From Nocardioides oleivorans (lineage in GTDB: Bacteria > Actinomycetota > Actinomycetes > Propionibacteriales > Nocardioidaceae): a DNA stretch of 64,000 bases. The stretch lies in assembly GCF_004137255.1 (NCBI RefSeq), contig NZ_SDWT01000001.1:868001-932000 (forward strand), given 5' to 3'. This document shows positions 1-64,000 of the stretch, in pieces; the first letter of the stretch is position 1; every line of letters starts with the position of its first letter. Under the pieces are notes generated by a model that was given only the letters and a program-made list of their open reading frames with translations, ran no database searches and was not told the origin of the DNA. The translations under genes were made by a program, and so were the position numbers.

Positions 1-848
1 TCGACGGTGTCGCCGCCCTCGTCGGCGAGCTTGTTGAGCTCCTCCCACGTCTGGCCGGTGAGGTCGTGCAGGCGCCTGGGGAGGGCGAGGTCGTCGAGGG
101 TGGAGGTGACGCGGCGCAGGTGGGGGTCGATGAAGCGGTGGACCTCGCGGATCTGGTCGCTGCGCGTGTGGATGATCGTCTGCAGGTCGAGCGCGTGGCC
201 CAGGGCCGTCGTGGTCCTCACCCAGTCGGTGAGCAGGTCCTCGTAGCGCACGAAGACGCGACCGCCGTCGCCCTCGGCGGGGCGGGTGGCGCGCTCGGTG
301 TGGAGCAGCATGTTGACCCAGCTCGCCGCGAGGTGGGCCGAGCCGAGCTTGTTGGCGTAGTACTTCTGCTTCGAGCCGACGACCTCGGCGGGCGGGCGGA
401 GCATCGTGGCGAAGACCGGGGTGGCGCCGGTGCGGATCGCGGCGACGCGCCACAGGCCGAGGAACCAGCTCAGGCGAGGGTCCTTCACGACGAGCTCGGG
501 GTGCTCGGCGAAGTGCGGCTCGAGCCACTCGCTCACGCGGATCCGGGCCGGCTCGCGGCTGCTGATCCGCCCGGTCTCGAACCACGCCTCCGGGCGCGAG
601 TCGCTGACCTGCACCAGCGACTCGGCGAGCCACTCGTCGTGGACGTCGACGACCCACTGGGGCTCGCTGAACCCACGCGGGTTGGAGTCGTCGGGCGGGA
701 CCTCGGGGAGCGGGACGTGCATGCCGAGCTTGGAGACGATGCCGGCGAGCGTGCTCGTGCCGCTACGACCGGCACCGGCGACGAAGAGGACCTTCCGGGG
801 GACGCCGTCGGGGTTCATCTCGTCGATCGCTCTGGGCTGCTCGGTCAC
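1..848 (-). CDS. Sulfotransferase-like protein (C-terminus beyond window edge)
   Basis: P-loop sulfotransferase family; members move sulfate from PAPS to sugars, lipids or proteins. The phosphosulfate-binding motif GAGRSGTST lies at residues 25-33, and a later KDPRLSW stretch resembles the conserved region that contacts the 3'-phosphate. The frame stays open to base 1, so the C-terminus is missing. I start at the GTG at 848 because a TAGGCT -10 box ends 8 bases upstream (leaderless layout); the ATG at 818 is an alternative. It is divergent from the glycosyltransferase at 884, only 35 bases apart, which suggests a shared role in surface glycan modification (inference). Substrate unknown. Confidence 0.8.
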   Translation of the reverse strand, partial: MTEQPRAIDEMNPDGVPRKVLFVAGAGRSGTSTLAGIVSKLGMHVPLPEVPPDDSNPRGFSEPQWVVDVHDEWLAESLVQVSDSRPEAWFETGRISSREPARIRVSEWLEPHFAEHPELVVKDPRLSWFLGLWRVAAIRTGATPVFATMLRPPAEVVGSKQKYYANKLGSAHLAASWVNMLLHTERATRPAEGDGGRVFVRYEDLLTDWVRTTTALGHALDLQTIIHTRSDQIREVHRFIDPHLRRVTSTLDDLALPRRLHDLTGQTWEELNKLADEGGDTV

Positions 849-855
849 GGCCGTG

Positions 856-861
856 AGCCTA
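856..861 (-). promoter_or_regulatory. -10 box TAGGCT of the sulfotransferase
   Basis: TANNNT hexamer whose last T is 8 bases before the GTG at 848. No Shine-Dalgarno is visible, so a leaderless mRNA is likely. Confidence 0.4.
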
Positions 862-869
862 CCGGTGGC

Positions 870-875
870 TAGAGT
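870..875 (+). promoter_or_regulatory. -10 box TAGAGT of the glycosyltransferase
   Basis: TANNNT hexamer ending 9 bases before the GTG at 884. It faces the minus-strand box at 856-861 in the same 35-base gap, so two compact promoters lie back to back. Confidence 0.35.
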
Positions 876-883
876 CACCGCCC

Positions 884-2020
884 GTGAGGCGTTGGCTGTC
901 CCGGGGACCCCTGATCGGCGTGGTCGTCCCCGTCTACGGGGTCGAGCGCTACCTCGACGAGTTCGTCCGGACGCTCGTGGCCCAGCGCCATCGCCGCTGG
1001 GAGGCCGTGATCGTCGACGACGGCTCCACCGACCGCAGCGGGGAGATCGCGGACGGCTGGGCCCGGCGCGACCACCGGATCTCGGTGGTGCACCAGGCCA
1101 ACGCCGGCCTCGGCGCCGCGCGCAATGCGGGCCTCGAGCACGTGCGCGGCGACTACCTCGCCTTCCTCGACTCCGACGACCTGCTGCAGCCCACCGCGTT
1201 CGCCGACCTCGTCGCGTCGCTGGAGGAGTCGGGGTCGGACTTCGCGACCGGCGCGATCCTGCAGTGGCTGTCGAAGGACAACAGCGACTTCGACGGGCCC
1301 TACCACGAGCCGCCGTGGATGAGGCGCCTGCACAACCCGCCCATGCGGAGGGCACGCATCGAGGACCGGCCCGAGATCCTCGGTGACGTGTTCGCCTGGA
1401 ACAAGCTCTTCCGGCGGTCGTGGTGGGATGCGCAGGGCCTGACCTGGCCCGAGGGGGTCCGCTACGAGGACCAGCCCACGACCACTCGCGCCTTCCTCGA
1501 CGGCACGTTCGACGTGCTGTCGCAGACGACCTACGTCTGGCGGATCCGGGAGGGGTCGATCACCCAGACCCGGGCCTCGTCGCTGCAGGACCTCGCCGAC
1601 CGGTGGGAGACCAAGCGGATGTCGCTCGCCTCGGTGCGCGCACACGGCTCGGCGGAGGTCGAGCAGGTCTTCGTCGACCGCGTGCTCGCCGGCGACCTGT
1701 GGCGCTACTTCCTGCTCGTGCCGGGCTGCTCGCCCGAGTGGTGGCGGCTGCTGCGCTCGGGCGTGCTCGAGCTGTGGGGATCGCGGACCCTCGTCGAGAG
1801 CGGGCTGCCGCCCGTGCACCGGCTCGCCGGCTGGCTCGTCGCCGAGGACCGCCGGGCCGACGTCACCGCGCTGATGGAGTGGGTCGCCGGGCTCGACGGA
1901 CCCGCCCCGCGGGTCCAGGACGTGGCGACCGGGGCCTGGCGGCTCTCGGTCCCGCACTCGGTGCTGGACGAGACCACCGTGGATCCCGCAGCCCTGGGGC
2001 TGCGGGACCACGAGGTCTGA
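884..2020 (+). CDS. Family 2 glycosyltransferase
   Basis: GT-A fold inverting glycosyltransferase of 378 residues. The N-terminal Rossmann-like half carries VVVPVYG (13-19), DDGSTD (45-50, nucleotide-sugar binding) and the metal-binding DSDD (96-99). The layout matches bacterial GT2 enzymes that build capsule, teichoic or other cell-surface glycans. No membrane segment is evident, so it probably acts at the cytoplasmic face. The GTG start is supported by the nearby -10 box. It converges on the osmoprotectant-binding gene with 16 bases between stops. Donor and acceptor sugars cannot be read from the sequence. Confidence 0.9.
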   Translation: MRRWLSRGPLIGVVVPVYGVERYLDEFVRTLVAQRHRRWEAVIVDDGSTDRSGEIADGWARRDHRISVVHQANAGLGAARNAGLEHVRGDYLAFLDSDDLLQPTAFADLVASLEESGSDFATGAILQWLSKDNSDFDGPYHEPPWMRRLHNPPMRRARIEDRPEILGDVFAWNKLFRRSWWDAQGLTWPEGVRYEDQPTTTRAFLDGTFDVLSQTTYVWRIREGSITQTRASSLQDLADRWETKRMSLASVRAHGSAEVEQVFVDRVLAGDLWRYFLLVPGCSPEWWRLLRSGVLELWGSRTLVESGLPPVHRLAGWLVAEDRRADVTALMEWVAGLDGPAPRVQDVATGAWRLSVPHSVLDETTVDPAALGLRDHEV

Positions 2021-2036
2021 TCCGCGGACGCAAGGG

Positions 2037-2990
2037 TCAGAGCAGGCCCTGCGAGGTGAGGAAGTCGTTGGCGACGTCCTCGGGCTTGGCGCGGTCGACG
2101 GCCATCTCACCGTTCATCTCGGTCAGGTTCTCCGTGGTGAGCGCGGCCATCAGCGGGTTGAGGATGTCGGCCACGTCGGGGTGCTCGGCGAGGAAGTCGG
2201 CGGAGACGGCGGGCACCAGGTTCTGGGCCGGCTGGATCTCCTTGTCGTCCTCGAGCACGACGAGGCCCTGGGACTCCAGGGTGCCGTCGGTGGTCGAGGT
2301 CTCACCGAGCTGCGACTCGCCGTCGAGCACGGACTTGTAGGTCTGGGCCGAGGCGTAGCCGAGCTCGAGCACCTTGGTGACGTCGATGCCGTACTCGTCG
2401 GACAGGCCGCCCTCGCAGTCGAGACGGCCCTCGCAGTCGGGCGCCGCGGCGAGCACGACGCTCGTGCCCTCGAGGTCGGACAGCGTGGTCACGCCCTCGG
2501 AGTCGGAGTAGTCCTGGGTGACGAAGAAGGCGTTGGTGTCGGTCGCCGGCGAGATGTCGAGCAGCTCGATGCCGGCGTCGCTGAGCAGGGTGGCCCCGTC
2601 GTCGGCGAGCTGCTGGCCGTCACCGGCCTCGAAGGGCTTCGCGGAGTCGCCGTTGGCCTGGGTGTTGAGGAAGTTGACGATGCCGCCGACGTATTCCGGG
2701 ACGATGTCGACGTCGCCGGGGAAGGTGGGCATGTAGGCGTCGCGGGAGTCGACGAGCTTGGTGTCGACGGTGTAGCCGGCGTCCTCGAGGAGCTGCTCGT
2801 ACATCGAGGCGACGAGGGTGGCCTCGGGGAAGTTCTGGCCGGCGATGGTCAGCGAGCCCTTGTCGGCGCTGCCCGAGGAGGTCGAGCCGCCGGAGGCGTT
2901 GTCGTCACTGGCGAGGTCGTCACCGGCGCAGCCGGTGAGCGCGAGCGCCGTGGCGGCGAGCACCGCGGCGAGGGGGCGAACGATCTTCAT
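2037..2990 (-). CDS. Glycine betaine/osmoprotectant-binding lipoprotein
   Basis: Extracytoplasmic binding protein of an OpuC/OsmU-type ABC importer, 317 residues. The N-terminus is a lipoprotein signal: basic MKIVRP, a hydrophobic stretch, then LTGC with the lipidated Cys at 21, followed by a Ser/Asp/Gly-rich tether. The mature part has the OpuAC-type organisation (GQNFPEATL near its start, later VLELGYASAQTYK). The ATG at 2990 is chosen over the longer frame because AAAGGA precedes it with good spacing and the signal peptide begins there. It is the last gene of the minus-strand unit behind two permeases, 55 bases after the permease stop at 3046. Likely ligands are betaine, choline or proline betaine (family knowledge). 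Confidence 0.9.
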   Translation of the reverse strand: MKIVRPLAAVLAATALALTGCAGDDLASDDNASGGSTSSGSADKGSLTIAGQNFPEATLVASMYEQLLEDAGYTVDTKLVDSRDAYMPTFPGDVDIVPEYVGGIVNFLNTQANGDSAKPFEAGDGQQLADDGATLLSDAGIELLDISPATDTNAFFVTQDYSDSEGVTTLSDLEGTSVVLAAAPDCEGRLDCEGGLSDEYGIDVTKVLELGYASAQTYKSVLDGESQLGETSTTDGTLESQGLVVLEDDKEIQPAQNLVPAVSADFLAEHPDVADILNPLMAALTTENLTEMNGEMAVDRAKPEDVANDFLTSQGLL

Positions 2991-3045
2991 GGTGTTCCTT
3001 TTGTGTCCCGCAGCGTGCGGCTGCGCGTGTCCGGAGGTGCGTTGC

Positions 3046-3810
3046 TCAGCCGAGGGATTCGGCGGGCTCGTCAACGGTAGTCCCGGTCACCGACAACGCA
3101 TCGGTGCGACCACCTCTAGGGGTGCTGCGGTTAGACGGGTCGACCGCGCGCTGGACCAGCGCCGCCAGGAGCTCGAGGACGAGAGCGACCGCGGCGACGA
3201 CGAGCGCCCCGGCGATGCCCTTGCCGTAGTTGGAGCGGAAGAAGCCGTCGGTGATGATGCGGCCGAGTCCCGGACCGGCGACGAGCGCGGCGATCGTGGC
3301 GGTCGCCCAGACCTGCACCAGCGCGAGCCGGAGCCCCGAGACGACCAGCGGCAGCCCGAGCGGGAGCTCGACGCGCCAGAACTGCTGCACGCCCGTCATC
3401 CCCATGCCCCGAGCCGCCTCGCGGACCTCCGGCGCCACCTCGCGCATGGCGACGTACGAGTTGGTGATGATGGGCGGCAGGGCGAAGAGCGTCAGCGCGA
3501 TGAGGGTGGCCAGGCCGGCGCGGCCGTAGGGGCCGAGGGTGTCGGCGCCGGGCCACGGCGCGACGACGAGGAGCGCCAGCAGGGCGAAGGTCGGGATCGC
3601 GCGACCGACGTTGGAGATGTTGATCGCGAGGAACCCGCCGCGGCCGAGGTGGCCGAGCCACAACGCGATCGGCAGGCCGACGACCATCGCCATCAGCAGC
3701 GCGGTCAGCGTGAGGAGCAGCTGCTGGCCGAGCAGGGCTGCGATGCCGTCCCCGCCGCTCCAGTTGGCCCCGTCCGACAGGTAGGCCCACATGTCGCTAA
3801 AGACGCTCAT
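3046..3810 (-). CDS. Osmoprotectant ABC transporter permease (second)
   Basis: Integral membrane permease of 254 residues with about five or six hydrophobic segments. The EAA-type loop that docks the ATPase is recognisable (EVREAARGMGMT), as is the NVGRAIPTFALLALL segment typical of OpuCB/OpuCD proteins. Its ATG overlaps the stop of the preceding permease (ATGA, 4 bases), which implies translational coupling. With 3807-4505 it forms the membrane channel, the divergent gene at 4509 supplies the ATPase, and 2037-2990 the binding protein. Confidence 0.9.
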   Translation of the reverse strand: MSVFSDMWAYLSDGANWSGGDGIAALLGQQLLLTLTALLMAMVVGLPIALWLGHLGRGGFLAINISNVGRAIPTFALLALLVVAPWPGADTLGPYGRAGLATLIALTLFALPPIITNSYVAMREVAPEVREAARGMGMTGVQQFWRVELPLGLPLVVSGLRLALVQVWATATIAALVAGPGLGRIITDGFFRSNYGKGIAGALVVAAVALVLELLAALVQRAVDPSNRSTPRGGRTDALSVTGTTVDEPAESLG

Positions 3811-4505
3811 GCCCGCACCCCCCTCGACCACGGGGTGAGCATCCGTTGCGCCACCACCAGCACGACGTCCAGGACCATCGCGAGGAGCACGCACAGCAGC
3901 GACGCCGTGAACAGCTCGGCGCGGAAGTTGGTCAGGACGCCGTCCTTGATGAGGTTGCCGAGGCCGCCGTAGGCGACCAGCGATCCGACCGTCGTCAGCG
4001 CCACCGTCGAGACGGTGGCGACCCGCAGGCCGGCCATCACGACGGGCAGCGCGAGCGGCAGCTCGACCTTGAGCAGCAGCTGCGTGCGGTTGTAGCCCAG
4101 CCCGGTCGCCGACTCGCGCACCTCGTCGGGCACCGACCTCAGGCCCTCCAGGAGGCTGCGCACCAGGATCGTGAGGGCGTAGAGCGCGAGGCCGATGACC
4201 ACGGTCGTCGCGGTGAGCCCGGTGAAGGGCACCAGCAGCGGGAAGAGCGCGAGCGACGGCACGGTGTAGATGCCGGTCGTGATCCCGAGGATCGTCGACT
4301 CGAGGCGCGGCAGCCGACGCGCAGCCAGCGCGAGGGGGAACGCGATCGCCAGCCCGACCAGCACCGAGACCACCGTGATGCCGATGTGCTGGACGGTCGC
4401 GTCGACGATCTCCTGCTGACGGTCGGCCACGTAGTCGAGGCAGACCCAGTCGTTGACGAGGCTGCTGTAGCAGCTCGGGTCGTCGGCCGCTCCCAGTAAG
4501 GTCAC
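3807..4505 (-). CDS. Osmoprotectant ABC transporter permease (first)
   Basis: Permease of 232 residues with several transmembrane helices. It has the OpuC-type signature TGIYTVPSLALFPLL and the coupling loop EVRESATGLGY. The GTG at 4505 is supported by a TAGCGT hexamer ending 8 bases upstream (leaderless); the next in-frame GTG at 4430 would remove an Asp/Trp/Cys-containing N-terminal stretch that I judge to be real. First gene of the minus-strand half of the importer, overlapping the next permease by 4 bases. Only three bases separate its start codon from that of the divergent ATPase. Confidence 0.85.
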   Translation of the reverse strand: MTLLGAADDPSCYSSLVNDWVCLDYVADRQQEIVDATVQHIGITVVSVLVGLAIAFPLALAARRLPRLESTILGITTGIYTVPSLALFPLLVPFTGLTATTVVIGLALYALTILVRSLLEGLRSVPDEVRESATGLGYNRTQLLLKVELPLALPVVMAGLRVATVSTVALTTVGSLVAYGGLGNLIKDGVLTNFRAELFTASLLCVLLAMVLDVVLVVAQRMLTPWSRGVRA

Positions 4506-4518
4506 CGCATGGACGCTA
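4497..4518. promoter_or_regulatory. Interlocked divergent leaderless promoters of the osmoprotectant importer
   Basis: On the plus strand TAAGGT (4497-4502) ends 7 bases before the ATG at 4509. On the minus strand TAGCGT (complement of 4513-4518) ends 8 bases before the GTG at 4505. Each -10 box lies inside or beside the other gene's first codons. TAAGGT could be misread as a Shine-Dalgarno, but its spacing fits a -10 box equally well. Confidence 0.4.
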
Positions 4519-5492
4519 CACGGGGCGGCGACTCGATGATCAGGCTCGAGGGCGTGGGCAAGACCTATCCCGACGGGACGGTCGCGGTCCACGAGCTCGA
4601 CCTCGACGTCGCTCGCGGCGAGATGGTCTGCCTCGTCGGACCCTCCGGCTGCGGCAAGTCCACGACGCTGAAGATGATCAACCGGCTCATCGAGCCGACC
4701 ACCGGTCGCATCTGGCTCGACGGGCAGGACGTCACCGACGCCGACCCGGTCGAGCTGCGTCGCGGCATCGGCTACGTCATCCAGCAGATCGGCCTGTTCC
4801 CCCACCAGCGCATCGAGCAGAACGTGATGACGGTGCCGCTGCTCTACGGCGAGTCGAAGGCGACCGCGCGCGAGCGCGCGCACGAGCTGCTGGACACGGT
4901 CGGGCTCGACCCGAAGCAGTACGCCCGTCGCTACCCGCACGAGCTGTCCGGTGGCCAGCGACAGCGCGTCGGCGTCGCCCGGGCGCTGGCGGCAAACCCG
5001 CCGGTCCTGCTGATGGACGAGCCGTTCGGCGCGGTCGACCCGGTCGTGCGCCACCGGTTGCAGGACGAGTTCCGCCGGCTCCAGGCCGAGCTCGGCAAGA
5101 CCGTCGTCCTGGTCACCCACGACATCGACGAGGCGATCCGGATGGGCGACCGCGTGGCCGTGTTCGCCGCCGGCGGCCGCCTCGCCCAGTACGCCACCCC
5201 GGGCGAGCTGCTCGCCCACCCGGCCGACGAGCAGGTGGCCGACTTCGTCGGGGCGGGCGGGCTGCGCACGCTGACCGTCACCCGGCTCCGCGAGGAGCAC
5301 CTCGAACCGCTCGACGGCGTCTCCACCGGCGACCTGGGCGCGGCGATCGACATCGACTCCTCGCTCGAGGACGCCCTCGCCGCGATGCTGCGCGACGACA
5401 AGCCGATGGTCGGGGTGCGCCGCGGGCCCACCTTCCTCGGGGTGCTGACGCCCGCCGGGGTGCACCGGGCGCTGCGCGAGTCGCTGCGCTGA
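4509..5492 (+). CDS. Osmoprotectant ABC transporter ATP-binding protein
   Basis: ATPase of the OpuC/ProV class, 327 residues. Walker A GPSGCGKST (44-52), signature LSGGQ (146-150), Walker B VLLMDEP (166-172) and switch His in VTHD (204) are intact. The C-terminal extension ends in a short CBS-like segment (DDKPMVGVRRG), where longer homologues carry a full CBS pair that senses ionic strength; here it looks abbreviated. The ATG at 4509 has a -10 box at leaderless distance; an internal ATG at 4536 gives the usual family N-terminus and is an alternative. Separate, divergent transcription of the ATPase relative to the permeases is unusual for this importer family. Confidence 0.9.
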   Translation: MDATRGGDSMIRLEGVGKTYPDGTVAVHELDLDVARGEMVCLVGPSGCGKSTTLKMINRLIEPTTGRIWLDGQDVTDADPVELRRGIGYVIQQIGLFPHQRIEQNVMTVPLLYGESKATARERAHELLDTVGLDPKQYARRYPHELSGGQRQRVGVARALAANPPVLLMDEPFGAVDPVVRHRLQDEFRRLQAELGKTVVLVTHDIDEAIRMGDRVAVFAAGGRLAQYATPGELLAHPADEQVADFVGAGGLRTLTVTRLREEHLEPLDGVSTGDLGAAIDIDSSLEDALAAMLRDDKPMVGVRRGPTFLGVLTPAGVHRALRESLR

Positions 5493-5498
5493 CGCGTC

Positions 5499-6572
5499 CT
5501 ACCTGACCGTCACGTCCCGGTGCCAGGACTCGGTGACGTACTTCGTGCCCCAGCCCATCGAGGTGTAGAGCCCGTCGGCGCCGGTCGGTGAGTCGGCGTC
5601 GACCTCGAGTCCGACGCGGTCGCGGCCGCGGGAGGCGGCGTCGGCGATGATCGTGCGGAGCAGGCCGGTGGCGACGCCCCGCCCGCGGGCGGACTCCAGG
5701 ACGCCGAGGTAGGAGACGTACGACCCGTCGGGTCCGGTCGCGGACTCGCTCACCGTCCCGACGAGGGCGCCGGCCGGCTCGCCGTCCTCGAGCTCGGCCA
5801 GCCACCAGTGGTCCCAGCGGTGGCCGGGGTCCTCGCGGAGGCGGTGGACGAACTCCTGGAGCGTCTCCTCGGCGGAGTTGAAGTGGTCGGTGAACGCCCC
5901 CTCGAGCACGTCGTGGACCGCGCGGAGGTCCTCGACGTCGGGCAGGCCGTCCCCCTGGCGCTCGACGAGCCGGAAGACCACGCCCTTGCGCTCCCAGCGG
6001 GCCGGGTCGGGCACCAGCTCGGCCTCCGCGGCCTCGACCGAGCGGCTCATCTGCCACCAGGTGCGCACGCGCGTGAAGCCGGCGTCCTCGAGCCAGCCGT
6101 GCTGGCGTACGTCGTCGGCGAAGGCCCCGGTGTCGATCTGCTGCTCGGCCAGCCCGCGGGCCGCTCCGACTACCTTCGCCTGCGCCTCGGCCCATGCGAA
6201 GAGGGCGTCGCTGCAGGCGTCGGCGGCGCGCTCGTCGATCTCGCGGTCGACGACGTGGACGAAGAGCATCCGGCCCTCCGCACGGTCGTGGACGCTCCCC
6301 CACGCCCGGATCCGCCCGTCGGGGTCGCGCACGACGAGGTTCTCCCGCATCGCGAGGCCGTGGTCGGAGACCTCGACCAGGACGTCGTCCTCACCGGCCC
6401 CGGCCCAGCCCCGGCCGGCGCGCTCGTGGCCGCGGAGCAGCTCGGTCAGCCGCTCGACCGTGGCCCGGTCAGCGCCGTCCGGCGCGTCGGCGTGCCACCC
6501 CGCGGGTAGTCCCGGGTCCTCGGGCAGGGCGTCGGCGGGGTCGCTCTCGAACCGGTTGTCCTCGGGAATCAC
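5499..6572 (-). CDS. Tandem GNAT acetyltransferase (MshD-like architecture)
   Basis: 357 residues with two GNAT-like halves. The second half has a clear acetyl-CoA region (YLGVLESARGRGVATGLL) and a C-terminal EVDADSPTGADGLYTSMGW block, resembling the tandem-GNAT mycothiol synthase MshD. The first half is more degenerate. Actinobacterial MshD proteins are usually about 300 residues, so this one is long, and I would not assign mycothiol synthesis from motifs alone. GTG start at 6572 has no strong ribosome-binding site. It converges on the ABC ATPase (stop at 5492, 6 bases away) and lies 57 bases downstream of the coiled-coil protein. Confidence 0.7.
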   Translation of the reverse strand: MIPEDNRFESDPADALPEDPGLPAGWHADAPDGADRATVERLTELLRGHERAGRGWAGAGEDDVLVEVSDHGLAMRENLVVRDPDGRIRAWGSVHDRAEGRMLFVHVVDREIDERAADACSDALFAWAEAQAKVVGAARGLAEQQIDTGAFADDVRQHGWLEDAGFTRVRTWWQMSRSVEAAEAELVPDPARWERKGVVFRLVERQGDGLPDVEDLRAVHDVLEGAFTDHFNSAEETLQEFVHRLREDPGHRWDHWWLAELEDGEPAGALVGTVSESATGPDGSYVSYLGVLESARGRGVATGLLRTIIADAASRGRDRVGLEVDADSPTGADGLYTSMGWGTKYVTESWHRDVTVR

Positions 6573-6629
6573 GAGCGGTCATTCTTCCGCACGGCGCGCT
6601 CGCGCTGCCGGGCGGTGCGACGACAGGTC

Positions 6630-7244
6630 TCAGGCGCTGTGCTTGCGACGCGCGGCGGCGGCGCGGAGGGAGTCGACCTCGGCGCGGACGACGTCGAGCT
6701 CGGCCTCGAGCTCGGCGACGAGCACGATCGCCTCGGCGGCGCGGCCCTCGGCGTCGTCGCGACCGGCGTGAGCGGCGGACAGGCCGCGCTCGGCGGCGTC
6801 GGCACGGCGGGCCTCCTGGCCACGCTTGAGGGTCTGCTCGGCGGCGTTCTTCTGCGCCGACGAGAGGGCCTGCTCGAGGACGTCGATGGCCTCCTCGCGC
6901 TCGAGGATCCGGCGCGTCATGTCGGCAGCGAAGGCGTCGGTCTCGGCAGCCCGCTCCTCGGCGAGCGCCCGGTAGGCCTGGGCCTGGGCGGCGCGGTCCT
7001 GCGCGGCGTCGCGGCGGGCCTGCATCAGCTCGGAGTGGGTGATCCGGGTGGCGGCGGCACCGAGCACGAGCGCCAGGACGGCGGCGACGGACGTCAGGAG
7101 GGCCGACGCCGAGACGAGCGCGCCGACCACGACCACAGCGGCGATCGCCAGGAGGGCGACCGCGACGGCCAGGCGCGTGCTGCGCTGGCGGCGGCGAGCA
7201 GGCGTGCGGGACGCCTGTGACTGCTGAGGCTGCTGGGAAGGCAT
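6630..7244 (-). CDS. Membrane-anchored coiled-coil protein
   Basis: 204 residues of unknown function. A polar Gln/Arg/Pro-rich N-terminus is followed by two closely spaced hydrophobic helices (about 26-66) and then a long Ala/Glu/Arg-rich coiled coil to the end (about 70-200). Probably a small membrane protein with a cytoplasmic rod. It is the last member of the folate-cluster chain, starting 9 bases after the DUF3180 stop. In related actinobacteria a gene of similar type often follows this block, but I know of no assigned role. Low-complexity composition makes homology calls unreliable. Confidence 0.75.
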   Translation of the reverse strand: MPSQQPQQSQASRTPARRRQRSTRLAVAVALLAIAAVVVVGALVSASALLTSVAAVLALVLGAAATRITHSELMQARRDAAQDRAAQAQAYRALAEERAAETDAFAADMTRRILEREEAIDVLEQALSSAQKNAAEQTLKRGQEARRADAAERGLSAAHAGRDDAEGRAAEAIVLVAELEAELDVVRAEVDSLRAAAARRKHSA

Positions 7245-7253
7245 GGGGCCACC

Positions 7254-7748
7254 CTAGGGCTGTGGCTCGCCGCCGTCCGTGCGACACGCACGCTCGAGCA
7301 CCAGCGAGGCGACCGTCACGACCAGCCCGCCGAGTGCCGCCACGAGCGAGCGCAGGATCCAGCGATCGGCGTACTGCGACGCGTCGCCCAGCCAGCTGAT
7401 GGCGAACCCGAGGTACGCCGCACCCACCGCGGCGCCGCCCAGCGCGCAGGCGCGGGCCAGGACGAGCCGGTTCACCGACTGGTGCACCTCGAGGCGGTGA
7501 CCGCGGACCTGCACCGTCTGCCAGGTGTGCCAGGCCAGGTAGGACATGATCCCGGCGACGAGCACGAGCGCCAGCGCCTGGGTCCACGACACCAGCGGCG
7601 GCTGGCCGGAGACCCGGACGGACACCGGGTGCAGGCCCCAGCCGAGGACCAGGCCGACCACCGCGCAGGTCGTCAGGGCCCGGGCCGACGTGGGACGGAG
7701 GGTGCCGCGTGGCTCCTGCGGCTCGTCGTCACGTCCCGGCTGGGTCAC
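7254..7748 (-). CDS. DUF3180-like membrane protein
   Basis: 164 residues with four predicted transmembrane segments (roughly 24-44, 56-76, 95-115 and 130-150) and a polar Arg/Asp/Glu/Pro N-terminus. Size, topology and position directly after folK match the DUF3180 family, which accompanies the folate block in many actinobacteria; its function is unknown. The GTG start lies 7 bases after the folK stop, so its ribosome-binding site overlaps the end of folK, consistent with operon co-transcription. Confidence 0.8.
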   Translation of the reverse strand: MTQPGRDDEPQEPRGTLRPTSARALTTCAVVGLVLGWGLHPVSVRVSGQPPLVSWTQALALVLVAGIMSYLAWHTWQTVQVRGHRLEVHQSVNRLVLARACALGGAAVGAAYLGFAISWLGDASQYADRWILRSLVAALGGLVVTVASLVLERACRTDGGEPQP

Positions 7749-7755
7749 GCGGGCG

Positions 7756-8325
7756 TCACTCGACCTCGAGCGAGAGGTCCTCGCGCTTGCGGACGCCGGA
7801 GGAGTCGACCGCGGCGAGCAGGTCGGCGATCGGGCCGAGGTCGGGGAACACCGCGTCGGGCTCCAGGTCGTACCACGGCTGCAGCACGAAGGCGCGCTCG
7901 TGCGCCCGCGGGTGCGGCAGGCGCAGGAAGTCCTCGTTGGAGCGACGGTCGCCGACGACGATCAGGTCGACGTCGAGCGTGCGCGGGGCGTTGCGGACGT
8001 CGCTGCGCTCGCGGTCGTAGGCGTCCTCGATCGCCAGGGCGCGCTCCATCAGGCGCGCGGCCGGCAGCGTCGTGTCGGCCAGCACGACGGCGTTGAGGTA
8101 CGGGCCTGAGTCCTCGGGCGCGTCGACAGGGTCGGTCTCGTAGATCCCGGAGACGCTGGTGACGAAGAAGTCGGGGGTGTCGGCGAGCGCGTCGACCGCG
8201 CCCTGCAACGACGAGAGCCGCTCACCCAGGTTGGACCCCAGTGCGACCACCACCCGGCGGATCGGGTGCATCTCCCCGGTGAGGGAGTCGGCGTCCACGA
8301 TGTGGGGGTTCGGGGTCTCAGTCAT
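7756..8325 (-). CDS. folK: 2-amino-4-hydroxy-6-hydroxymethyldihydropteridine pyrophosphokinase
   Basis: HPPK of 189 residues: pyrophosphorylates hydroxymethyldihydropterin with ATP ahead of dihydropteroate synthase. Diagnostic motifs are VALGSNLGERL near residue 30 and RSDVRNAPRTLDVDLIVVGD followed by LRLPHPRAHERAFVLQP, which hold the Mg- and ATP-binding Asp pair and the pterin pocket. An N-terminal extension of about 25 residues precedes the usual start. Its ATG overlaps the end of folB by 8 bases, so the two are translationally coupled. Cytosolic. Confidence 0.95.
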   Translation of the reverse strand: MTETPNPHIVDADSLTGEMHPIRRVVVALGSNLGERLSSLQGAVDALADTPDFFVTSVSGIYETDPVDAPEDSGPYLNAVVLADTTLPAARLMERALAIEDAYDRERSDVRNAPRTLDVDLIVVGDRRSNEDFLRLPHPRAHERAFVLQPWYDLEPDAVFPDLGPIADLLAAVDSSGVRKREDLSLEVE

Positions 8326-8689
8326 GAGCGTTGCCTCGCGTTCTGGTGATCGTCAGCGCGACGTCCGAGAAGGTCGCGTCGATGGGCGCATCAGGTTTGT
8401 GGAGCGTGACTCGGGCCCATTCAACACGACTGTCCAACAGGCAGGTGTCCGCGATTCGCTGGACGACCGTTTCTATCAAGTCGACCGGGTCGCGCTCGAC
8501 GGCGGCCTTCACGTCGTCGACCAGGGAGCCGTAGTTCACCGTGTCCGCGAGCGCGTCCGAGGCCGCTGCGGGGCGGGTGTCGATGCCCAGGACGAGGTCG
8601 ACGACGAACACCTGGCCCTCCCGCTTCTCGAACTCGAAGACGCCGTGGTGCGCGAAGCACTCGATGCCCGTCACCGAGAGTTCATCCAA
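8318..8689 (-). CDS. folB: Dihydroneopterin aldolase
   Basis: 123 residues. Converts 7,8-dihydroneopterin to hydroxymethyldihydropterin plus glycolaldehyde. Recognised by the N-terminal GIECFAHHGVFEFEKREGQ motif, the NYGSLVDDV segment and the late VTLHKPDAPI, all typical of FolB. I choose the TTG at 8689: it follows AGGAGGAG at ideal spacing and gives the canonical family length, whereas the longer frame to 8743 adds an unrelated Trp/Arg-rich leader. The start overlaps the 3' end of folP by 8 bases. Confidence 0.92.
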   Translation of the reverse strand: MDELSVTGIECFAHHGVFEFEKREGQVFVVDLVLGIDTRPAAASDALADTVNYGSLVDDVKAAVERDPVDLIETVVQRIADTCLLDSRVEWARVTLHKPDAPIDATFSDVALTITRTRGNAHD

Positions 8690-9527
8690 GGTTCTCTCCT
8701 CCTGGTCCGTGGCGCAGGGCGGCGACCACCGCCAGCGCGTCACGCGTGGCTCGTACGTCGTGCACGCGCAGCAGGTCGACCCCGCGCTCGGCCAGCAGGG
8801 CGACCAGCGCGGCGTGGGCGTGCTCGCGGTCGTCGACGCCCCGCGGGACGCCGTCGACGGCCAGGAGCGAGCCGAGGAACGACTTGCGGCTGGCTCCGAC
8901 CAGCAGCGGGCACCCTAGCGTGGCGATCGCGTCGAGCCCGGCCAGCAGCGCCCAGCTGTGCCGGGCCTCCTTCGCGAAGCCCAGCCCGGGGTCGAGGACG
9001 ATCCGCTCGCGCGGGATCCCGGCGGCCAGGGCCGCGTCGAGCCGCTCCCCCAGCTCGCGGCGCACGGTCTCGACCACGCCGTCGGGCGAGTAGTCGGTGA
9101 AGTCGCGCATCCGGTCGGCGTGGGCGCGCCAGTGCATCGCGACGTAGGTGACGTCGCTGCCCGCCACGACCGAGAGGATCCGGGGGTCCGCGAGGCCGCC
9201 GGAGACGTCGTTGACGACCGTGGCACCGGCCTCGAGCGCGGCCTCGGCGACCTCGGCGCGCATCGTGTCGACCGAGACGACCGCGCCGCCGGAGGCGAGC
9301 TCGCGGATCACCGGGACGACCCGGCCCAGCTCGTCGGCGACCAGCGGCCTGGTCGCGCCGGGCCGGGTGGACTCGCCGCCGATGTCGAGCAGGTCGGCGC
9401 CCTGGGCGAGCAGCTCGCGACCGTGCGCGACGGCGGACTCGGTGGTGTCGTAGAGGCCGCCGTCGGAGAAGGAGTCGGGGGTGACGTTGACGATCCCCAT
9501 CACCCGGGGAGCAGCCCCCTGGTTCAC
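8682..9527 (-). CDS. folP: Dihydropteroate synthase
   Basis: 281 residues, TIM-barrel DHPS joining p-aminobenzoate to hydroxymethyldihydropterin pyrophosphate. Signatures are [15 protein letters not shown] close to the N-terminus, [11 protein letters not shown] (pyrophosphate loop), [20 protein letters not shown] and GASRKSFLG. The GTG at 9527 overlaps the folE stop (GTGA, 4 bases), giving the usual family length; the track to 10214 is antisense-like read-through in folE. It is the target of sulfonamides in other bacteria (family knowledge). Confidence 0.95.
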
Positions 9528-10140
9528 CTGGTGCCCGAGCGGATCAGCGACATCGCCTCGGCACGCGTGGCCTGGTCGGTGAGCATGGTGCCGCGCACGG
9601 CGGAGGTGATGGTGCGTGCGCCGGCCTTGCGCACCCCGCGCATGGTCATGCAGAGGTGCTCGGCCTCGATCACGACGATCACGCCGCGCGCCTCGAGGAT
9701 CTCCATGAGGGAGTCGGCGACCTGCGTGGTCAGCCGCTCCTGCACCTGCGGGCGCTTGGCATAGACGTCGACGAGCCGGGCCAGCTTGGACAGACCGGTG
9801 ATCTTGCCGGTCACGGCCGGGATGTAGCCGACGTGCGCGACCCCGGTGAACGGCACGAGGTGGTGCTCGCACATCGACCACAGCTCGATGTCGCGGACCA
9901 GCACCATCTCCTCGTGCCCGAGGTCGAAGGTGGTGGTCAGCACCTCCTCGGCACTCTGGCGCAGGCCCTGGGTGACCTCGGCGTAGGCCCGAGCGACGCG
10001 CGCCGGGGTCTCGAGCAGGCCCTCGCGGTCGGGGTCCTCGCCGATCGCGACGAGCAGCTCGCGCACCGCGGCCTCGGCGCGGGCGTGGTCGAAGACGGGT
10101 ACGTCCTCGGGTGCCCGCACCGGGGTCGAGATGGGGTCGG

Positions 10141-10144
<4 letters not shown>
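9524..10144 (-). CDS. folE: GTP cyclohydrolase I
   Basis: 206 residues. Converts GTP to 7,8-dihydroneopterin triphosphate, the first folate step. Zinc and active-site motifs are intact: MCEHHLVPF (Cys and His ligands), HVGYIP, the [10 protein letters not shown] helix and the late [14 protein letters not shown] that includes the second zinc Cys. The GTG start overlaps the ftsH stop by 4 bases (GTGA), so it is coupled to ftsH and followed by folP in the same manner. Confidence 0.96.
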
Positions 10145-12201
<2,057 letters not shown>

Positions 12202-12236
12202 AGGCAACTTTCAGCTGTTCGGAGATGAGGGACGCG

Positions 12237-12242
12237 ACGCTA
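12237..12242 (-). promoter_or_regulatory. Probable -10 box of the ftsH-folate transcription unit
   Basis: TAGCGT on the minus strand, preceded directly by TG, about 36 bases upstream of the ftsH GTG. It lies in the 136-base gap between hpt and ftsH, downstream of the hpt terminator hairpin, so ftsH probably has its own promoter. Confidence 0.35.
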
Positions 12243-12315
12243 CACGCCGCTCGGACGACCATTCTTCCAGCCGGGGTGAAGCAGGGCGACCCGATCTGCC
12301 CGCGACGGACTCCGG

Positions 12316-12335
12316 GGACGGTCCGGGAACCGTCC
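12316..12335 (-). terminator. Hairpin after hpt
   Basis: Perfect 7-bp arms GGACGGT / ACCGTCC around a 6-base loop, starting two bases after the hpt stop codon. There is no U-tract, as is common for terminators in high-GC actinobacteria. Confidence 0.45.
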
Positions 12336-12337
12336 GG

Positions 12338-12889
12338 TCAGGAGTAGACGTGCGGCGCGAGCGTGCCGATGTCGCGCAGGTTGCGGTAGCGCTCGCGGTA
12401 GTCGAGGCCGTAGCCGACGACGAACTCGTTCGGGATGTCCCAGCCGACGTACTTCGGCTCGACGGGCATCGACAGCGCCTCCGGCTTGCGCAGCAGCGTG
12501 GCGATCTCGACGCTCGCCGGGCTGCGGCTGGAGAGGTTGTTGACCAGCCAGCTGAGCGTCAGGCCGGTGTCGATGATCTCGTCGACGATCAGCACGTCCC
12601 GGCCGCTGATGTCGGTGTCGAGGTCCTTGAGGATCCGCACGACACCGCTCGACTTGGTCCCGGAGCCGTAGGAGCTGACCGCCATCCAGTCCATCTCGAG
12701 GTGGACCGGCATCGCCCGCGCAAGGTCGGCCATCACCATCACCGCGCCCCGCAGGACCCCCACGACGAGCAGGTCCCGGCCGGCGTAGTCCTCGGTGATC
12801 TGCACGGCCATCTCCCCCAGCCGCTGCTGGATCTGGGCCTCGGTGAAGAGGATGTTGACCAGGTCGTGCTCCACGTGGGACGAGTCCAT
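12338..12889 (-). CDS. hpt: Hypoxanthine phosphoribosyltransferase
   Basis: 183 residues. Salvages hypoxanthine and guanine to IMP and GMP using PRPP. The PRPP loop is clear (VLIVDEIIDTGLTLSWL), as are the flexible-loop Ser-Tyr (VSSYGSGTKSSG) and the late YVGWDIPNEFVVGYGLDY. The ATG at 12889 is preceded by TAGGCT ending exactly 7 bases upstream, so the mRNA is probably leaderless. In most actinobacteria hpt directly follows tilS; here a two-component pair lies between them, 32 bases upstream of this start. Confidence 0.95.
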   Translation of the reverse strand: MDSSHVEHDLVNILFTEAQIQQRLGEMAVQITEDYAGRDLLVVGVLRGAVMVMADLARAMPVHLEMDWMAVSSYGSGTKSSGVVRILKDLDTDISGRDVLIVDEIIDTGLTLSWLVNNLSSRSPASVEIATLLRKPEALSMPVEPKYVGWDIPNEFVVGYGLDYRERYRNLRDIGTLAPHVYS

Positions 12890-12895
12890 GGCTGC

Positions 12896-12901
12896 AGCCT
12901 A
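12896..12901 (-). promoter_or_regulatory. -10 box TAGGCT of hpt (leaderless)
   Basis: TANNNT hexamer ending at -7 relative to the A of the hpt ATG, in the 32-base gap behind the histidine kinase gene. It would let hpt be transcribed independently of the kinase. Confidence 0.45.
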
Positions 12902-12921
12902 GGGCGCGTGACGTAGGCCGG

Positions 12922-14634
12922 TCAGCCCGGGGACGCGGCCCGGTGGGCGACCGGCCGCCCGGCCCGCATCCCGGCCGCGACCAGGGGGAGGCGGACGACG
13001 AAGGTGCTGCCGACATCGAGGCTGCTGGAGACCCCGAGGGTGCCGCCCATGAGGACGGTCAGCTGGCGACAGATCGCGAGCCCGAGGCCGATGCCGCCGA
13101 AGCGGCGGGTCGTGGAGGAGTCGACCTGGGTGAAGGACCCGAAGACCGAGTCGAGGTCGTCCTCGGCGATGCCGATGCCGGTGTCCTCGACGACGTACTC
13201 CACCATCGATCCCTCCGCCGCACGTCGCACGGCGAGCCGGACCCGACCGGACCCGGTGAACTTCACGGCGTTGTCGAGGAGGTTGCCGAGCACCTGCACG
13301 AGCCGCTCCGGGTCGCCCGCGACCTCCGCCGGCAGGTCGGGGTCGACGACGCACTCCATCGCGACACCGCGCGCCTCGGCGCACGGTCCGTAGGTGCTGA
13401 CCAGGGTGTCGGCGAGGCGGCGCAGGTCGACCGGGACCGAGACCACCTCGAGCTGGCCTGCCTCGAGGCGCGAGTAGTCGAGGACGACGTCGACCAGCGA
13501 GCGCAGCACCGTGCCGGAGCGCCGTACGCGCTGCACCATGCCGCGCTGGAACTCGTCGAGCTCGGTCTCCTCGAGGAGCTCGCCGGCGCCGAGCACCATG
13601 GTCAGGGGCGTGCGGATCTCGTGGCTCATCGTGGCCAGGAACATCGACTTGGCGCGGTAGGCGTCGAGGGCCTCGTCCCGTGCGCGCGCGAGGTCGCGCA
13701 GGGCGCGCTGCTCGGCGCGGACCAGGCGTGCCGACCGGGCGAAGGCCAGCACGATCAGCACCGAGGCGCCGGCCACCAGGGCGTACGGCGTGTGGTCCGT
13801 GCCCTGGACGTGCGCGACGAGCTCGAGGAGCGGCGGCAGGAGGAGCGGCCCGAAGGCGATGGCGAGCTGGGGGATCGGCCGCCCGTGCGTGGACGGCACC
13901 GGGGACTCGGTGACCACCTCGCCCATCAGCCACGTGCTGCGCGCGAGGAGCGCCGGCGCGACCATCCAGGCCACGTCCATCAGCTCCAGCGACCACCCGC
14001 CGGGGGCCGTGAGGTAGGCGAGGTCGGCCAGCAGCCACAGCACGATGCCGATCCCGAACGTCACGTCCAGCGACCTGCGGGCCACCCGGCTGGTCACCAC
14101 GCGCAGGACCAGGGCCAGCAGGACCGCGTCGGCGATCGGGTAGGCCGCCCAGACCGCGCGGGTGAACGCACTCACTCCGGGCTCGGCGACGATCGTGTCC
14201 ACCGAGAGGTGCCACAGGACCAGGACACTGATGACGACGATGGTCGCGGCATCGATCGTGAAGTCGAGGTCGCGCCCCGCCCCGCTGTGTCGGAGCACGA
14301 CGGCGAGGGCCGCGGCGATCAGGACGTAGGAACCGAACCAGGCCGGGTCGGCGACGGACACGTCCGTCCCTCGGCCCATCGCCCCGAGTGCCAGCCAGAG
14401 CGTGTCGCCGAGCGCGGTCAGCGCGATCCCTGCCGCGATCAACCGACCCACCAGCCGCTGGGGCGCGGGTGCGCGCCCGGCGCCGAACCAGGCAGCGGCG
14501 GCGGCGATCCAGAGGGCGGCGAGGTAGACCGCCCTGTCCAGCCGGTCGTCGGTGGAGACCAGGTGGACCACCACGGCGAGCGCGACGGCGAGACCGACCG
14601 CGAGGTCGGCACGGGGCCGGAAGGACGTCCTCAC
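12922..14634 (-). CDS. Membrane sensor histidine kinase
   Basis: 570 residues. The N-terminal half contains eight or nine hydrophobic helices (about 12-300) with no recognisable ligand domain. A short linker helix leads to the HisKA box SHEIRTP (phospho-His 338), then the ATP domain with the N box (NLLDNAVKF), DTGIGI and GIGLGL. Arrangement suggests sensing within or close to the membrane. The GTG start has no clear ribosome-binding site. It lies 39 bases downstream of a receiver-only regulator (14674-15045), its probable partner. Both interrupt the usual tilS-hpt adjacency. Signal unknown. Confidence 0.88.
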   Translation of the reverse strand: MRTSFRPRADLAVGLAVALAVVVHLVSTDDRLDRAVYLAALWIAAAAAWFGAGRAPAPQRLVGRLIAAGIALTALGDTLWLALGAMGRGTDVSVADPAWFGSYVLIAAALAVVLRHSGAGRDLDFTIDAATIVVISVLVLWHLSVDTIVAEPGVSAFTRAVWAAYPIADAVLLALVLRVVTSRVARRSLDVTFGIGIVLWLLADLAYLTAPGGWSLELMDVAWMVAPALLARSTWLMGEVVTESPVPSTHGRPIPQLAIAFGPLLLPPLLELVAHVQGTDHTPYALVAGASVLIVLAFARSARLVRAEQRALRDLARARDEALDAYRAKSMFLATMSHEIRTPLTMVLGAGELLEETELDEFQRGMVQRVRRSGTVLRSLVDVVLDYSRLEAGQLEVVSVPVDLRRLADTLVSTYGPCAEARGVAMECVVDPDLPAEVAGDPERLVQVLGNLLDNAVKFTGSGRVRLAVRRAAEGSMVEYVVEDTGIGIAEDDLDSVFGSFTQVDSSTTRRFGGIGLGLAICRQLTVLMGGTLGVSSSLDVGSTFVVRLPLVAAGMRAGRPVAHRAASPG

Positions 14635-14673
14635 GGCGCTACGCCGATCGTCCCGCGACGAACACCCGGCCCG

Positions 14674-15045
14674 TCACGTCCGGGAGCCGATCAGGGCGGC
14701 CACGGCGCCCGAGAGCTCCGCGAGGGTGAAGGGCTTGGTCATGAACCGGTCGGCCCCGGAGGCGAACGCCCGGTCGCGCGTCTCCTGGTCGGCGTGCGCG
14801 GTGAGGATCATGATCGGGGTGTCCGGGATGTCCGGGCTCTCCCGCATCCGGGTGCACAGCTCACCGCCGTTCATCCCCGGCATGCTCCAGTCGAGCACCG
14901 CCACGTCGAACGCCTCGGTCGTGGCCACGTCGAGGGCGAGGAACGGGCTCTCGACGGCCACGGTCGTGTAGCCGGCTCGACGCAGCATGAGGCCGATCAG
15001 GTCCCTCATGTCCTGGTCGTCGTCGACCACGAGCACTCTGCGCAT
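14674..15045 (-). CDS. Single-domain response regulator (CheY-like)
   Basis: 123 residues, receiver domain only. Acidic pocket VDDD (8-10), phospho-acceptor Asp52 in LDWSMPG, Thr82 and Lys104 are all present, so it should be phosphorylatable. There is no output domain, so it must act by protein contact or phosphorelay. ATG at 15045 follows a run of six G with 5 bases spacing; the GTG at 15048 adds one residue. Precedes the histidine kinase at 14634 in the same direction, which suggests a cognate pair. Confidence 0.9.
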   Translation of the reverse strand: MRRVLVVDDDQDMRDLIGLMLRRAGYTTVAVESPFLALDVATTEAFDVAVLDWSMPGMNGGELCTRMRESPDIPDTPIMILTAHADQETRDRAFASGADRFMTKPFTLAELSGAVAALIGSRT

Positions 15046-15146
15046 CACTACCCCCCACTGGGCTGGACCCGTTCGAGGGCCCAGTACCCAATTTCACGGG
15101 ACAACGCGCCGGGGCGACAGCCGTCACGCGCAACGACGCCCCGAGT

Positions 15147-16127
15147 TCAGGCGATCGGCGTCTCGAACGTGACCAGCCCGTCGCGACGCGCCACCCGCAA
15201 CGGACCGGGGAGGTCGATCCACTTCTGGCCACGCCAGTCGGTCACGAGGGCGTCGGCGGCGAGCACGTGGTCGCGGGTGAGCTCCGACGCCGGGGAGCCG
15301 GCCGCGAGCGCTGCGGCGCGCAGCACCCGGTGGCGGAGCGCGGGATGGAGCCGCGCGACGGCGTCGACGGCGAGCCCGTCCTCGCGCCGGGCCTCGGCCA
15401 GGGCGGCGGAAGCGAGGTCGTCGAGCAGCGCGATGTCGTCGCGCAGCTGCTCGGCGGTGCGCGCGAGGGCCCTCGCGACACCCGGGCCGAGCTCGTCCTC
15501 GAGCAGCGGGAGCACCCGCTCCCGCACCCGGACCCGGGTGTAGCCGGGGTCGTGGTTGTGCGGGTCGTCCCACGCCTCGAGCCCCTCGACCTGGCAGGCG
15601 GTCACGGTGTCGTCACGGCGTACGCCGAGCAGCGGGCGCGCGAAGACGCCGAAGCCCGGGCGCATGCCCTGCAGCGACCGACCGCCCGAGCCCCGGGCGA
15701 GGCCGAGCAGGACGGTCTCGGCCTGGTCGTCGAGCGTGTGCCCGAGCAGCACCACCGCGGCGCCGAGGTGCTCGGCGACCTGCTCCAGGACGGCGTACCT
15801 CGCCTCCCGGGCGGCCGCCTCGGGACCCATCCCGGACGCGGCGTCGACCTCGACGCGGGCGGTGAGCGTCTCGTCGACCCCCATCGCGGCGAGCTGTACG
15901 ACGACGCGCTCGGCCTGCTCGGCCGACCCGGGCTGCAGGCCGTGGTCGACCGTCGCGCCGACCACCCGCAGGCCGAGGCGACGGCCCTCGAACACCGCGG
16001 CGGAGGCCAGCGCGAGCGAGTCGGCGCCTCCGCTGCAGGCGACCACCACGACGTCGCCGGGCGCGAGCCCGGACAGCGTGGACCGCACGGGCACCCGGAC
16101 GGCCGCGACCGAGGGGTGCAGGGTCAC
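15147..16127 (-). CDS. tilS: tRNA(Ile)-lysidine synthetase
   Basis: 326 residues. Modifies C34 of tRNA-Ile(CAU) with lysine and ATP, so AUA is read as Ile. The PP-loop SGGADS is at residues 32-37, followed by GATVDHGLQPGS and the GHTLDDQAETVLLGLARGSG block. The length is that of the short actinobacterial TilS, lacking the extra C-terminal domain of the E. coli enzyme. GTG at 16127 overlaps the stop of the zincin gene by 4 bases (GTGA), implying coupling. The longer frame upstream is a shadow of that gene. Confidence 0.93.
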   Translation of the reverse strand: MTLHPSVAAVRVPVRSTLSGLAPGDVVVVACSGGADSLALASAAVFEGRRLGLRVVGATVDHGLQPGSAEQAERVVVQLAAMGVDETLTARVEVDAASGMGPEAAAREARYAVLEQVAEHLGAAVVLLGHTLDDQAETVLLGLARGSGGRSLQGMRPGFGVFARPLLGVRRDDTVTACQVEGLEAWDDPHNHDPGYTRVRVRERVLPLLEDELGPGVARALARTAEQLRDDIALLDDLASAALAEARREDGLAVDAVARLHPALRHRVLRAAALAAGSPASELTRDHVLAADALVTDWRGQKWIDLPGPLRVARRDGLVTFETPIA

Positions 16128-17149
16128 AGGACGCGGGCGACCCAGGCGTCGGGGTCGTTGATCTCGTCCTTCGACGGCAGCGTCTCGGGGCCGGTCCAGA
16201 CGGCGTTGAACTCCTCCATGCCGACCTTGTCGACGACGTGGCGCACGAAGATCGCCCCGTCGCGGTACTGCGCCATCTTGGTCTCGAGGCCGAGCAGCCG
16301 GCGCAGCAGCTTGTCGAGCGGGCCGAGCCCACCGCGACGCTTGTCGAACTTCTTGCGGATCGAGGCCACCGAGCCGATCACGCTGGGACCGACCCCGTCC
16401 ATCACGACGTCGGCGTGGCCCTCGAGCAGCGACATCACGCCGGTGACCCGGTCGAGGATCTCCTTCTGCTCCGGGGACGAGACGAGGTCGAGGATGCTGC
16501 CCTGCCCGGACCTGATCGCCTCCGCACCGCGACGCAGGCCCTCGGCGAGGTTGCTCGGCTCGAGGGTGTCGGCGATCGCGGCCATCTGGCTCTCGAGGTG
16601 GCCGGCCAGCCACGGGTTCGCCGTGAACTGCACCCGGTGGGTCTCCTCGTGCAGGCACACCCAGAGCCGGAAGTCGCTCGGGTCGGCGGACATCTCCCGC
16701 TCGATCTGGACGATGTTCGGGGCGACCAGCAGCAGCCGGCCGTGCGGGTCGAAGAACGGGTCGAACTGGCCGAGCACCTTGGAGCTCAGGAAGCCGAGCA
16801 TCAGCCCCACCTCGCTGCCGGTGACGCGCGAGCCGATCGTCTGGGCCAGCGCGGACGGCGGTCCCCGGCGCTCGGCCTTCTCCGACAGCTTGTCGCTGAT
16901 CGGCCCGAGGATCTTGGCGAAGCCGTCGGCGTTGGCCTGGATCCACCCGGCCCGGTCCACCACGAGCACCGGCGCCGTGCCCGGCACGGTCTGCAGGCCG
17001 GTGTAGTCGCTCACCAGCGGCGTCGACCGGGCGGCTCCCTCGCGCAGCTCGACCACCGCGGCGGCCGCCTCGTCGGGGCTCACGTCCGGCCCCGGGCCGG
17101 CCAGCCTGGTGCCGACGGTGACGGCGAAGTCCCAGTCGACGAGATTCAT
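16124..17149 (-). CDS. Zinc-dependent metalloprotease-like protein (F420-associated, DUF2342 type)
   Basis: 341 residues with a zincin motif HEETH at 167-171 inside WVCLHEETHRVQF. Family members are annotated as coenzyme F420 biosynthesis-associated proteins or putative hydrolases and regularly precede tilS in actinobacteria; the true activity is unknown. No signal peptide is visible. The ATG at 17149 is preceded by TAGGGT ending exactly 7 bases upstream, so the transcript is probably leaderless. An unusual set of 15-base tandem repeats lies just upstream. Overlaps tilS by 4 bases. Confidence 0.85.
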   Translation of the reverse strand: MNLVDWDFAVTVGTRLAGPGPDVSPDEAAAAVVELREGAARSTPLVSDYTGLQTVPGTAPVLVVDRAGWIQANADGFAKILGPISDKLSEKAERRGPPSALAQTIGSRVTGSEVGLMLGFLSSKVLGQFDPFFDPHGRLLLVAPNIVQIEREMSADPSDFRLWVCLHEETHRVQFTANPWLAGHLESQMAAIADTLEPSNLAEGLRRGAEAIRSGQGSILDLVSSPEQKEILDRVTGVMSLLEGHADVVMDGVGPSVIGSVASIRKKFDKRRGGLGPLDKLLRRLLGLETKMAQYRDGAIFVRHVVDKVGMEEFNAVWTGPETLPSKDEINDPDAWVARVL

Positions 17150-17155
17150 GTCACG

Positions 17156-17161
17156 ACCCTA
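17156..17161 (-). promoter_or_regulatory. -10 box TAGGGT of the zincin-tilS unit (leaderless)
   Basis: TANNNT hexamer ending at -7 relative to the ATG at 17149. The tandem repeats at 17162-17237 begin immediately behind it and therefore occupy the -35 region. Confidence 0.45.
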
Positions 17162-17237
17162 GCGGGGTGGCCGTGAGCGGGGCGGCCGTAAGCAGGGCGG
17201 CCGTCCGCGGGGGTTGCCGTCCGCGGCGCGCCCGTGA
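17162..17237. repeat. Five degenerate 15-base tandem repeats
   Basis: Units of 15, 15, 15, 16 and 15 bases, each beginning GCGG or GCAGG and ending GCCGTNN or similar (for example GCGGGGCGGCCGTAA at 17177-17191). They sit directly upstream of the zincin promoter. The repeats keep a reading frame in some phases, but I see no credible gene here. Confidence 0.6.
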
Positions 17238-17360
17238 AGTAAGGACGAGGGCTGCGTCCTGGAGGAGCGCAGCGGGGGAAAGGGCGCGGCAACGAGGACG
17301 CACGAGCGGGCTTCCAGCGCCGCGGACACGCGCCGAAGCGAAGCGGAGGCGCCAAAAAGC

Positions 17361-17381
17361 ACCGTGATCCATGGTCACGGT
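17361..17381. terminator. Small inverted repeat between dacB and the zincin gene
   Basis: Arms ACCGTGA / TCACGGT around a 7-base loop, 50 bases beyond the dacB stop in its direction of transcription. Could terminate dacB or be an operator; no U-tract. Confidence 0.3.
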
Positions 17382-17430
17382 CGACCAGATCCACGGCCCT
17401 GGTCTCGACACGGGCGCCAGGGCGCCCTGC

Positions 17431-18918
17431 TCAACCAGCGGCCGGGGTCGAACACCGGCACGCGGCGAGCGCGCCGGCGGCGCGGTCGAGCGCGTCGCGC
17501 GCGTCGAGGGACTTGTCCTCCGCGACCCGGTCGGCGGCGAGCACGAACACCATCGGCTCGCCGTCGCGGTCGACCGCGATCCCGGCGAGCGCGTGGACAC
17601 CGGTGAGGGTGCCGGTCTTGGCGCGCACCAGCCCGCGGGCCAGCGCGGGCCCGTCGGCGAAGCGGTAGGTCAGCGACCCGGTGAATCCGGCGACCGGGAG
17701 GCCGGTGAGGAGGTTGCGCATCGCGTCGCCGTCGGGGCCGGCGGCGTGCTGGAGCAGCTGCAGCACCGTGGTGGTCGAGACCCGGTTGCGCCGCGACAGG
17801 CCGGAGCCGTCGTACACCTCGTCGCCGGTGACGTCGACGCCCAGCCCGGAGAGCGTGCCGAGCACCGCGGCGGCACCGGCTTCGAACGACCCGGTGCCGG
17901 ACACCGCGAGGCCCACCTGGTGGCCGACGACCTCGGCTCCCTCGTTGTCGCTGACGTCGAGGATGCGCTCGGCGACCTCGGACAGCGGCGCGCTCTCGAC
18001 CGAGGCGAGCACCTCGGCGTCGGGCTGCACGACGACCCGCTGCGGCTCGCCGGCCACCTCCACGCCCGCAGCACGGAGGGCGTCGGCGAAGACCCGGGCG
18101 GCGGCCAGGGACGGGTCGTCGGAGCGGGACAGCCCATCGGCAGCGATGCCGCTGTCGACCATCAGCGAGGTGATCGGGCTGACGACGTCGTCGGGGACGT
18201 AGTCGCGGCGCCACGCGGGGTTGTCGGTCGGTCCGGAGAAGAGGCTGTCGTCGAAGCGGACGCGCACCTTGCCGAGACCCTGCAGCGCGTCGGCGGCCTG
18301 CACGGCGAGGGTGGTGGCGTCGGCCCGGGCGGGGTACGTCGACCCGGCCTCGGCGACCGTCAGCGGCTGGCTGGCGAGCAAGGGGTCTCCCCCGCCGACG
18401 AGCACGACCTCGCGCGGCCCGTCGCCGCGCACGACGGTGGTGGTGAAGGTGCGGTCGGGCCCGAGGACGTCGAGCGCCGCGCCGAGGGTGAGCAGCTTGG
18501 TCGTGGAGGCCGGCAGGTAGCGGCCGTCGCCGCTCGTCCAGACCTCCCCGCCCGGGGCCAGGGAACTGACTGCGCCGACGACGTGGGGGCCGAGGTCGGG
18601 GTCGGCGAGCCGCCTCGCGACGGCGGCCTCGACCCGGTCGGGCGCGATCGCGGAGGCCTCGTCGACGGGCTGCGCGTCGGCTGCGGGCGTGGTCCACTCG
18701 GGCAGCTCGAGGCCGGCGGGCGGCAGCACCTGCTCCGGCTCGGTCGCCGGGTCGGCGGAGAGCCACGGGAGGTAGCGCTGGCCCCAGTCGTAGCGGTAGG
18801 CGCCGACCCCGGCGCCCAGCAGCGCGACGACGAGGAGCACGGGCAGCCACACCCCGACGAGGTGGCGTACCTCACGTCGCCCACGTTTCGACCCTCTTGC
18901 TTCGCGCATCGGGGTCAT
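17431..18918 (-). CDS. dacB: D-alanyl-D-alanine carboxypeptidase/endopeptidase (PBP4 family)
   Basis: 495 residues, class C penicillin-binding protein that trims peptidoglycan peptide stems. A membrane anchor or signal lies at about 21-41. Catalytic motifs are in order: STTK (Ser138, Lys141), SDN (SDNEGAE) in the long insert-containing middle, and KTGTLTG near the C-terminus. A Pro/Glu-rich linker follows the membrane segment. Start uncertain: ATG 18918 or 18909, neither with a good ribosome-binding site; the longer frame to 19509 overlaps ppa and is not believed. Divergent from ppa. Acts outside the membrane. Confidence 0.9.
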   Translation of the reverse strand: MTPMREARGSKRGRREVRHLVGVWLPVLLVVALLGAGVGAYRYDWGQRYLPWLSADPATEPEQVLPPAGLELPEWTTPAADAQPVDEASAIAPDRVEAAVARRLADPDLGPHVVGAVSSLAPGGEVWTSGDGRYLPASTTKLLTLGAALDVLGPDRTFTTTVVRGDGPREVVLVGGGDPLLASQPLTVAEAGSTYPARADATTLAVQAADALQGLGKVRVRFDDSLFSGPTDNPAWRRDYVPDDVVSPITSLMVDSGIAADGLSRSDDPSLAAARVFADALRAAGVEVAGEPQRVVVQPDAEVLASVESAPLSEVAERILDVSDNEGAEVVGHQVGLAVSGTGSFEAGAAAVLGTLSGLGVDVTGDEVYDGSGLSRRNRVSTTTVLQLLQHAAGPDGDAMRNLLTGLPVAGFTGSLTYRFADGPALARGLVRAKTGTLTGVHALAGIAVDRDGEPMVFVLAADRVAEDKSLDARDALDRAAGALAACRCSTPAAG

Positions 18919-18930
18919 TGTGCGCGACAC

Positions 18931-18970
18931 TGCCCCCGAAGACTTCCCCCCGGGCTCCCGTCCGGGGGCA
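18931..18970. repeat. Inverted repeat in the dacB/ppa divergent region
   Basis: Arms TGCCCCCG (18931-18938) and CGGGGGCA (18963-18970) separated by 24 bases. It lies between the divergent starts and could fold in the ppa leader RNA or bind a regulator. Confidence 0.3.
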
Positions 18971-19020
18971 GAGTGTGATCTGAGACGGCCCGACGGCGTG
19001 CCGAGACTGTGGAGGAAGAC

Positions 19021-19560
19021 GTGCTGAGCTTCGACGTGCTGGTGGAGATCCCCAAGGGCGAGCGCAACAAGTACGAGGTCGACCACGAGTCGGGCCGCAT
19101 CCGTCTGGACCGCATGCTCTTCACCTCGACCGCCTACCCGGCCGACTACGGCTACATCGAGAACACGCTGGGTCAGGACGGCGACCCGCTCGACGCGCTC
19201 GTGATCCTCCAGTCGCCGACCTTCCCGGGCTGCCTCATCGAGTGCCGCGCGATCGGCATGTTCCGGATGACCGATGAGGCCGGCGGCGACGACAAGGTCC
19301 TCTGCGTGCCCAGCCACGACCCGCGCCTGGAGCACCTCCGCGACATCAACCACGTCTCCAAGTACGACCGCCTGGAGATCCAGCACTTCTTCGAGGTCTA
19401 CAAGGACCTCGAGCCCGGCAAGTCCGTCGAGGGTGCCGACTGGGTCGGCCGCACCGAGGCCGAGGCCGAGGTCCACGCCTCGTTCGAGCGCTTCAAGGCC
19501 ATCGGCCACGGCAACGACGTCGACAACCTCGCCGACGACAGCCTGGGCGAGGACGCCTGA
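19021..19560 (+). CDS. ppa: Inorganic pyrophosphatase
   Basis: Family I soluble PPase, 179 residues; hydrolyses pyrophosphate to drive biosynthesis. [18 protein letters not shown] near the start, [20 protein letters not shown] (the Asp metal cluster) and DDKVLCVP are diagnostic. I choose the GTG at 19021 because GGAGGA lies at 19011-19016 with good spacing and the product then begins like other actinobacterial PPases; the GTG at 19009 overlaps that ribosome-binding site. Converges on lon with 31 bases between. Confidence 0.95.
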
Positions 19561-19591
19561 TCCTCGGCTCGCCAGAGCTGCTGTAACGACC

Positions 19592-21961
19592 TCAGGCGGC
19601 GCTCGCCTCGCTCGCGGCCGCGACGGGCGCTGCCACCTCCAGGGCCTCGGCCAGGATGTCGGTGACCCGCCCGACCGGGCGCACGTCGAGCTCGGCGAGC
19701 AGCTCGGCCGGTACGTCGTCGAGGTCGGGGCGGTTGCGCTCCGGGACGAACACCACGGCGAGCCCCGCCCTCTGCGCGGCCAGCAGCTTCTGCTTCACGC
19801 CGCCGATCGGGAGCACGCGGCCGGACAGGGTCACCTCGCCGGTCATCCCGACGTCGGAGCGCACCGGGCGACCGGTCAGCAGCGACACGAGCGCGGTCAC
19901 CATCGTGACGCCCGCGGACGGCCCGTCCTTGGGGATCGCGCCGGCCGGGAAGTGCACGTGGATCGCCTTCTCGAAGACGGCCGGGTCGATCCCGAGCTCG
20001 CCCGCGTGCGCACGCACCCAGGACAGCGCGATCGAGGCCGACTCCTTCATCACGTCACCGAGCTGGCCGGTGACGGTGAGGCCCGCAGGTCCGTCGGACA
20101 CCGACGTCTCGACGTACAGCACGTCCCCGCCGAGGCCCGTGACGGCCAGGCCGGTCGCGACGCCGGGCACGTCGGTGCGCTCGTGCGTGTCGGGTGTGAA
20201 GCGCGGGCGGCCGACCAGGTCGACGAGGCCGTCCCGGTCGATGTCCATCCGCTCCACGTCGCCGGTTGCGAGCCGCGTCGCGGCCTTGCGGAACGCCTTC
20301 GCCAGCAGCCGCTCGAGCTGTCGTACGCCGGCCTCGCGGGTGTAGTTGGCGGCGATCTCGCCGAGCGCGTCGTCCGAGATCGTCACCTCCTCGGGCGTCA
20401 GGGCGGCCCGCTCGAGCTGGCGTGGCACGAGGAAGTCGCGGGCGATGGCGACCTTGTCGTCCTCGGTGTAGCCGTCGATCGTCACCAGCTCCATGCGGTC
20501 CAGGAGTGCCGACGGGATCTGCTCGACCACGTTGGCGGTGGCGATGAAGAGCACGTCGGACAGGTCGAGGTCGAGCTCGAGGTAGTGGTCGCGGAAGGTG
20601 TGGTTCTGCGCCGGGTCGAGCACCTCGAGCAGCGCCGCGGCCGGGTCACCGCGGTAGTCGGCGCCGACCTTGTCGACCTCGTCGAGCAGGACGACCGGGT
20701 TCATCGACCCCGCCTCCTTGATGGCCCGCACGATGCGACCCGGGAGGGCTCCGACGTACGTCCGGCGGTGGCCGCGGACCTCCGCCTCGTCGCGCACGCC
20801 GCCGAGGGCGACGCGGACGAAGTTGCGTCCGAGCGCGCGCGCGACGGACTCGCCGAGCGACGTCTTGCCGACACCGGGAGGCCCGGCCAGCAGCACGACG
20901 GCGCCGGACCCGCGTCCGCCGATGACCTCCAGGCCGCGCTCGGCCCGACGGGCACGCACCGCGAGGTACTCGGTGATCCTGTCCTTGACCTCGTCGAGGC
21001 CGTGGTGGTCGGCGTCGAGCACGGCGCGCGCGGCGGCGACGTCGTGGGAGTCCTCGGTGCGCTCGTTCCACGGCAGCTCGAGGACGGTGTCGAGCCAGGT
21101 GCGGATCCAGCCGGCCTCGGGGGCCTGGTCGCTGGAGCGCTCGAGCTTGTCGACCTCGCGCAGCGCCGCCTCGCGGACCGCCTCGGGCAGGTCGGCCGAC
21201 TCGACGCGGGCGCGGTAGTCGTCGGAGCCGTCGGGCTCGCCCTCGCCGAGCTCCTTGCGGATCGCGGCGAGCTGCTGACGCAGCACGAACTCGCGCTGCG
21301 TCTTCTCCAGGCCCTCGCGCACGTCGTTGCTGATCTTGTCGGTGACCTCGTCCTCGGTGTCGTAGGACCGGGTCCACTCGAGCAGCAGCCTCAGGCGCTC
21401 GCCCACGTCGGGCGTCTCGAGGACCTGGCGCTTCTGGTCGTCGGAGAGGTACGGCGCGTATCCGGAGGTGTCGGCGAGCACGTCCGGGTCGGTGATCCGA
21501 CGGACGTTCTCGATGATCTGCCACGCCTCGCGGCGCTCCAGGATCGAGACCACGAGCGCGCGGTAGTCCTCGGCGAGGGCGCGCAGCTCGTCGGTCACGA
21601 GTGTCTCGGGGACGGCCTCGGCCTCGACCCACAGGGCCGCCCCGGGACCGGGGACACCCGCGCCGATCGCGACGCGGCGCTCCGCGCGCAGGACGGCGGC
21701 GGGCTTGCCGCCCGCGAAGCGGCCGACCCGGTCGACGACGGCCACCACGCCGTGGGTGGCGTACCTGTCCTCGAGGCGGGGCGCCACCAGGACGCGCGAG
21801 GGCTCGTCGCCCGCCTCGCCGGTCCGGCTCGTGTCGTGGGCGAGGCGCGCGGCGTCGATCGCCGCGCGGGCGGAGTCGTCGAGCTCGATGGGCACGACCA
21901 TGCCGGGCAGCACGACCGTGTCGTGGAGGAACACCACGGGAAGCGACAGGTTCTGGGTCAT
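19592..21961 (-). CDS. lon: ATP-dependent protease Lon
   Basis: 789 residues, cytosolic AAA+ serine protease. Order: N-terminal substrate domain (about 1-195, starting LSLPVVFLHDTVVLPGM), helical linker, AAA domain with GPPGVGKTSLGES and LLDEVDKVG, then the protease domain with catalytic Ser in DGPSAGVTM and Lys in GGVKQKLLAAQ. ATG at 21961 with GAAGCGAG upstream is preferred to a longer GTG start at 22015. Only some actinobacterial lineages carry Lon; here it coexists with FtsH. No HAIR-type operator was recognised upstream by eye. Confidence 0.95.
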   Translation of the reverse strand: MTQNLSLPVVFLHDTVVLPGMVVPIELDDSARAAIDAARLAHDTSRTGEAGDEPSRVLVAPRLEDRYATHGVVAVVDRVGRFAGGKPAAVLRAERRVAIGAGVPGPGAALWVEAEAVPETLVTDELRALAEDYRALVVSILERREAWQIIENVRRITDPDVLADTSGYAPYLSDDQKRQVLETPDVGERLRLLLEWTRSYDTEDEVTDKISNDVREGLEKTQREFVLRQQLAAIRKELGEGEPDGSDDYRARVESADLPEAVREAALREVDKLERSSDQAPEAGWIRTWLDTVLELPWNERTEDSHDVAAARAVLDADHHGLDEVKDRITEYLAVRARRAERGLEVIGGRGSGAVVLLAGPPGVGKTSLGESVARALGRNFVRVALGGVRDEAEVRGHRRTYVGALPGRIVRAIKEAGSMNPVVLLDEVDKVGADYRGDPAAALLEVLDPAQNHTFRDHYLELDLDLSDVLFIATANVVEQIPSALLDRMELVTIDGYTEDDKVAIARDFLVPRQLERAALTPEEVTISDDALGEIAANYTREAGVRQLERLLAKAFRKAATRLATGDVERMDIDRDGLVDLVGRPRFTPDTHERTDVPGVATGLAVTGLGGDVLYVETSVSDGPAGLTVTGQLGDVMKESASIALSWVRAHAGELGIDPAVFEKAIHVHFPAGAIPKDGPSAGVTMVTALVSLLTGRPVRSDVGMTGEVTLSGRVLPIGGVKQKLLAAQRAGLAVVFVPERNRPDLDDVPAELLAELDVRPVGRVTDILAEALEVAAPVAAASEASAA

Positions 21962-22039
21962 GCTCGCTTCAACGTGCGGGAAACGGAGGATGATTCCGGT
22001 TGCGGTTTCGCCCACCGCGAACGCTCGCCCCGCCCGGCG

Positions 22040-22918
22040 TCACAGCCGGACGAGGTCGACGGGCTCCGACACCGAGCCGAGCTTGTCGGGGTTGCGGACG
22101 AGGTAGAGCCGGGTGACGACGCCGTCCTCGACCAGCATCGTGCCGACGCCGTCGCGCCGGCCGCCGATCACGAACTGGATGGCCGGCGAGCCGTTGAGCC
22201 AGACCGGCTGCAGCTCGATGGCGTCGGGGGTGACGGCGGTGAGGAAGCGGAGCACCTTGTCGCGGCCGCGGATCGGGTTGAGCGCGGCCTGGACCTTCCC
22301 GCCGCCGTCGGTCATCAGCACGATGTCGGGCGCGAGGACGTCCATCAGCCCCTGGAGGTCGCCGGACTCGGTGGCCGCGCGGAACCGCTCGATCACCGCG
22401 TCGCACTCGGCCCGGCTCACCGCCGCGCGCGGGCGGCGCTCGGCCACGTGCGCGCGGGCGCGGCTGGCGATCTGGCGGACGGCGGGCTCGGACTTCTCGA
22501 CGGCCTCCGCGATCTCGTCGTACGGCACGTCGAAGACCTCGCGCAGCACGAAGACCGCGCGCTCCGTCGGCGGCAGCGTCTCGAGCACGAGCAGCATCGC
22601 GGTCGAGACGCTGTCGGCCAGCTCGACGTCGAGCGCCACGTCGGGCGAGGTCAGCAGCGGCTCGGGCAGCCACGGGCCGACGTAGTCCTCGCGCCGGCGC
22701 GACAGCGTGCGGAGCCGGTTGAGCGAGAGGCGGGTGGCCATCCGGACGAGGTACGCCCGGGGGTCGCGCACCTCGGACGCGTCCTCCTGCCGGAGACGGT
22801 CCGCCCACCGCAGCCAGACCTCCTGCAGCACGTCCTCGGCGTCGGCGGCGGAGCCGAGCATCTCGTAGGACACGGTGAAGAGGAGGTTGCGGTGGGCGAT
22901 GAAGTGGTCCGTGCTCAC
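22040..22918 (-). CDS. ECF41-family RNA polymerase sigma factor (SigJ-like)
   Basis: 292 residues. Sigma-2 region (about 10-75) and sigma-4 region (about 110-160) are followed by a SnoaL-like C-terminal domain of about 120 residues. ECF41 landmarks are present: the WLPEPL linker motif between the sigma regions, DGGGK in the C-terminal domain, and a late YLVRNPDKL segment. In this family the fused domain replaces an anti-sigma factor and modulates activity (established knowledge). GTG at 22918 overlaps the upstream carboxymuconolactone-decarboxylase gene by 4 bases, the standard ECF41 partner arrangement. Confidence 0.93.
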   Translation of the reverse strand: MSTDHFIAHRNLLFTVSYEMLGSAADAEDVLQEVWLRWADRLRQEDASEVRDPRAYLVRMATRLSLNRLRTLSRRREDYVGPWLPEPLLTSPDVALDVELADSVSTAMLLVLETLPPTERAVFVLREVFDVPYDEIAEAVEKSEPAVRQIASRARAHVAERRPRAAVSRAECDAVIERFRAATESGDLQGLMDVLAPDIVLMTDGGGKVQAALNPIRGRDKVLRFLTAVTPDAIELQPVWLNGSPAIQFVIGGRRDGVGTMLVEDGVVTRLYLVRNPDKLGSVSEPVDLVRL

Positions 22919-23496
22919 CGACTGATGGTCCCAGCCTGCGCGAGCGGCAGCTCGCACACGTCGCTGAAGCCCTGCGAGGCGAGCCCGAGGGCCGAGTTGA
23001 AGCGCGAGCGCTCGTTCTCGATCGCGACCATCATCGTCAGCTCGACCATCGCGGCGTGGCCGAGCTGCCGGTCGAGGTCGGCGACCGTCTCGTCGGTGAC
23101 CGTCGGGGGCGTGACGGTCATCGCCTCGGCGTACGCCATCACGTCGCGCTCGAGGTCGGTGAAGGCGTCCGACTCCCGCCAGCGCGGCACCTCACGGACC
23201 TTCGACTCGTCGAGGCCCTTCGTGTGGGCCATGAAGTAGCCGAAGTCGAGGCACCACGAGCAGCCGATGGCGCCGGCGGCGGCCATCTCGGCGTACGCCT
23301 TGAGGTGCGGGTCGAGCGCCTTCCACCTCGCGACCTTCTGCTCGAAGCCGAAGACCGCCTTCGCGACGGGCAGGTGGTGCCACAGGACGTAGGCGTTGTC
23401 GGGCACCTGGCCCCACATGCGCCTCGCGACGCGGGTCATGATCGCGCCGTAGGCGCCGTCGAGGGTGGCCTTCGGGATGCGGAACTGGCTGGGCAT
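22915..23496 (-). CDS. Carboxymuconolactone decarboxylase/AhpD-like protein, ECF41 partner
   Basis: 193 residues, all-helical AhpD/CMD fold. The redox pair CSWC (Cys79, Cys82) followed by a His nine residues later (His91) fits alkylhydroperoxidase-like chemistry. Such CMD proteins are the commonest neighbours and targets of ECF41 sigma factors. ATG at 23496 has GAGGAG in front with 7-base spacing. A promoter matching the published ECF41 consensus lies 33-59 bases upstream, so this gene and the sigma factor behind it are probably autoregulated. Confidence 0.92.
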   Translation of the reverse strand: MPSQFRIPKATLDGAYGAIMTRVARRMWGQVPDNAYVLWHHLPVAKAVFGFEQKVARWKALDPHLKAYAEMAAAGAIGCSWCLDFGYFMAHTKGLDESKVREVPRWRESDAFTDLERDVMAYAEAMTVTPPTVTDETVADLDRQLGHAAMVELTMMVAIENERSRFNSALGLASQGFSDVCELPLAQAGTISR

Positions 23497-23528
23497 GTCA
23501 TCTCCTCTGGTGGGTGCGATGACATGGA

Positions 23529-23555
23529 GACACCGGCCGGCTCAGGTCTGTGACA
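23529..23555 (-). promoter_or_regulatory. ECF41-type promoter
   Basis: On the minus strand TGTCACA (complement of 23549-23555), exactly 16 bases, then TGTC (complement of 23529-23532). As I recall, the consensus is TGTCACA-N16-CGTC, so only one position differs. The -35 part overlaps the last codons of the upstream hydrolase gene. Expected targets are the CMD gene and the sigma factor itself. Confidence 0.75.
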
Positions 23556-24117
23556 ACCAGCCCTCGACGGCCCGGGCGACCTCGACGTGGATCTCGGCGG
23601 TGCGGACCGCGTCGGGAGTGCCCATGCCGTGGTCGGCGTCCGCCACCGCGAGCACGTCGCAGCCGGCGTCGGCGAGCTCGCGGGCGACGGCGACGTCCCA
23701 GAGCTCGTCGCGCAGCCCACCGACGAGGAGCTGCCTGCCGGGGTTGGCTGCGATGGCCTCGGCCACCGCCGGCTCCACGAGCAGCGGGGTGAGCCAGATC
23801 GCGTCGAGCCCGCGCTCGGCGGCGTACGACGCTGCGCGGGTGCCGAGCGACTTGGCGACGACCAGCACGTGGTCGGCGTCCTCCTGCTCGTGGGCGGCCG
23901 CGACGTGGCGGCGTACCCACTCCTCCGGGTCCTCCTCGCCGCGGGTGGTCGAGTCCCACCAGAGCTGTTGGACGGTGAACCCGTGCTGGAGCAGCGAGAC
24001 GCGGGCGAAGTCGAGCAGCGGCGCCGCGGGCGAGTAGGCGCGCCCGGGAGCCACGAGCGCGACGCCCCGGCTCTCGCCGTCGGGCTCGAACCGCGTGGGG
24101 AGTCCGCCGAAGGTCAT
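23542..24117 (-). CDS. Alpha/beta hydrolase-like protein
   Basis: 191 residues, a short alpha/beta hydrolase. VVAKSLGTRAA carries a Ser in nucleophile-elbow context (Lys-Ser-Leu-Gly rather than Gly-X-Ser-X-Gly), a later LLVGGLRDELWD offers the acid and DADHGMG the His. There is no signal peptide. The ATG at 24117 overlaps the methyltransferase stop by 4 bases, suggesting the two are co-translated. Its 3' end contains the -35 element of the ECF41 promoter. Substrate unknown. Confidence 0.75.
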   Translation of the reverse strand: MTFGGLPTRFEPDGESRGVALVAPGRAYSPAAPLLDFARVSLLQHGFTVQQLWWDSTTRGEEDPEEWVRRHVAAAHEQEDADHVLVVAKSLGTRAASYAAERGLDAIWLTPLLVEPAVAEAIAANPGRQLLVGGLRDELWDVAVARELADAGCDVLAVADADHGMGTPDAVRTAEIHVEVARAVEGWLSQT

Positions 24118-24785
24118 GCCCGGCTTCCTTTCGTCGCGCGGAAGTAGCCGATGCCCCCGTGCAGGGCCAGGTCGACGTGGTCGCAGCCGGCGTCGCGCAG
24201 CCACTGCCGTGCCTCGGCGGAGGTGCACATCGGGCCGAGGATGCCGATCGCGGAGCCGCCCCAGCGCAGTGGCCGGTAGCGCGGGCCGGTGTCGGTGAAG
24301 AGCGAGCTGCCGGTGATCGTGCCGCCGGGGCGGAGCACGCGGACGATCTCGTCGACGGCGCGGTGCGGGTCGGGGAAGCAGTGCAGGCCGGTGAGCGAGA
24401 CGACCAGGTCGAAGTCGTCGTCGGGGAAGGGCAGGTCGCCGACGTCGGCGACCTGCGGCGTGACCTGGTCGGCGACGCCCCGGCGCCGGGCGGTGGCCAT
24501 CGCGCGGTCGAGCATGGTGGCGGAGATGTCGGCCGCCACCAGGTCGATGCCCTGGCCGGGCCGGAGGCCACGCAGCGCGACGCCGGAGCCGGTGGGTACG
24601 TCGAGCACGCGGGCGCCGCGCGGCAGCGTGCCGATCTCGGCCGCTGCGTCGTGCAGGAGGGACAGGTCGCTGCCGGTGCCGGCCCGCCACGCAGCGCCGC
24701 CGAGGTGCTCGTGCTCCACCAGCCAGGGGTAGACGTAGGACCACAGCGGGTCCTCGCTCCACCCGCCCAGACCGGGGAGCCGCAC
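24114..24785 (-). CDS. Class I SAM-dependent methyltransferase
   Basis: 223 residues with a Rossmann methyltransferase core: motif I VLDVPTGSG, acidic end of strand 2 VAADIS, motif II-like VADVGDLPFPDDDFD and the post-motif VLRPGG. Resembles UbiE/menaquinone-type or small-molecule methyltransferases, but the acceptor cannot be inferred. GTG at 24785 begins one base after the acyl-CoA oxidase stop at 24787, so the genes 26835-23542 (minus) probably form one unit. Confidence 0.85.
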   Translation of the reverse strand: MRLPGLGGWSEDPLWSYVYPWLVEHEHLGGAAWRAGTGSDLSLLHDAAAEIGTLPRGARVLDVPTGSGVALRGLRPGQGIDLVAADISATMLDRAMATARRRGVADQVTPQVADVGDLPFPDDDFDLVVSLTGLHCFPDPHRAVDEIVRVLRPGGTITGSSLFTDTGPRYRPLRWGGSAIGILGPMCTSAEARQWLRDAGCDHVDLALHGGIGYFRATKGSRA

Positions 24786-24786
24786 G

Positions 24787-26835
24787 TCACTCGCCCCAGG
24801 CCAGGAGCTCGGGGCTGCGCAGCATCTCCTCGGGGACGCCGAACGCGTCGACGAGGTCGACGGCGAGCGGGCGCACCTTGCGGCACAGCGCGTTGACCTC
24901 GCGGCTGATCGCCTTCGAGCGGGTGCTGGAGAGCCGGCCGTGCTCCATGAACCAGGCCCGGTCGGCCTCGATGGTGCTGAGCGCGTGGAGGTCGCAGAGC
25001 AGGTTGAGCGCGACCTTCAGGTCGCCGTCGGGGAGCTCGGCGGCCTTGGCGACGAAGGCCTCGAGCACCAGCCGCTCGGTGTGTGCGCGGGCTGCCGCGA
25101 TGACGTGGTCCTGGACGCGGGAGAAGACCGCGCCCGGGTCCTCCTTCTGATCGATGCCGCGCTTGAGCCGGCGGGCGACCCCGCCGATCATGTGCTCCTC
25201 GCGGAAGCGGAGCATCGCGAGCTGGTAGCGCGGGTCGAGGAGGCCAGCCTCCTGGTCCCACGTGTCACCGCCCGGCAGCAGGTCGCGCACCGACTGCACG
25301 AGCTTGTGCACGGCGGTCCGCTCGACGACGGTGTCGACCGCGAGACCGGCGACGAAGCGCGCCATGCCGAGCTGGTCCATCTCCTCGAACTCGCCGGCGT
25401 AGTCGGTCAGCAGCCCCTTCGCGACGAGCTGGAGCAGCACGTGGTTGTCGCCCTCGAAGGTGGTGAAGACGTCCGTGTCGGCCTTGAGCGCGGCGAAGCG
25501 GTTCTCGCTGAGGTAGCCCGCGCCCCCGCAGGCCTCGCGGCACTCCTGGATCGTGCGGGTCGCGTGCCAGGTGCCGAGCGCCTTGGTGCCGGCGGCCCGG
25601 GACTCGAGCATCCGGCGTGCGTGCTCGTCGCTCCCCTCCTCGATCGGCCCGGGCCCGGAGAACACGTCGTGAAGCTGCGCGGCGACGACCTCCTGCGCGA
25701 AGTGCAGGGCGTACGTCCGCGCGACCAGCGGCAGCAGCCGACGCTGGTGCATGCCGTAGTCGAGGAGCACCTGCTCCTGCTCGGGGTCGGTCGCCTCGAA
25801 CTGACGGCGGCGCACGGCGTAGTGGGTGGCGATCGCGAGCGCGACCTTCGAGGCGTTGATGCCCGCGCCACCGACGCAGACGCGACCCTGGACGAGGGTG
25901 CCGAGCATCGTGAAGAAGCGCTTGTTGGGGTTGTCGATCGGCGAGAGGTAGCGGCCCTCCGGCGTCACCTCGGCGAACTGGTTGAGCAGTGCCGTGCGCG
26001 GCACGCGCAGCCCGTCGAACCAGATCCGGCCGTTGTCGACGCCGTTGAGGCCCATCTTCGGGCCGCAGTCCTCGATGCGTACGCCGTCGACGACCTCGCC
26101 GCCCTCGCGGATCCGGACGACGAAGGCGTGCACGCCGTGGCGCTCCCCCTCGACGTCGAGCTGCGCGAAGACCACCGCGAGCTCGGCGTGCGCGGCGGCG
26201 TTGCCGATGTAGTCCTTGCGGCTCGCGTCGTCGGGCGTGGTGATCACGAACTCCTGCGCCTCGACGTCGTACGTCGCCACGGTGCCGAGGGCCTGCACGT
26301 TGGAGCCGTGCCCGCTCTCGGTCATCGCGAAGCAGCCCATCGTGCGGCCGCTGACGAGGTCGGCGAGGTACGCGTCATGGTGCGCCTTCGTGCCGAGCTG
26401 GAGCACCGCCCCGCCGAACAGGCCGAACTGCACACCGACCTTGACGAGCACCGACAGGTCGCCGAGGGCGAGCGTCTCGAACGCGGCGATCGAGGCGCCG
26501 ATGTCGCCGCCCCCGCCGTACTCCTCGGGGAAGCCCATCCCGGTCTGGCCGGTCTCGGCCATCATGACCACGACATCCTTGACCCGCTCACGGAAGTCCG
26601 CGGTGGACATCTGCTCCTGGTCGAGGAGCACCTGCGCGTGCTCGGCGAGGTTGCTGCGCACGAGGTCGCGGACCTCGTGGTGGCGGCCGTCGAGCAGCCG
26701 GCGCATCTCGGCGACGTCGACCTCCGGCTGCTGGTAGCCCTTCGCGTGGTCGTCCGTGTCGACCTCGACCTGCGGCGCCTCGGGCTCGGGCGTGGGCATC
26801 TCGTCGGTCATCGGAGGGACCTGGTCGGTGGCCAT
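24787..26835 (-). CDS. Acyl-CoA oxidase/dehydrogenase (ACOX-like)
   Basis: 682 residues, longer than a standard acyl-CoA dehydrogenase (about 380) and matching the ACOX-like subgroup. FAD-binding CFAMTESGHGSN, the substrate segment NPNKRFFTMLGTLVQGRV and catalytic Glu in TFEGDN are visible; the C-terminal oxidase extension follows. It would desaturate acyl-CoA at the first beta-oxidation step, possibly passing electrons to oxygen. The ATG at 26835 has a TACCGT box ending 8 bases upstream and no clear ribosome-binding site. Divergent from a sulfotransferase with a 36-base gap. Confidence 0.88.
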   Translation of the reverse strand: MATDQVPPMTDEMPTPEPEAPQVEVDTDDHAKGYQQPEVDVAEMRRLLDGRHHEVRDLVRSNLAEHAQVLLDQEQMSTADFRERVKDVVVMMAETGQTGMGFPEEYGGGGDIGASIAAFETLALGDLSVLVKVGVQFGLFGGAVLQLGTKAHHDAYLADLVSGRTMGCFAMTESGHGSNVQALGTVATYDVEAQEFVITTPDDASRKDYIGNAAAHAELAVVFAQLDVEGERHGVHAFVVRIREGGEVVDGVRIEDCGPKMGLNGVDNGRIWFDGLRVPRTALLNQFAEVTPEGRYLSPIDNPNKRFFTMLGTLVQGRVCVGGAGINASKVALAIATHYAVRRRQFEATDPEQEQVLLDYGMHQRRLLPLVARTYALHFAQEVVAAQLHDVFSGPGPIEEGSDEHARRMLESRAAGTKALGTWHATRTIQECREACGGAGYLSENRFAALKADTDVFTTFEGDNHVLLQLVAKGLLTDYAGEFEEMDQLGMARFVAGLAVDTVVERTAVHKLVQSVRDLLPGGDTWDQEAGLLDPRYQLAMLRFREEHMIGGVARRLKRGIDQKEDPGAVFSRVQDHVIAAARAHTERLVLEAFVAKAAELPDGDLKVALNLLCDLHALSTIEADRAWFMEHGRLSSTRSKAISREVNALCRKVRPLAVDLVDAFGVPEEMLRSPELLAWGE

Positions 26836-26864
26836 ACCCGCCACGGTAGTGCGGCGGGTAGGTT
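26836..26864. promoter_or_regulatory. Divergent compact promoters with an inverted repeat
   Basis: The 36-base gap holds ACCCGCC (26836-26842) and GGCGGGT (26853-26859), a perfect 7-bp inverted repeat. A TACCGT box (minus, 26843-26848) ends 8 bases before the acyl-CoA oxidase ATG, and TAGGTT (plus, 26859-26864) ends 8 bases before the sulfotransferase ATG. A protein on the repeat would cover both promoters. Confidence 0.4.
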
Positions 26865-26871
26865 CACCGCG

Positions 26872-27753
26872 ATGAACGTGCCGGATGCCACCCCTCAGGG
26901 CGATCCCCTGGGCGTGCTGCCCTACAACTACGCCGTCGTCGGCGTGCAGAAGGGTGGTACATCGACGCTGGCGGTCACGCTGAACCAGCACCGCCTCGTG
27001 TGCCAGCCGCCCGACAAGGAGCGGCACTACTTCGACGACGAGGCCGTCGACTGGGCGGCGCCGGACTACGCCCGTGACTACACCGCCCCGCGCCGGGCGG
27101 CGGTCCACACGATGGTCGGCGACGCGTCACCGACGTACCTCTACTGGCCGCACGCGATGGAGCGGATGCAGCGCTACCGGCCCGACATGCCGCTCGTCGC
27201 CGTCTTCCGCGACCCGCTCGAGCGGCTCTTCTCGCACTGGGTGATGCTGCGCTCGCGCAACCTGGCGTGGCCGGACTGGCCGGACTTCCTCACCGAGTGG
27301 CCGCACACCTCGCTGCCGGACGCGGTCCCCCCGCCCGACGAGGTGCGCACGATGCGGTGGCGTCACATGACCGGCATCGCGCGCGGCTTCTACGGCGAGC
27401 AGCTGCAGCGCGGCTTCGAGCTCTTCCCGCGCCAGCAGTGGCTGCTGCTCGAGCTGCGGTCGATGCTCGGCGACTTCGACGCGACGATCGACCGGACGAC
27501 CGACTTCCTCGACCTCCCCCGCTTCGAGCAGGTGCCGCCGCTGAGGAACTGGCACGCCGGCGCCGAGCAGGTCCCCGGCACCGCGCCCACCGCCGACGAC
27601 CTCGCCCGCGTCGCCGAGGTCTACGCCCGCGACCTCGCGCTGTTCGAGGAGCTGTCCGGGATCGACACCTCCGCCTGGCCCACCCGCCTCGTCCTCGACG
27701 GGGACCTGGACCCCGCCGAGCTCGCCGCGCGGTTTGCGCGGAAGGTGCGCTGA
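26872..27753 (+). CDS. Sulfotransferase
   Basis: 293 residues, heparan-sulfate-sulfotransferase-like P-loop protein. The 5'-phosphosulfate loop VQKGGTSTL begins at residue 25, and the 3'-phosphate region is seen in VAVFRDPLERLFSHWVM. There are no membrane segments. It would use PAPS to sulfate a carbohydrate or lipid acceptor. The ATG at 26872 fits a leaderless start (TAGGTT ending at -8). It converges with the NlpC/P60 gene, and the intervening 104 bases are almost entirely one copy of the dispersed repeat. Second sulfotransferase of the window after 1-848. Confidence 0.88.
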   Translation: MNVPDATPQGDPLGVLPYNYAVVGVQKGGTSTLAVTLNQHRLVCQPPDKERHYFDDEAVDWAAPDYARDYTAPRRAAVHTMVGDASPTYLYWPHAMERMQRYRPDMPLVAVFRDPLERLFSHWVMLRSRNLAWPDWPDFLTEWPHTSLPDAVPPPDEVRTMRWRHMTGIARGFYGEQLQRGFELFPRQQWLLLELRSMLGDFDATIDRTTDFLDLPRFEQVPPLRNWHAGAEQVPGTAPTADDLARVAEVYARDLALFEELSGIDTSAWPTRLVLDGDLDPAELAARFARKVR

Positions 27754-27767
27754 GGGGGGCTCTCCCC

Positions 27768-27849
27768 GGCGGTCACCGGATATCCGGTGATTGCCCCGCT
27801 TGTCGGCCTGGATCTGGGTGCCGAACCGGGAGTCCCGGGTGCAAAGGTC
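27768..27849 (+). repeat. Dispersed double-palindrome repeat, copy A
   Basis: 82 bp. First module 27768-27795 is a 28-base palindrome centred on GATATC with two end mismatches. The second module begins CTTGTCGGCC and is less symmetrical than in copies C and D; the unit ends GGGTGCAAAGGTC. It fills the space between two converging genes, so it may act as a bidirectional terminator. Confidence 0.85.
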
Positions 27850-27857
27850 CCGTTATG

Positions 27858-29318
27858 TCAGGGGCGGGCGAAGAAGTTCGGCGCCCGCCAGTAGTACATC
27901 GACTCCTGGCTGACGTTCCGACCGGTGCGCGGAGCGTGCACGATCTGGCCGTCGCCGATGTAGAGCGCGACGTGGTAGATCGAGCTCGGGTTGCTCGAGG
28001 AGCCCCAGAAGACGAGGTCGCCCGGCGCGAGCTGGCCGGCAGTGATCGCGGTCGACTGGGTGTACTGCGCGACCGAGTAGTGCGGCAGCGCCTTGCCCGC
28101 CTGGGCCCACGCGACCGAGGTGAGCCCGGAGCAGTCCCAGGCATTCGGACCGGCGGCGCCCCACCTGTACGGCTCCCCGATCTGCGCCTGCGCGAAGGCG
28201 ATGGCGGCGGTCGCGTCGCCCGGCGTGGGGGTGGGCGGCGGAGTCGGGGTCGGAGTCGGAGTCGGCGTCGGAGTCGGCGTCGGAGTCGGCGTCGGAGTCG
28301 GAGTCGGCGTCGGAGTCGGGGTGGGGGTCGGCGTGGGGGTCGGCGTCGGGGTCGGCGTGGGGGTCGGCGTCGGGGTCGGCGTGCTCGTCGGAGTCGGCTT
28401 GCTGGTCGGCGTCGGCTTGCTCGTGGGCGTCGGCGTCGGCGTGGCGGTCAGCTGCTCCTGCTCCGCCTGTTCCTCCGCCTCCTGCTCGGCCTGCGCCTGG
28501 GCCGCGGCTGCGGCCGCGTCGGCTGCCGCCTGCTCGAGAGCCTGCTGCCGCTTCTCGGCCAGGCGCACCGAGATGCCCGTGAGGTCGGCGAGCTCGGCGA
28601 TCAGGTCGGACTTGGTCGCGGCGATCGACTCGGCCAGGGCGCCGGCATCGGACTGGGCTGCGGCCGCGGCGTCGTGGGCGGACTCAGCCTCGGACTCGGC
28701 CGCTGCGGCGCGCTCGCTGGCTCGTGCCGCGGTCGTGGCGGCGACGTCGGCGACGGCGGAGGCTGCGATGAAGGAGTCGTACTGGTTGTCCAGCGCGTCG
28801 GAGGTGTTGCCCATCGTGACCGAGCGGTCGATGAGCGAGCTGATCCCGTCGGACTCGACGACCGCCGCCAGGCCCTGGACCTGCGAGGCCCGCTCGTAGG
28901 ACCGCACGACCGTGTCGGCGTACAGCTCGCGCTGCTCCGCGACGTCCGCACGTGCCGTCTCGGCCGCGCTCTCGGCGTCCTTCGCCTCCTGGCGGGCCTC
29001 CTCGGCGCGCCAGCGTGCGCCGTTCCACGCCTCGGCGGCCTGGGCCGCGGTGTCGCCCGCAGCATTGAGCGCGAGGTTGGCCCTGATCAGGTCGGCACGG
29101 ACGTCGGCGACGTCGCGCTCCTTGTCGGCCGCGTCCTGCCGGGCCTGCTCGACGTCGGCCTCGCTCGGCACGCTGTCATCGTCCTGCGCGAACGCGATGC
29201 CGTGTCCACCGAGCGCGAGCCCGGCGACCAGCACGAGGGCGGTCGCCCAGCGCGACGTCGTACGCCTCGGCGTGGTGGCGCGTGACGGCGTCGGGTCCAG
29301 CGGTGGCACGAAGGGCAC
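27858..29318 (-). CDS. NlpC/P60 peptidoglycan endopeptidase with coiled coil and Thr-Pro linker
   Basis: 486 residues. Order: Arg-rich N-terminus with a signal peptide ending near AFAQ, a long Ala/Glu-rich coiled coil (about 45-275), a Thr-Pro dipeptide linker of about 70 residues, then the NlpC/P60 domain with Cys396 (DCSGL), His449 (YHVALY) and a third polar residue at His461. It resembles RipA-type D,L-endopeptidases whose coiled coil controls the catalytic domain. I choose the GTG at 29318, with AGGGAGC in front; the frame reaches 29381. Secreted cell-wall hydrolase. Repeat copy A lies directly after its stop. Confidence 0.9.
28226..28443 (-). repeat. Hexanucleotide tandem repeat encoding (Thr-Pro)n
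   Basis: About 36 imperfect copies of a 6-base unit (GTCGGX on the plus strand) within the NlpC/P60 gene. It encodes the Thr-Pro linker, with two Ser-Lys interruptions toward the coiled-coil side. Such an array is prone to slippage in multiples of six, which keeps frame but changes linker length. Confidence 0.85.
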
Positions 29319-29452
29319 GGGGGCTCCCTGGTTGGCTTCGGGCCCGCGCGGCTTCCCCACCGCACGGGCAACTCGAGGCACGTTAGTGAACTTTCGTCAC
29401 ACGGGGAACAGTTTTCTCAACTTTTTCACCGTCGCTCGGCGTGTCGGCTTGC

Positions 29453-29472
29453 AAACTACAACAATGTAGTTT
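29453..29472. repeat. Perfect hairpin AAACTACA-ACAA-TGTAGTTT
   Basis: 8-bp perfect arms with a 4-base loop in an unusually A/T-rich patch, about 135 bases upstream of the NlpC/P60 start. On the plus strand it is followed by a short T-rich run. It may be an operator for the hydrolase or a stray terminator. Confidence 0.5.
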
Positions 29473-29487
29473 TCTTACGACGGGCGA

Positions 29488-29570
29488 TGGAGTCTCCGGA
29501 TATCCGGTGACCGCCCCCGGTTGTCGGCCCAGACCTGGGTGCCGAACCGGGAGACTCGGGTGCAAAGGTC
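29488..29570 (+). repeat. Dispersed double-palindrome repeat, copy B
   Basis: Same orientation as copy A and close to it in the second half (shares GGGTGCCGAACCGGGAG). The outer 12 bases of the first palindrome have diverged. Together with copy C (opposite orientation) it brackets the AbiEi/DUF559 gene, ending 73 bases before its ATG. Confidence 0.8.
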
Positions 29571-29643
29571 GCCTGCACGAGGGTTCTCCACAGCCTCGAG
29601 AGGACGGGCATACGTCGATCGATCGCCGGGCATCCACCACCGC

Positions 29644-30600
29644 ATGACGGAGCCACAGGTGGACCTCGAGGGTCTGGTGCAGCTGCGCCGCGACCTTCTC
29701 GCGAGCGGACTGACCGACAACCAGATCGACCGGTTGGTGGCCGCCAGGGTGCTCAAGCGCATCCGGTACGGCGCCTACGTGCATCACGACGTGTGGGACC
29801 GGCTGACACCAGAGGACCGGCATCGGTTGCTCGCACGCGCCGTGCGGGCCAGGGCGCACAGCGCGACGGCGCTGACGCACGTCTCCTCGCTCGTCGAGCG
29901 CGGGATCCCGCTGTGGGGCTTCTCGCTGGACGTGGTGCACACGACGCGCACCGGCACCCACCAGCGGGCGGGGCGGCGGCAACCGGACTGGATCCCGCAC
30001 CGCGGGATCCTGGGGACCGAGGACCAGGAGGAGCTGAACGGAGTCGTGGTCAGCACGGCGGCGCGCTCGGCCTTCGAGGCGACGACGCTGGGCAGCGTGG
30101 AGGCCGCACTCGTGGCGGTCAACCGCCTCCTGCACGCGGGCGCGATGACGATCGAGGAGTTCAAGGCGCAGGCGGAGACGCATCGCGACTGGCCGGGGAG
30201 CCTGACCACGAACCTCGTCGTGCACCTCGCCGACCGTCGGCCGGAGTCCGTCGGCGAGGACCGCTTCAGCTATCTGGCGTACCGGCAAGGGCTGGTCAGG
30301 CCCGAGCCGCAGGTCGAGATCTTCGACGAGCAGGGCACGCGGGTGGCGCGGGTGGATTTCGCGTGGCCGGAGCTCGGAGTGTTCGTCGAGTTCGACGGCA
30401 AGGTGAAGTACGAGCGCTACCGCAAGGGGGGCGAGACGCTCGATGAGTTCCTCATGCGCGAGAAGGAGCGCGAGGTGCTGGTGTGCCAGCTCACCGGCTG
30501 GACCTGCATCAGGATCACGTGGGCCGACCTGTCCCGCCCCGAGCTGCTCGCGACCCGGATCCGGAAGGTGATGGCCTCGCGCAACAAGGGCGCCGCGTGA
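29644..30600 (+). CDS. AbiEi-like N-terminal domain plus DUF559 nuclease-like domain
   Basis: 318 residues. Residues about 5-60 form a winged-helix segment like AbiEi-type antitoxins (LVQLRRDLLASGLTDNQIDRL), the middle resembles the AbiEi transcription-factor domain, and about 205-310 is a DUF559/Vsr-like restriction-endonuclease fold. Candidate catalytic residues are Asp238 (RVDF), Glu249, Asp251 and Lys253 (EFDGK). No AbiEii toxin gene is next to it. The ATG at 29644 lacks a ribosome-binding site. The last two bases of its stop codon are the first two bases of repeat copy C, and copy B lies upstream in inverse orientation. Many actinobacteria have several such proteins, function unknown. 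Confidence 0.8.
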   Translation: MTEPQVDLEGLVQLRRDLLASGLTDNQIDRLVAARVLKRIRYGAYVHHDVWDRLTPEDRHRLLARAVRARAHSATALTHVSSLVERGIPLWGFSLDVVHTTRTGTHQRAGRRQPDWIPHRGILGTEDQEELNGVVVSTAARSAFEATTLGSVEAALVAVNRLLHAGAMTIEEFKAQAETHRDWPGSLTTNLVVHLADRRPESVGEDRFSYLAYRQGLVRPEPQVEIFDEQGTRVARVDFAWPELGVFVEFDGKVKYERYRKGGETLDEFLMREKEREVLVCQLTGWTCIRITWADLSRPELLATRIRKVMASRNKGAA

Positions 30601-30680
30601 CCTTTGCACCCGAGTCTCCCGGTTGTCGGCCGAGATCTGGGCCGACAAGCGGGGTGGTCACCGGATATCCGGTGACCGCC
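30599..30680 (-). repeat. Dispersed double-palindrome repeat, copy C
   Basis: 82 bp in the opposite orientation to A and B. Palindrome centred on GATATC at 30653-30680 (one mismatched pair), second palindrome centred on AGATCT at 30623-30648 with TTGTCGGCC/GGCCGACAA arms. It begins within the stop codon of the nuclease-like gene and fills most of the gap to the converging PAP2 gene. Confidence 0.85.
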
Positions 30681-30699
30681 GAGGCAACCCACCCGCCGC

Positions 30700-31746
30700 T
30701 CACTCGGCGTCGACGGGGACCTGACGGGTCGTGGAGGTGGGGTGGCTCGCCAACCCGTGTCTGTCGAACTTCTGCCCGGAGGCGAGTCCCCCGAGCCAGA
30801 AGGAGAAGAGGGCGATCACGACGCCGGCGAGGTCGTCGGCGATGTAGTGCCAGCCGAAGTAGAGGGTGGCCACGACGGTGATGGAGAAGTTGAGCCAGAA
30901 CACGATCCGGATCAGCTTGTTGCGCAGGGTGTACTGCACCATCAGGGCGACGAGCAGGGTGATCGCGACGTGCAGGGACGCGAACCCGGCCACCGATTGC
31001 ACGGCACCTTCCGCGCCGTCGCGGATCACCCCTTTTCGTCCGTAGAACAACGCCTCCATCAACGCGCTCGACCCGGTGTCGGGGAGGTCGGCGTAGAGGT
31101 AGCTGTACTGGAAGCCGGGGCCGAGGGTCGGCAGCGCGTAGTAGGACGCGGTGCCCAGGGTCCAGGCCAGGCACTGCGAGGTGGCGAACCAGTAGCCGAA
31201 GGTGATGTTGCGCGACCACACCAGCCAGGCGGCCAGCGCGAGCGGCACCAGCGGCAGGAACCAGAGGTAGATCGTCGACAGGAAGTGGGACAGGATCCCG
31301 GTGCCGAAGATCGTGTGCAGGATCGTCGCCGGCTCGTGGCCGAACATCAGCGCCCGGTCGATCAGGTGCAGCTCACGGTCGTACTTGTCCTCGCCCATGA
31401 TGAAGGGCAGGAACGACTTGAGGTTCCGGTAGCAGACGTAGGTGATGTAGAAGCTCACCAGGCCGAGCACCACGAGGATGATCCGCTCGCGGTCCCAGTG
31501 GGTGCGGATCCGCTCCTTGACGATGTCGGGCATCAGCGCCGGCTTCATCCGGGAGAACCACAGCGTCCGCGGCAGCAGGTCGAGCAGGAAGGCGCCGAGC
31601 ACGAGCAGCGGCAGGCGCAGCCACGACGGGCCGAGGAATCCCTCGGGGTCGACGAGCGGCCGGTTCAGCGTGATCGCGGCCGTGACAGCCAGCGCGCCCA
31701 TGATGCCGGCGACGCCGACGAGCAGGGCATAGGCGGGTCTGTACAC
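30700..31746 (-). CDS. PAP2-superfamily membrane protein (inositolphosphotransferase-like)
   Basis: 348 residues with about eight transmembrane helices. Conserved PAP2/Aur1-like residues appear in GFASLHVAITLLVALM and FGWHYIADDLAG, the second containing the active-site His and Asp. Similar proteins act as lipid phosphatases or transfer phosphoinositol or phospho-sugars between lipids. It is in the membrane with the catalytic face probably outside. The GTG at 31746 has a perfect TAGACT box ending 9 bases upstream. Substrate unknown. Confidence 0.8.
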   Translation of the reverse strand: MYRPAYALLVGVAGIMGALAVTAAITLNRPLVDPEGFLGPSWLRLPLLVLGAFLLDLLPRTLWFSRMKPALMPDIVKERIRTHWDRERIILVVLGLVSFYITYVCYRNLKSFLPFIMGEDKYDRELHLIDRALMFGHEPATILHTIFGTGILSHFLSTIYLWFLPLVPLALAAWLVWSRNITFGYWFATSQCLAWTLGTASYYALPTLGPGFQYSYLYADLPDTGSSALMEALFYGRKGVIRDGAEGAVQSVAGFASLHVAITLLVALMVQYTLRNKLIRIVFWLNFSITVVATLYFGWHYIADDLAGVVIALFSFWLGGLASGQKFDRHGLASHPTSTTRQVPVDAE

Positions 31747-31754
31747 AAGGGATG

Positions 31755-31760
31755 AGTCTA
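31755..31760 (-). promoter_or_regulatory. -10 box TAGACT of the PAP2 gene
   Basis: TANNNT hexamer 9 bases before the GTG at 31746, in the 22-base gap behind the thiamine ATPase gene. Confidence 0.4.
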
Positions 31761-31768
31761 GGGACGCG

Positions 31769-32800
31769 TCAAGCCTGTCCCCGAAACGGCGCAGCCGCGT
31801 CCGGCAGGACCGCCAGTCGGGTCTCGTCGACGCGGAGCGCGACCTCGTCCCCGGGCGACACCCGGCTGCCCAGCGAGGCGACCGCGTCGAGCGTCCCGAC
31901 GCCGTCCACCGACACCACCAGCCGCACCTGCTCCGGCGTCACCCGCGCCTCGGTGACGCGTCCCCGGAGCGCACCGCCCGGGTCCGCCACGAGCGCCGAG
32001 CGGCGCAGCGCGACGGCCGGGGGTGAGGGGTACGACGACCCCGTCCCCGCCGCGGCCAGCACCTGCGCCGCCGCGTCCTCGCGCACGACTCGGGCATAGC
32101 CGAGGAAGAGGGCGGTCTCCTCGTCGACGGGCGTGCGCCAGACCTCGTCGATGGCACCGGCCTGCACGACCCGGCCGGCGCGCATCACGGCCAGCCGGTC
32201 GGCGAGGGCGAAGGCCTCCTCGTGGTCGTGGGTCACCAGCAGCGCGGTGGTGCCGGCGGCCCGCAGGATCGAGCGGAGGTCGCCGGCGAGCCGCTCGCGC
32301 AGGGTCGCGTCGAGGGCCGACAGCGGCTCGTCGAGCAGGATCAGCCTCGGCTCGACGGCCAGGGCCCGGGCGAGGGCGACCCGCTGCCGCTCGCCGCCGG
32401 AGAGCGTGCCGGGGAGCCGGTCGTCGTACCCCTCCAGGCCGACGAGCGCGAGCAGCTCGCGCACCCGCGCGGCGACGCGCGCGGAGGGCGTCCGCCGCAA
32501 CCGCAGGGCATAGGCGACGTTGCGGGCGACGGTGAGGTGGCCGAAGAGCTGGCCGTCCTGGAACATCAGCGCGAACCCGCGCTTGTGGGTCGGGGTGCCG
32601 CCGAGGTCGGCGCCCTCCCACGCGATCGTGCCGGACGAGAGCGGCTCGAGTCCGGCCACGGCGCGGAGCAGGGTGGACTTGCCGCAGCCCGAGGGGCCGA
32701 GCACGGCGAGCACCTGGCCGGAGGCGAGGTCGAGCGAGACGCGGTCGACGGCCGCGGTGTCGCCGTAGCGGACCGTCACGTCGGAGATCGAGAGGCTCAT
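31769..32800 (-). CDS. thiQ: Thiamine ABC transporter ATP-binding protein
   Basis: 343 residues. Walker A GPSGCGKST near residue 35, signature LSGGERQRVALARAL, Walker B LILLDEP and VTHDHEE are intact; a C-terminal TOBE-like domain (about 240-343) is present, making it longer than E. coli ThiQ. Assigned to thiamine because it is the last gene of a unit headed by a TPP riboswitch. Its ATG shares one base with the permease stop (TGATG), a coupling arrangement. Confidence 0.88.
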   Translation of the reverse strand: MSLSISDVTVRYGDTAAVDRVSLDLASGQVLAVLGPSGCGKSTLLRAVAGLEPLSSGTIAWEGADLGGTPTHKRGFALMFQDGQLFGHLTVARNVAYALRLRRTPSARVAARVRELLALVGLEGYDDRLPGTLSGGERQRVALARALAVEPRLILLDEPLSALDATLRERLAGDLRSILRAAGTTALLVTHDHEEAFALADRLAVMRAGRVVQAGAIDEVWRTPVDEETALFLGYARVVREDAAAQVLAAAGTGSSYPSPPAVALRRSALVADPGGALRGRVTEARVTPEQVRLVVSVDGVGTLDAVASLGSRVSPGDEVALRVDETRLAVLPDAAAPFRGQA

Positions 32801-34434
32801 CAGAAGGCGCCCACTCCCGGCACCCGCAGCCGCTCGACCGCGAGCATCACGACGGCGGTCGCGACGGCGAGGACGACGGAGGCGGCGAGGGCCATGCCGT
32901 AGTTCATCTCACCGGGGTGGCCGATGAGCCGGAAGATCACGACGGGCAGCGTCGGGCTGGTGTCGCGCGCGAGGAACGACGTCGCGCCGAACTCCCCCAG
33001 GGAGGCGGCGAAGGCGAACCCGCTCGCCGCGAGCATCGGCTTCCACACGACCGGCAGGTCGACGGTGAGGATCGTGCGCCAGGCGTTCGCGCCCAGCGAC
33101 GCCGCGGCCTGTCGCTGCCGGTCGTCGATCCCGCCCAGCACCGGGGCCAGGGTGCGCACGACCAGCGGCAGCGCGACCAGCGCCTGGGCCATCGGGACGA
33201 GCAGCGGGGAGTCGCGCAGGTCGAGCGGCGGCTGGTCGAGGGTGATCAGGAAGCCGAAGCCGAGGGTCACCGCGCTCACCCCGAGCGGCAGCATGAAGAA
33301 GCCGTCGAGGGTCGAGCGCACGCGTCGCTCGGCGACCGAGTGCGAGCGGCGCGTGACGATCACCGAGACGACCATCCCGACCAGCAGCGCCATCCAGGTC
33401 GCGTCGACCGCAGTGCGCAGGCTCGTCACCAGGGCCGTCGTGACCGGCACCAGCAGCGCCTGGTCGTCGCCGGCGGTCGTCAGCGCGCGGTAGTTCGCCA
33501 GCCCCCAGCCGTCGCCCACGCTCAACGACCCGAGCACCAGGGTGAGGATCGGCAGGAGCATCGCGCCCAGCACCAGCAGCGTCAGCGCGACCACCGGCGC
33601 GTCCGCGCGGCGTACGGCCCGCACCGGCGTCACCGTGCGCTGCGCCGTCGGGTCGGGCGTCGCACGCAGCCGGGCGGCGACGGCGAGCAGCACGACCACG
33701 ACGACGATCTGCAGGACCGACAGCGCGGCCGCCGCCCGGAGGTCGAAGATCGTCGTGGTGAGCAGGTAGATCTCGGTCTCGACGGTCGAGTAGCGCACCC
33801 CGCCGAGGGTCAGCACGATGCCGAACGCCGTCGCGCAGAAGAGGAAGACGATGCTCGCCGCGCCCACGATCGCCGGCCGGAGCGCGGGCAGGGTGACGGT
33901 CCGCAGGACCTGCCACGGCGACGCGCCGAGCGCCGCGGCGGCCTGGCCGGGCCGCGGGTCGAGCGACTCCCACGCGACCCCGACGGTGCGCACCACGACG
34001 GCGACGTTGAAGAAGACGAGCCCGCAGATGATGGCGACCGGGGTGCCGTCGAGGCCGAGCGACCCGAGCGGACCGCCCTCCCCCAGCAGCTGCCGGAAGG
34101 CGACGCCGACCACGACGGTCGGCAGCACGAACGGCACCAGCATCGCGGCCCGGACGACGGTGCGGCCGGGCAGCGCGAGCCGGTGCAGGGCGTACGCCGC
34201 CGGCAGCCCGATGACGACCGCGAGCAGCGTCGCGGTGGCCGAGGTCCAGACGGTGAACCACGCGACCCGGTGGACCCGCGGTCGCGCCAGCACCTCGAGC
34301 ACCGTGCCCGGCGCGAACCGGCCGTCGACGACGAAGCCCTCGCTGACCATGCCGAGGACCGGCAGGACGAAGAGGACGCCGAGCACCGCCACCGGCCCGG
34401 CGGCCAGGAGGAGGAGCCCGGCGATGCGCCTCAT
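32800..34434 (-). CDS. thiP: Thiamine ABC transporter permease (double domain)
   Basis: 544 residues with about 12 transmembrane helices in two homologous halves, each with a permease coupling loop (AAAALGASPWQVLRTV in the first, AAASLGANAWRTILTV in the second). This is the ThiP/FbpB pattern, where one polypeptide forms the whole channel. ATG at 34434 overlaps the binding-protein stop by 4 bases (ATGA). A longer frame to 35064 is only a shadow of thiB. Confidence 0.9.
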   Translation of the reverse strand: MRRIAGLLLLAAGPVAVLGVLFVLPVLGMVSEGFVVDGRFAPGTVLEVLARPRVHRVAWFTVWTSATATLLAVVIGLPAAYALHRLALPGRTVVRAAMLVPFVLPTVVVGVAFRQLLGEGGPLGSLGLDGTPVAIICGLVFFNVAVVVRTVGVAWESLDPRPGQAAAALGASPWQVLRTVTLPALRPAIVGAASIVFLFCATAFGIVLTLGGVRYSTVETEIYLLTTTIFDLRAAAALSVLQIVVVVVLLAVAARLRATPDPTAQRTVTPVRAVRRADAPVVALTLLVLGAMLLPILTLVLGSLSVGDGWGLANYRALTTAGDDQALLVPVTTALVTSLRTAVDATWMALLVGMVVSVIVTRRSHSVAERRVRSTLDGFFMLPLGVSAVTLGFGFLITLDQPPLDLRDSPLLVPMAQALVALPLVVRTLAPVLGGIDDRQRQAAASLGANAWRTILTVDLPVVWKPMLAASGFAFAASLGEFGATSFLARDTSPTLPVVIFRLIGHPGEMNYGMALAASVVLAVATAVVMLAVERLRVPGVGAF

Positions 34435-35513
34435 CGGGAGATGACGTCGGTCCACTCGGTCAGCCACTGCTCGCGGTTGGCCGAGATCTCCTCGGGCGAG
34501 ACCTCGTAGGGGTCGGTGGGCTGCGGTGCGAACTTCGCCCAGTCGTCGGGGATGGTCGCGCCGGGCATCACCGGGAAGACGTACATCGACTCCGGCAGCG
34601 CGCTCTGCACCTCGTCGCTGAGCATCCAGTCGACGAGCGCCTCGGCACCGGCGGGGTTGTCGGCGCCGGCCAGCACACCGGCGTACTCGACCTGGCGGAA
34701 GCAGGTGTCGAGCAGCGCGGCCGTCGTGGTCGTGCCGTCCTCCACGGTGAAGGCGGGCGAGGAGTCGTAGGACACGACGATCGGGCGCGTGCCGGTCCTC
34801 GACCCGGCGGTGAAGTCGCCGTAGTAGGCGTCCTCCCAGCCGTCGACGACCTTCGCGCCGTTGGCGAGCAGGTCGGACCAGTAGTCCGGCCAGTCGTCGC
34901 CGTACTCCGCGACGGTCGCGAGGAAGAACGCCATGCCCGGGCTGCTCGTCGAGGCACCGGGCGTCACGAGCAGGTCGGCGTACGCCGGGTCGGTGAGGTC
35001 GGCGAGCGTCTGCGGCGGCTCGATGCCCTCCGCGTCGAACCACGAGGTGTCGACGTTGACGCACACGCTCGCGGAGTCGATCGGGACGAGCTGGTCGCCG
35101 CCGTCGGCGAGGTCGTACTGCTCCGGCGGGGTGGTGTCGGGCGTGAAGTCGGCGAAGGCGCCCTCCCCGATCGGGCGCGACGCGAAGGTGTTGTCGATGC
35201 CGAAGGCCGCGTCGGCGATCGGGTTGTCGGCGGTGAGGCTGAGCTTGGTGGCGAGCGTGCCGGCGTCACCAGCAGCGCGGACCTCGAGGGTGTAGCCGGT
35301 CTCCTCCTCGAACGCCCTCACCAGCTTCTTCGGCAGGTGGAACGACTCGTGCGTGGCGAGCACGACGGTGCCGCCGGGCTGGTCGCCCGCCTGTCCGTCG
35401 CTCGAGGCGGAGGTGGTCGGCTCGGTGGCCGTGCCGCCGCCGGCGAGGCTGCAGCCGGTCAGGGCGAGGATCGAGGCCGCTGCCACGGCAGCGCGGACAC
35501 GTACGTGCTTCAT
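34431..35513 (-). CDS. thiB: Thiamine-binding lipoprotein
   Basis: 360 residues. Lipoprotein signal ends in LTGC (Cys21), followed by a Gly/Thr/Ser tether. The mature domain is of the ThiB/TbpA type (VVLATHESFHLPKKLVRAF, later ADAAFGIDN and an SYDSSPAF segment). Captures thiamine or its phosphates outside the membrane for ThiP-ThiQ. The ATG at 35513 is preceded by AGGGAG that forms the 3' end of the TPP aptamer, so ligand binding can hide the ribosome-binding site. Confidence 0.92.
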   Translation of the reverse strand: MKHVRVRAAVAAASILALTGCSLAGGGTATEPTTSASSDGQAGDQPGGTVVLATHESFHLPKKLVRAFEEETGYTLEVRAAGDAGTLATKLSLTADNPIADAAFGIDNTFASRPIGEGAFADFTPDTTPPEQYDLADGGDQLVPIDSASVCVNVDTSWFDAEGIEPPQTLADLTDPAYADLLVTPGASTSSPGMAFFLATVAEYGDDWPDYWSDLLANGAKVVDGWEDAYYGDFTAGSRTGTRPIVVSYDSSPAFTVEDGTTTTAALLDTCFRQVEYAGVLAGADNPAGAEALVDWMLSDEVQSALPESMYVFPVMPGATIPDDWAKFAPQPTDPYEVSPEEISANREQWLTEWTDVISR

Positions 35514-35516
35514 GGT

Positions 35517-35608
35517 GACTCCCTATCGCCGGTGCTAACCGGATCAGGTTCATAGGGTCTGCGGCTTCTCCGCACTCTCAGCACGCCTGCGCGTGCTCCC
35601 CTGTCTCG
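35517..35608 (-). promoter_or_regulatory. TPP riboswitch (THI element)
   Basis: All conserved blocks are present on the minus strand: GGGGAGC near the 5' end, GCTGAGA (complement of 35576-35582), CCCTATGAACCTGATC, GGTTAGCACCGGCG and the closing AGGGAGTC. The last block contains the thiB ribosome-binding site, so control is likely translational: thiamine pyrophosphate would turn the importer off. Confidence 0.95.
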
Positions 35609-35615
35609 TGGTGCC

Positions 35616-35625
35616 ACCTTATCCT
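35616..35625. promoter_or_regulatory. Overlapping divergent -10 boxes for thiB and elaA-like gene
   Basis: Minus strand TAAGGT (complement of 35616-35621) lies about 8 bases before the riboswitch. Plus strand TATCCT (35620-35625) ends 8 bases before the ATG at 35633. The two boxes share two bases, so polymerase probably cannot fire both promoters at once. Confidence 0.4.
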
Positions 35626-35632
35626 TCGCCCC

Positions 35633-36106
35633 ATGTCCACCTCCCCCGGCATCCACGTGCTGACCGCGAGCTTCGACGACCTCCCCGCCCGGACGGCGTA
35701 CGACGTCTGGCGGCTGCGGCAGCAGGTGTTCGTGGTCGAGCAGGACTGTCCCTACCCCGACCTCGACGGCCGCGACCTCGAGGCGACGACGACGCACGTC
35801 GTGCTGCTCGACGACGGCCCCGACGGCGGCACCGTGCTCGGCACCCTGCGGGTGCTCGACGACGGCGGGTGGGCGCGGATCGGACGCGTCGTGGTCGCAC
35901 CGTCCGGGCGCGGCAAGGGCCTCGCCGCGCTCATGATGGACGAGGCGATGGGGCTGTGCGAGGGCCGCGAGGTGCGACTGGACGCGCAGACCGGGCTGAC
36001 CGCGTTCTATGCGGGCTACGGCTTCGAGGTGACCGGGCCGGAGTTCGACGAGGACGGCATCATGCACGTCCCGATGAGCCGCGCCGCGAGTCCGGCACGA
36101 CCATGA
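35633..36106 (+). CDS. GNAT acetyltransferase, ElaA family
   Basis: 157 residues. ElaA-type opening (DVWRLRQQVFVVEQDCPYPDLDGRD), acetyl-CoA loop RVVVAPSGRGKGLAALM and late LDAQTGLTAFYAGYGFE are characteristic. Probably a small cytosolic acetyltransferase; substrate unknown in the family. Likely leaderless (TATCCT ending at -8). Its last 47 bases overlap antisense with the truncated aldehyde dehydrogenase, which seems to have been cut at this gene's end. Confidence 0.9.
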   Translation: MSTSPGIHVLTASFDDLPARTAYDVWRLRQQVFVVEQDCPYPDLDGRDLEATTTHVVLLDDGPDGGTVLGTLRVLDDGGWARIGRVVVAPSGRGKGLAALMMDEAMGLCEGREVRLDAQTGLTAFYAGYGFEVTGPEFDEDGIMHVPMSRAASPARP

Positions 36107-37208
36107 GCAGGGGGCCGAGGACCTCCTCGCGCACCAGCCGCGACTGGGGGTCGAGCCCGCCGACGACGGTCGGCGCGAACCACCAGCCGTTGCGGTCGAG
36201 GGTGCTCCCGCCGAGCGCGATGTCGCCACCCTCGCGGCGCGCCAGCTCGACGTAGCGGCGCACGCGGTCGCGGGCCACCCCGGACCGCAACGGCCCGCAG
36301 AGGGTCGCCGGGTCGGTCGGGTCGCCGACGACGACCTCCTCCATCGCGTCGATGGCGGCGGCGAGCGCCTCCATGTAGCGGTGGGGCGGCACGAGCACGG
36401 TGGCCGGCAGCCGGCACGCCTGGCCGGCGTTGGCGGCGACGGTGACGGCGGCCGCCGACACCACGGCAGCGAGGTCCGCGTCGTCCGCGGCCCGGATCGT
36501 CAGCGGACCACCCACGTCGAGGCGGACGTGCTTGCCGGCCTGGCCGGCCGCGACCTTCACCCGGTCGCCGGCGTGGGCGGAACCGGTGAAGGAGACCTCG
36601 TCGATCCGCCGGTCTCGGGTCAGGGCGATCGCGACGTCGACGTCGCGCGTCGAGACCACGTTGAAGACTCCCCGCGGCAGGTGCAGCGAGGCGATCCGGC
36701 CCAGCTCGAGCGCGGCGCCGGCCGCCTCCGGTGCGGGCTTGAGCACGATCGTGCCGCCGGCGACGAGCACCCGGCTGACCTCCTCGAGGGCGACCGCCAG
36801 GGGTGAGGTCGCCGGCGTCACGACGACGGTGACGCCCTCCTTGCGGCGCGTCGGGCGGGTCGGCAGCTCGGCGATCGGCGCGTCGACGTGGGCCGCGCGC
36901 AGCGAGACCGGGACACCCGTCTCGACCGCGACCAGCTCGGCCAGGTCGTCGGCGGCGTCGAGCAGGGCGTCCTTGAGGCGGCCGAGGGTGTCGATCCGCA
37001 GGCCGGTGTCGGTGCTCCACGTGGTCGCCCGGTGCGCGACCCAGGCCGCCTCCGCGGCGGCGTGGACGTCGGCGAGACCGGCGTCGGGCACGTCCCACAG
37101 GAGCTCACCCGTCGACGGGCTCCGCGCGGGGAAGCTCCACCCCTCGGCGGTCGCACGCAGCGCGCCGTCGATCGGGAGCCCCTCGGGGGCCCGGGAGTCC
37201 GTGCTCAT
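36060..37208 (-). pseudogene. C-terminally truncated aldehyde dehydrogenase
   Basis: 382 residues where the family has about 470-490. The NAD-binding core and nucleophile context (NAGQAC) are recognisable, but the general-base Glu position in the usual LELGG motif reads LDVGG (Asp), and the protein stops just after EEVLGPLLMVV. The segment with the C-terminal oligomerisation strand and cofactor contacts is missing. The last residues (RRGSSGRA) are encoded antisense to the ElaA-like gene, suggesting a deletion fused the two loci. Probably inactive. An altered enzyme is less likely. Confidence 0.75.
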
Positions 37209-37272
37209 GAGGTCAACTTCATCACGAGCGGCCCGGTCCCGTCTTCCGCGCGGTCACCGGCGGACGCCCCTC

Positions 37273-37278
37273 TACCCT
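37273..37278 (+). promoter_or_regulatory. -10 box TACCCT of the cobalamin-binding-like gene (leaderless)
   Basis: TANNNT hexamer ending at -7 of the ATG at 37285, followed by a G-run that could also serve as a weak ribosome-binding site. Confidence 0.4.
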
Positions 37279-37284
37279 CGGGGG

Positions 37285-38031
37285 ATGCGTGACGACCTCG
37301 GTGCCGAAGTCCCCCTCCGCGGACCGGCGACCCGGGTGGTGTCCCTGGTCCCGTCGCTGACCGAGGCGCTGGCGGCCACCGCGCCCGCGGCGCTGGTCGG
37401 CGCGACGGACTGGTGCACGCACCCGGCCGACCTGTCCGTCGCCCGCGTGCGCGGCACCAAGAACCCCGACCTCGCCGCGATCAGGGCCCTGGCACCCGAC
37501 CTCGTGGTCGCCAACCAGGAGGAGAACCGCGAGCTCGACGTCCGCCGCCTCCGCGACGCCGGCGTGGCCGTCTGGGTGACCCGGATCGAGACCGTCGCGG
37601 AGTCGCTCACCTCGATGTCGAGGCTCCTGTCGACGGCGCTCGGCCTGGCCGACCCGCCGTGGCTGGCCTCGGCCCGGTCGCTGTGGTCGACGCCGGTCGA
37701 GCCCCGCCTCCGGGTGGCGGTGCCGATCTGGCGCGACCCCTGGATGGTCGTCGGTCCGACGACCTACACCGACGACCTCCTGCGGACGGCCGGGCTGACC
37801 AACGTGTTCGCCGGCTCCGCGGACGGGCGCTATCCGTCGGTCGACCTGGCGTCGATCGACGGCGCCGGCGCGGACGTCGTACTGCTGCCGGACGAGCCGT
37901 ACGCCTTCACCGCCGAGGACGGCCCCGAGTCCTTCACGACACCGACGCGGCTGGTGTCGGGACGGCTGCTGACCTGGTACGGCCCGGCGATGGTCGAGGC
38001 GCACGGCTTGCTCACTACCCTGCAGCCATGA
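37285..38031 (+). CDS. Helical-backbone metal receptor, cobalamin-binding (BtuF)-like
   Basis: 248 residues, class III binding-protein fold: RVVSLVPSLTEALAA near the start, VGATDWCTHPA, and later LLPDEPYAFTAED, as in BtuF and related B12- or siderophore-binding proteins. It lacks a signal peptide or lipobox, so it should be cytosolic, and no permease or ATPase partner is adjacent. It overlaps the MarR gene by 4 bases (ATGA) and is followed by B12-dependent IcmF, which suggests a link to cobalamin handling (inference). Confidence 0.8.
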   Translation: MRDDLGAEVPLRGPATRVVSLVPSLTEALAATAPAALVGATDWCTHPADLSVARVRGTKNPDLAAIRALAPDLVVANQEENRELDVRRLRDAGVAVWVTRIETVAESLTSMSRLLSTALGLADPPWLASARSLWSTPVEPRLRVAVPIWRDPWMVVGPTTYTDDLLRTAGLTNVFAGSADGRYPSVDLASIDGAGADVVLLPDEPYAFTAEDGPESFTTPTRLVSGRLLTWYGPAMVEAHGLLTTLQP

Positions 38032-38519
38032 CGCGCGACCCGATCTCGGAGGCCCACCGCCAGTGGGTCTCGCACGGCTGGCCGGACGCCGCCGACGGGA
38101 TGGCGATGGTGACCTCCGTGGTGCGTGCGCAGCAGCTGCTGATGGAGCGGATCGACGCCGTGCTGCGCCCGCGCGGCCTGACCTTCGCCCGCTACGAGGT
38201 GCTGCGGCTGCTGTCCTTCACCCGTGAGGCGGCGATGCCGATGTCGCGGCTCGGATCGCTGCTGCAGGTGCACCCGACCAGCGTCACCAGCGCGGTCGAC
38301 CGGCTCGTCGCGCAGGGGTACGTCGAGCGCGTCCGCAGCGAGTCCGACAAGCGGGTGGTCCGCGCCGTGCTCACCCCCGCCGGCCGCGACGCGGTCGAGG
38401 AGGCCACGGCGGCCCTCAACGGCGGGGTCTTCGAGACCCCCGGCCTGCCCGCGGGCGACGTACGCGACCTGACCGACCGGCTCACCGCCCTCCGGACCGG
38501 GCTCGGCGACACCGTCTGA
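38028..38519 (+). CDS. MarR-family transcriptional regulator
   Basis: 163 residues. Winged helix about 55-125 with the recognition region LGSLLQVHPTSVTSAVDRLVAQGYVERVRS and wing DKRVVRAVLT. Dimerisation helices lie at both ends. It is translationally coupled to the cobalamin-binding-like gene and sits 65 bases upstream of icmF, whose promoter contains an 18-base near-palindrome of MarR operator type. Probably represses icmF in the absence of a ligand such as an acyl-CoA or fatty acid (inference). Confidence 0.92.
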   Translation: MTRDPISEAHRQWVSHGWPDAADGMAMVTSVVRAQQLLMERIDAVLRPRGLTFARYEVLRLLSFTREAAMPMSRLGSLLQVHPTSVTSAVDRLVAQGYVERVRSESDKRVVRAVLTPAGRDAVEEATAALNGGVFETPGLPAGDVRDLTDRLTALRTGLGDTV

Positions 38520-38546
38520 GGTTCGGCGGCGGGATGGGAGCTGGTG

Positions 38547-38556
38547 ACTCGCGAGT
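38547..38556. repeat. Perfect palindrome ACTCGCGAGT upstream of icmF
   Basis: 10-base perfect palindrome 13 bases before the putative MarR operator. It could be a second regulator site; alone it is short enough to be chance. Confidence 0.3.
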
Positions 38557-38559
38557 AAT

Positions 38560-38577
38560 TAGTTGGATGTCCTACTA
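38560..38577. promoter_or_regulatory. Putative MarR operator overlapping the icmF promoter
   Basis: TAGTTGGA-TG-TCCTACTA: 8-base arms with one mismatch and a 2-base centre, the size expected for a MarR dimer site. It covers five of the six bases of the TACTAT -10 box (38573-38578), so bound protein would block transcription. Confidence 0.6.
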
Positions 38578-38578
38578 T
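38573..38578 (+). promoter_or_regulatory. -10 box TACTAT of icmF (leaderless)
   Basis: TANNNT hexamer whose last T is exactly 7 bases before the A of the icmF ATG, giving a leaderless transcript. No -35 hexamer is evident. Confidence 0.5.
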
Positions 38579-38584
38579 CCGAGC

Positions 38585-41500
38585 ATGGCCGACACCCGCA
38601 CGCTCCACACGCAGCAGCACCCGATCCGCCTCGTGACCGCCTCGAGCCTGTTCGACGGCCACGACGCCTCGATCAACATCATGCGGCGGATCTTCATGAG
38701 CCAGGGCTGCGAGGTCATCCACCTCGGGCACAACCGCTCCGTGCAGGAGGTCGTCGACGCCGCGCTCGAGGAGGACGCGCAGGGCGTGGCCGTGTCGTCC
38801 TACCAGGGCGGGCACGTGGAGTACTTCGAGTACCTCGTGGAGTCGCTGCGCGCCGCCGGTGCGGGCCACGTGCGGGTCGTCGGCGGTGGCGGCGGCGTCA
38901 TCGTGCCGGCCGAGATCGCCCGGCTGCGCGAGTCGGGCGTCACCATCTTCTCCCCCGAGGACGGCCAGAAGATGGGCCTCGTCGGGATGATCAACTCCGT
39001 CGTGGCCGACTGCGACATCGACCTCTGGGCCGACCAGCCGGTGACGGTCGAGCAGGTGCTCACCGGCGACCGGTTCGCCGTCGCCCGTGCCATCACGGGT
39101 GCCGAGGAGGGCCGCCTCGACGAGGCGATGCTGGCCGAGGTGCGCGCGGCCGCCCGGCGCCGTGTCGTGCCCGTGCTCGGCATCACCGGCACCGGCGGCT
39201 CGGGCAAGTCGTCGCTGACCGACGAGGTCGTACGCCGCTTCCGCACCGACCAGCAGGACAAGCTGAGGATCGCGGTGGTCGCGGTCGACCCGACCCGCCG
39301 CAAGGGCGGCGGCGCGCTGCTCGGCGACCGGATTCGGGCCAACTCGCTCGACGGCGACCGGGTCTTCTTCCGCTCGCTCGCGACCCGTGGCTCGCACGAG
39401 GTGCCCGACCACCTCGCCGACGTGATCGACGTGCTGAAGGCGGCCGGCCACGACCTCGTCGTCGTCGAGACGCCCGGCATCGGCCAGGGCGACGCGGGCA
39501 TCGTGCCGCTCGTCGACCACTCGCTCTACGTGATGACGCCGGAGTTCGGCGCCGCCTCGCAGCTGGAGAAGATCGACATGCTCGACTTCGCCGACACCGT
39601 CGCGATCAACAAGTTCGAGCGCCGTGGCGCCAAGGACGCGCTGCGCGACGTCGGCCGCCAGCTGGTCCGCAACCGCGAGGCCTTCGGCAAGCAGCCGCAC
39701 GACATGCCGGTCTTCGGCACCAGCGCCGCGACCTTCAACGACGACGGCGTCACCGCGCTCTACCAGCACCTCCGCGACGCGCTCGCCGAGGCCGGGCTGG
39801 TGCTCGGCGAGGGCACGCTGGCGCGCGTCGACGTACGCCACTCCTCGGGCATCCGGCAGGTCGTGCCGCCCGACCGGGTGCGCTACCTCAGCGAGATCAC
39901 CGAGACCGTGCGCGGGTTCCACGCGCGCACCGAGGAGCTCGCGGAGGCGGCCACCCACCTCCAGCGTGTGCAGCACGTCGCCGACCAGCTCGACGACGGC
40001 GACGCGGGCGGCGTGCCGGCCCTGCTCGAGTCCGCGCGCAAGGCGGTGCCCCACGAGGTCGCCGACCAGATCGCCGGGTGGCCGGCTGTCGTCGAGTCGT
40101 ACTCCGGCGACGAGCAGGTCGTCGTGGTGCGCGACAAGGAGATCGTCACCACGCTCACGCGCGAGTCGCTGAGCGGCAACAAGGTGCCGCGCGTCTCGCT
40201 GCCGCGCTTCACCGACCACGGCGAGCTCGTCCGCTTCTGGCGTCGCGAGAACCTGCCGGGCTACTTCCCCTTCACCGCGGGCGTCTTCCCGTTCAAGCGC
40301 GACGGGGAGGACCCGGCACGGATGTTCGCCGGCGAGGGCGACCCGGCGCGCACCAACCGCCGCTTCAAGGTGCTGTCGAAGGACGGTGACGCCAAGCGCC
40401 TCTCGACCGCCTTCGACTCGGTGACCCTCTACGGCCGCGACCCCGACCCGCGCCCCGACGTCTACGGCAAGGTCGGCACGTCGGGCGTCAGCGTCGCGAC
40501 CCTCGACGACATGAAGGTGCTCTACGACGGCTTCGACCTGGTCTCGCCGTCGACCAGCGTCAGCATGACGATCAACGGCCCCGCGCCCACCGTGCTGGCG
40601 TTCTTCCTCAACACCGCCATCGACCAGCAGGTCGACGCGTTCCGTGCGAAGGAGGGCCGCGAGCCCAGCGAGGACGAGCACGCCCAGCTGGCGGCGTACG
40701 CCGTCGCGAACGTCCGCGGCACGGTGCAGGCCGACATCCTCAAGGAGGACCAGGGGCAGAACACCTGCCTGTTCTCCACGGAGTTCAGCCTGCGCTGCAT
40801 GGCCGACATCCAGGAGTGGTTCATCGAGCACCAGGTGCGCAACTTCTACTCCGTGTCGATCTCCGGCTACCACATCGCCGAGGCCGGGGCGAACCCCATC
40901 AGCCAGCTCGCCTTCACCCTCGCCAACGGCTTCACCTACGTCGAGGCCTACCTCGCGCGCGGCATGGACATCGACGACTTCGCGCCGAACCTGTCGTTCT
41001 TCTTCTCCAACGGGATGGATCCGGAGTACTCCGTCATCGGCCGCGTCGCCCGTCGCATCTGGGCGATCACGATGAGGGAGAAGTACGGCGCCAACGACCG
41101 CTCGCAGAAGCTGAAGTACCACGTCCAGACGAGCGGCCGCTCCCTGCACGCGCAGGAGATGGACTTCAACGACATCCGCACCACGCTGCAGGCCCTGATC
41201 GCGATCTACGACAACGCGAACAGCCTCCACACCAACGCCTACGACGAGGCGGTGACGACCCCGACGGAGGAGTCCGTGCGCCGGGCGCTGGCGATCCAGC
41301 TGATCATCAACCGCGAGTGGGGCCTGGCGATGAACGAGAACCCGCTCCAGGGGTCCTTCATCATCGACGAGCTGACCGACCTCGTGGAGGCGGCCGTGCT
41401 CGAGGAGTTCGACCGGATCAACGAGCGCGGCGGCGTGCTCGGGGCGATGGAGACCGGCTACCAGCGCGGGCGGATCCAGGACGAGTCGATGCTCTACGAG

Positions 41501-41815
41501 CACCGCAAGCACGACGGCTCGCTGCCGCTGATCGGCGTGAACACGTTCCTCAAGGAGCACGGCGACGAGGCCCCGCAGACCATCGAGCTGGCCCGCGCCA
41601 CCGAGTCCGAGAAGGAGTCGCAGCTCGCGCGCGTCCGCGCCTTCCAGGCCGAGCACACCACCGAGGCGCAGGAGGCGCTCGCCCGGCTCAAGGCCGCCGC
41701 GGCGGGCGGCGACAACGTCTTCGCGGTGCTGATGGACGCCGCCCGCGTCTGCTCGCTCCAGCAGGTCACCGAGGCGTTCTTCGAGGTGGGCGGGCAGTAC
41801 CGGCGCAACGTCTAG
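38585..41815 (+). CDS. icmF: Fused isobutyryl-CoA mutase
   Basis: 1076 residues, three-part IcmF: B12-binding domain first (axial His26 in DGHDAS; GGGGGVIVP), then a MeaI/MeaB-type G-protein chaperone with Walker A GTGGSGKSS and ETPGIGQGD, a linker, and a C-terminal TIM-barrel acyl-CoA mutase domain with GVSVATLDDM and the NTCLFSTEFSLRCM segment. It interconverts isobutyryl-CoA and butyryl-CoA using adenosylcobalamin, and the G domain loads and protects the cofactor. ATG 38585 is supported by the -10 box at -7; the frame runs 17 codons further upstream. Regulated by the neighbouring MarR protein, in my reading. Confidence 0.96.
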   Translation: MADTRTLHTQQHPIRLVTASSLFDGHDASINIMRRIFMSQGCEVIHLGHNRSVQEVVDAALEEDAQGVAVSSYQGGHVEYFEYLVESLRAAGAGHVRVVGGGGGVIVPAEIARLRESGVTIFSPEDGQKMGLVGMINSVVADCDIDLWADQPVTVEQVLTGDRFAVARAITGAEEGRLDEAMLAEVRAAARRRVVPVLGITGTGGSGKSSLTDEVVRRFRTDQQDKLRIAVVAVDPTRRKGGGALLGDRIRANSLDGDRVFFRSLATRGSHEVPDHLADVIDVLKAAGHDLVVVETPGIGQGDAGIVPLVDHSLYVMTPEFGAASQLEKIDMLDFADTVAINKFERRGAKDALRDVGRQLVRNREAFGKQPHDMPVFGTSAATFNDDGVTALYQHLRDALAEAGLVLGEGTLARVDVRHSSGIRQVVPPDRVRYLSEITETVRGFHARTEELAEAATHLQRVQHVADQLDDGDAGGVPALLESARKAVPHEVADQIAGWPAVVESYSGDEQVVVVRDKEIVTTLTRESLSGNKVPRVSLPRFTDHGELVRFWRRENLPGYFPFTAGVFPFKRDGEDPARMFAGEGDPARTNRRFKVLSKDGDAKRLSTAFDSVTLYGRDPDPRPDVYGKVGTSGVSVATLDDMKVLYDGFDLVSPSTSVSMTINGPAPTVLAFFLNTAIDQQVDAFRAKEGREPSEDEHAQLAAYAVANVRGTVQADILKEDQGQNTCLFSTEFSLRCMADIQEWFIEHQVRNFYSVSISGYHIAEAGANPISQLAFTLANGFTYVEAYLARGMDIDDFAPNLSFFFSNGMDPEYSVIGRVARRIWAITMREKYGANDRSQKLKYHVQTSGRSLHAQEMDFNDIRTTLQALIAIYDNANSLHTNAYDEAVTTPTEESVRRALAIQLIINREWGLAMNENPLQGSFIIDELTDLVEAAVLEEFDRINERGGVLGAMETGYQRGRIQDESMLYEHRKHDGSLPLIGVNTFLKEHGDEAPQTIELARATESEKESQLARVRAFQAEHTTEAQEALARLKAAAAGGDNVFAVLMDAARVCSLQQVTEAFFEVGGQYRRNV

Positions 41816-41824
41816 GCTCATGGC

Positions 41825-43867
41825 GTGCAGGGATTCGACGCCTCGACGATCCTTGCCATCGGCCTCGGCCTGGCCCTGGTGCCGGTGCTCACCATCCCCT
41901 ACGTCGCCTGGAGCTACCGCCACGGCGTGACGGGGCTCGGCCACGCGGCGATCTGCGTGGCCGGCGCGGTCTATGCGATGACGCTGTGGACCTTCACGAT
42001 CGTGCCGCTCCCGACGCGCTCGGAGCTCTCGTGCACCAGCCCGCCCACCCCGCAGCTCGTCCCGTTCGCCAGCCTGACCTACGTCGACTGGTCCGCCGGA
42101 GCGGCGCTGCTCACCGACCCGATGCTCGTGCAGATCGTGCGCAACATCGTGCTCTTCGTCCCGCTCGGGATGCTGCTGCGGCACCTCTTCGGCTGGCGCA
42201 CCCGCACCATCGGCCTGGTGGGCCTAGGCACGTCGCTGCTGATCGAGACGACCCAGCTCACGGGCAACTGGTGGATCTACCCCTGCGCCTACCGCCTCGC
42301 CGACGTCGACGACCTGATCTCCAACACCAGCGGCGCCCTGGTCGGCGTGCTCCTCGCGCCGCTGCTCGCCCGGATCCCCGGCCAGGAGGTCAGCGACGCC
42401 CGGCGCGCGGTCGCCGTACGGCCCCGGCGGCGGCTGGTCGGCATGCTCGTCGACTGGCTCTCGGTGCAGATCGCCTCGACGACGCTCGTCGTGGTCATCT
42501 TCGTCGTCGCCGCCCAGCTCGGCCACGACCTCGACCCCGCCACGGACGCCATCACCGCGGCATGCACGGCAGGCTCCGCGATCGTGCTGCTCCTCGTCGT
42601 GCCACTGGTCGGCGGGTCGGGCACGCTCGGGCAGCGGCTGGCCTTCCTCCGCACCGTCCGTCCGGACGCGACGCGGCCGCGCGCCGGACAGTGGCTGGTC
42701 CGCTTCCTCACCGGTGCCGGCGGCTACTTCGTGGCCGACGCACTGGCCAGGGCGTTCTCCGTCCCCGGCGTCATGCCGCTGGCCCGGGCCTGGCTGGTGG
42801 TCTCGGCCCTCGCCGTGCTGCTCCTCAGCACGCGCGGCATCTCCGGCTACGCCTCGGGCCTGGTCGTGGTCGACTCCCGGTCGCGAGTGCGCCCGCAGGT
42901 GGTGCGCGTCGCCGACGTCGACCCCCGCCGCCTCAGCTCCGCGGTGCTCGCGCTCGCCGGGGCGACGTACGTCGTGGGGGCGGGGCTGGTCGCCCTGAGC
43001 GCGTTGGCGCCGCGGGTCGGCGTCGCGGCCGTCGTCCTGGCGGTCGTCGTGCTGGTGCTCACCACGCTGGTGGCCACCGGCCACGTCCTGCGCGCCGGCA
43101 TCCTGCTCGCCCGGCGGGAGGGCTTCCGCCCGGCCAACGCCCTCGGCCTGGCCGCGGTGGCCGGCGTCGTGACGCTGCTGGTGTCCCTCGTGCTCGCCGT
43201 CGTCACGGGCTGGGGGTGGCTGGCCGCACTGACGGCGGCCGGGCTCGCCGCGACCGGCTACCTCGGCTTCCTGTTCACCGCCTTCCTGGTCTTCGGGCAG
43301 CTCTACGCGCGGCGCGACCCGGACGCCGGGATGGACGCCGTCGTCGTGCTCGGCTCGCGGGTCTTCGGCGACCGGGTTCCGCCCCTGCTGCGCAGCCGCA
43401 TCGACCGCGCGCTCGAGGTGGTGGCCGCCGAGCGGGCCGCGGGCCGCGACCCCGTGCTCGTGATGTCCGGCGGCCAGGGGGCCGACGAGACCGTGCCCGA
43501 GGCGGTCGCGATGGCGTCGTACGCCGTCTCGGTCGGCGCCGACGCCGACCGGTTGTTGACGGAGACCGGCTCGCGCACGACCCAGGAGAACCTGCTGATG
43601 ACCCGCGAGCTGCTGCGCGAGCAGGGTCTCGGGACGGAGCTCGTCGTCGCCACCAACGACTTCCACGCCTTCCGGGCCGCGATCATCGCCCGCGAGCTCG
43701 ACGTGGACGCCCAGGTCGTCGGGTCCGCGACGGCGAGCTACTACTTCCCCAGCGCAGTGCTGCGCGAGTTCGTCGCGGTCCTGTCGCGATCACCCCGGAC
43801 GCATGCGACCGTGCTCGGGCTCCTGGTCGTGACGGCGGCCGGCCTCGGCTGGCTGCTCGGTCGCTGA
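41825..43867 (+). CDS. VanZ-RDD-YdcF (DUF218) fusion membrane protein
   Basis: 680 residues in one uninterrupted frame. Residues about 1-170 are VanZ-like (NIVLFVPLGMLLRHLFG, DVDDLISNTSGALVG), about 195-300 RDD-like, then four or five more helices, and about 500-650 a YdcF/DUF218 domain (DAVVVLGSRVFGDRVPPLL, VMSGGQGADE, SRTTQENLLMT, ATNDFHAFRAAIIA). VanZ proteins confer low-level glycopeptide or lipopeptide tolerance in some bacteria; YdcF-like domains act in envelope metabolism. Likely an envelope protein. GTG start 9 bases after icmF. Confidence 0.85.
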   Translation: MQGFDASTILAIGLGLALVPVLTIPYVAWSYRHGVTGLGHAAICVAGAVYAMTLWTFTIVPLPTRSELSCTSPPTPQLVPFASLTYVDWSAGAALLTDPMLVQIVRNIVLFVPLGMLLRHLFGWRTRTIGLVGLGTSLLIETTQLTGNWWIYPCAYRLADVDDLISNTSGALVGVLLAPLLARIPGQEVSDARRAVAVRPRRRLVGMLVDWLSVQIASTTLVVVIFVVAAQLGHDLDPATDAITAACTAGSAIVLLLVVPLVGGSGTLGQRLAFLRTVRPDATRPRAGQWLVRFLTGAGGYFVADALARAFSVPGVMPLARAWLVVSALAVLLLSTRGISGYASGLVVVDSRSRVRPQVVRVADVDPRRLSSAVLALAGATYVVGAGLVALSALAPRVGVAAVVLAVVVLVLTTLVATGHVLRAGILLARREGFRPANALGLAAVAGVVTLLVSLVLAVVTGWGWLAALTAAGLAATGYLGFLFTAFLVFGQLYARRDPDAGMDAVVVLGSRVFGDRVPPLLRSRIDRALEVVAAERAAGRDPVLVMSGGQGADETVPEAVAMASYAVSVGADADRLLTETGSRTTQENLLMTRELLREQGLGTELVVATNDFHAFRAAIIARELDVDAQVVGSATASYYFPSAVLREFVAVLSRSPRTHATVLGLLVVTAAGLGWLLGR

Positions 43868-43878
43868 GGCCTGCGCGC

Positions 43879-45855
43879 CTAGGACTCCCCGGGTCCGGCC
43901 GCGGGGAGGTCGAAGCGGAAGACCGCCCCCTCGCCCGGCGGCACGGCCAGGCACTCGATGGTCCCGCCGTGACGGGTCACGATGGTCTGGCAGATCGAGA
44001 GCCCCATGCCGGTCCCCTTGAAGTGGGCGCGCACCGAGTTGCTGCGGTGGAAGCGCTGGAAGATCAGGTGACGCTCCTCCTCCTCCACGCCGACGCCGTT
44101 GTCGCTGATCTCGACGACGACGCGGGCCCCGCGACGACGGGCGGTGACCTCGACGCGGGCGGGCGTGCCGGGCCTGGCGTACTTCACGGCGTTGCCCACC
44201 AGGTTGGCGAAGAGCTGGCGGATGGCGACGGGGTCGCCGTGCACGGCCGGCAGCTCGGCGGGCACCTCGAGCGAGTCGTCGGGACCCAGCAGGGTCGAGA
44301 CGTGGGTGAGCAGTCCGTCGTCCCCGCTGAGGGGCACGTCCTCGGCGGCGAGCTCGCCCGACTCCGCCCGCGCGTGGGCCAGCAGGTCGTCGATCAGGTC
44401 GGCCATCTTCTCCGCGGACCGGGTGGCGCGGCCGAGCGAGTCGTGGGCGTCCGACCCGGCGGGGGTGTCGGCGATCGCCATGTCCAGCCACGAGACGGTG
44501 GCGCTCAGCGGACCGCGCAGGTCGTGGGCGGCCGTCGAGGCGAAGGCGGCGAGCGGCCGCAGGCCCGAGCGGTGGTCGGTCACCTCGCGCAGCACCAGCA
44601 GGGCCGCGGAGTCCCCGTCGTCGGCGCCACCGCCCGTCAACGGCGTACGGGTGACGGCGAGGACCATCTCCTCACCGCGCGGCAGGGGCAGCACGACGTC
44701 GCCCACCCCGAGCTCGGCCCGCACGGCGGCGGTGTCGGCGAGTGCCGGACGCAGGACGAGGTCGACCAGGTGGGCCAGCGCGACGTCGTCGCGGGCGCCG
44801 GGACGCACCCGGTGCGCGAGCCACCGGCTCGCGCCGTTGCTGCGGTCGACGCTGCCGTCGCCGGCCAGGACGATCAGGCCCTCGCCCATGCTCTCGGTCA
44901 TCTCGGCGAGGAGCTGGGCCTGGCGTGCGGCCTCCTCGCGCGCCCGGGTGGCGTCGGCGTAGAGCTCGTCGACCCGGTCGCTGAGCGCGCCGACGGCGTG
45001 ACCCGTGAGCAGCACGCTGACGATGAAGACCTGCGAGACCAGGGCGGCGGCCACAGGGTCGCTGAGGCGGGCGAACGGACCGAAGCCCGCGAGGCTGAGC
45101 CACAGCCCGATGGTGCCGAGCGTCAGGCAGTGCACGCCCGCCGGCAGCGTGCGGAACCGTGCCGCGGACCACACCGCGAAGGACAGCACGAGGAACTCCA
45201 GCGGCAGGGACTGCAGGAACAGGAGGACGGTCGTTGCCACCGAGAGCACCCACAGGAGGACGAGCTCCCCGGTGCTCCCCCCGTGCGCACGTCGAGGGAT
45301 CGTCTGGGTGCGCCACTCCCAGGCGAGGTGGCCCACCCCGCCCACGGCGATGATCCCGGCCAGGTGGCGGGCGAACCAGGCGACCGCCGTCCACGGGTCG
45401 GCCTCCCGCCCGCTGGCCCAGAGCCCGACGTTGCCGATCGCGGCACCCACCGTGCAGGCGACGATCACCGCCGCGCCGGCCACGACCAGCGCACGCGGCG
45501 AGCGCAGGCTGGCGTTGCCGCCCGCGCCCAGCAGGTCGGGACACCAGCGTCGCAGCAGCAGGACCAGCAGCCAGGTCTGCACCCCGAGGGACAGCGCCCC
45601 CAGCGCGACCAGCGCCGGCGCCGCACCGGTGAGGTCGGCGATCGTGCCGTGCAGGACGACCAGCGGCACGAGCGCGCGGAGCTGATGCCGCGGCGACTCG
45701 GCGAGCAGCCAGAGGGCCGCGATCCCGGCCGCGGGCCACACGAGGCTGACGGTCTGGCCCTGCGCGACCGTCATCCGACCGATGACGGTGAGCACGCCGT
45801 AGGCCACGGCGAACCCGAGCACCGCGGTCGGCGCGAGCGGCTTCCGGGAGGTCAC
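43879..45855 (-). CDS. MASE1 sensor histidine kinase
   Basis: About 658 residues. N-terminal MASE1-type integral membrane domain (about 10-285, eight helices), a PAS-like region (about 315-445), HisKA with AHDLRGPL as phospho-His site, and a HATPase domain with NLVGNAVKY, DNGVGV and GTGMGLSICQ. No response regulator is adjacent. Start uncertain: I use the GTG at 45855 because the MASE1 helices begin soon after; the frame is open to 45981. It converges on the VanZ fusion with 11 bases between. Confidence 0.85.
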   Translation of the reverse strand: MTSRKPLAPTAVLGFAVAYGVLTVIGRMTVAQGQTVSLVWPAAGIAALWLLAESPRHQLRALVPLVVLHGTIADLTGAAPALVALGALSLGVQTWLLVLLLRRWCPDLLGAGGNASLRSPRALVVAGAAVIVACTVGAAIGNVGLWASGREADPWTAVAWFARHLAGIIAVGGVGHLAWEWRTQTIPRRAHGGSTGELVLLWVLSVATTVLLFLQSLPLEFLVLSFAVWSAARFRTLPAGVHCLTLGTIGLWLSLAGFGPFARLSDPVAAALVSQVFIVSVLLTGHAVGALSDRVDELYADATRAREEAARQAQLLAEMTESMGEGLIVLAGDGSVDRSNGASRWLAHRVRPGARDDVALAHLVDLVLRPALADTAAVRAELGVGDVVLPLPRGEEMVLAVTRTPLTGGGADDGDSAALLVLREVTDHRSGLRPLAAFASTAAHDLRGPLSATVSWLDMAIADTPAGSDAHDSLGRATRSAEKMADLIDDLLAHARAESGELAAEDVPLSGDDGLLTHVSTLLGPDDSLEVPAELPAVHGDPVAIRQLFANLVGNAVKYARPGTPARVEVTARRRGARVVVEISDNGVGVEEEERHLIFQRFHRSNSVRAHFKGTGMGLSICQTIVTRHGGTIECLAVPPGEGAVFRFDLPAAGPGES

Positions 45856-46030
45856 CGGCGACCGCCCGTCACCATCGGAGGGGTCGAGCGCGCCGAGACC
45901 AGGCCCCGGGGGTGGAGGGCCTTCATGCGCGCAAGGGTACGACTGGAGCACCCCGACTGCGGAGACCGTGTCCACGCGCACGCCGGTGCGGTGTGGCGCC
46001 GGGAGGGATCTGCCCCGCCCGGGGCGGTGG

Positions 46031-46840
46031 TCAGAGGTTGACGGTGATGTCCGCGTCCTTGCGCAGCGAGGTCACCAGCGTCTGCGCCACCTTGCCGATC
46101 TCCTGCGCCTTCGCCTGCTCCTCGACCTGGTCGTGGGCGTCGGCGAACGACGGGAACTGGCCGGACTGGCCGGACTGCGCCTGCTGCTCCTTGGCCTGGT
46201 CGTAGATCGCGCGCAGCTCCTTCTCGGTCGGCGCGATCTCGCCCTCCTCGTCGGTGACGAGCTTCTCGACCATCACCTGGGTCCGGACCTGGTCGCGCGC
46301 CTGGTCCTCGGTGAGGCCCTGGTCGGCGACCGCCTTCAGCAGCTCGTCGGCGCTGGACATGCCGTTCTGCTCGGCGAGCGTGGCGAGCTCGGCGTCGATG
46401 TCGTCGTCGCTGATCTCGATGCCACGCGAGTCGGCCTCCTGCGAGAGCAGCTCGGTGTCGACGAGGTCGTCGACCGTCTGCTTGCGCAGCGTCGCCTCGT
46501 CGGGCGCGTCGCCGCCCATCTGGGCCTGGGACTGGGCCTGGGCGAACGACGCCTCGTAGATCGGGGTGAACTCGTCCTTGGTGATCTCCTCGCCGTTGAC
46601 CTCGGCGACCACGTCGGGGATGGCGTCGAGGTCGGGCTCGGCGGCGTCGGCGGAGGGGTCGGCGGAGGGGTCGGCCGAGGGGTCGGCCGAGCCGGACGCG
46701 TCCGCGGACGGGGAGTCGCTCGACGTCGCCGAGGCGTCGTCGTCACTGCTGCCGCCGCAGGCGGACAGGGTGAGCAGGGCGGTCGCGGCGAGGGCGCCGA
46801 GGGCGGTACGGGTGCGCTGGGTGCGGTTCAGGGAAGTCAT
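46031..46840 (-). CDS. SurA N-terminal-domain lipoprotein without a PPIase domain
   Basis: 269 residues. Lipoprotein signal ends LTLSACGG, followed by a Ser/Asp/Ala/Pro tether with PSAD repeats. The remainder is a SurA_N/PrsA-like chaperone domain (VVAEVNGEEITKDEF, VDDLVDTELLSQEA). No parvulin domain follows, so it should bind clients but not isomerise prolines. I choose ATG 46840 because a TACCGT box lies 9 bases upstream; ATG 46846 is the alternative. Located on the outer face of the membrane. Repeat copy D lies about 55 bases upstream. Confidence 0.8.
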   Translation of the reverse strand: MTSLNRTQRTRTALGALAATALLTLSACGGSSDDDASATSSDSPSADASGSADPSADPSADPSADAAEPDLDAIPDVVAEVNGEEITKDEFTPIYEASFAQAQSQAQMGGDAPDEATLRKQTVDDLVDTELLSQEADSRGIEISDDDIDAELATLAEQNGMSSADELLKAVADQGLTEDQARDQVRTQVMVEKLVTDEEGEIAPTEKELRAIYDQAKEQQAQSGQSGQFPSFADAHDQVEEQAKAQEIGKVAQTLVTSLRKDADITVNL

Positions 46841-46895
46841 CACCATCGACGGTACGCACCGAACCTGAGCGTCGTCCTCAGGGTTCTCAGGCGGT

Positions 46896-46975
46896 ACTTC
46901 GCACCCGAGTCTCCCGCTTGTCGGCCGAGATCTGGGCCGACAAGCGGGGCGGTCACCGGATATCCGGTGACCGCC
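46896..46975 (-). repeat. Dispersed double-palindrome repeat, copy D
   Basis: 80 bp, same orientation as copy C. The GATATC-centred module (46948-46975) is a perfect 28-base palindrome, and the AGATCT-centred one (46917-46944) has a single mismatched pair. Situated between two same-strand genes, 3' of 46990-47418 and 5' of the SurA-N lipoprotein, so it could end one transcript or influence the next. About 16 kb from copy C. Confidence 0.85.
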
Positions 46976-46989
46976 AGCGAGAGGAGGTC

Positions 46990-47418
46990 TCAGAGGTCCT
47001 CGAGCGTGTCGGGCACGACCAGGCCGTCGGGGTCCTGGCGGACCGGCAGCTCGGCGAGCGCCGCGCGGACGAGCGTGAGGCGCGCGGCCACCGCCACCCG
47101 CTGCCCCAGCTTCCCGCCGAGGCGGCCCACGCCGCCCACGCCGCCCACGCCGCCCTCGCCGAGCGTCTGCTCGATCGCGGCGCCGATCTGCTCGTCGGTG
47201 AACGCCGGCCGGGTGCCCGCTTCGACCTCGACGTCGGGCAGCGCGAGCATCACCGGCAGCACCTGGCTGCCCGCCGCGTCGAGGAGGTGGTAGCGGTCGA
47301 GCCTGCTCATCGACTCCCACTTCTCCTCCCCCTTGCCCCGCCTGCCGATCTTGCCGCCGGCCACGATCTTGGCGGCTGCCGTGACGGCGACGGTCAGCTC
47401 GTGCTCGGTGAAGCGCAT
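46990..47418 (-). CDS. Conserved-looking hypothetical protein
   Basis: 142 residues, not assigned. An N-terminal alpha/beta region (FTEHELTVAVTAAAKIVAGGK) and basic patch GRRGKGEEKWESM are followed by a Gly-Val-rich stretch (GVGGVGGVGRLGGKLG) and an acidic end. No signal peptide or membrane segment. The frame has normal third-position GC and ATG at 47418. Repeat copy D lies 15 bases after its stop. Function unknown. Confidence 0.65.
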   Translation of the reverse strand: MRFTEHELTVAVTAAAKIVAGGKIGRRGKGEEKWESMSRLDRYHLLDAAGSQVLPVMLALPDVEVEAGTRPAFTDEQIGAAIEQTLGEGGVGGVGGVGRLGGKLGQRVAVAARLTLVRAALAELPVRQDPDGLVVPDTLEDL

Positions 47419-47533
47419 GGGGCCAAGGATGCCCGATGGCCCGGTCGTGAGACCCACATCACACCCGGGTCCGCGTGAGGATCGCGCCCCCCGTGACGAC
47501 CAACAGACACAACTCCCGAGGAAAGGAACTGAC

Positions 47534-47707
47534 ATGGGTATCGCAGACAAGGCCAAGAACGCCGCCCAGGACATCGCCGGCAAGGCGAAGGAGGTCGTCG
47601 GTGACGTCACCAACGACGACAGCCTCAAGGCCGAGGGCAAGAAGGACCAGACGGCCTCCGACGTCAAGCAGGCCGGCGAGAACGTCAAGGACGCCTTCAA
47701 GAAGTGA
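47534..47707 (+). CDS. CsbD-like stress protein
   Basis: 57 residues: GIADKAKNAAQDIAGKAKE with the later DDSLKAEGKKDQ is the CsbD pattern. CsbD is a small hydrophilic protein of general stress response in Bacillus, role unknown. The ATG has AAAGGAA in front at good spacing. A strong hairpin follows the stop. Next to another small gene, with the same orientation. Confidence 0.85.
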   Translation: MGIADKAKNAAQDIAGKAKEVVGDVTNDDSLKAEGKKDQTASDVKQAGENVKDAFKK

Positions 47708-47715
47708 CCCCTGCC

Positions 47716-47746
47716 CCCGGGGGCCGGCCCCATACCGGCCCCCGGG
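47716..47746 (+). terminator. Strong hairpin after the CsbD-like gene
   Basis: Perfect 12-bp arms (CCCGGGGGCCGG and complement) with a 7-base loop, 8 bases after the stop codon. No U-tract. Since the next small gene begins 35 bases later, it may attenuate rather than fully stop transcription. Confidence 0.65.
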
Positions 47747-47780
47747 TGAGCAGGTGCCCGACCACCGAGAGGACCGCACC

Positions 47781-47915
47781 ATGGCACGCACCAAGCGCAA
47801 CCTGTTCGCCCTGCTGGGGTGGATGTTCTGGAAGGTCCTGACGCTGGTCGGGCTGCCGGTCGCCAAGCGCAGGCTCGCCGACCGGCGCACCACGAGCGGG
47901 ACGTCCACCACCTAG
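47781..47915 (+). CDS. Small basic membrane-associated protein
   Basis: 44 residues. A short basic N-terminus, one hydrophobic or amphipathic helix (LFALLGWMFWKVLTLVGLP) and a basic Ser/Thr-rich tail. The ATG has GAGAGGA upstream at 7 bases. Reminiscent of small membrane stress peptides, but no family recognised. Follows the CsbD-like gene and precedes a bidirectional terminator. Confidence 0.65.
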   Translation: MARTKRNLFALLGWMFWKVLTLVGLPVAKRRLADRRTTSGTSTT

Positions 47916-47948
47916 GCGGACGCCCACCCGGGCCGGGCCGGGACGCAC

Positions 47949-47996
47949 GACAGGAGACCGGGGTCGATCACGGGGCGACCCCGGTCGTTGCCTGTC
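47949..47996. terminator. Bidirectional terminator between converging genes
   Basis: Perfect 11-bp inner arms GACCGGGGTCG (47956-47966) and complement (47976-47986), extended by an outer GACAGG/CCTGTC pairing across a small internal loop. Lies between the small membrane protein (plus) and the aldehyde dehydrogenase (minus). Confidence 0.7.
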
Positions 47997-48006
47997 CGGG
48001 CGCGGC

Positions 48007-49434
48007 TCAGTAGTGCGCGGTCATCACGTGCTTGATGCGCGTGTAGTCGTCGAAGCCGTAGCCGGAGAGGTCCTTGCCGTAGCCCGAGTGCCCGAATCCG
48101 CCGTGCGGCATCTCGGAGACGAACGGGATGTGGGTGTTCACCCACACGCAGCCGAAGTCGAGCTCGCGGCTCAGCCGGTCGGCCGTCCCGTGGTCGCGCG
48201 TCCACACGCTGCCGGCCAGGCCGTAGGGCACGCCGTTGGCCATCCGCACCGCCTCGGCCTCGTCGTCGTACGGCTGCACGGTGAGGACGGGACCGAAGAC
48301 CTCCTGCTGCACGATGCGGTCGTCCTGGCGGACGCCGGTGACCACGGTCGGCGCGAAGAAGAAGCCCGTGTCGCCGTGGCGCGCTCCCCCGGTGCGTACG
48401 TCGGCATGGCTGGGCAGGTCGGCCAGGAAGGCCTCCACCTTGGCGAGGTGGGCGGCGTTGTTGAGCGGGCCGTAGTCGGCGGCGTCGTCGGACGGCGGGC
48501 CGGGGCGGGTGCCCTTGGCCTCCTCGACGAGCAGCTCGACGAGCTCGTCGTGGACGCTGCGGTGCACGATCACCCGGGTGGCGGCGGTGCAGTCCTGGCC
48601 GGCGTTGAAGTAGGCCGCGGCGGCGATCAGGCCGGCCGCGCGGGGGAGGTCGGCGTCGGGCGCCACGACGACGGGCGCCTTGCCGCCGAGCTCGAGGTGG
48701 GCGCGCTTGAGGTTCTTCGCGGCGGACGTGGCGACCTCGATGCCGGCACGGACCGAGCCGGTGATCGCGACCAGGCCGGGAGTCGGGTGCTCGACGAGCA
48801 GGCGACCGGTCGAGGCGTCGCCGTTGACGACATTGAGCACGCCGGCGGGCAGCACCTCGCCCGCGATCTCGGCGAGCAGCACGGTCGAGCGGGGCGTGGT
48901 GTCGCTGGGCTTGAGCACGATCGTGTTGCCGGCGGCGAGGGCGGGCGCGATCTTCCAGATCGCCATCGCGAAGGGGTAGTTCCACGGCGTCACCTGTCCG
49001 ACGACACCGATGGGCTCACGGCGGATCGAGGACGTGTGGCCCTCGAGGTACTCCCCCGCCGACTTGCCCTCGAGCAGCCGCGCGGCACCGGCGAAGAAGC
49101 GGAGCTGGTCGACACCTTGGTCGACCTCCTCGCTGGCGACGTAGCGGATCGGCTGGCCGGTGTCGCGCGCCTGCACCTCGGCGATCTCGTCGCGCCGCTC
49201 GGCGATCGCGGACGCGAGGTCGAGCAGGAGCCCCTGCCGGCGACCCGGCGTGAGCCGCTTCCACGTGTCGGACTCGCGCGCCGCCGCGGCGTACGCCCGG
49301 TCCACCTCCTCCGGCGTCGAGACCGGCGAGCGGCCGTCGAGCTCACCGGTGGTCGGGTCGACGAGGTCGATGAAGTCCGTGGCGGCGGACTCGACGAGCT
49401 CGCCGTCGACGAAGTTCTGGATCGTGTCGGTCAT
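48007..49434 (-). CDS. Aldehyde dehydrogenase, gamma-aminobutyraldehyde type
   Basis: 475 residues, full length. General-base Glu in LELGGKAP, nucleophilic Cys in NAGQDCTAA, cofactor loop PWNYPFAMAIWK and C-terminal PHGGFGHSGYGKD are all intact. Best resemblance is to gamma-aminobutyraldehyde dehydrogenase (PatD/Prr), which oxidises 4-aminobutanal from putrescine to GABA. The context (PucR regulator, aminotransferase, amine-oxidising flavoprotein) fits. In contrast with the broken paralogue at 36060-37208, all key residues are present. Substrate is inferred. Confidence 0.85.
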   Translation of the reverse strand: MTDTIQNFVDGELVESAATDFIDLVDPTTGELDGRSPVSTPEEVDRAYAAAARESDTWKRLTPGRRQGLLLDLASAIAERRDEIAEVQARDTGQPIRYVASEEVDQGVDQLRFFAGAARLLEGKSAGEYLEGHTSSIRREPIGVVGQVTPWNYPFAMAIWKIAPALAAGNTIVLKPSDTTPRSTVLLAEIAGEVLPAGVLNVVNGDASTGRLLVEHPTPGLVAITGSVRAGIEVATSAAKNLKRAHLELGGKAPVVVAPDADLPRAAGLIAAAAYFNAGQDCTAATRVIVHRSVHDELVELLVEEAKGTRPGPPSDDAADYGPLNNAAHLAKVEAFLADLPSHADVRTGGARHGDTGFFFAPTVVTGVRQDDRIVQQEVFGPVLTVQPYDDEAEAVRMANGVPYGLAGSVWTRDHGTADRLSRELDFGCVWVNTHIPFVSEMPHGGFGHSGYGKDLSGYGFDDYTRIKHVMTAHY

Positions 49435-49469
49435 GGCTCTTCCTCAGGGTTCGGCTGGGGCTGGGCGGA

Positions 49470-49802
49470 TCAGGCGACGTAGATCTTGCGGAGCGTCTCG
49501 TGGACGACCCAGGTGGTGTGCTCGCCGGCGCGCAGGCGTACGACGGAGCCGGCCGCGAGGTCGACGCGCTCGCCGTCCTCGAAGGTGACGGTCGCCGAGC
49601 CGGACAGGACGACGAACACCTCGTCGACCTCGACGTCGGTGGCCGTGCCGGGGCTCATCTCCCACACGCCGACCTCCACGCCCGCCACGGCGGCCAGGGC
49701 CCGCGACCCGGCCGACGGCGACCCGTCGACGACGCTCGCCGGGTCCAGGGGTGCGGTCGGCACGGCGGTCTCGACGTCGAGCACACGGAACATGTCGGCC
49801 AT
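49470..49802 (-). CDS. Cupin-domain protein
   Basis: 110 residues, single cupin barrel: GVEVGVWEMSPG, then DEVFVVLSGSATVTFEDGE and HTTWVVHETLRKIYV, as in the DUF861-type small cupins that occur in amine and ureide catabolic clusters. I choose ATG 49802; a longer frame starts at 49853 inside the PucR stop. Lies between the aldehyde dehydrogenase and PucR genes on the same strand. May bind a small metabolite or metal. Confidence 0.8.
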   Translation of the reverse strand: MADMFRVLDVETAVPTAPLDPASVVDGSPSAGSRALAAVAGVEVGVWEMSPGTATDVEVDEVFVVLSGSATVTFEDGERVDLAAGSVVRLRAGEHTTWVVHETLRKIYVA

Positions 49803-49842
49803 CGTGCCAACCCCGGCATCGTCGCGGCCCGACGATCTGTCG

Positions 49843-51468
49843 TCAGTTGCCATCGGAGCCGGACAGTTCGTCTGCCACGAGCGCGACGTGGAGCGAGACG
49901 CGGACGTCGGGGTCGTCGAGGTCGGCGCCGAGGACCGCCTCGATCCGGGCGAGCCGGTCGTAGAACGCGGCTCGCGACAGGTGGAGGCTCGCCGCCGCCT
50001 CGGTCTTGCTCGCCGGGTGGAGCAGCAGGGCGCGGAGCGCGGCGACCAGGTCGGTGCGCGAGGAGTCGGCGCGGTCGTGGCGACGCAGGGGCGACAGCTC
50101 GCGCTCGACGAAGAGCCGCAGCCGGTCGTCGTCGCCGAGGAGCGCGAGGAGGCCCCGGAGGTGGAGGTCGGCGAGGCGGTGCACGTCGGGGTCGGAGTCG
50201 CGGCGCGACTGCGGCGCGGCGTCGGCGACCTGCCCGGCCTCGGTGAGCGTGCGCGAGATGCCGGCCCGCTCGCCGACCACCCGCCCCGCGGCGACCACGA
50301 CGTCGTGGTGCGGCCGCACGCGCGCGGCCACCCGGTCGACGAGCGCGTCGGCGTCGGCCGAGGCGGGTGCGGAGACGAGCACGCGGAGGTCGCGCTCGAC
50401 CTCGCTCACCAGCGCCGGCAGGCGCAGGCCGTGGGCGGCGCGGACCACGGTGGCGGCGACCTCGTCCAGGTCGGCGGGTGCGGAGGTGCCGATGCGCGGG
50501 CGCACGACGAGCCCGACGAACGACCGGCGCCGGACAGGGAAGCCGGCCAGCTCGCAGCGGCGCAGGAGCTCGTCGGAGTCGGGCGCCTCGGACAGCCCGG
50601 TGAGGAGCTCGAGGTGGGTCCGCCGCATCAGCGTGCCGCGGTCCCGGTCGTGGAGCCGGTGCAGCGCGAGGGCCGCGGCCGCCCGCTCGGCGACGGCGAC
50701 GAGACGCTGCGGCGGAGCGGTCGGGGAGCCGATGACGAGGCGCCCCCACGCCTGGTCGGCGGTGCCGAGCCGGGTGACCAGCCAGCCGTTGGCGGCGTCC
50801 CAGCCGGTGCGCCCGGTGACCTCGACGCGCCGCGACCGGGCGGGCCACCCGTCGAGGAAGCCGCCCGCGCCGGCCGTGTCGCCGGGCCCGGCGAAGTAGT
50901 CGAGCGGGCGGTGCTGGGCGTTCTCCACGACGACCGGGCCGCCGGCGAGGCGCTGCACCGCCTGGAGGATCTCGACCGGACCGGCCTGGGTGAAGCTGAG
51001 CTCGGTGAAGGTCTCGTGCACCCGCTGGGCCTCGCGGAGCTCGGTGAGCTGGTGGTCCACCACGCGCTCGCCGATCTCCTGCGCGAGCGCGGCGAACCGG
51101 GTCTCCCGCTCGAGCACGACGAGCGGCAGCCCGTGCCGCTCGCACGCCTCGACGAGCGCGGCCGGGAGCGACGAGGTCCACCGGCGGCCGAGCTCGACGA
51201 CCACGCCCGCGCCGCCGACCTCGACCAGCTCGTCGACGAAGGCCGACAGCCCGCCGGCGTCGTCGTCGGCCGGCAGGCCGGTGCCCATCGTCAGCACGAG
51301 GTCGCCGGCGCGGAGGAGCTCGCGCACGTCGGGCCGCTCGGTGGCGTGGACCCAGCGGATCGGGCGGTCGGTCGCCGGGGCTCCAGCCACCACGCGTGGC
51401 GCGGCCTGCCGGAAGGTGGGCAGCGCGAGCGCCTCCTGGAGCGTCACCCCCGGTGTCACCTCGGCCAC
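49843..51468 (-). CDS. PucR-family transcriptional regulator
   Basis: 541 residues. N-terminal PucR ligand-sensing domain (GVTLQEALALPTF, later RWVHATERPDVRELLRAGDLVLTMG), central GGDEF-like region, and a C-terminal PucR-type helix-turn-helix (SKTEAAASLHLSRAAFYDRLARIEAVLG). Such regulators control purine, GABA and polyamine use. GTG at 51468 is supported by TAGGCT ending 8 bases upstream. It sits between the minus-strand ALDH-cupin genes and the plus-strand dehydrogenase/aminotransferase/oxidase genes, so it probably controls both arms. Confidence 0.9.
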   Translation of the reverse strand: MAEVTPGVTLQEALALPTFRQAAPRVVAGAPATDRPIRWVHATERPDVRELLRAGDLVLTMGTGLPADDDAGGLSAFVDELVEVGGAGVVVELGRRWTSSLPAALVEACERHGLPLVVLERETRFAALAQEIGERVVDHQLTELREAQRVHETFTELSFTQAGPVEILQAVQRLAGGPVVVENAQHRPLDYFAGPGDTAGAGGFLDGWPARSRRVEVTGRTGWDAANGWLVTRLGTADQAWGRLVIGSPTAPPQRLVAVAERAAAALALHRLHDRDRGTLMRRTHLELLTGLSEAPDSDELLRRCELAGFPVRRRSFVGLVVRPRIGTSAPADLDEVAATVVRAAHGLRLPALVSEVERDLRVLVSAPASADADALVDRVAARVRPHHDVVVAAGRVVGERAGISRTLTEAGQVADAAPQSRRDSDPDVHRLADLHLRGLLALLGDDDRLRLFVERELSPLRRHDRADSSRTDLVAALRALLLHPASKTEAAASLHLSRAAFYDRLARIEAVLGADLDDPDVRVSLHVALVADELSGSDGN

Positions 51469-51475
51469 GGAGGGC

Positions 51476-51481
51476 AGCCTA
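51476..51481 (-). promoter_or_regulatory. -10 box TAGGCT of the pucR-type gene (leaderless)
   Basis: TANNNT hexamer ending 8 bases before the GTG at 51468. Confidence 0.4.
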
Positions 51482-51526
51482 CGCGGCAGCGGGGTGACGA
51501 AGTGTCCGAGACGGTGCGCCAAACCC

Positions 51527-51532
51527 TACGAT
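51527..51532 (+). promoter_or_regulatory. -10 box TACGAT of the dehydrogenase-aminotransferase-oxidase unit
   Basis: TANNNT hexamer about 35 bases before the ATG at 51567, in the 98-base divergent region shared with the PucR gene, where PucR would be expected to bind. Confidence 0.35.
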
Positions 51533-51566
51533 CCGACACCCGCCCCGGCGTCGTACGACGAGCAGG

Positions 51567-53111
51567 ATGGCGCCCATGACCAACGGAGACCAGCAGGAGA
51601 TCGTGCACTGGGCCGACGGCGCCCTCCTGGCGGGTGACCCCACCGGCTGGGCCGACGTGACGAACCCGGCGACCGGCGAGGTGACCGGCCGCGTGGCGCT
51701 CGCCAGCGAGGCCGACGCCGCGCAGGTGATCGCCGCGGCGACGAGGGCGTCGAAGGCGTGGGGCACGACGTCGCTGGCGCGTCGTACGCAGGTGCTCTTC
51801 GCCTTCCGCGAGAAGCTCAACGCCCGCAAGGACGAGCTCGCCGCGATCATCACCGCCGAGCACGGCAAGGTGCACTCCGACGCGATGGGCGAGATCGCGC
51901 GCGGCCTCGAGGTCGTGGAGTTCGCCTGCGGGATGTCGCACCTGCTCAAGGGCGGGCACAGCGAGGAGGCCTCGACCGGCGTCGACGTGCACTCCAAGCG
52001 CGTGCCGCTCGGCGTCGTCGGGATCATCAGCCCCTTCAACTTCCCGGCGATGGTGCCGATGTGGTTCTTCCCGGTCGCCATCGCGGCGGGCAACGCCGTC
52101 GTGCTCAAGCCGAGCGAGAAGGACCCGTCCGCGGCCAACTGGCTCGCCGCCCTGTGGCAGGAGGCGGGCCTGCCCGACGGCGTCTTCAACGTGCTGCACG
52201 GCGACAAGGTCGCCGTCGACGCGCTGCTCACCAGCCCTGACGTCGCTGCGATCAGCTTCGTCGGCTCGACCCCCATCGCGGAGTACGTCTACGAGACCGC
52301 GAGCCGGCACGGCAAGCGCGTCCAGGCCCTGGGCGGTGCGAAGAACCACATGGTCGTGCTCCCCGACGCCGACCTGGACCTGGCCGCTGACTCGGCCGTC
52401 AACGCCGGCTACGGCAGCGCCGGCGAGCGCTGCATGGCGATCAGCGTGCTGGTCGCCGTCGACCCGATCGGTGACGAGCTGGTCGCCCGGATCGCCGACC
52501 GCACCCGGACGCTGCTGATCGGCGACGGCGGGCGCGGGGCGACGGGCGAGCAGAAGGAGGCGGACATGGGGCCGCTCGTCACCCGGGCCCACCGCGACCG
52601 CGTCGCGGGCTTCATCGACTCCGGCGAGGCGGCCGGGGCGAAGGTCGTCGTCGACGGCCGCGACGTCGCCGCGCGTGGAGGTGAGCAGGGCTTCTGGCTC
52701 GGGCCCACGCTCTTCGACGACGTCACCCCCGACATGGACATCTACACCGAGGAGATCTTCGGTCCCGTCCTGTCCGTGGTCCGCGTGCGGTCCTACGACG
52801 AGGCCGTCGCGCTCGTCAACGCCAACCAGTACGGCAACGGCACCGCCGTCTTCACGAACGACGGAGGCGCCGCGCGGCGCTTCGAGGCCGACGTCGAGGT
52901 CGGCATGATCGGCGTCAACGTGCCGGTCCCGGTGCCGGTCGCCTACTACTCCTTCGGCGGCTGGAAGCGCTCGCTCTTCGGCGACACCCACGCCCACGGC
53001 ACCGAGGGCGTCCACTTCTTCACCCGCGGCAAGGTCGTCACCACCCGGTGGATCGACCCGGCCAACCGGCCCGCGGGCGGTCTCGAGCTGGGGTTCCCGC
53101 GCAATGACTGA
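51567..53111 (+). CDS. mmsA: CoA-acylating (methyl)malonate-semialdehyde dehydrogenase
   Basis: 514 residues. The MmsA signature is clear: SPFNFPAMVPMWFFP, nucleophilic Cys in GSAGERCMA, and C-terminal NVPVPVPVAYYSFGGWKRSLFGD. The usual ALDH general-base Glu is replaced (LGGAKNH), as normal in CoA-acylating members. It converts methylmalonate or malonate semialdehyde to propionyl- or acetyl-CoA, for valine, beta-alanine or inositol breakdown. With the adjacent aminotransferase it suits beta-alanine degradation. The downstream gene begins inside its 3' end (8-base overlap). Confidence 0.93.
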   Translation: MAPMTNGDQQEIVHWADGALLAGDPTGWADVTNPATGEVTGRVALASEADAAQVIAAATRASKAWGTTSLARRTQVLFAFREKLNARKDELAAIITAEHGKVHSDAMGEIARGLEVVEFACGMSHLLKGGHSEEASTGVDVHSKRVPLGVVGIISPFNFPAMVPMWFFPVAIAAGNAVVLKPSEKDPSAANWLAALWQEAGLPDGVFNVLHGDKVAVDALLTSPDVAAISFVGSTPIAEYVYETASRHGKRVQALGGAKNHMVVLPDADLDLAADSAVNAGYGSAGERCMAISVLVAVDPIGDELVARIADRTRTLLIGDGGRGATGEQKEADMGPLVTRAHRDRVAGFIDSGEAAGAKVVVDGRDVAARGGEQGFWLGPTLFDDVTPDMDIYTEEIFGPVLSVVRVRSYDEAVALVNANQYGNGTAVFTNDGGAARRFEADVEVGMIGVNVPVPVPVAYYSFGGWKRSLFGDTHAHGTEGVHFFTRGKVVTTRWIDPANRPAGGLELGFPRND

Positions 53112-54468
53112 CGTGATGGGCACGGGCCAGGTGACCTCGGACCTCGCGAGCGCGTACGACGCCGAGCGGGCCTACGAGCTCGACCGCGCGCACGTCTTCC
53201 ACTCGTGGTCGGCCCAGGCCGAGATCTCGCCGATGGTGATCACCCGCGGCCGGGGCAGCCACGTCTGGGACGGGGCCGGCAGGCAGTACCTCGACTTCAG
53301 CTCCCAGCTGGTCTTCACCAACCTCGGCCACCAGCACCCACGCATCGTGGCGGCGATCCAGGAGCAGGCCGGGCACCTCGCCACGGTCGCCCCGGCCTTC
53401 GCCAACGGCACCCGCTCGGAGGCCGCCCGGCTGATCGCGTCGCACACCCCCGGCGACCTCGACCACGTCTTCTTCACCAACGGTGGCGCCGACGCCAACG
53501 AGCACGCCGTACGCATGGCGCGCCTGCACACGGGCCGCCACAAGGTGCTCACGACCTACCGCAGCTACCACGGCGGCACCGAGCTCGCGGTCAACATGAC
53601 CGGCGACCCGCGGCGGTGGGCCAGCGACCACGGCTCGACCGGCACGGTCCACTTCTTCGGGCCCTTCCTCTACCGCAGCTCCTTCCACGCGACCACCGAG
53701 GCCGAGGAGTGCCAGCGCGCCCTGGCGCACCTCGAGCAGGTCGTGGCGCTGGAGGGCCCGTCGACCATCGCCGCGATCGTGCTCGAGGCGATCCCCGGCA
53801 CCGCGGGGATCATGGTCCCGCCGCCGGGCTACCTCGCCGGCGTCCGCGAGATCTGCGACCGCCACGGCATCCTGCTCGTCGCCGACGAGGTGATGTCGGG
53901 CTTCGGTCGGTCCGGTCGCTGGTTCGCCGTCGAGCACGCAGGCGTGACTCCCGACCTGCTCACCTTCGCCAAGGGCGTCAACAGCGGGTACGTCCCGCTC
54001 GGCGGGGTCGCGATCAGCGACGCCGTCCACGCTACGTTCGCCCACCGCTCCTACCCCGGCGGCCTGACCTACTCCGGCCACCCGCTCGCCTGCGCGGCCG
54101 CGGTCGCGACCATCCGCACGATGGAGGACGAGGACGTCGTCGGCCGGGCCGAGCGGCTCGGCGCCGAGGTGATCGGTCCCGGTCTCCGGGCGCTCGCCGA
54201 CAAGCACGAGCGGATCGGCGAGGTGCGCGGCACCGGCGCGTTCTGGGCGCTCGAGCTGGTCAGCGACCGGGCGACCCGCGAACCGCTCGCGCCCTACGGC
54301 GGCTCGAGCCCCGAGATGGCGGCCATCGTGAAGGGCTGCCAAGAGCGGGGCATGCTGCCCTTCGTGAACTTCAACCGGATCCACGTCGTGCCGCCGCTGA
54401 CGACCACCGACGAGGAGGCCCGCGAGGGCCTGGCGGTTCTCGACGAGGCCCTCTCCGCGACGGCCTGA
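53104..54468 (+). CDS. Class III omega-aminotransferase
   Basis: 454 residues, PLP-dependent fold type I. The PLP Lys is at 290 (FAKGVNSGYVPLGGV), with DEVMSGFGRSG about 25-30 residues before it and NGGADANEHAVRMAR in the N-terminal half. Similar enzymes transaminate beta-alanine, GABA or putrescine with pyruvate or glutamate. Its coupling to the semialdehyde dehydrogenase (8-base overlap) suggests beta-alanine to malonate semialdehyde to acetyl-CoA; putrescine is an alternative. Confidence 0.92.
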   Translation: MTDVMGTGQVTSDLASAYDAERAYELDRAHVFHSWSAQAEISPMVITRGRGSHVWDGAGRQYLDFSSQLVFTNLGHQHPRIVAAIQEQAGHLATVAPAFANGTRSEAARLIASHTPGDLDHVFFTNGGADANEHAVRMARLHTGRHKVLTTYRSYHGGTELAVNMTGDPRRWASDHGSTGTVHFFGPFLYRSSFHATTEAEECQRALAHLEQVVALEGPSTIAAIVLEAIPGTAGIMVPPPGYLAGVREICDRHGILLVADEVMSGFGRSGRWFAVEHAGVTPDLLTFAKGVNSGYVPLGGVAISDAVHATFAHRSYPGGLTYSGHPLACAAAVATIRTMEDEDVVGRAERLGAEVIGPGLRALADKHERIGEVRGTGAFWALELVSDRATREPLAPYGGSSPEMAAIVKGCQERGMLPFVNFNRIHVVPPLTTTDEEAREGLAVLDEALSATA

Positions 54469-54481
54469 CCCGGCGTCCACC

Positions 54482-55918
54482 ATGGCCGCCCACCTCACCG
54501 CCTACGAGCGCCACGCGCCCGACCCGCGGGTCGTCGAGCGCTCGCTCGCGGGCAGCCGGCAGGCGGTCTTCTGGCTCGAGGACGCCGGCGCGACCGCCCG
54601 GTTCCCCGAGCTCACGGCGAGCACGACGGCCGATCTCACGATCGTCGGCGGCGGCTACCTCGGCCTCTGGGCCGCGGTGCACGCGAAGCGCCGCGACCCC
54701 GGTCGGCGGGTCGTGCTGCTCGAGTCGCACACCATCGGGTGGGCGGCGTCGGGCCGCAACGGCGGCTTCTGCGAGGCCTCGCTCACCCACGGCGAGGACA
54801 ACGGACGCAGCCGCTGGCCGGAGGAGCACGACGTCCTCGAACGCCTCGGCCGGACCAACCTCGAGGGCTTCGAGGCCGACGTGCGCGACCTCGGCCTGGC
54901 CTGCGAGTGGGAGCGCACCGGGATGCTGTCGGTCGCGGTGGAGGAGCACCAGCTCGACTGTTTGCAGGACGAGCCGACCCGAGCGGGCACGCACCGCCTC
55001 GACGCCGCGCAGGTGCGGGCCGAGATCGACAGCCCCCTCTTCCTCGGCGGCTCCTACGACGCCGACGACACCGCCCTCGTCCACCCGGCCCGGCTGGCGC
55101 TGGAGCTCGCCCGGGTGGCCGCCGACCTCGGGGTCGAGGTCCACGAGCACTCGGCGGCGACCGCGCTGCGTCGTACCTCATCCCCGGCCGGGTCCGGGGT
55201 CGAGGTGCACACCGACCGCGCCGTCGTGACGTCGGCCCACGTCGTGCTCGCGACCAACGTCTTCCCGTCGCTGCTGCGCCGCAACCGGCTGATGACGGTC
55301 CCGGTCTACGACTACGTCCTGATGACCGAGCCGCTGACGGACGAGCAGCTGGCGTCGATCGGGTGGGCCGGGCGGCAGGGGCTCGGCGACCTGGCCAACC
55401 AGTTCCACTACTCGCGGCTGACCCGGGACGGCCGAGTCCTCTGGGGCGGGTACGACGCCGTCTACCCCGCCGGCGGCACGGTGGCGGCCCGCCACGAGGA
55501 CCGTCCCGACACCCACGCCCGGCTGGCCTCGCACTTCCTGGCGACCTTCCCGCAGCTCGAGGACGTGCGGTTCAGCCACCGGTGGGCCGGCGCGATCGAC
55601 ACCTGCACCCAGTTCACCGCGTTCTACGGGTTGACCCACGGCGGCCGGGTGGCGCACGCGGCCGGGTTCACCGGGCTCGGCGTGGGGGCGACACGGTTCG
55701 CGGCCGAGGTGCTGCTCGACCTGCTCGCCGGCGAGGAGACCGAGCGCACGCGGCTGCGGATGGTGCGCGAGCGGCCACTGCCGTTCCCGCCCGAGCCGCT
55801 CGCCTCGGCCGGCATCAACCTGACGCGGTGGTCGCTCGACCGCGCCGACCACCGCGAGGGACGGCGCAACGCCTTCCTGCGCCCCCTCGACGCTGCGGGG
55901 CTCGGCTTCGACTCCTGA
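54482..55918 (+). CDS. FAD-dependent amine/amino-acid oxidoreductase (DAO family, PuuB-like)
   Basis: 478 residues. FAD-binding TIVGGGYLGLWAAVHA (residues about 53-68), the second dinucleotide stretch VVLLESHTIGWAASGRNGGF, and a C-terminal GFTGLGVGATRFAAEVL. This is the DAO/GlpO fold as in gamma-glutamylputrescine oxidase. It would oxidise an amine to an aldehyde for the neighbouring dehydrogenases. ATG starts 13 bases after the aminotransferase stop. Exact substrate unknown. Confidence 0.88.
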   Translation: MAAHLTAYERHAPDPRVVERSLAGSRQAVFWLEDAGATARFPELTASTTADLTIVGGGYLGLWAAVHAKRRDPGRRVVLLESHTIGWAASGRNGGFCEASLTHGEDNGRSRWPEEHDVLERLGRTNLEGFEADVRDLGLACEWERTGMLSVAVEEHQLDCLQDEPTRAGTHRLDAAQVRAEIDSPLFLGGSYDADDTALVHPARLALELARVAADLGVEVHEHSAATALRRTSSPAGSGVEVHTDRAVVTSAHVVLATNVFPSLLRRNRLMTVPVYDYVLMTEPLTDEQLASIGWAGRQGLGDLANQFHYSRLTRDGRVLWGGYDAVYPAGGTVAARHEDRPDTHARLASHFLATFPQLEDVRFSHRWAGAIDTCTQFTAFYGLTHGGRVAHAAGFTGLGVGATRFAAEVLLDLLAGEETERTRLRMVRERPLPFPPEPLASAGINLTRWSLDRADHREGRRNAFLRPLDAAGLGFDS

Positions 55919-55931
55919 GCCGGGTGACGTG

Positions 55932-56015
55932 CCCCCGCTGCGACGCCGGTCGGGACCTGCACAGCCGGTGCTCAGTGGGGGTGGCACCCGGCGGCAAGAC
56001 CGGCGTCGCAGGGGG
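55932..56015. terminator. Nested bidirectional hairpin between converging genes
   Basis: 14-bp perfect arms CTGCGACGCCGGTC (55938-55951) and complement (55998-56011), extended by four C-G pairs after one bulged base. Inside lies a smaller stem GCCGGTGC/GCACCCGGC with one bulge. Separates the amine oxidoreductase (plus) from the sigma factor (minus). Confidence 0.65.
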
Positions 56016-56018
56016 TGA

Positions 56019-56756
56019 TCAGGCGGCCGGGACCCTCCCGACGAGGCCGGCGCGCAGCTCCCCGAGCACCCGGTCGAGGATGCGCGAGACCTGGGCCTGG
56101 GTGAGGCCGACGGCCTCGGCGATCTCCCGCTGGGTCAGCTCGTCGCGGAAGCGGAGGCGTACGACGAGGCGGTCGCGCTCGGCCAGGCGTCGTACGGCCG
56201 GTGCGAGCAGGACGCGCGCCTCGGCCCGGGAGAAGCTGCGGTCCTCGGCCCCGAGGAGCTCGGCCAGGGGCGGGCCACCGTCACCGACGGGCAGGTCGAG
56301 CGAGGCAGGCGAGAAGCAGCCGTCGGCCGCCAGCGCCTCCTCCACGTCGGCGAGGTCGGCCTCGAGGTGAGCGGCGATCTCGCTGGGTCGCGGCGACCTG
56401 CCGAGCTGCGTGGCCAGCAGGTCCTCGATCCCGGCGATGCGCGCCTGCATCTCCTGGACGCGCCGGGGAGGGCGCACCATCCAGCCGTGGTCGCGGAAGT
56501 ACTTCCGGATCTCCCCGCGCATCGTCGGCACGGCGTACGACATGAACGCGTGCCCGGCCCCGGGGTCGAACCGGTCGGCCGCCTTGGTCAGGCCGAGGAG
56601 GGCGACCTGCTCGAGGTCGTCGAGGTCGATCCCGCGGTTGCGGTAGCGGCTCGCGATCGAGAGCGCCACCGGGACGTGCGCCTCGATGAGGTCGTCACGC
56701 ATCGTCCGGCGGGTGCTGCGCTCGGCGAGGTCCGGGACGAGCGAGACGGGCACCAT
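56019..56756 (-). CDS. SigB/SigF-type RNA polymerase sigma factor
   Basis: 245 residues. Region 2 (GIDLDDLEQVALLGLTKAADRFDP, AFMSYAVPTMRGEIRKYFRD), region 3 and region 4 (LTQREIAEAVGLTQAQVSRILDRVL) are all present, the three-region layout of stress or sporulation sigma factors in actinobacteria. The ATG has AAGGAGG in front at ideal spacing. No anti-sigma factor or anti-anti-sigma gene is adjacent, unlike most sigF loci. Likely a general stress regulator; the ANTAR cluster downstream may be related (inference). Confidence 0.92.
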   Translation of the reverse strand: MVPVSLVPDLAERSTRRTMRDDLIEAHVPVALSIASRYRNRGIDLDDLEQVALLGLTKAADRFDPGAGHAFMSYAVPTMRGEIRKYFRDHGWMVRPPRRVQEMQARIAGIEDLLATQLGRSPRPSEIAAHLEADLADVEEALAADGCFSPASLDLPVGDGGPPLAELLGAEDRSFSRAEARVLLAPAVRRLAERDRLVVRLRFRDELTQREIAEAVGLTQAQVSRILDRVLGELRAGLVGRVPAA

Positions 56757-56890
56757 GGCCTGCCTCCTTCCGACAGGGTCACACTCGACGCCGCCGGGTC
56801 CTCCAGCCGCGTGGAACTTCAACGTCACATGTACGGACGATCCACAACAGCCGCAAAGCGAAAACTCACCGACCGGAGTCGGCGATGGGG

Positions 56891-57868
56891 TCAGTCGATC
56901 GCGCGCGTCAGCGTCTGACGGGGGTTCTCGTGGAAGACCCGGCGGTAGTCGGCGGCGAACCGTCCGGGGTTGTAGAAGCCGAAGCGGGCAGCCACGTCGC
57001 TCACCGACGCCGCGGTCCCGTCGCGGAGCGACTGTCGGGCGAGGTCGAGCCGCACCCGACGGAGGTAGGCCAGGGGCGTGCACCCGAGGTGGCGTCGGAA
57101 GGCGTACTGCAGCGTGCGCGGCGACACCCGGCACGCGCGAGCGAGCTCGGCCAGGCTGAGGTCGTCGTGGGCGCGCGCCTCGATCACGTCGACCGCACGC
57201 CGGATCGTCGAGGGCGTGGCGTCGCGGAGGTCCCGGTCGTCCTCGAGCCGGTCGTCGGCGCCCAGCACGTTGTTGGGGAACGTCCGCAGCAGGGTGTGCC
57301 CCAGCAGCCGGGTGGCCTCGGCGTGCGCGACCGGGGAGTCGACCTCGGGGAACCAGGTGACCAGCTCGTCGACCGTGGCCCGCCAGCGGGCGCCCGCGGC
57401 GGGCGACCGGGGGACGTACGACGTGAAGGCGATGTGCTGCCAGGGGTAGTCGGGCGCGACGTCCTCGACGGCAGCGGTGATCGTCTCGGCCGTGAAGGTG
57501 GTCGCGCGGACCTCGTAGCTGTCCCCGCTGCGGCCGCTGAAGGGCATGTCCCAGCCCGAGGTCAGCACGGTGTCGCCGTCGCGGCAGCGGTCGGTGACGC
57601 CGCCGCGGGTGTACTCGAGGTCGCCGTCGATCATGTCGACGACGACCAGCCCGGGCATCGGGTCGGAGTCGAAGGCGAAGCGTGCGTCGATCTTCAGGTG
57701 GTCGAACGCGATCCCCCGGTGGTCGGCGCGGTGGTGCTGCACCGTGCCCATGCGGCCGGTGAGTCGCAGCATGGTGCCGTAGGCGGTGTCGAGCCAGTGG
57801 CGTGCTTCCTCGCCCTCACCCTCGAAGTCGAAGGTGATCTGGGCGGCACGGCGGGCAGAAGTCGGCAT
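56891..57868 (-). CDS. AraC-family transcriptional regulator
   Basis: 325 residues. N-terminal ligand or cupin-like domain (about 1-190) and a C-terminal double helix-turn-helix (SLAELARACRVSPRTLQYAFRR and SVSDVAARFGFYNPGRFAADYRRVFHENP), the last ending in the conserved PRQTL. I choose ATG 57868 with GAGAGGG upstream; the frame extends to 57919. Located upstream of the sigma gene on the same strand, separated by 134 bases. Effector unknown. Confidence 0.88.
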   Translation of the reverse strand: MPTSARRAAQITFDFEGEGEEARHWLDTAYGTMLRLTGRMGTVQHHRADHRGIAFDHLKIDARFAFDSDPMPGLVVVDMIDGDLEYTRGGVTDRCRDGDTVLTSGWDMPFSGRSGDSYEVRATTFTAETITAAVEDVAPDYPWQHIAFTSYVPRSPAAGARWRATVDELVTWFPEVDSPVAHAEATRLLGHTLLRTFPNNVLGADDRLEDDRDLRDATPSTIRRAVDVIEARAHDDLSLAELARACRVSPRTLQYAFRRHLGCTPLAYLRRVRLDLARQSLRDGTAASVSDVAARFGFYNPGRFAADYRRVFHENPRQTLTRAID

Positions 57869-57976
57869 CGGGCTGGACCCTCTCGTGAGAGGTATGCGGC
57901 GACCGCGGGCTCGAGTCATGTTCGACTCTAACCGAACGTCAAAAAGGCCGGGTGGGAACTGTTCAGGTCACCGCTG

Positions 57977-57982
57977 TAAACT
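57977..57982 (+). promoter_or_regulatory. -10-like box TAAACT upstream of the ANTAR genes
   Basis: TANNNT hexamer 61 bases before the ATG at 58044. A GGAAC lies 17 bases further upstream, so an ECF-type promoter is also conceivable. Assignment is tentative. Confidence 0.3.
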
Positions 57983-58043
57983 TGCTTCGCTGTTCAACCG
58001 CTCCGCCCTGTGTCCGCGGACCTGACGTCATGAAAGGTGACGC

Positions 58044-58385
58044 ATGACCGGGACACCTGCACACCCCGGCGAGCCCGCACAGCCCGCCGACCCGCTCCGC
58101 GAGGAGATCGCGCAGCTCCAGGAGACGGTGCGATCGCACCACGACGTCGGCCGCGCACTGGGCCTGATGACCGTGCGGTTCGCGTGCACCACACCCGAGG
58201 CGTGGCTCACGCTGCAGCGGGTGGCCCGCGACGCGGGCCTCGAGGTCGGCGCCGTCGCGCGCGTCCTCGTCGTCGCCCACGACGGTTCGGCGGCTGCCGA
58301 CGACCTGGAGCTCCTCGCGTCACTCGACCCCCACCTGCCGGAAGGCGGCTGGCCCGTCGGTCCGTGGCAGGATCAGGGATCGTGA
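58044..58385 (+). CDS. ANTAR-domain protein (no GAF)
   Basis: 113 residues. A leading coiled segment (LREEIAQLQETVRSHHDVGRALGLM) runs into an ANTAR-like three-helix bundle ending VGAVARVLVV, followed by an acidic tail. ANTAR domains bind paired hexaloop RNA hairpins and prevent termination. No sensor domain is fused, so it could be a partner of the next protein, whose GTG overlaps this stop (GTGA). ATG with AAAGG upstream. Confidence 0.75.
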   Translation: MTGTPAHPGEPAQPADPLREEIAQLQETVRSHHDVGRALGLMTVRFACTTPEAWLTLQRVARDAGLEVGAVARVLVVAHDGSAAADDLELLASLDPHLPEGGWPVGPWQDQGS

Positions 58386-59092
58386 CGATCGACGACGCTG
58401 CCCTGGCCGAGAGCATCCGCCGGCTGGCCGAGCCCCGCGCCGACGACGGAACCATCCACTCCGCGCTCCAGTTCGTGGTCGCCGCGTGCGTGGACCTCTT
58501 CGACGTCGACGGTGCGGGCATCCTGATCTCGGACGAGCAGGACATGCTCAGCTATGCCGCAGCCAGTGACGGACCCGGCCGCATCCTGGAGAAGACCGAG
58601 GCCGAGGCGGGCGAGGGTCCGTGCACCGAGGCCTTCGTCAAGGCGCAGGTGGTGACCAGCCGCGACATCACCGCGGAGCCCGAGCGCTGGCCACGGCTCA
58701 CCGCGGCCCTCGCCGACCAGCCCGTGCGCGCGGTGCTCGGCGTCCCGGTCCTGCTCGGTGGCGTCCCTGTGGGCACCCTCGACGTCTACCGGGAGCGTGC
58801 CCACGACTGGGACGACAGCGAGGTCGCGGCGCTGACCCGCTACGCCGAGGTCATCTCGACCACCCTCGCCGCCGCCCTCCAGGCGCACACCGCCGGCGTG
58901 CTCGCCCAGCAGCTCCAGTACGCCCTCGACTACCGCGTGGTCATCGAGCGGGCGGTCGGCTTCCTGATGGCGAAGCAGTCCACCAACGCGGTCGCGGCGT
59001 TCAACGCGCTGCGCAACGCGGCGCGCAGCCGGCGCACGAAGATCGGCAAGATCGCCGAGCACGTGCTCGAGTCCGGCAGCCTGCCCGCGTAG
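58382..59092 (+). CDS. GAF-ANTAR RNA-binding regulator
   Basis: 236 residues. GAF domain about 20-165 (LFDVDGAGILISDEQDMLSYAAAS, GVPVLLGGVPVGTLDVY) and C-terminal ANTAR about 175-230 (VIERAVGFLMAKQSTNAVAAFNALRNAARSRRT split by a short linker). Likely senses a small molecule or redox signal and antiterminates target RNAs. Translationally coupled to the ANTAR-only protein. First of two GAF-ANTAR genes in this direction. Confidence 0.88.
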   Translation: MTIDDAALAESIRRLAEPRADDGTIHSALQFVVAACVDLFDVDGAGILISDEQDMLSYAAASDGPGRILEKTEAEAGEGPCTEAFVKAQVVTSRDITAEPERWPRLTAALADQPVRAVLGVPVLLGGVPVGTLDVYRERAHDWDDSEVAALTRYAEVISTTLAAALQAHTAGVLAQQLQYALDYRVVIERAVGFLMAKQSTNAVAAFNALRNAARSRRTKIGKIAEHVLESGSLPA

Positions 59093-59153
59093 CCCCGCCT
59101 AGGGTTGTCCCACCCCTCCTCGTGTGGGAGCGTCGATGCAGGAGGAAGGCCGG

Positions 59154-59855
59154 GTGACCATGGACTTCGAGCACCGGCTCGCCGAGGCCGTCCGCGACCT
59201 CGGCAGCCAGCACGACTCGCCCCACACGCTCCAGCGGATGGTCGAGATCACCCCGGAGTTCTTCCACTCCTCCGACTCCGTGGGTGTCTCCGTCGTCGAG
59301 CGCGACCGGATCCGGACACCCGTCGCCTCGACGGAGACGCTGCGTCGGCTCGACGAGGTCCAGTACGAGCTGCGGCAGGGGCCCTGCCTCGAGGCCATCC
59401 GCCGGGAGGCGACGATCGTCGTCGACGACCTCGCGACCGACGAGCGCTGGCCGGACTGGGGCAGGAGGATGGTGGCCGAGCTGGGTGTCCGGGCGAGCAT
59501 CAGCTTCCGGCTGTTCTCCAGCGACGACACCTGGGGCGCGCTCAACGTCTACTCGCGCCAGCCGCGAGCCTTCGACCAGGACGACGTCCGGCACGGGCAG
59601 GTGATCGCCGCCATGTGTGCCGTGGCGCTGGCCCGGTCGGTCAAGGACGACCAGCTCCAGTCGGCGCTCGAGACCCGGACCGTCATCGGGCAGGCCACCG
59701 GGATCGTGATGGAGCGCTACGGCCTCGACGCGGACACGGCGTTCAAGGTGATGCGGCGCCTGTCGTCGGAGCACAACCGCAAGCTCCGCGACCTGGCCGC
59801 CGAGGTCGTCGCCGAGCGTCACCTCCCGCGATGCGCCGGGGCCTCGGAGGACTGA
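59154..59855 (+). CDS. GAF-ANTAR RNA-binding regulator
   Basis: 233 residues. GAF domain (SVGVSVVERDRIRTPVAST, DERWPDWGRRM) and ANTAR (VIGQATGIVMERYGLDADTAFKVMRRLS). I choose the GTG at 59154, 8 bases after GGAGG; a GTG at 59124 or ATG at 59160 are alternatives. Sixty-one bases separate it from the preceding GAF-ANTAR gene, with the same direction. The two are paralogous but clearly distinct. Confidence 0.88.
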   Translation: MTMDFEHRLAEAVRDLGSQHDSPHTLQRMVEITPEFFHSSDSVGVSVVERDRIRTPVASTETLRRLDEVQYELRQGPCLEAIRREATIVVDDLATDERWPDWGRRMVAELGVRASISFRLFSSDDTWGALNVYSRQPRAFDQDDVRHGQVIAAMCAVALARSVKDDQLQSALETRTVIGQATGIVMERYGLDADTAFKVMRRLSSEHNRKLRDLAAEVVAERHLPRCAGASED

Positions 59856-59921
59856 CCGCCCCGACCCTGACCGCCCCGACGGGCGGTGCCCCGTCCGGCC
59901 CGTTCGTGTGACGCTCGGGAG

Positions 59922-60365
59922 ATGAGCGACGGCCCCGATCCCGAGCACCAGCGTCCAGAGGGCGTCACCGACGCGACCGTCGAGGCGATCGGCAAGCTCT
60001 CGGCGGCGCTCGACCACGTCGAGGACGCGCGCGGACACCTCTATGCGTTCCACCGCCTCATGGGCAGCGCGGAGTCCACCCTGGAGGAGGCCGACGCGAT
60101 GCTGCGCGACGCCGGGCACCAGGACCTGGCCGACGCGCTCGACCGCGACGTCCTCGGCGGCAACCCGCTCCCGGGCAGGTGGTCGTTCCAGATGGTCGAG
60201 GAGTTCGACGACGGCTACTACGCCCGCGCCGCCGCGATCCACCAGCGAGCCCTGGACGAGCTCGTCGGCGGGCGGCGCCACGTCTTCGAGGCCGAGATGA
60301 AGGAGCTGCGACGCACCCACGGCCGACGCGGCCACGAGGCGACGCCGGACGAGGTGGAGGGGTGA
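59922..60365 (+). CDS. Hypothetical acidic helical protein
   Basis: 147 residues, unknown. Mostly helical and acidic: KLSAALDHVEDARGHLYAFHR, a central EEADAMLRDAGHQDLADALD and a C-terminal AEMKELRRTHGRRG. No membrane or signal segment. It follows the GAF-ANTAR genes in the same direction and converges on the LuxR-type regulator with 4 bases between stops. May be a partner of the signalling genes, but nothing in the sequence proves it. Confidence 0.7.
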   Translation: MSDGPDPEHQRPEGVTDATVEAIGKLSAALDHVEDARGHLYAFHRLMGSAESTLEEADAMLRDAGHQDLADALDRDVLGGNPLPGRWSFQMVEEFDDGYYARAAAIHQRALDELVGGRRHVFEAEMKELRRTHGRRGHEATPDEVEG

Positions 60366-60369
60366 GTGG

Positions 60370-61059
60370 CTAGACGCGGGCGGAGACGGGCACCGGGCGC
60401 GTCTGGTGCACCTCGACGTCGGTGTCACCCGACATGAGGAGGCCGTGCTGGATCGCCCAGAGGACAGCCTGAGATCGTGAGGTGACCTCGATCTTGGCGT
60501 AGGCCCCGCGGATGTAGGACTTCACCGAGTTGATGCTGAGGTTCGTCTCGTCCGCGATCTCACGGTTCGCCCGTCCGGCAGCGATCAGCGCGAGGACCTC
60601 GGTCTCGCGCTGGGTGAGGTGCCACTGCTCGGCGCTCGGCGAGGACGTGTCGTCCCGGCCGGTCCAGGCGTCGACCCGGGTGCGGCCGTCGGCGATGTGG
60701 AGCAGGTTCCACACCAGGCGGCGCGACGGGAGCCACTTGCTCACGAAGCCCGCCGCCCCGCGGGACATCTCGGTCGAGACGGCCTCGGGGCTGCAGTCCC
60801 AGCCGTAGGCGACCATGCGGGAGGAGAAGCGCTGGGGCATGCCCCGGCTGCCGGAGGCGCGGGTCGGGCTCGCGGGGTCGTAGAGGGTGAGGTCGCACAG
60901 CGGTGCGGCCTCACCCGACCGGTGCGGCACGACGGTGACGTACGCTGCGTGCGGCTCGAGCATGGAGCGGAGCCCGTGCACGACGAGCTCGCTCTCGTCG
61001 AGGACCGCCACCTTGATATGTCGGGCGGTGGGTGCGGGGGGCTTCTCCATGGGGGTCAT
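60370..61059 (-). CDS. Orphan NarL/LuxR-type response regulator
   Basis: 229 residues. Receiver-like N-terminus with VAVLDESELVV (acidic pair), CDLTLYD (candidate phospho-Asp) and GFVSKW (Lys); the Thr/Ser position is uncertain, so phosphorylation may be atypical. C-terminal LuxR helix-turn-helix (LTQRETEVLALIAAGRANREIA, then SINSVKSYIRGAYAKI). No kinase is adjacent. ATG 61059 or 61050, GAAAG in front. Located in the ANTAR cluster. Confidence 0.85.
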   Translation of the reverse strand: MTPMEKPPAPTARHIKVAVLDESELVVHGLRSMLEPHAAYVTVVPHRSGEAAPLCDLTLYDPASPTRASGSRGMPQRFSSRMVAYGWDCSPEAVSTEMSRGAAGFVSKWLPSRRLVWNLLHIADGRTRVDAWTGRDDTSSPSAEQWHLTQRETEVLALIAAGRANREIADETNLSINSVKSYIRGAYAKIEVTSRSQAVLWAIQHGLLMSGDTDVEVHQTRPVPVSARV

Positions 61060-61105
61060 CAGCTTTCATTCGTTGCGAGTCGTGCACGTGGATTTGTTTC
61101 GGGTG

Positions 61106-61762
61106 TCAGGCGAGCAGGCTCTGGGCCACCATCGCGACCTGGATCTCGGCGATGCCCGCGCGGTGTGCCGCCTCGCGCACCATGGCCAGTGCCTCGTCGG
61201 TCGTGACGCCCGTCCGGGCCGCGACCAGGCCGACGGCCACGTCGACCATCCGCTGCTCGCGCAGCCGCTCGGGTGCGGCCTCGGCTCGACGCAGGGTGTC
61301 GAAGCCGAGGTCGGCGTTGGTCACCGCTCCCGCCTGCCAGGCGCCGAGGGTGTCCACCAGCTCGTCGATCCGGTCGTGGAAGGCGTGCGGTGTCGAGGCG
61401 TAGAGATCGATGTTGAGCACCACGCGGCCGTGCTCGACCACCGGGATCGACACGGTGCTCGCGATGCCGGCGAAGGCGCGTTCGCGGGCCATCTCGGCCC
61501 ACCCGTCCTCGTCGAGGGCATGGAGGTCGAACCGCTCGGACTCGTCGGTGCGCGGCGGAGACGCCAGGCGCTGTGCCGCCGACACGTCGTCGACCAGCGT
61601 GAACGTCAGGTCGTCCTCGAGCAGCGTGACGCTGACGGCGACGCACTCCGGAACGGTGCGCACCGCCCATCCCTCGATGACCCTCAGCAACGCCTCGACG
61701 TCGTCGAGCGTCGGTGTCACGTACTCGTCGAGGGCTTCCCGGCTCTGGGGCAGCAGCTCCAC
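61106..61762 (-). CDS. GAF-ANTAR regulator (divergent member)
   Basis: 218 residues. A GAF-like domain (CVAVSVTLLEDDLTFTLVDD, TVSIPVVEHGRVVLNIDLY) and an ANTAR domain (VDVAVGLVAARTGVTTDEALAMVREAAHRA) at the C-terminus, less conserved than the two plus-strand copies. I choose the GTG at 61762 with GAGGGG in front; an ATG at 61909 would add about 49 residues. The LuxR-type gene begins 46 bases after its stop, on the same strand. Confidence 0.82.
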   Translation of the reverse strand: MELLPQSREALDEYVTPTLDDVEALLRVIEGWAVRTVPECVAVSVTLLEDDLTFTLVDDVSAAQRLASPPRTDESERFDLHALDEDGWAEMARERAFAGIASTVSIPVVEHGRVVLNIDLYASTPHAFHDRIDELVDTLGAWQAGAVTNADLGFDTLRRAEAAPERLREQRMVDVAVGLVAARTGVTTDEALAMVREAAHRAGIAEIQVAMVAQSLLA

Positions 61763-61966
61763 GGCAATCCCCCTCGCGCTCGTCGGTCCTGTGACTTCGA
61801 TCGTGCCTGTGCGGGTCGAGTGGGACCACACCCGCCGGGGCGTGCGCTCATCGTCGTACCTGGATTCGTACCCCTGATCCTCCCGGGCATACGGGTGTGG
61901 CGCCGACATCGGGGTCGGCGGTAGGCATGGACGTGTGCAGTTCCGCACGACCGTGAAGGAGTCTCG

Positions 61967-62134
61967 ATGAGCAACCCGCAGGACGACCCGCAGACACATC
62001 TCGACACCGACCCCGTCAATGAGCCCGACCAGGAGCCCGACTCCCAGGACGACCCCGCGCACGACACCGACGAGGACGAGGGCTGGGAGTCCGAGGGTGG
62101 GGCCAACCCGGCGGGGCCGGCCACGGACACGTGA
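61967..62134 (+). CDS. Small acidic protein
   Basis: 55 residues, very rich in Asp, Glu and Pro (about a third acidic), predicted disordered, no Lys or Arg. AAGGAG lies 6 bases before the ATG, which is the strongest sign that it is a gene. A hairpin follows at 62157-62187. No family recognised. It might be a scaffold or decoy for nucleic-acid-binding proteins (speculation). Confidence 0.6.
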   Translation: MSNPQDDPQTHLDTDPVNEPDQEPDSQDDPAHDTDEDEGWESEGGANPAGPATDT

Positions 62135-62156
62135 GGCCTCGTCGCGGGACCGGACG

Positions 62157-62187
62157 GGACTGACCGTTCGGGCAGCTGGTCCAGTCC
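62157..62187 (+). terminator. Hairpin after the small acidic gene
   Basis: GGACTGACC (62157-62165) pairs with GGTCCAGTCC (62178-62187) with one bulged base and a 12-base loop. Lies 23 bases after the stop. Confidence 0.4.
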
Positions 62188-62262
62188 GGCGGAACCGAGC
62201 GACCGAAGCGTCGTTGAGGGGTCATCTGACGACATCTCGGCACGACACGACGGAGGACGACC

Positions 62263-62352
62263 ATGATCATCCTGGACGACGCAGCGTGTGAAGCGCTGGA
62301 CCGCAAGCGCCGGGCCGGTCGCGGCGAGCGCGAGGACGTGCCCGCGACCTGA
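62263..62352 (+). CDS. Possible micro-protein
   Basis: 29 residues beginning with hydrophobic MIIL and then highly charged (Asp, Arg, Glu). GGAGGA lies 5 bases before the ATG, a near-perfect ribosome-binding site. Nothing else supports it; it may be a real small protein or a leader peptide. It converges on the rhomboid-like gene 15 bases away. Confidence 0.35.
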   Translation: MIILDDAACEALDRKRRAGRGEREDVPAT

Positions 62353-62367
62353 CGGGTCGTCCGGGCC

Positions 62368-62994
62368 TCAGTAGGACGGGCGGTAGGTGTCGTTCGCCGC
62401 GACGCGTCGACGTGTGGTCAGCAGCCGCGCGGCGAGGAAGCCGCCGATCGCGCCGAACAGGTGGCCCTGCCACGAGACGCCGGGCGTGCCCGGCAACACG
62501 CCGAGCAGCACGCTGCTGTAGACGAGGAACACCCCGACACCGACGAAGATCTCGATGGAGTTGCGGTTGAGGAACCCGCGCACGACCAGGTAGACGATCC
62601 AGCCGAAGATCAGCACCGAGGCGCCGGCGTGGTTGCTGGAGGGCTGCGCGACGAGCCAGACACCCAGCCCGCCGACGACCCAGATGATCGCCGTCGCGAG
62701 CAGCCCGCGGGCGATCCCGGTGGCCAGGGTGAGGAAGCCGAGCACGACCACGGGCACGGTGTTGCTGACCAGGTGGTCGAAGCCGAAGTGCAGCACGGGG
62801 GCCAGGGCGATGCCGACCAGTCCGTCCTCCGTGCGGGGCTGGACGCCGTACGCGTCGAGGGCATGGCCGGACGCCGTGTCGACGATCTCCAGCACCCACA
62901 GCAGCGCCACGAAGCCGCCGGTGATCAGCGCGGCGCTCCTCCAGGCGGGCTCGCGGTCCACTCCCGTCCGTCTCGCGGTCTGCATGCCCCTCAT
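62368..62994 (-). CDS. Rhomboid-family intramembrane serine protease
   Basis: 208 residues with six transmembrane helices. Catalytic Ser in NHAGASVLIFGW (GxS motif) and His in GHLFGAIGGFLAARL, with the conserved Asn-His of helix 2 replaced by a related FGFDHLVSN segment. It would cleave transmembrane substrates within the bilayer. ATG 62994 or 62985; no good ribosome-binding site. Six bases after it lies in tandem behind the PPOX gene with 22 bases between. Confidence 0.88.
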   Translation of the reverse strand: MRGMQTARRTGVDREPAWRSAALITGGFVALLWVLEIVDTASGHALDAYGVQPRTEDGLVGIALAPVLHFGFDHLVSNTVPVVVLGFLTLATGIARGLLATAIIWVVGGLGVWLVAQPSSNHAGASVLIFGWIVYLVVRGFLNRNSIEIFVGVGVFLVYSSVLLGVLPGTPGVSWQGHLFGAIGGFLAARLLTTRRRVAANDTYRPSY

Positions 62995-63016
62995 CGTGAC
63001 AGCCGGGGTGAAAGCC

Positions 63017-63487
63017 TCAGCCGAGCTCGGGAGGGAAGCCCCCGGTCGAGACGGTGCCCCATCGGGTCGGGGTGATCCGCAGCAGCGACTTCCCCTGGTC
63101 GACCATGGCCTGCCGGTACTCGTCCCAGTCGGAGTGCTCACCCGCGATGTTGCGGAAGTACTCCACGAACCCGTCGAGCGCCTCGTCCCCCTCGCTCGCG
63201 TCGAGCACCTCGGCGTCGCCGTCGACCTGCACCCAGGCGTCGTCCCACTCGTCGGAGAGCACGACGACGGAGACCTCGGGGCGCTGCCGGGCGTTCTTCG
63301 TCTTGGCGCGCTGGGGGTAGGTCGCCACGACGATCCGCCCGCTGTCGTCGACACCACCGGTCACCGGCGAGGCCTGCGGAGTCCCGTCGGCGCGCCTGGT
63401 GAGCAGCACCATCCGGTGCCGGGGTCGTACGAAGTCCAGCAGCTCGTCGAGCCCGACCGAGGTGTTCGTCGCGATCCTGGGTGCCAT
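63017..63487 (-). CDS. PPOX-class F420-dependent oxidoreductase
   Basis: 156 residues, split beta-barrel of the pyridoxamine-5'-phosphate-oxidase superfamily. HRMVLLTRRADGTPQASPVTG opens the fold, and YPQRAKTKNARQRPEVSVVVL provides the cofactor-binding segment typical of actinobacterial F420 or FMN binders. The ATG at 63487 has TAGCGT ending exactly 7 bases upstream. It probably reduces an unidentified substrate with F420H2. The stem at 63502-63573 lies in its promoter region. Confidence 0.88.
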   Translation of the reverse strand: MAPRIATNTSVGLDELLDFVRPRHRMVLLTRRADGTPQASPVTGGVDDSGRIVVATYPQRAKTKNARQRPEVSVVVLSDEWDDAWVQVDGDAEVLDASEGDEALDGFVEYFRNIAGEHSDWDEYRQAMVDQGKSLLRITPTRWGTVSTGGFPPELG

Positions 63488-63493
63488 GCCTCC

Positions 63494-63499
63494 ACGCTA
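63494..63499 (-). promoter_or_regulatory. -10 box TAGCGT of the PPOX gene (leaderless)
   Basis: TANNNT hexamer ending at -7 of the ATG at 63487. The -35 region would lie inside the arm of the long hairpin that begins at 63502. Confidence 0.45.
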
Positions 63500-63501
63500 G
63501 C

Positions 63502-63573
63502 CCCCGATATCTAGGGACGATCTGGTGGGCGAAACCCCCGTCCGGCCCACCAGATCGTCCCCAGATATCAGGG
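63502..63573 (-). terminator. Long stem-loop with 29-bp arms
   Basis: Arms 63502-63530 and 63545-63573 with a 14-base loop. 27 of 29 positions are Watson-Crick paired in DNA; in minus-strand RNA the other two become G-U pairs, so all 29 pair there, but not in plus-strand RNA. It includes the M15 peptidase stop codon. May terminate that transcript, or regulate the PPOX gene. Confidence 0.7.
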
Positions 63574-64000
63574 TCGGCGGCGGACGGAGCCGTCGGCGAG
63601 CATCTCGGGGCAGGTTCCGCCGGGGGTGGTGCGCAGCTCGAAGTGCCAGATCTCGTTGGCGAAGGTCTGGCAGAGGCCGAACTCGCTGCCGTGCTGGCCC
63701 ACCCAGATCGCCCCGTCGGTGGGCCCGACGTCGATCGCGTCGCCCGTGACGTGCGCGGACTGGTCGGGGGCCGCGACCCAGCGGTTGGCCTCCTCGGTGC
63801 TGCCGTACTTCACGAGCGCGTCCTCGAAGAGCCGCTCCTGGTGGGCGCGGCTGCGCCACCCGCTGGTGATCACGAGGCGTACGCCGTCGCGCGCGGCGGC
63901 GGCGCGGGCGTCCTGGAAGGCCGAGCGCAGGGCGGGGTCGAGCCTGTCGAACTCCGGCTCACCGGTCGGCCGGGAGAGGTCCGGTGTCTCGCTGGAGCTG
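63568..64000 (-). CDS. M15 D-Ala-D-Ala carboxypeptidase-like (N-terminus beyond window)
   Basis: Partial; the frame is open to the right edge. VITSGWRSRAHQERLF, then SAHVTGDAIDVGP (His and Asp zinc ligands) and NEIWHFEL (catalytic and ligand His/Glu) mark the VanY/M15 family, which trims peptidoglycan stems. The visible N-terminal part is Ala/Arg-rich linker; a signal peptide would be outside the window. The stop lies inside the long stem-loop. Confidence 0.85.
   Translation of the reverse strand, partial: SSSETPDLSRPTGEPEFDRLDPALRSAFQDARAAAARDGVRLVITSGWRSRAHQERLFEDALVKYGSTEEANRWVAAPDQSAHVTGDAIDVGPTDGAIWVGQHGSEFGLCQTFANEIWHFELRTTPGGTCPEMLADGSVRRRP

Follow-up and report, generated by a model that had tools for sequence, protein, structure and literature searches.

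The unit at 29488-30680 and its repeats

The window, by which we mean the whole stretch of 64,000 nucleotides that was analysed, corresponds to C1:868001-932000 of a genome (G000) of 4.48 Mb in nine contigs. It contains a nuclease gene placed between two inverted copies of a repeat, here called family 1, and two more copies of the repeat are located outside this unit:

29488..30680, + strand: the whole IS-sized unit, a nuclease gene between inverted terminal repeats; its edges in relatives are where homology ends
29488..29570, + strand: upstream terminal repeat (copy B), with the outer palindrome TCTCCGGATATCCGGTGA at 29493-29510, an inner imperfect palindrome and a tail
29584..29593, + strand: DnaA-box-like motif TTCTCCACAG, between the upstream repeat and the gene
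29644..30600, + strand: nuclease gene, 318 amino acids, with an AbiEi-like part (residues ~9-197) and a Vsr-like/EDxHD nuclease domain (residues ~198-315)
30599..30680, − strand: downstream terminal repeat (copy C), with the outer palindrome TCACCGGATATCCGGTGA at 30658-30675
27768..27849, + strand: dispersed repeat copy A, outside the unit
46897..46975, − strand: dispersed repeat copy L020

The family-1 copies consist of an outer palindrome, an imperfect inner one with AGATCT at its centre, and a gene-side tail. The outer palindrome TCACCGGATATCCGGTGA is perfect or near-perfect, with copy B deviating by one base. In the alignment of copies B and C, 70 of the 80 columns are identical, seven are mismatches and three are single-base gaps, and the final two bases of the TGA stop codon (30598-30600) are common to copy C. 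A preliminary description, made from the sequence alone, had reported that copies B and C face each other around one gene at 29488-30680 and that the stop codon overlaps copy C by two bases, both of which held; its estimate of differences at about 10 of 69 bases is close to the alignment. The palindrome CACCGGATATCCGGTGA, with up to three mismatches allowed, was found at four places in the window (eight rows when both strands are counted), compared to a mean of 0.22 rows in shuffled sequence, and these copies are not due to chance. No Rfam match was obtained in the window between 27500 and 31000. Only one of 16 pairs in the inner hairpin showed a compensated change, so that an RNA or single-strand structure is unsupported beyond the palindromes themselves. 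In the same part of the window, a tandem GTCGGC-type repeat at 28172-28465 encodes a long Thr-Pro-rich stretch in a minus-strand ORF (27858-29381).

An AbiEi-like protein with a Vsr/EDxHD-like nuclease domain

The structure of the 318-residue protein was predicted with AlphaFold2 (mean pLDDT 92.4). Residues 9-197 resemble AbiEi (6y8q; Foldseek E 8e-5, Z 10.6, rmsd 6.4, 172 aligned residues) and Rv2827c (1zel; Z 8.3, rmsd 4.6). A further resemblance, to nucleotidyltransferase toxins of the MenT type (8an5, Z 8.9), covers residues 54-200, and the model allows the possibility that the second AbiEi-like domain shares the MenT-type fold. Residues 198-315 are most similar to NGO0050 (3hrl; Z 11.8, rmsd 2.3, 91 aligned residues) and to the homing endonuclease domain of I-Bth0305I (Z 11.7, rmsd 2.4, 97 aligned residues), followed by Vsr (Z 9.8, 107 aligned residues). 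The preliminary description had labelled the protein as DUF559-like, which failed, since no Pfam DUF559 row was obtained for the protein (P0001; E<=1) or for 31 relatives (E<=0.1); the likeness is structural and is to the Vsr-like/EDxHD nucleases. AbiEi_4 was identified in 25 of the 31 relatives, and PADLOC gave a weak AbiEi match (E 5e-4).

In an alignment of 31 sequences, Glu205, Asp238, Glu249 and Asp251 are invariant and Lys255 is conserved. Three of the four candidate residues named in the preliminary description (Asp238, Glu249 and Asp251) were thereby confirmed; the fourth, Lys253, is not invariant, and Lys255 takes its place in the list as the conserved lysine, with Glu205 as an addition. 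These five residues are retained in 197-199 of the 199 rows of relatives described below, although no superposition on the EDxHD residues was made. The retention of the active-site residues suggests that a working nuclease is probably under selection, the activity itself being inferred. There is no H-x-H triplet anywhere in the 318-residue sequence, and the absence of an HUH enzyme rests on this missing motif rather than on the fold-search listing. The protein had no match among 72,556 plasmid records at E 1e-10 or among 50,697 phage records at E 1e-6, and two weak viral matches extend over only about 75 residues. No AbiEii toxin gene is located downstream of the gene in the window, where the gene predicted next, at 30700-31746 and beyond the repeat, has the opposite orientation (minus strand). 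The AbiEi protein of S. agalactiae binds inverted repeats and autoregulates its own expression (PMC3985639), and I-Bth0305I forms a dimer on a target almost 60 bp in length (PMC3943268). Taken together, this makes a dimer of the AbiEi-nuclease on an 80-bp palindromic end plausible, as an inference.

Flanking repeat pairs in relatives

Relatives of the protein were searched for in 77 genomes of the order, in 246 genomes of the class and in a public genome collection. A locus was scored as paired if an inverted repeat between the 500 bp before and the 500 bp after the gene reached a Smith-Waterman score of at least 42 (+2/-3/-5). Three sets were compared. The named set comprises all 80 Nocardioides/Marmoricola loci that were returned out of at least 495 relatives confirmed by a pattern scan. 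The order set comprises 91 of 110 matches, the omitted 19 being two at contig edges and 17 low-scoring matches outside the genus, and the class-level set comprises 28 of 30 returned loci, with L198 and L202 omitted because they had been counted already. The sets overlap in organisms, so that the 199 rows represent 189 distinct genes.

A flanking pair was found in 77 of the 80 named loci, the exceptions being L249, L250 and L277. Among the controls, a pair was present at only 2 of 438 shifted positions and, for the other genes of 700-1300 bp that these loci contain, in 2 of 371 cases. It was also found in 80 of the 91 gene copies within the order (11 had no detectable pair) and in 26 of the 28 class-level loci, all except L204 and L218; 17 of the 28 were from other genera or families, and 16 of these were paired. 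When upstream and downstream flanks from different order-level loci were combined, the score had a median of 24 and a 95th percentile of 36, and 11 of 546 such mismatched pairs reached 42, with the highest at 246 and 357. Counted over distinct genes, 172 of 189 have a flanking pair. More distant relatives, at 28-35% identity and in genomes without a close copy, reached a score of 42 in 9 of 12 cases and 50 in 5 of 12; here the gene starts are uncertain and the search region was wider.

As a control for orientation, the flanks were also compared in direct order, which gave median scores of 52-56, against 84-109 for the inverted order. The good direct scores are explained by the unit ends being themselves palindromic or symmetrical. 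The inverted order scored better in 76 of 77 named pairs and in 24 of 26 class-level pairs. Among the order-level pairs, which number 79 rather than 80 in this control because the gene end was moved to the stop codon, it was better in 64, equal in two and worse in 13. With the direct order as good or better in 15 of 79, the term inverted is less certain for that set. The outer end contains a perfect stem of at least 8 bp in 56 of the 77 paired named loci, compared to 0.4% in shuffled sequences, and the named loci have 73 distinct best palindromes. The palindromicity is thus retained while the sequence of the palindrome diverges. The gene flanks of L195 (G061) have a different style of end, with terminal repeats that contain several tandem CGCCTGTCTT-like words.

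A DnaA-box-like motif upstream of the gene

The word TCCACA is present within 200 bp upstream of the gene in 77 of the 80 named loci, usually at -55 to -139 and in some cases twice, and in all 28 class-level loci. It was found at 10 of 438 shifted positions and upstream of 4 of 371 other genes. In the order set, the longer form YTNTCCACA occurs in the forward orientation in 52 of 91 loci and in reverse in four. The sole YTNTCCACAG in the window is TTCTCCACAG; about 0.5 would be expected by chance, and it is only the conservation in relatives that gives the motif in the window any weight. In M. tuberculosis and S. coelicolor, the DnaA box with high affinity has the sequence TTGTCCACA (PMC4285127, Table 1), from which the motif in the window, TTCTCCACA, differs by one base. 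A role for this DnaA-box-like motif, including any binding by DnaA, is inferred.

Each enzyme is associated with its own repeat

A paralogue on contig C2, with 45% identity to the protein, is flanked by a different repeat (family 2), and another genome, G008, contains five gene copies with five different repeat pairs. The family-1 repeat was found in only 6 of 77 genomes, namely G000, four genomes with an orthologue of 67-79% identity, and G017, which has no close orthologue and in which the match is limited to the palindrome. Across the 80 units of the named set, the similarity of the repeats climbs with the identity of the proteins. Pairs with more than 0.4 of the maximum repeat similarity amount to 0-2% below 60% protein identity, 13% at 60-65%, 31% at 65-70%, 53% at 70-75%, and 20 of 20 at 75% or above. 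The repeats are thus lineage-specific and diverge together with the enzyme.

The two ends within a unit are more similar (median 0.82) than same-side ends across related species (median 0.70, 136 pairs), showing concerted evolution of the ends. The pairs in this comparison are not independent, and the three loci without a pair were omitted, which slightly favours the within-unit similarity. The suggestion in the preliminary description that relatives might be flanked by the same repeat failed in this form: they are flanked in 172 of 189 cases, but each lineage has its own repeat. It had also named two outcomes that would refute an association of repeat and gene. Relatives without flanks are not the rule (77/80, 80/91 and 26/28 paired), and independent evolution of repeat and gene is contradicted by the repeat similarity, which tracks protein identity.

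The repeats are dispersed in intergenic regions

All five repeats that were searched for in their own genomes are dispersed. For family 1, 30 places in the genome agree with copy A at 59 or more of its 82 bases, four in the window and 26 outside it, and 37 palindromes with at most one mismatch were counted genome-wide, compared to none for the reversed control pattern. The family-2 repeat of the paralogue has at least 12 places besides its gene. The repeat of G026 has 24 full places including the two at the gene, which leaves 22 elsewhere in that genome, and only partial matches of up to 69 of 90 bases were found in 2 of 13 other genomes. An AT-rich repeat in G057 and G074, two genomes of another bacterial family, gave 79 and 34 rows, respectively, with both strands counted, and weaker rows in 4 of 10 other genomes. 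The repeat of G165, a genome of a further bacterial family, gave 41 rows including its own two, and thus at least 39 others. The DNA searches scored only part of the candidates (40 of 58 for family 1, 11 per genome across the family-1 search of 77 genomes, 40 of 47 for G026 and 40 of 106 for G165), so these copy numbers are lower bounds.

Copies from two repeat families were compared with predicted genes, and 64 of 67 proved to be extragenic, meaning that no more than half of the copy is overlapped by a gene predicted by a simple codon-usage gene finder; 61 of the 67 are overlapped by a quarter or less. In comparison, of 302 random positions, 97% have more than half of their length within predicted genes. 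The count omits L001, L010 and L012, three copies that are located at the unit or next to it, and 40 of the copies are family-2 copies from two related genomes with partly identical sites. Convergent genes surround 35 of the 67 dispersed copies and divergent genes 4, with median gaps of 21-36 bp. Some copies have the form palindrome-hairpin-palindrome, a short derivative with both ends. Both the dispersal and the extragenic location of the repeats are shown by these data.

One genome, G045, contains family-2 repeats (17 BLAST rows, e.g. L398-L406) but only relatives of the nuclease with at most 30% identity. These may be orphan repeats, perhaps left after the loss of the gene. In a search for an excision scar in G045, none of nine family-2 copy loci was found at a gene site of the named set.

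Unit boundaries and rare movement of the unit

Flanking sequence assigned 62 of 82 loci to 11 shared sites. Placed on the protein tree, the sites require 11 changes, where the least possible number is 10 and the shuffled mean is 40.6. Since the sites follow the protein tree, the unit is mostly inherited in place and hardly moves. It follows that the repeats, and not the gene, are dispersed. The possibility that units had been inverted in place at one site was rejected, with no inverted syntenic pairs after the loci had been oriented to the match strand. Site cluster S00, with 18 loci including L032, carries proteins that are apart in the tree (4 changes, 2 of them forced by starred branches), which would fit reuse or re-occupation of the site.

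Among 121 pairs with at least 60% identity, 48 are non-syntenic in the sense that no shared flank was found. Twenty of these were taken from the top of the list, after repeats of L235 and other loci had been thinned. Homology never extended more than 100 bp beyond the outer palindromes; both edges were within 25 bp in six pairs, homology continued 45 bp past one edge in one pair, and it faded inside the unit on one or both sides in 13. The units L251 and L260, which are 81% identical and come from one MAG, have 1183 bp in common with edges at +0/-1 bp from the palindromes, with the caution that the MAG may be mixed. The edges of L266 and L271, from records of one strain, are at +1/-1. The unit is a discrete IS-sized element with terminal inverted repeats that is present at different sites, and its boundaries are established.

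Two checks proposed in the preliminary description concerned target-site duplications and empty sites. No target-site duplications were found above chance, as judged from repeat copies only and not from whole units: shared words of at least 6 bp were present at 27% of 30 copies (16% in the null) and at 18% of 40 copies (19% in the null). Empty sites were sought by comparing G012 and G022, in which the aligned stretches are mostly 87-94% identical. Twelve of 20 copies in G012 had a partner among the 20 sampled in G022, with a weak second match of L308 left out, and 11 of 16 unmatched loci of either genome had matches in stretches fetched from the other. Five loci were aligned base by base, three of the 11 and two that had already been matched. 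One pair, L347/L366, is a clean case of a full versus an absent repeat, the direction of which is unknown. At another site, G022 has palindrome-hairpin-palindrome where G012 has a bare palindrome, and at one site G012 has a full copy where G022 has a bare palindrome. These differences are compatible with loss, gain or homing, and the choice between them is undecided.

Comparison with known systems

The arrangement is most similar to RAYT/TnpA_REP with its REP/REPIN repeats (REPtrons, TIRtrons), in which a single-copy and mostly vertically inherited gene is flanked by a dispersed, co-diverging, extragenic palindromic repeat (PMC8266576, PMC8049555, PMC3733652). It differs in that the enzyme is AbiEi + Vsr/EDxHD-like and lacks the HUH motif, and in its repeats of about 80 bp with an outer palindrome and the conserved DnaA-box-like motif before the gene. 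A GTAG/CTAC tag is absent from the consensus of 27 family-1 copies, and GTAG/CTAC lies within 10 bp of an end of the upstream repeat in only 5 of 77 named units. The system would be RAYT-REP-like in its working but not a member of that group, because the enzyme is unrelated.

The EDxHD homing endonucleases (I-Bth0305I) and Vsr share the fold of the catalytic domain, in which acidic residues that may correspond to the EDxHD positions are conserved among the relatives of the nuclease. The nuclease here differs in being fused to an AbiEi-like part and in lying between dispersed palindromes of its own. Type IV AbiE AbiEi antitoxins and Rv2827c share the fold of residues 9-197, and AbiEi binds inverted repeats; however, the unit lacks an AbiEii partner gene and has the extra nuclease domain. 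IS elements with MITEs are similar in having a unit of about 1.2 kb, terminal inverted repeats and short repeat-only derivatives, whereas the nuclease is the only transposase-type candidate here and no target-site duplication was found. The match to TnsA of Tn7 is weak (Z 6.3) and may mean only a common arrangement of the fold. TnsA works with a DDE partner, TnsB.

Searches of the open-access literature, not including ISfinder or subscription journals, found no link of AbiEi, DUF559 or Vsr-like genes to REP-like repeats. Novelty is judged on the enzyme and on these searches. The arrangement itself has an analogue in RAYT; if the arrangement is weighed over the enzyme, the system is a variation on the RAYT plan. 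The plan that the unit has in common with most of its tested relatives, each with different palindromes, probably indicates a mobile-DNA system of a kind not recognised before. HUH enzymes are known to disperse REP-like repeats, and the same arrangement is here found on an unrelated nuclease in actinobacteria.

A proposed repeat-associated nuclease system and the alternatives to it

We consider it likely, with a probability of roughly 0.72, that the unit serves as the "master" copy in a selfish or domesticated system of two parts, which resembles RAYT-REP but is built on a hydrolytic nuclease rather than a transposase. In this view, the single-copy AbiEi-Vsr-like nuclease would recognise the palindromic repeats that bound its own gene through the AbiEi-type DNA-binding part, probably as a dimer, and would also act on the other copies of these repeats along the chromosome. 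Short derivatives that consist of the repeat alone (palindrome-hairpin-tail or palindrome-hairpin-palindrome) would be spread and homogenised between genes like REPs and REPINs, and the whole unit would move only rarely. The likeliest scheme would be cutting at or near the palindromes, followed by joining by the host or gene conversion. A Vsr-like nuclease alone cannot perform strand transfer; it hydrolyses and does not join strands. With a catalytic domain that is hydrolytic and not a strand-transferase, the joining would most likely fall to the repair systems of the host (recombination or end joining), and this would fit the lack of target-site duplications.

By analogy, the co-divergence, the concerted ends, the dispersal and the edges of the unit are what a RAYT-like system would show. 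The guess in the preliminary description of a RAYT-like repeat-associated nuclease is supported to this extent, while cleavage and mobilisation remain inferred. There are no binding or cleavage data, so binding and cleavage of the repeats, like the direction and chemistry of movement, are inferred. Speaking against the main reading are the repeats in G045 without a close gene, the family-1 palindromes in G017 without a close orthologue, the loci in which no flanking pair was detected, the absence of target-site duplications above chance, the close fit of the sites to the protein tree, and the finding of only one clean presence/absence of a repeat and of no directed insertion event.

The repeats could alternatively be bidirectional terminators or AbiEi-type operators, with the dispersed copies selected by the host and nothing mobile. 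The excess of convergent over divergent neighbours (35 and 4 of 67) with short gaps is in favour of this reading, as is the autoregulation of the S. agalactiae AbiEi via inverted repeats (PMC3985639). However, the flanks copy each other over tens of bases, usually about 80, in 77 of 80 loci, the repeat sequence is lineage-specific and common to the dispersed copies, and in the most closely related units at different sites the homology runs from one outer palindrome to the other. None of this is needed by terminators or operators, and we regard this explanation as unlikely. Less likely still is that the gene is a relic of a defence or toxin-antitoxin system, a type IV AbiE-like antitoxin or a restriction-like nuclease insulated by repeats by chance. 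The AbiEi fold, the match of residues 54-200 to MenT-type toxins, the weak PADLOC match and the presence of AbiEi_4 in most of the relatives are consistent with it. It is opposed by the lack of a following AbiEii-like toxin gene, by the nuclease residues being retained in nearly all rows, and by the absence of plasmid and phage matches at the thresholds used above, and it leaves the dispersed cognate repeats unexplained.

A homing-type system remains possible, in which the palindrome would be the recognition and cleavage site and the element would spread by break repair rather than transposition, through gene conversion among repeat copies and into alleles with only the bare palindrome. The catalytic fold matches I-Bth0305I (Z 11.7) about as closely as it does any solved structure (3hrl, Z 11.8). 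The sites in G012 and G022 where a full or double element faces a bare palindrome, the homogenised ends within the unit, and the 18-locus site with proteins that are apart in the tree (4 changes, 2 of them forced by the starred branches) also fit. However, homing needs a cognate empty allele, whereas the many family-1 copies at separate intergenic locations need new sites, and the two solo/full pairs in G012 and G022 may equally be deletions.

A bolder version of the RAYT-like reading is that the unit belongs to a class-wide, independently evolved counterpart of RAYT-REPIN, in which a Vsr/EDxHD nuclease with an AbiEi part would spread palindromes without a transposase, by cutting them and leaving the joining to the host, under a DnaA box that would couple expression to replication. 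We offer this tentatively, with the odds leaning against it. If true, many of the orphan AbiEi-nuclease genes in actinobacteria would be the engines of lineage-specific repeat populations. The main, RAYT-like reading would itself assign a function to AbiEi-nuclease genes that are so far unexplained and form a large set (at least 495 relatives, with the plan met in 172 of 189), and would explain the lineage-specific palindromic repeats of the genomes in question. It would also provide many natural protein-repeat pairs, five of them in G008, in which the spread of DNA by a nuclease with no transposase could be studied.

Placement of repeat copies along the contigs

All 37 family-1 palindromes are located within C1:895773-3173289, whereas the initial 895 kb of C1 and the contigs C2-C9 (~1.18 Mb) have none. 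A bias related to the replication origin was rejected as the cause of this one-sided distribution, since dnaA, at C1:1392093, is inside the repeat-bearing stretch, and the distribution is unexplained. In L266, two more copies of the repeat of its own unit are located next to each other (L266:1147-1216 and 1304-1359), about 8.5 kb from the unit.
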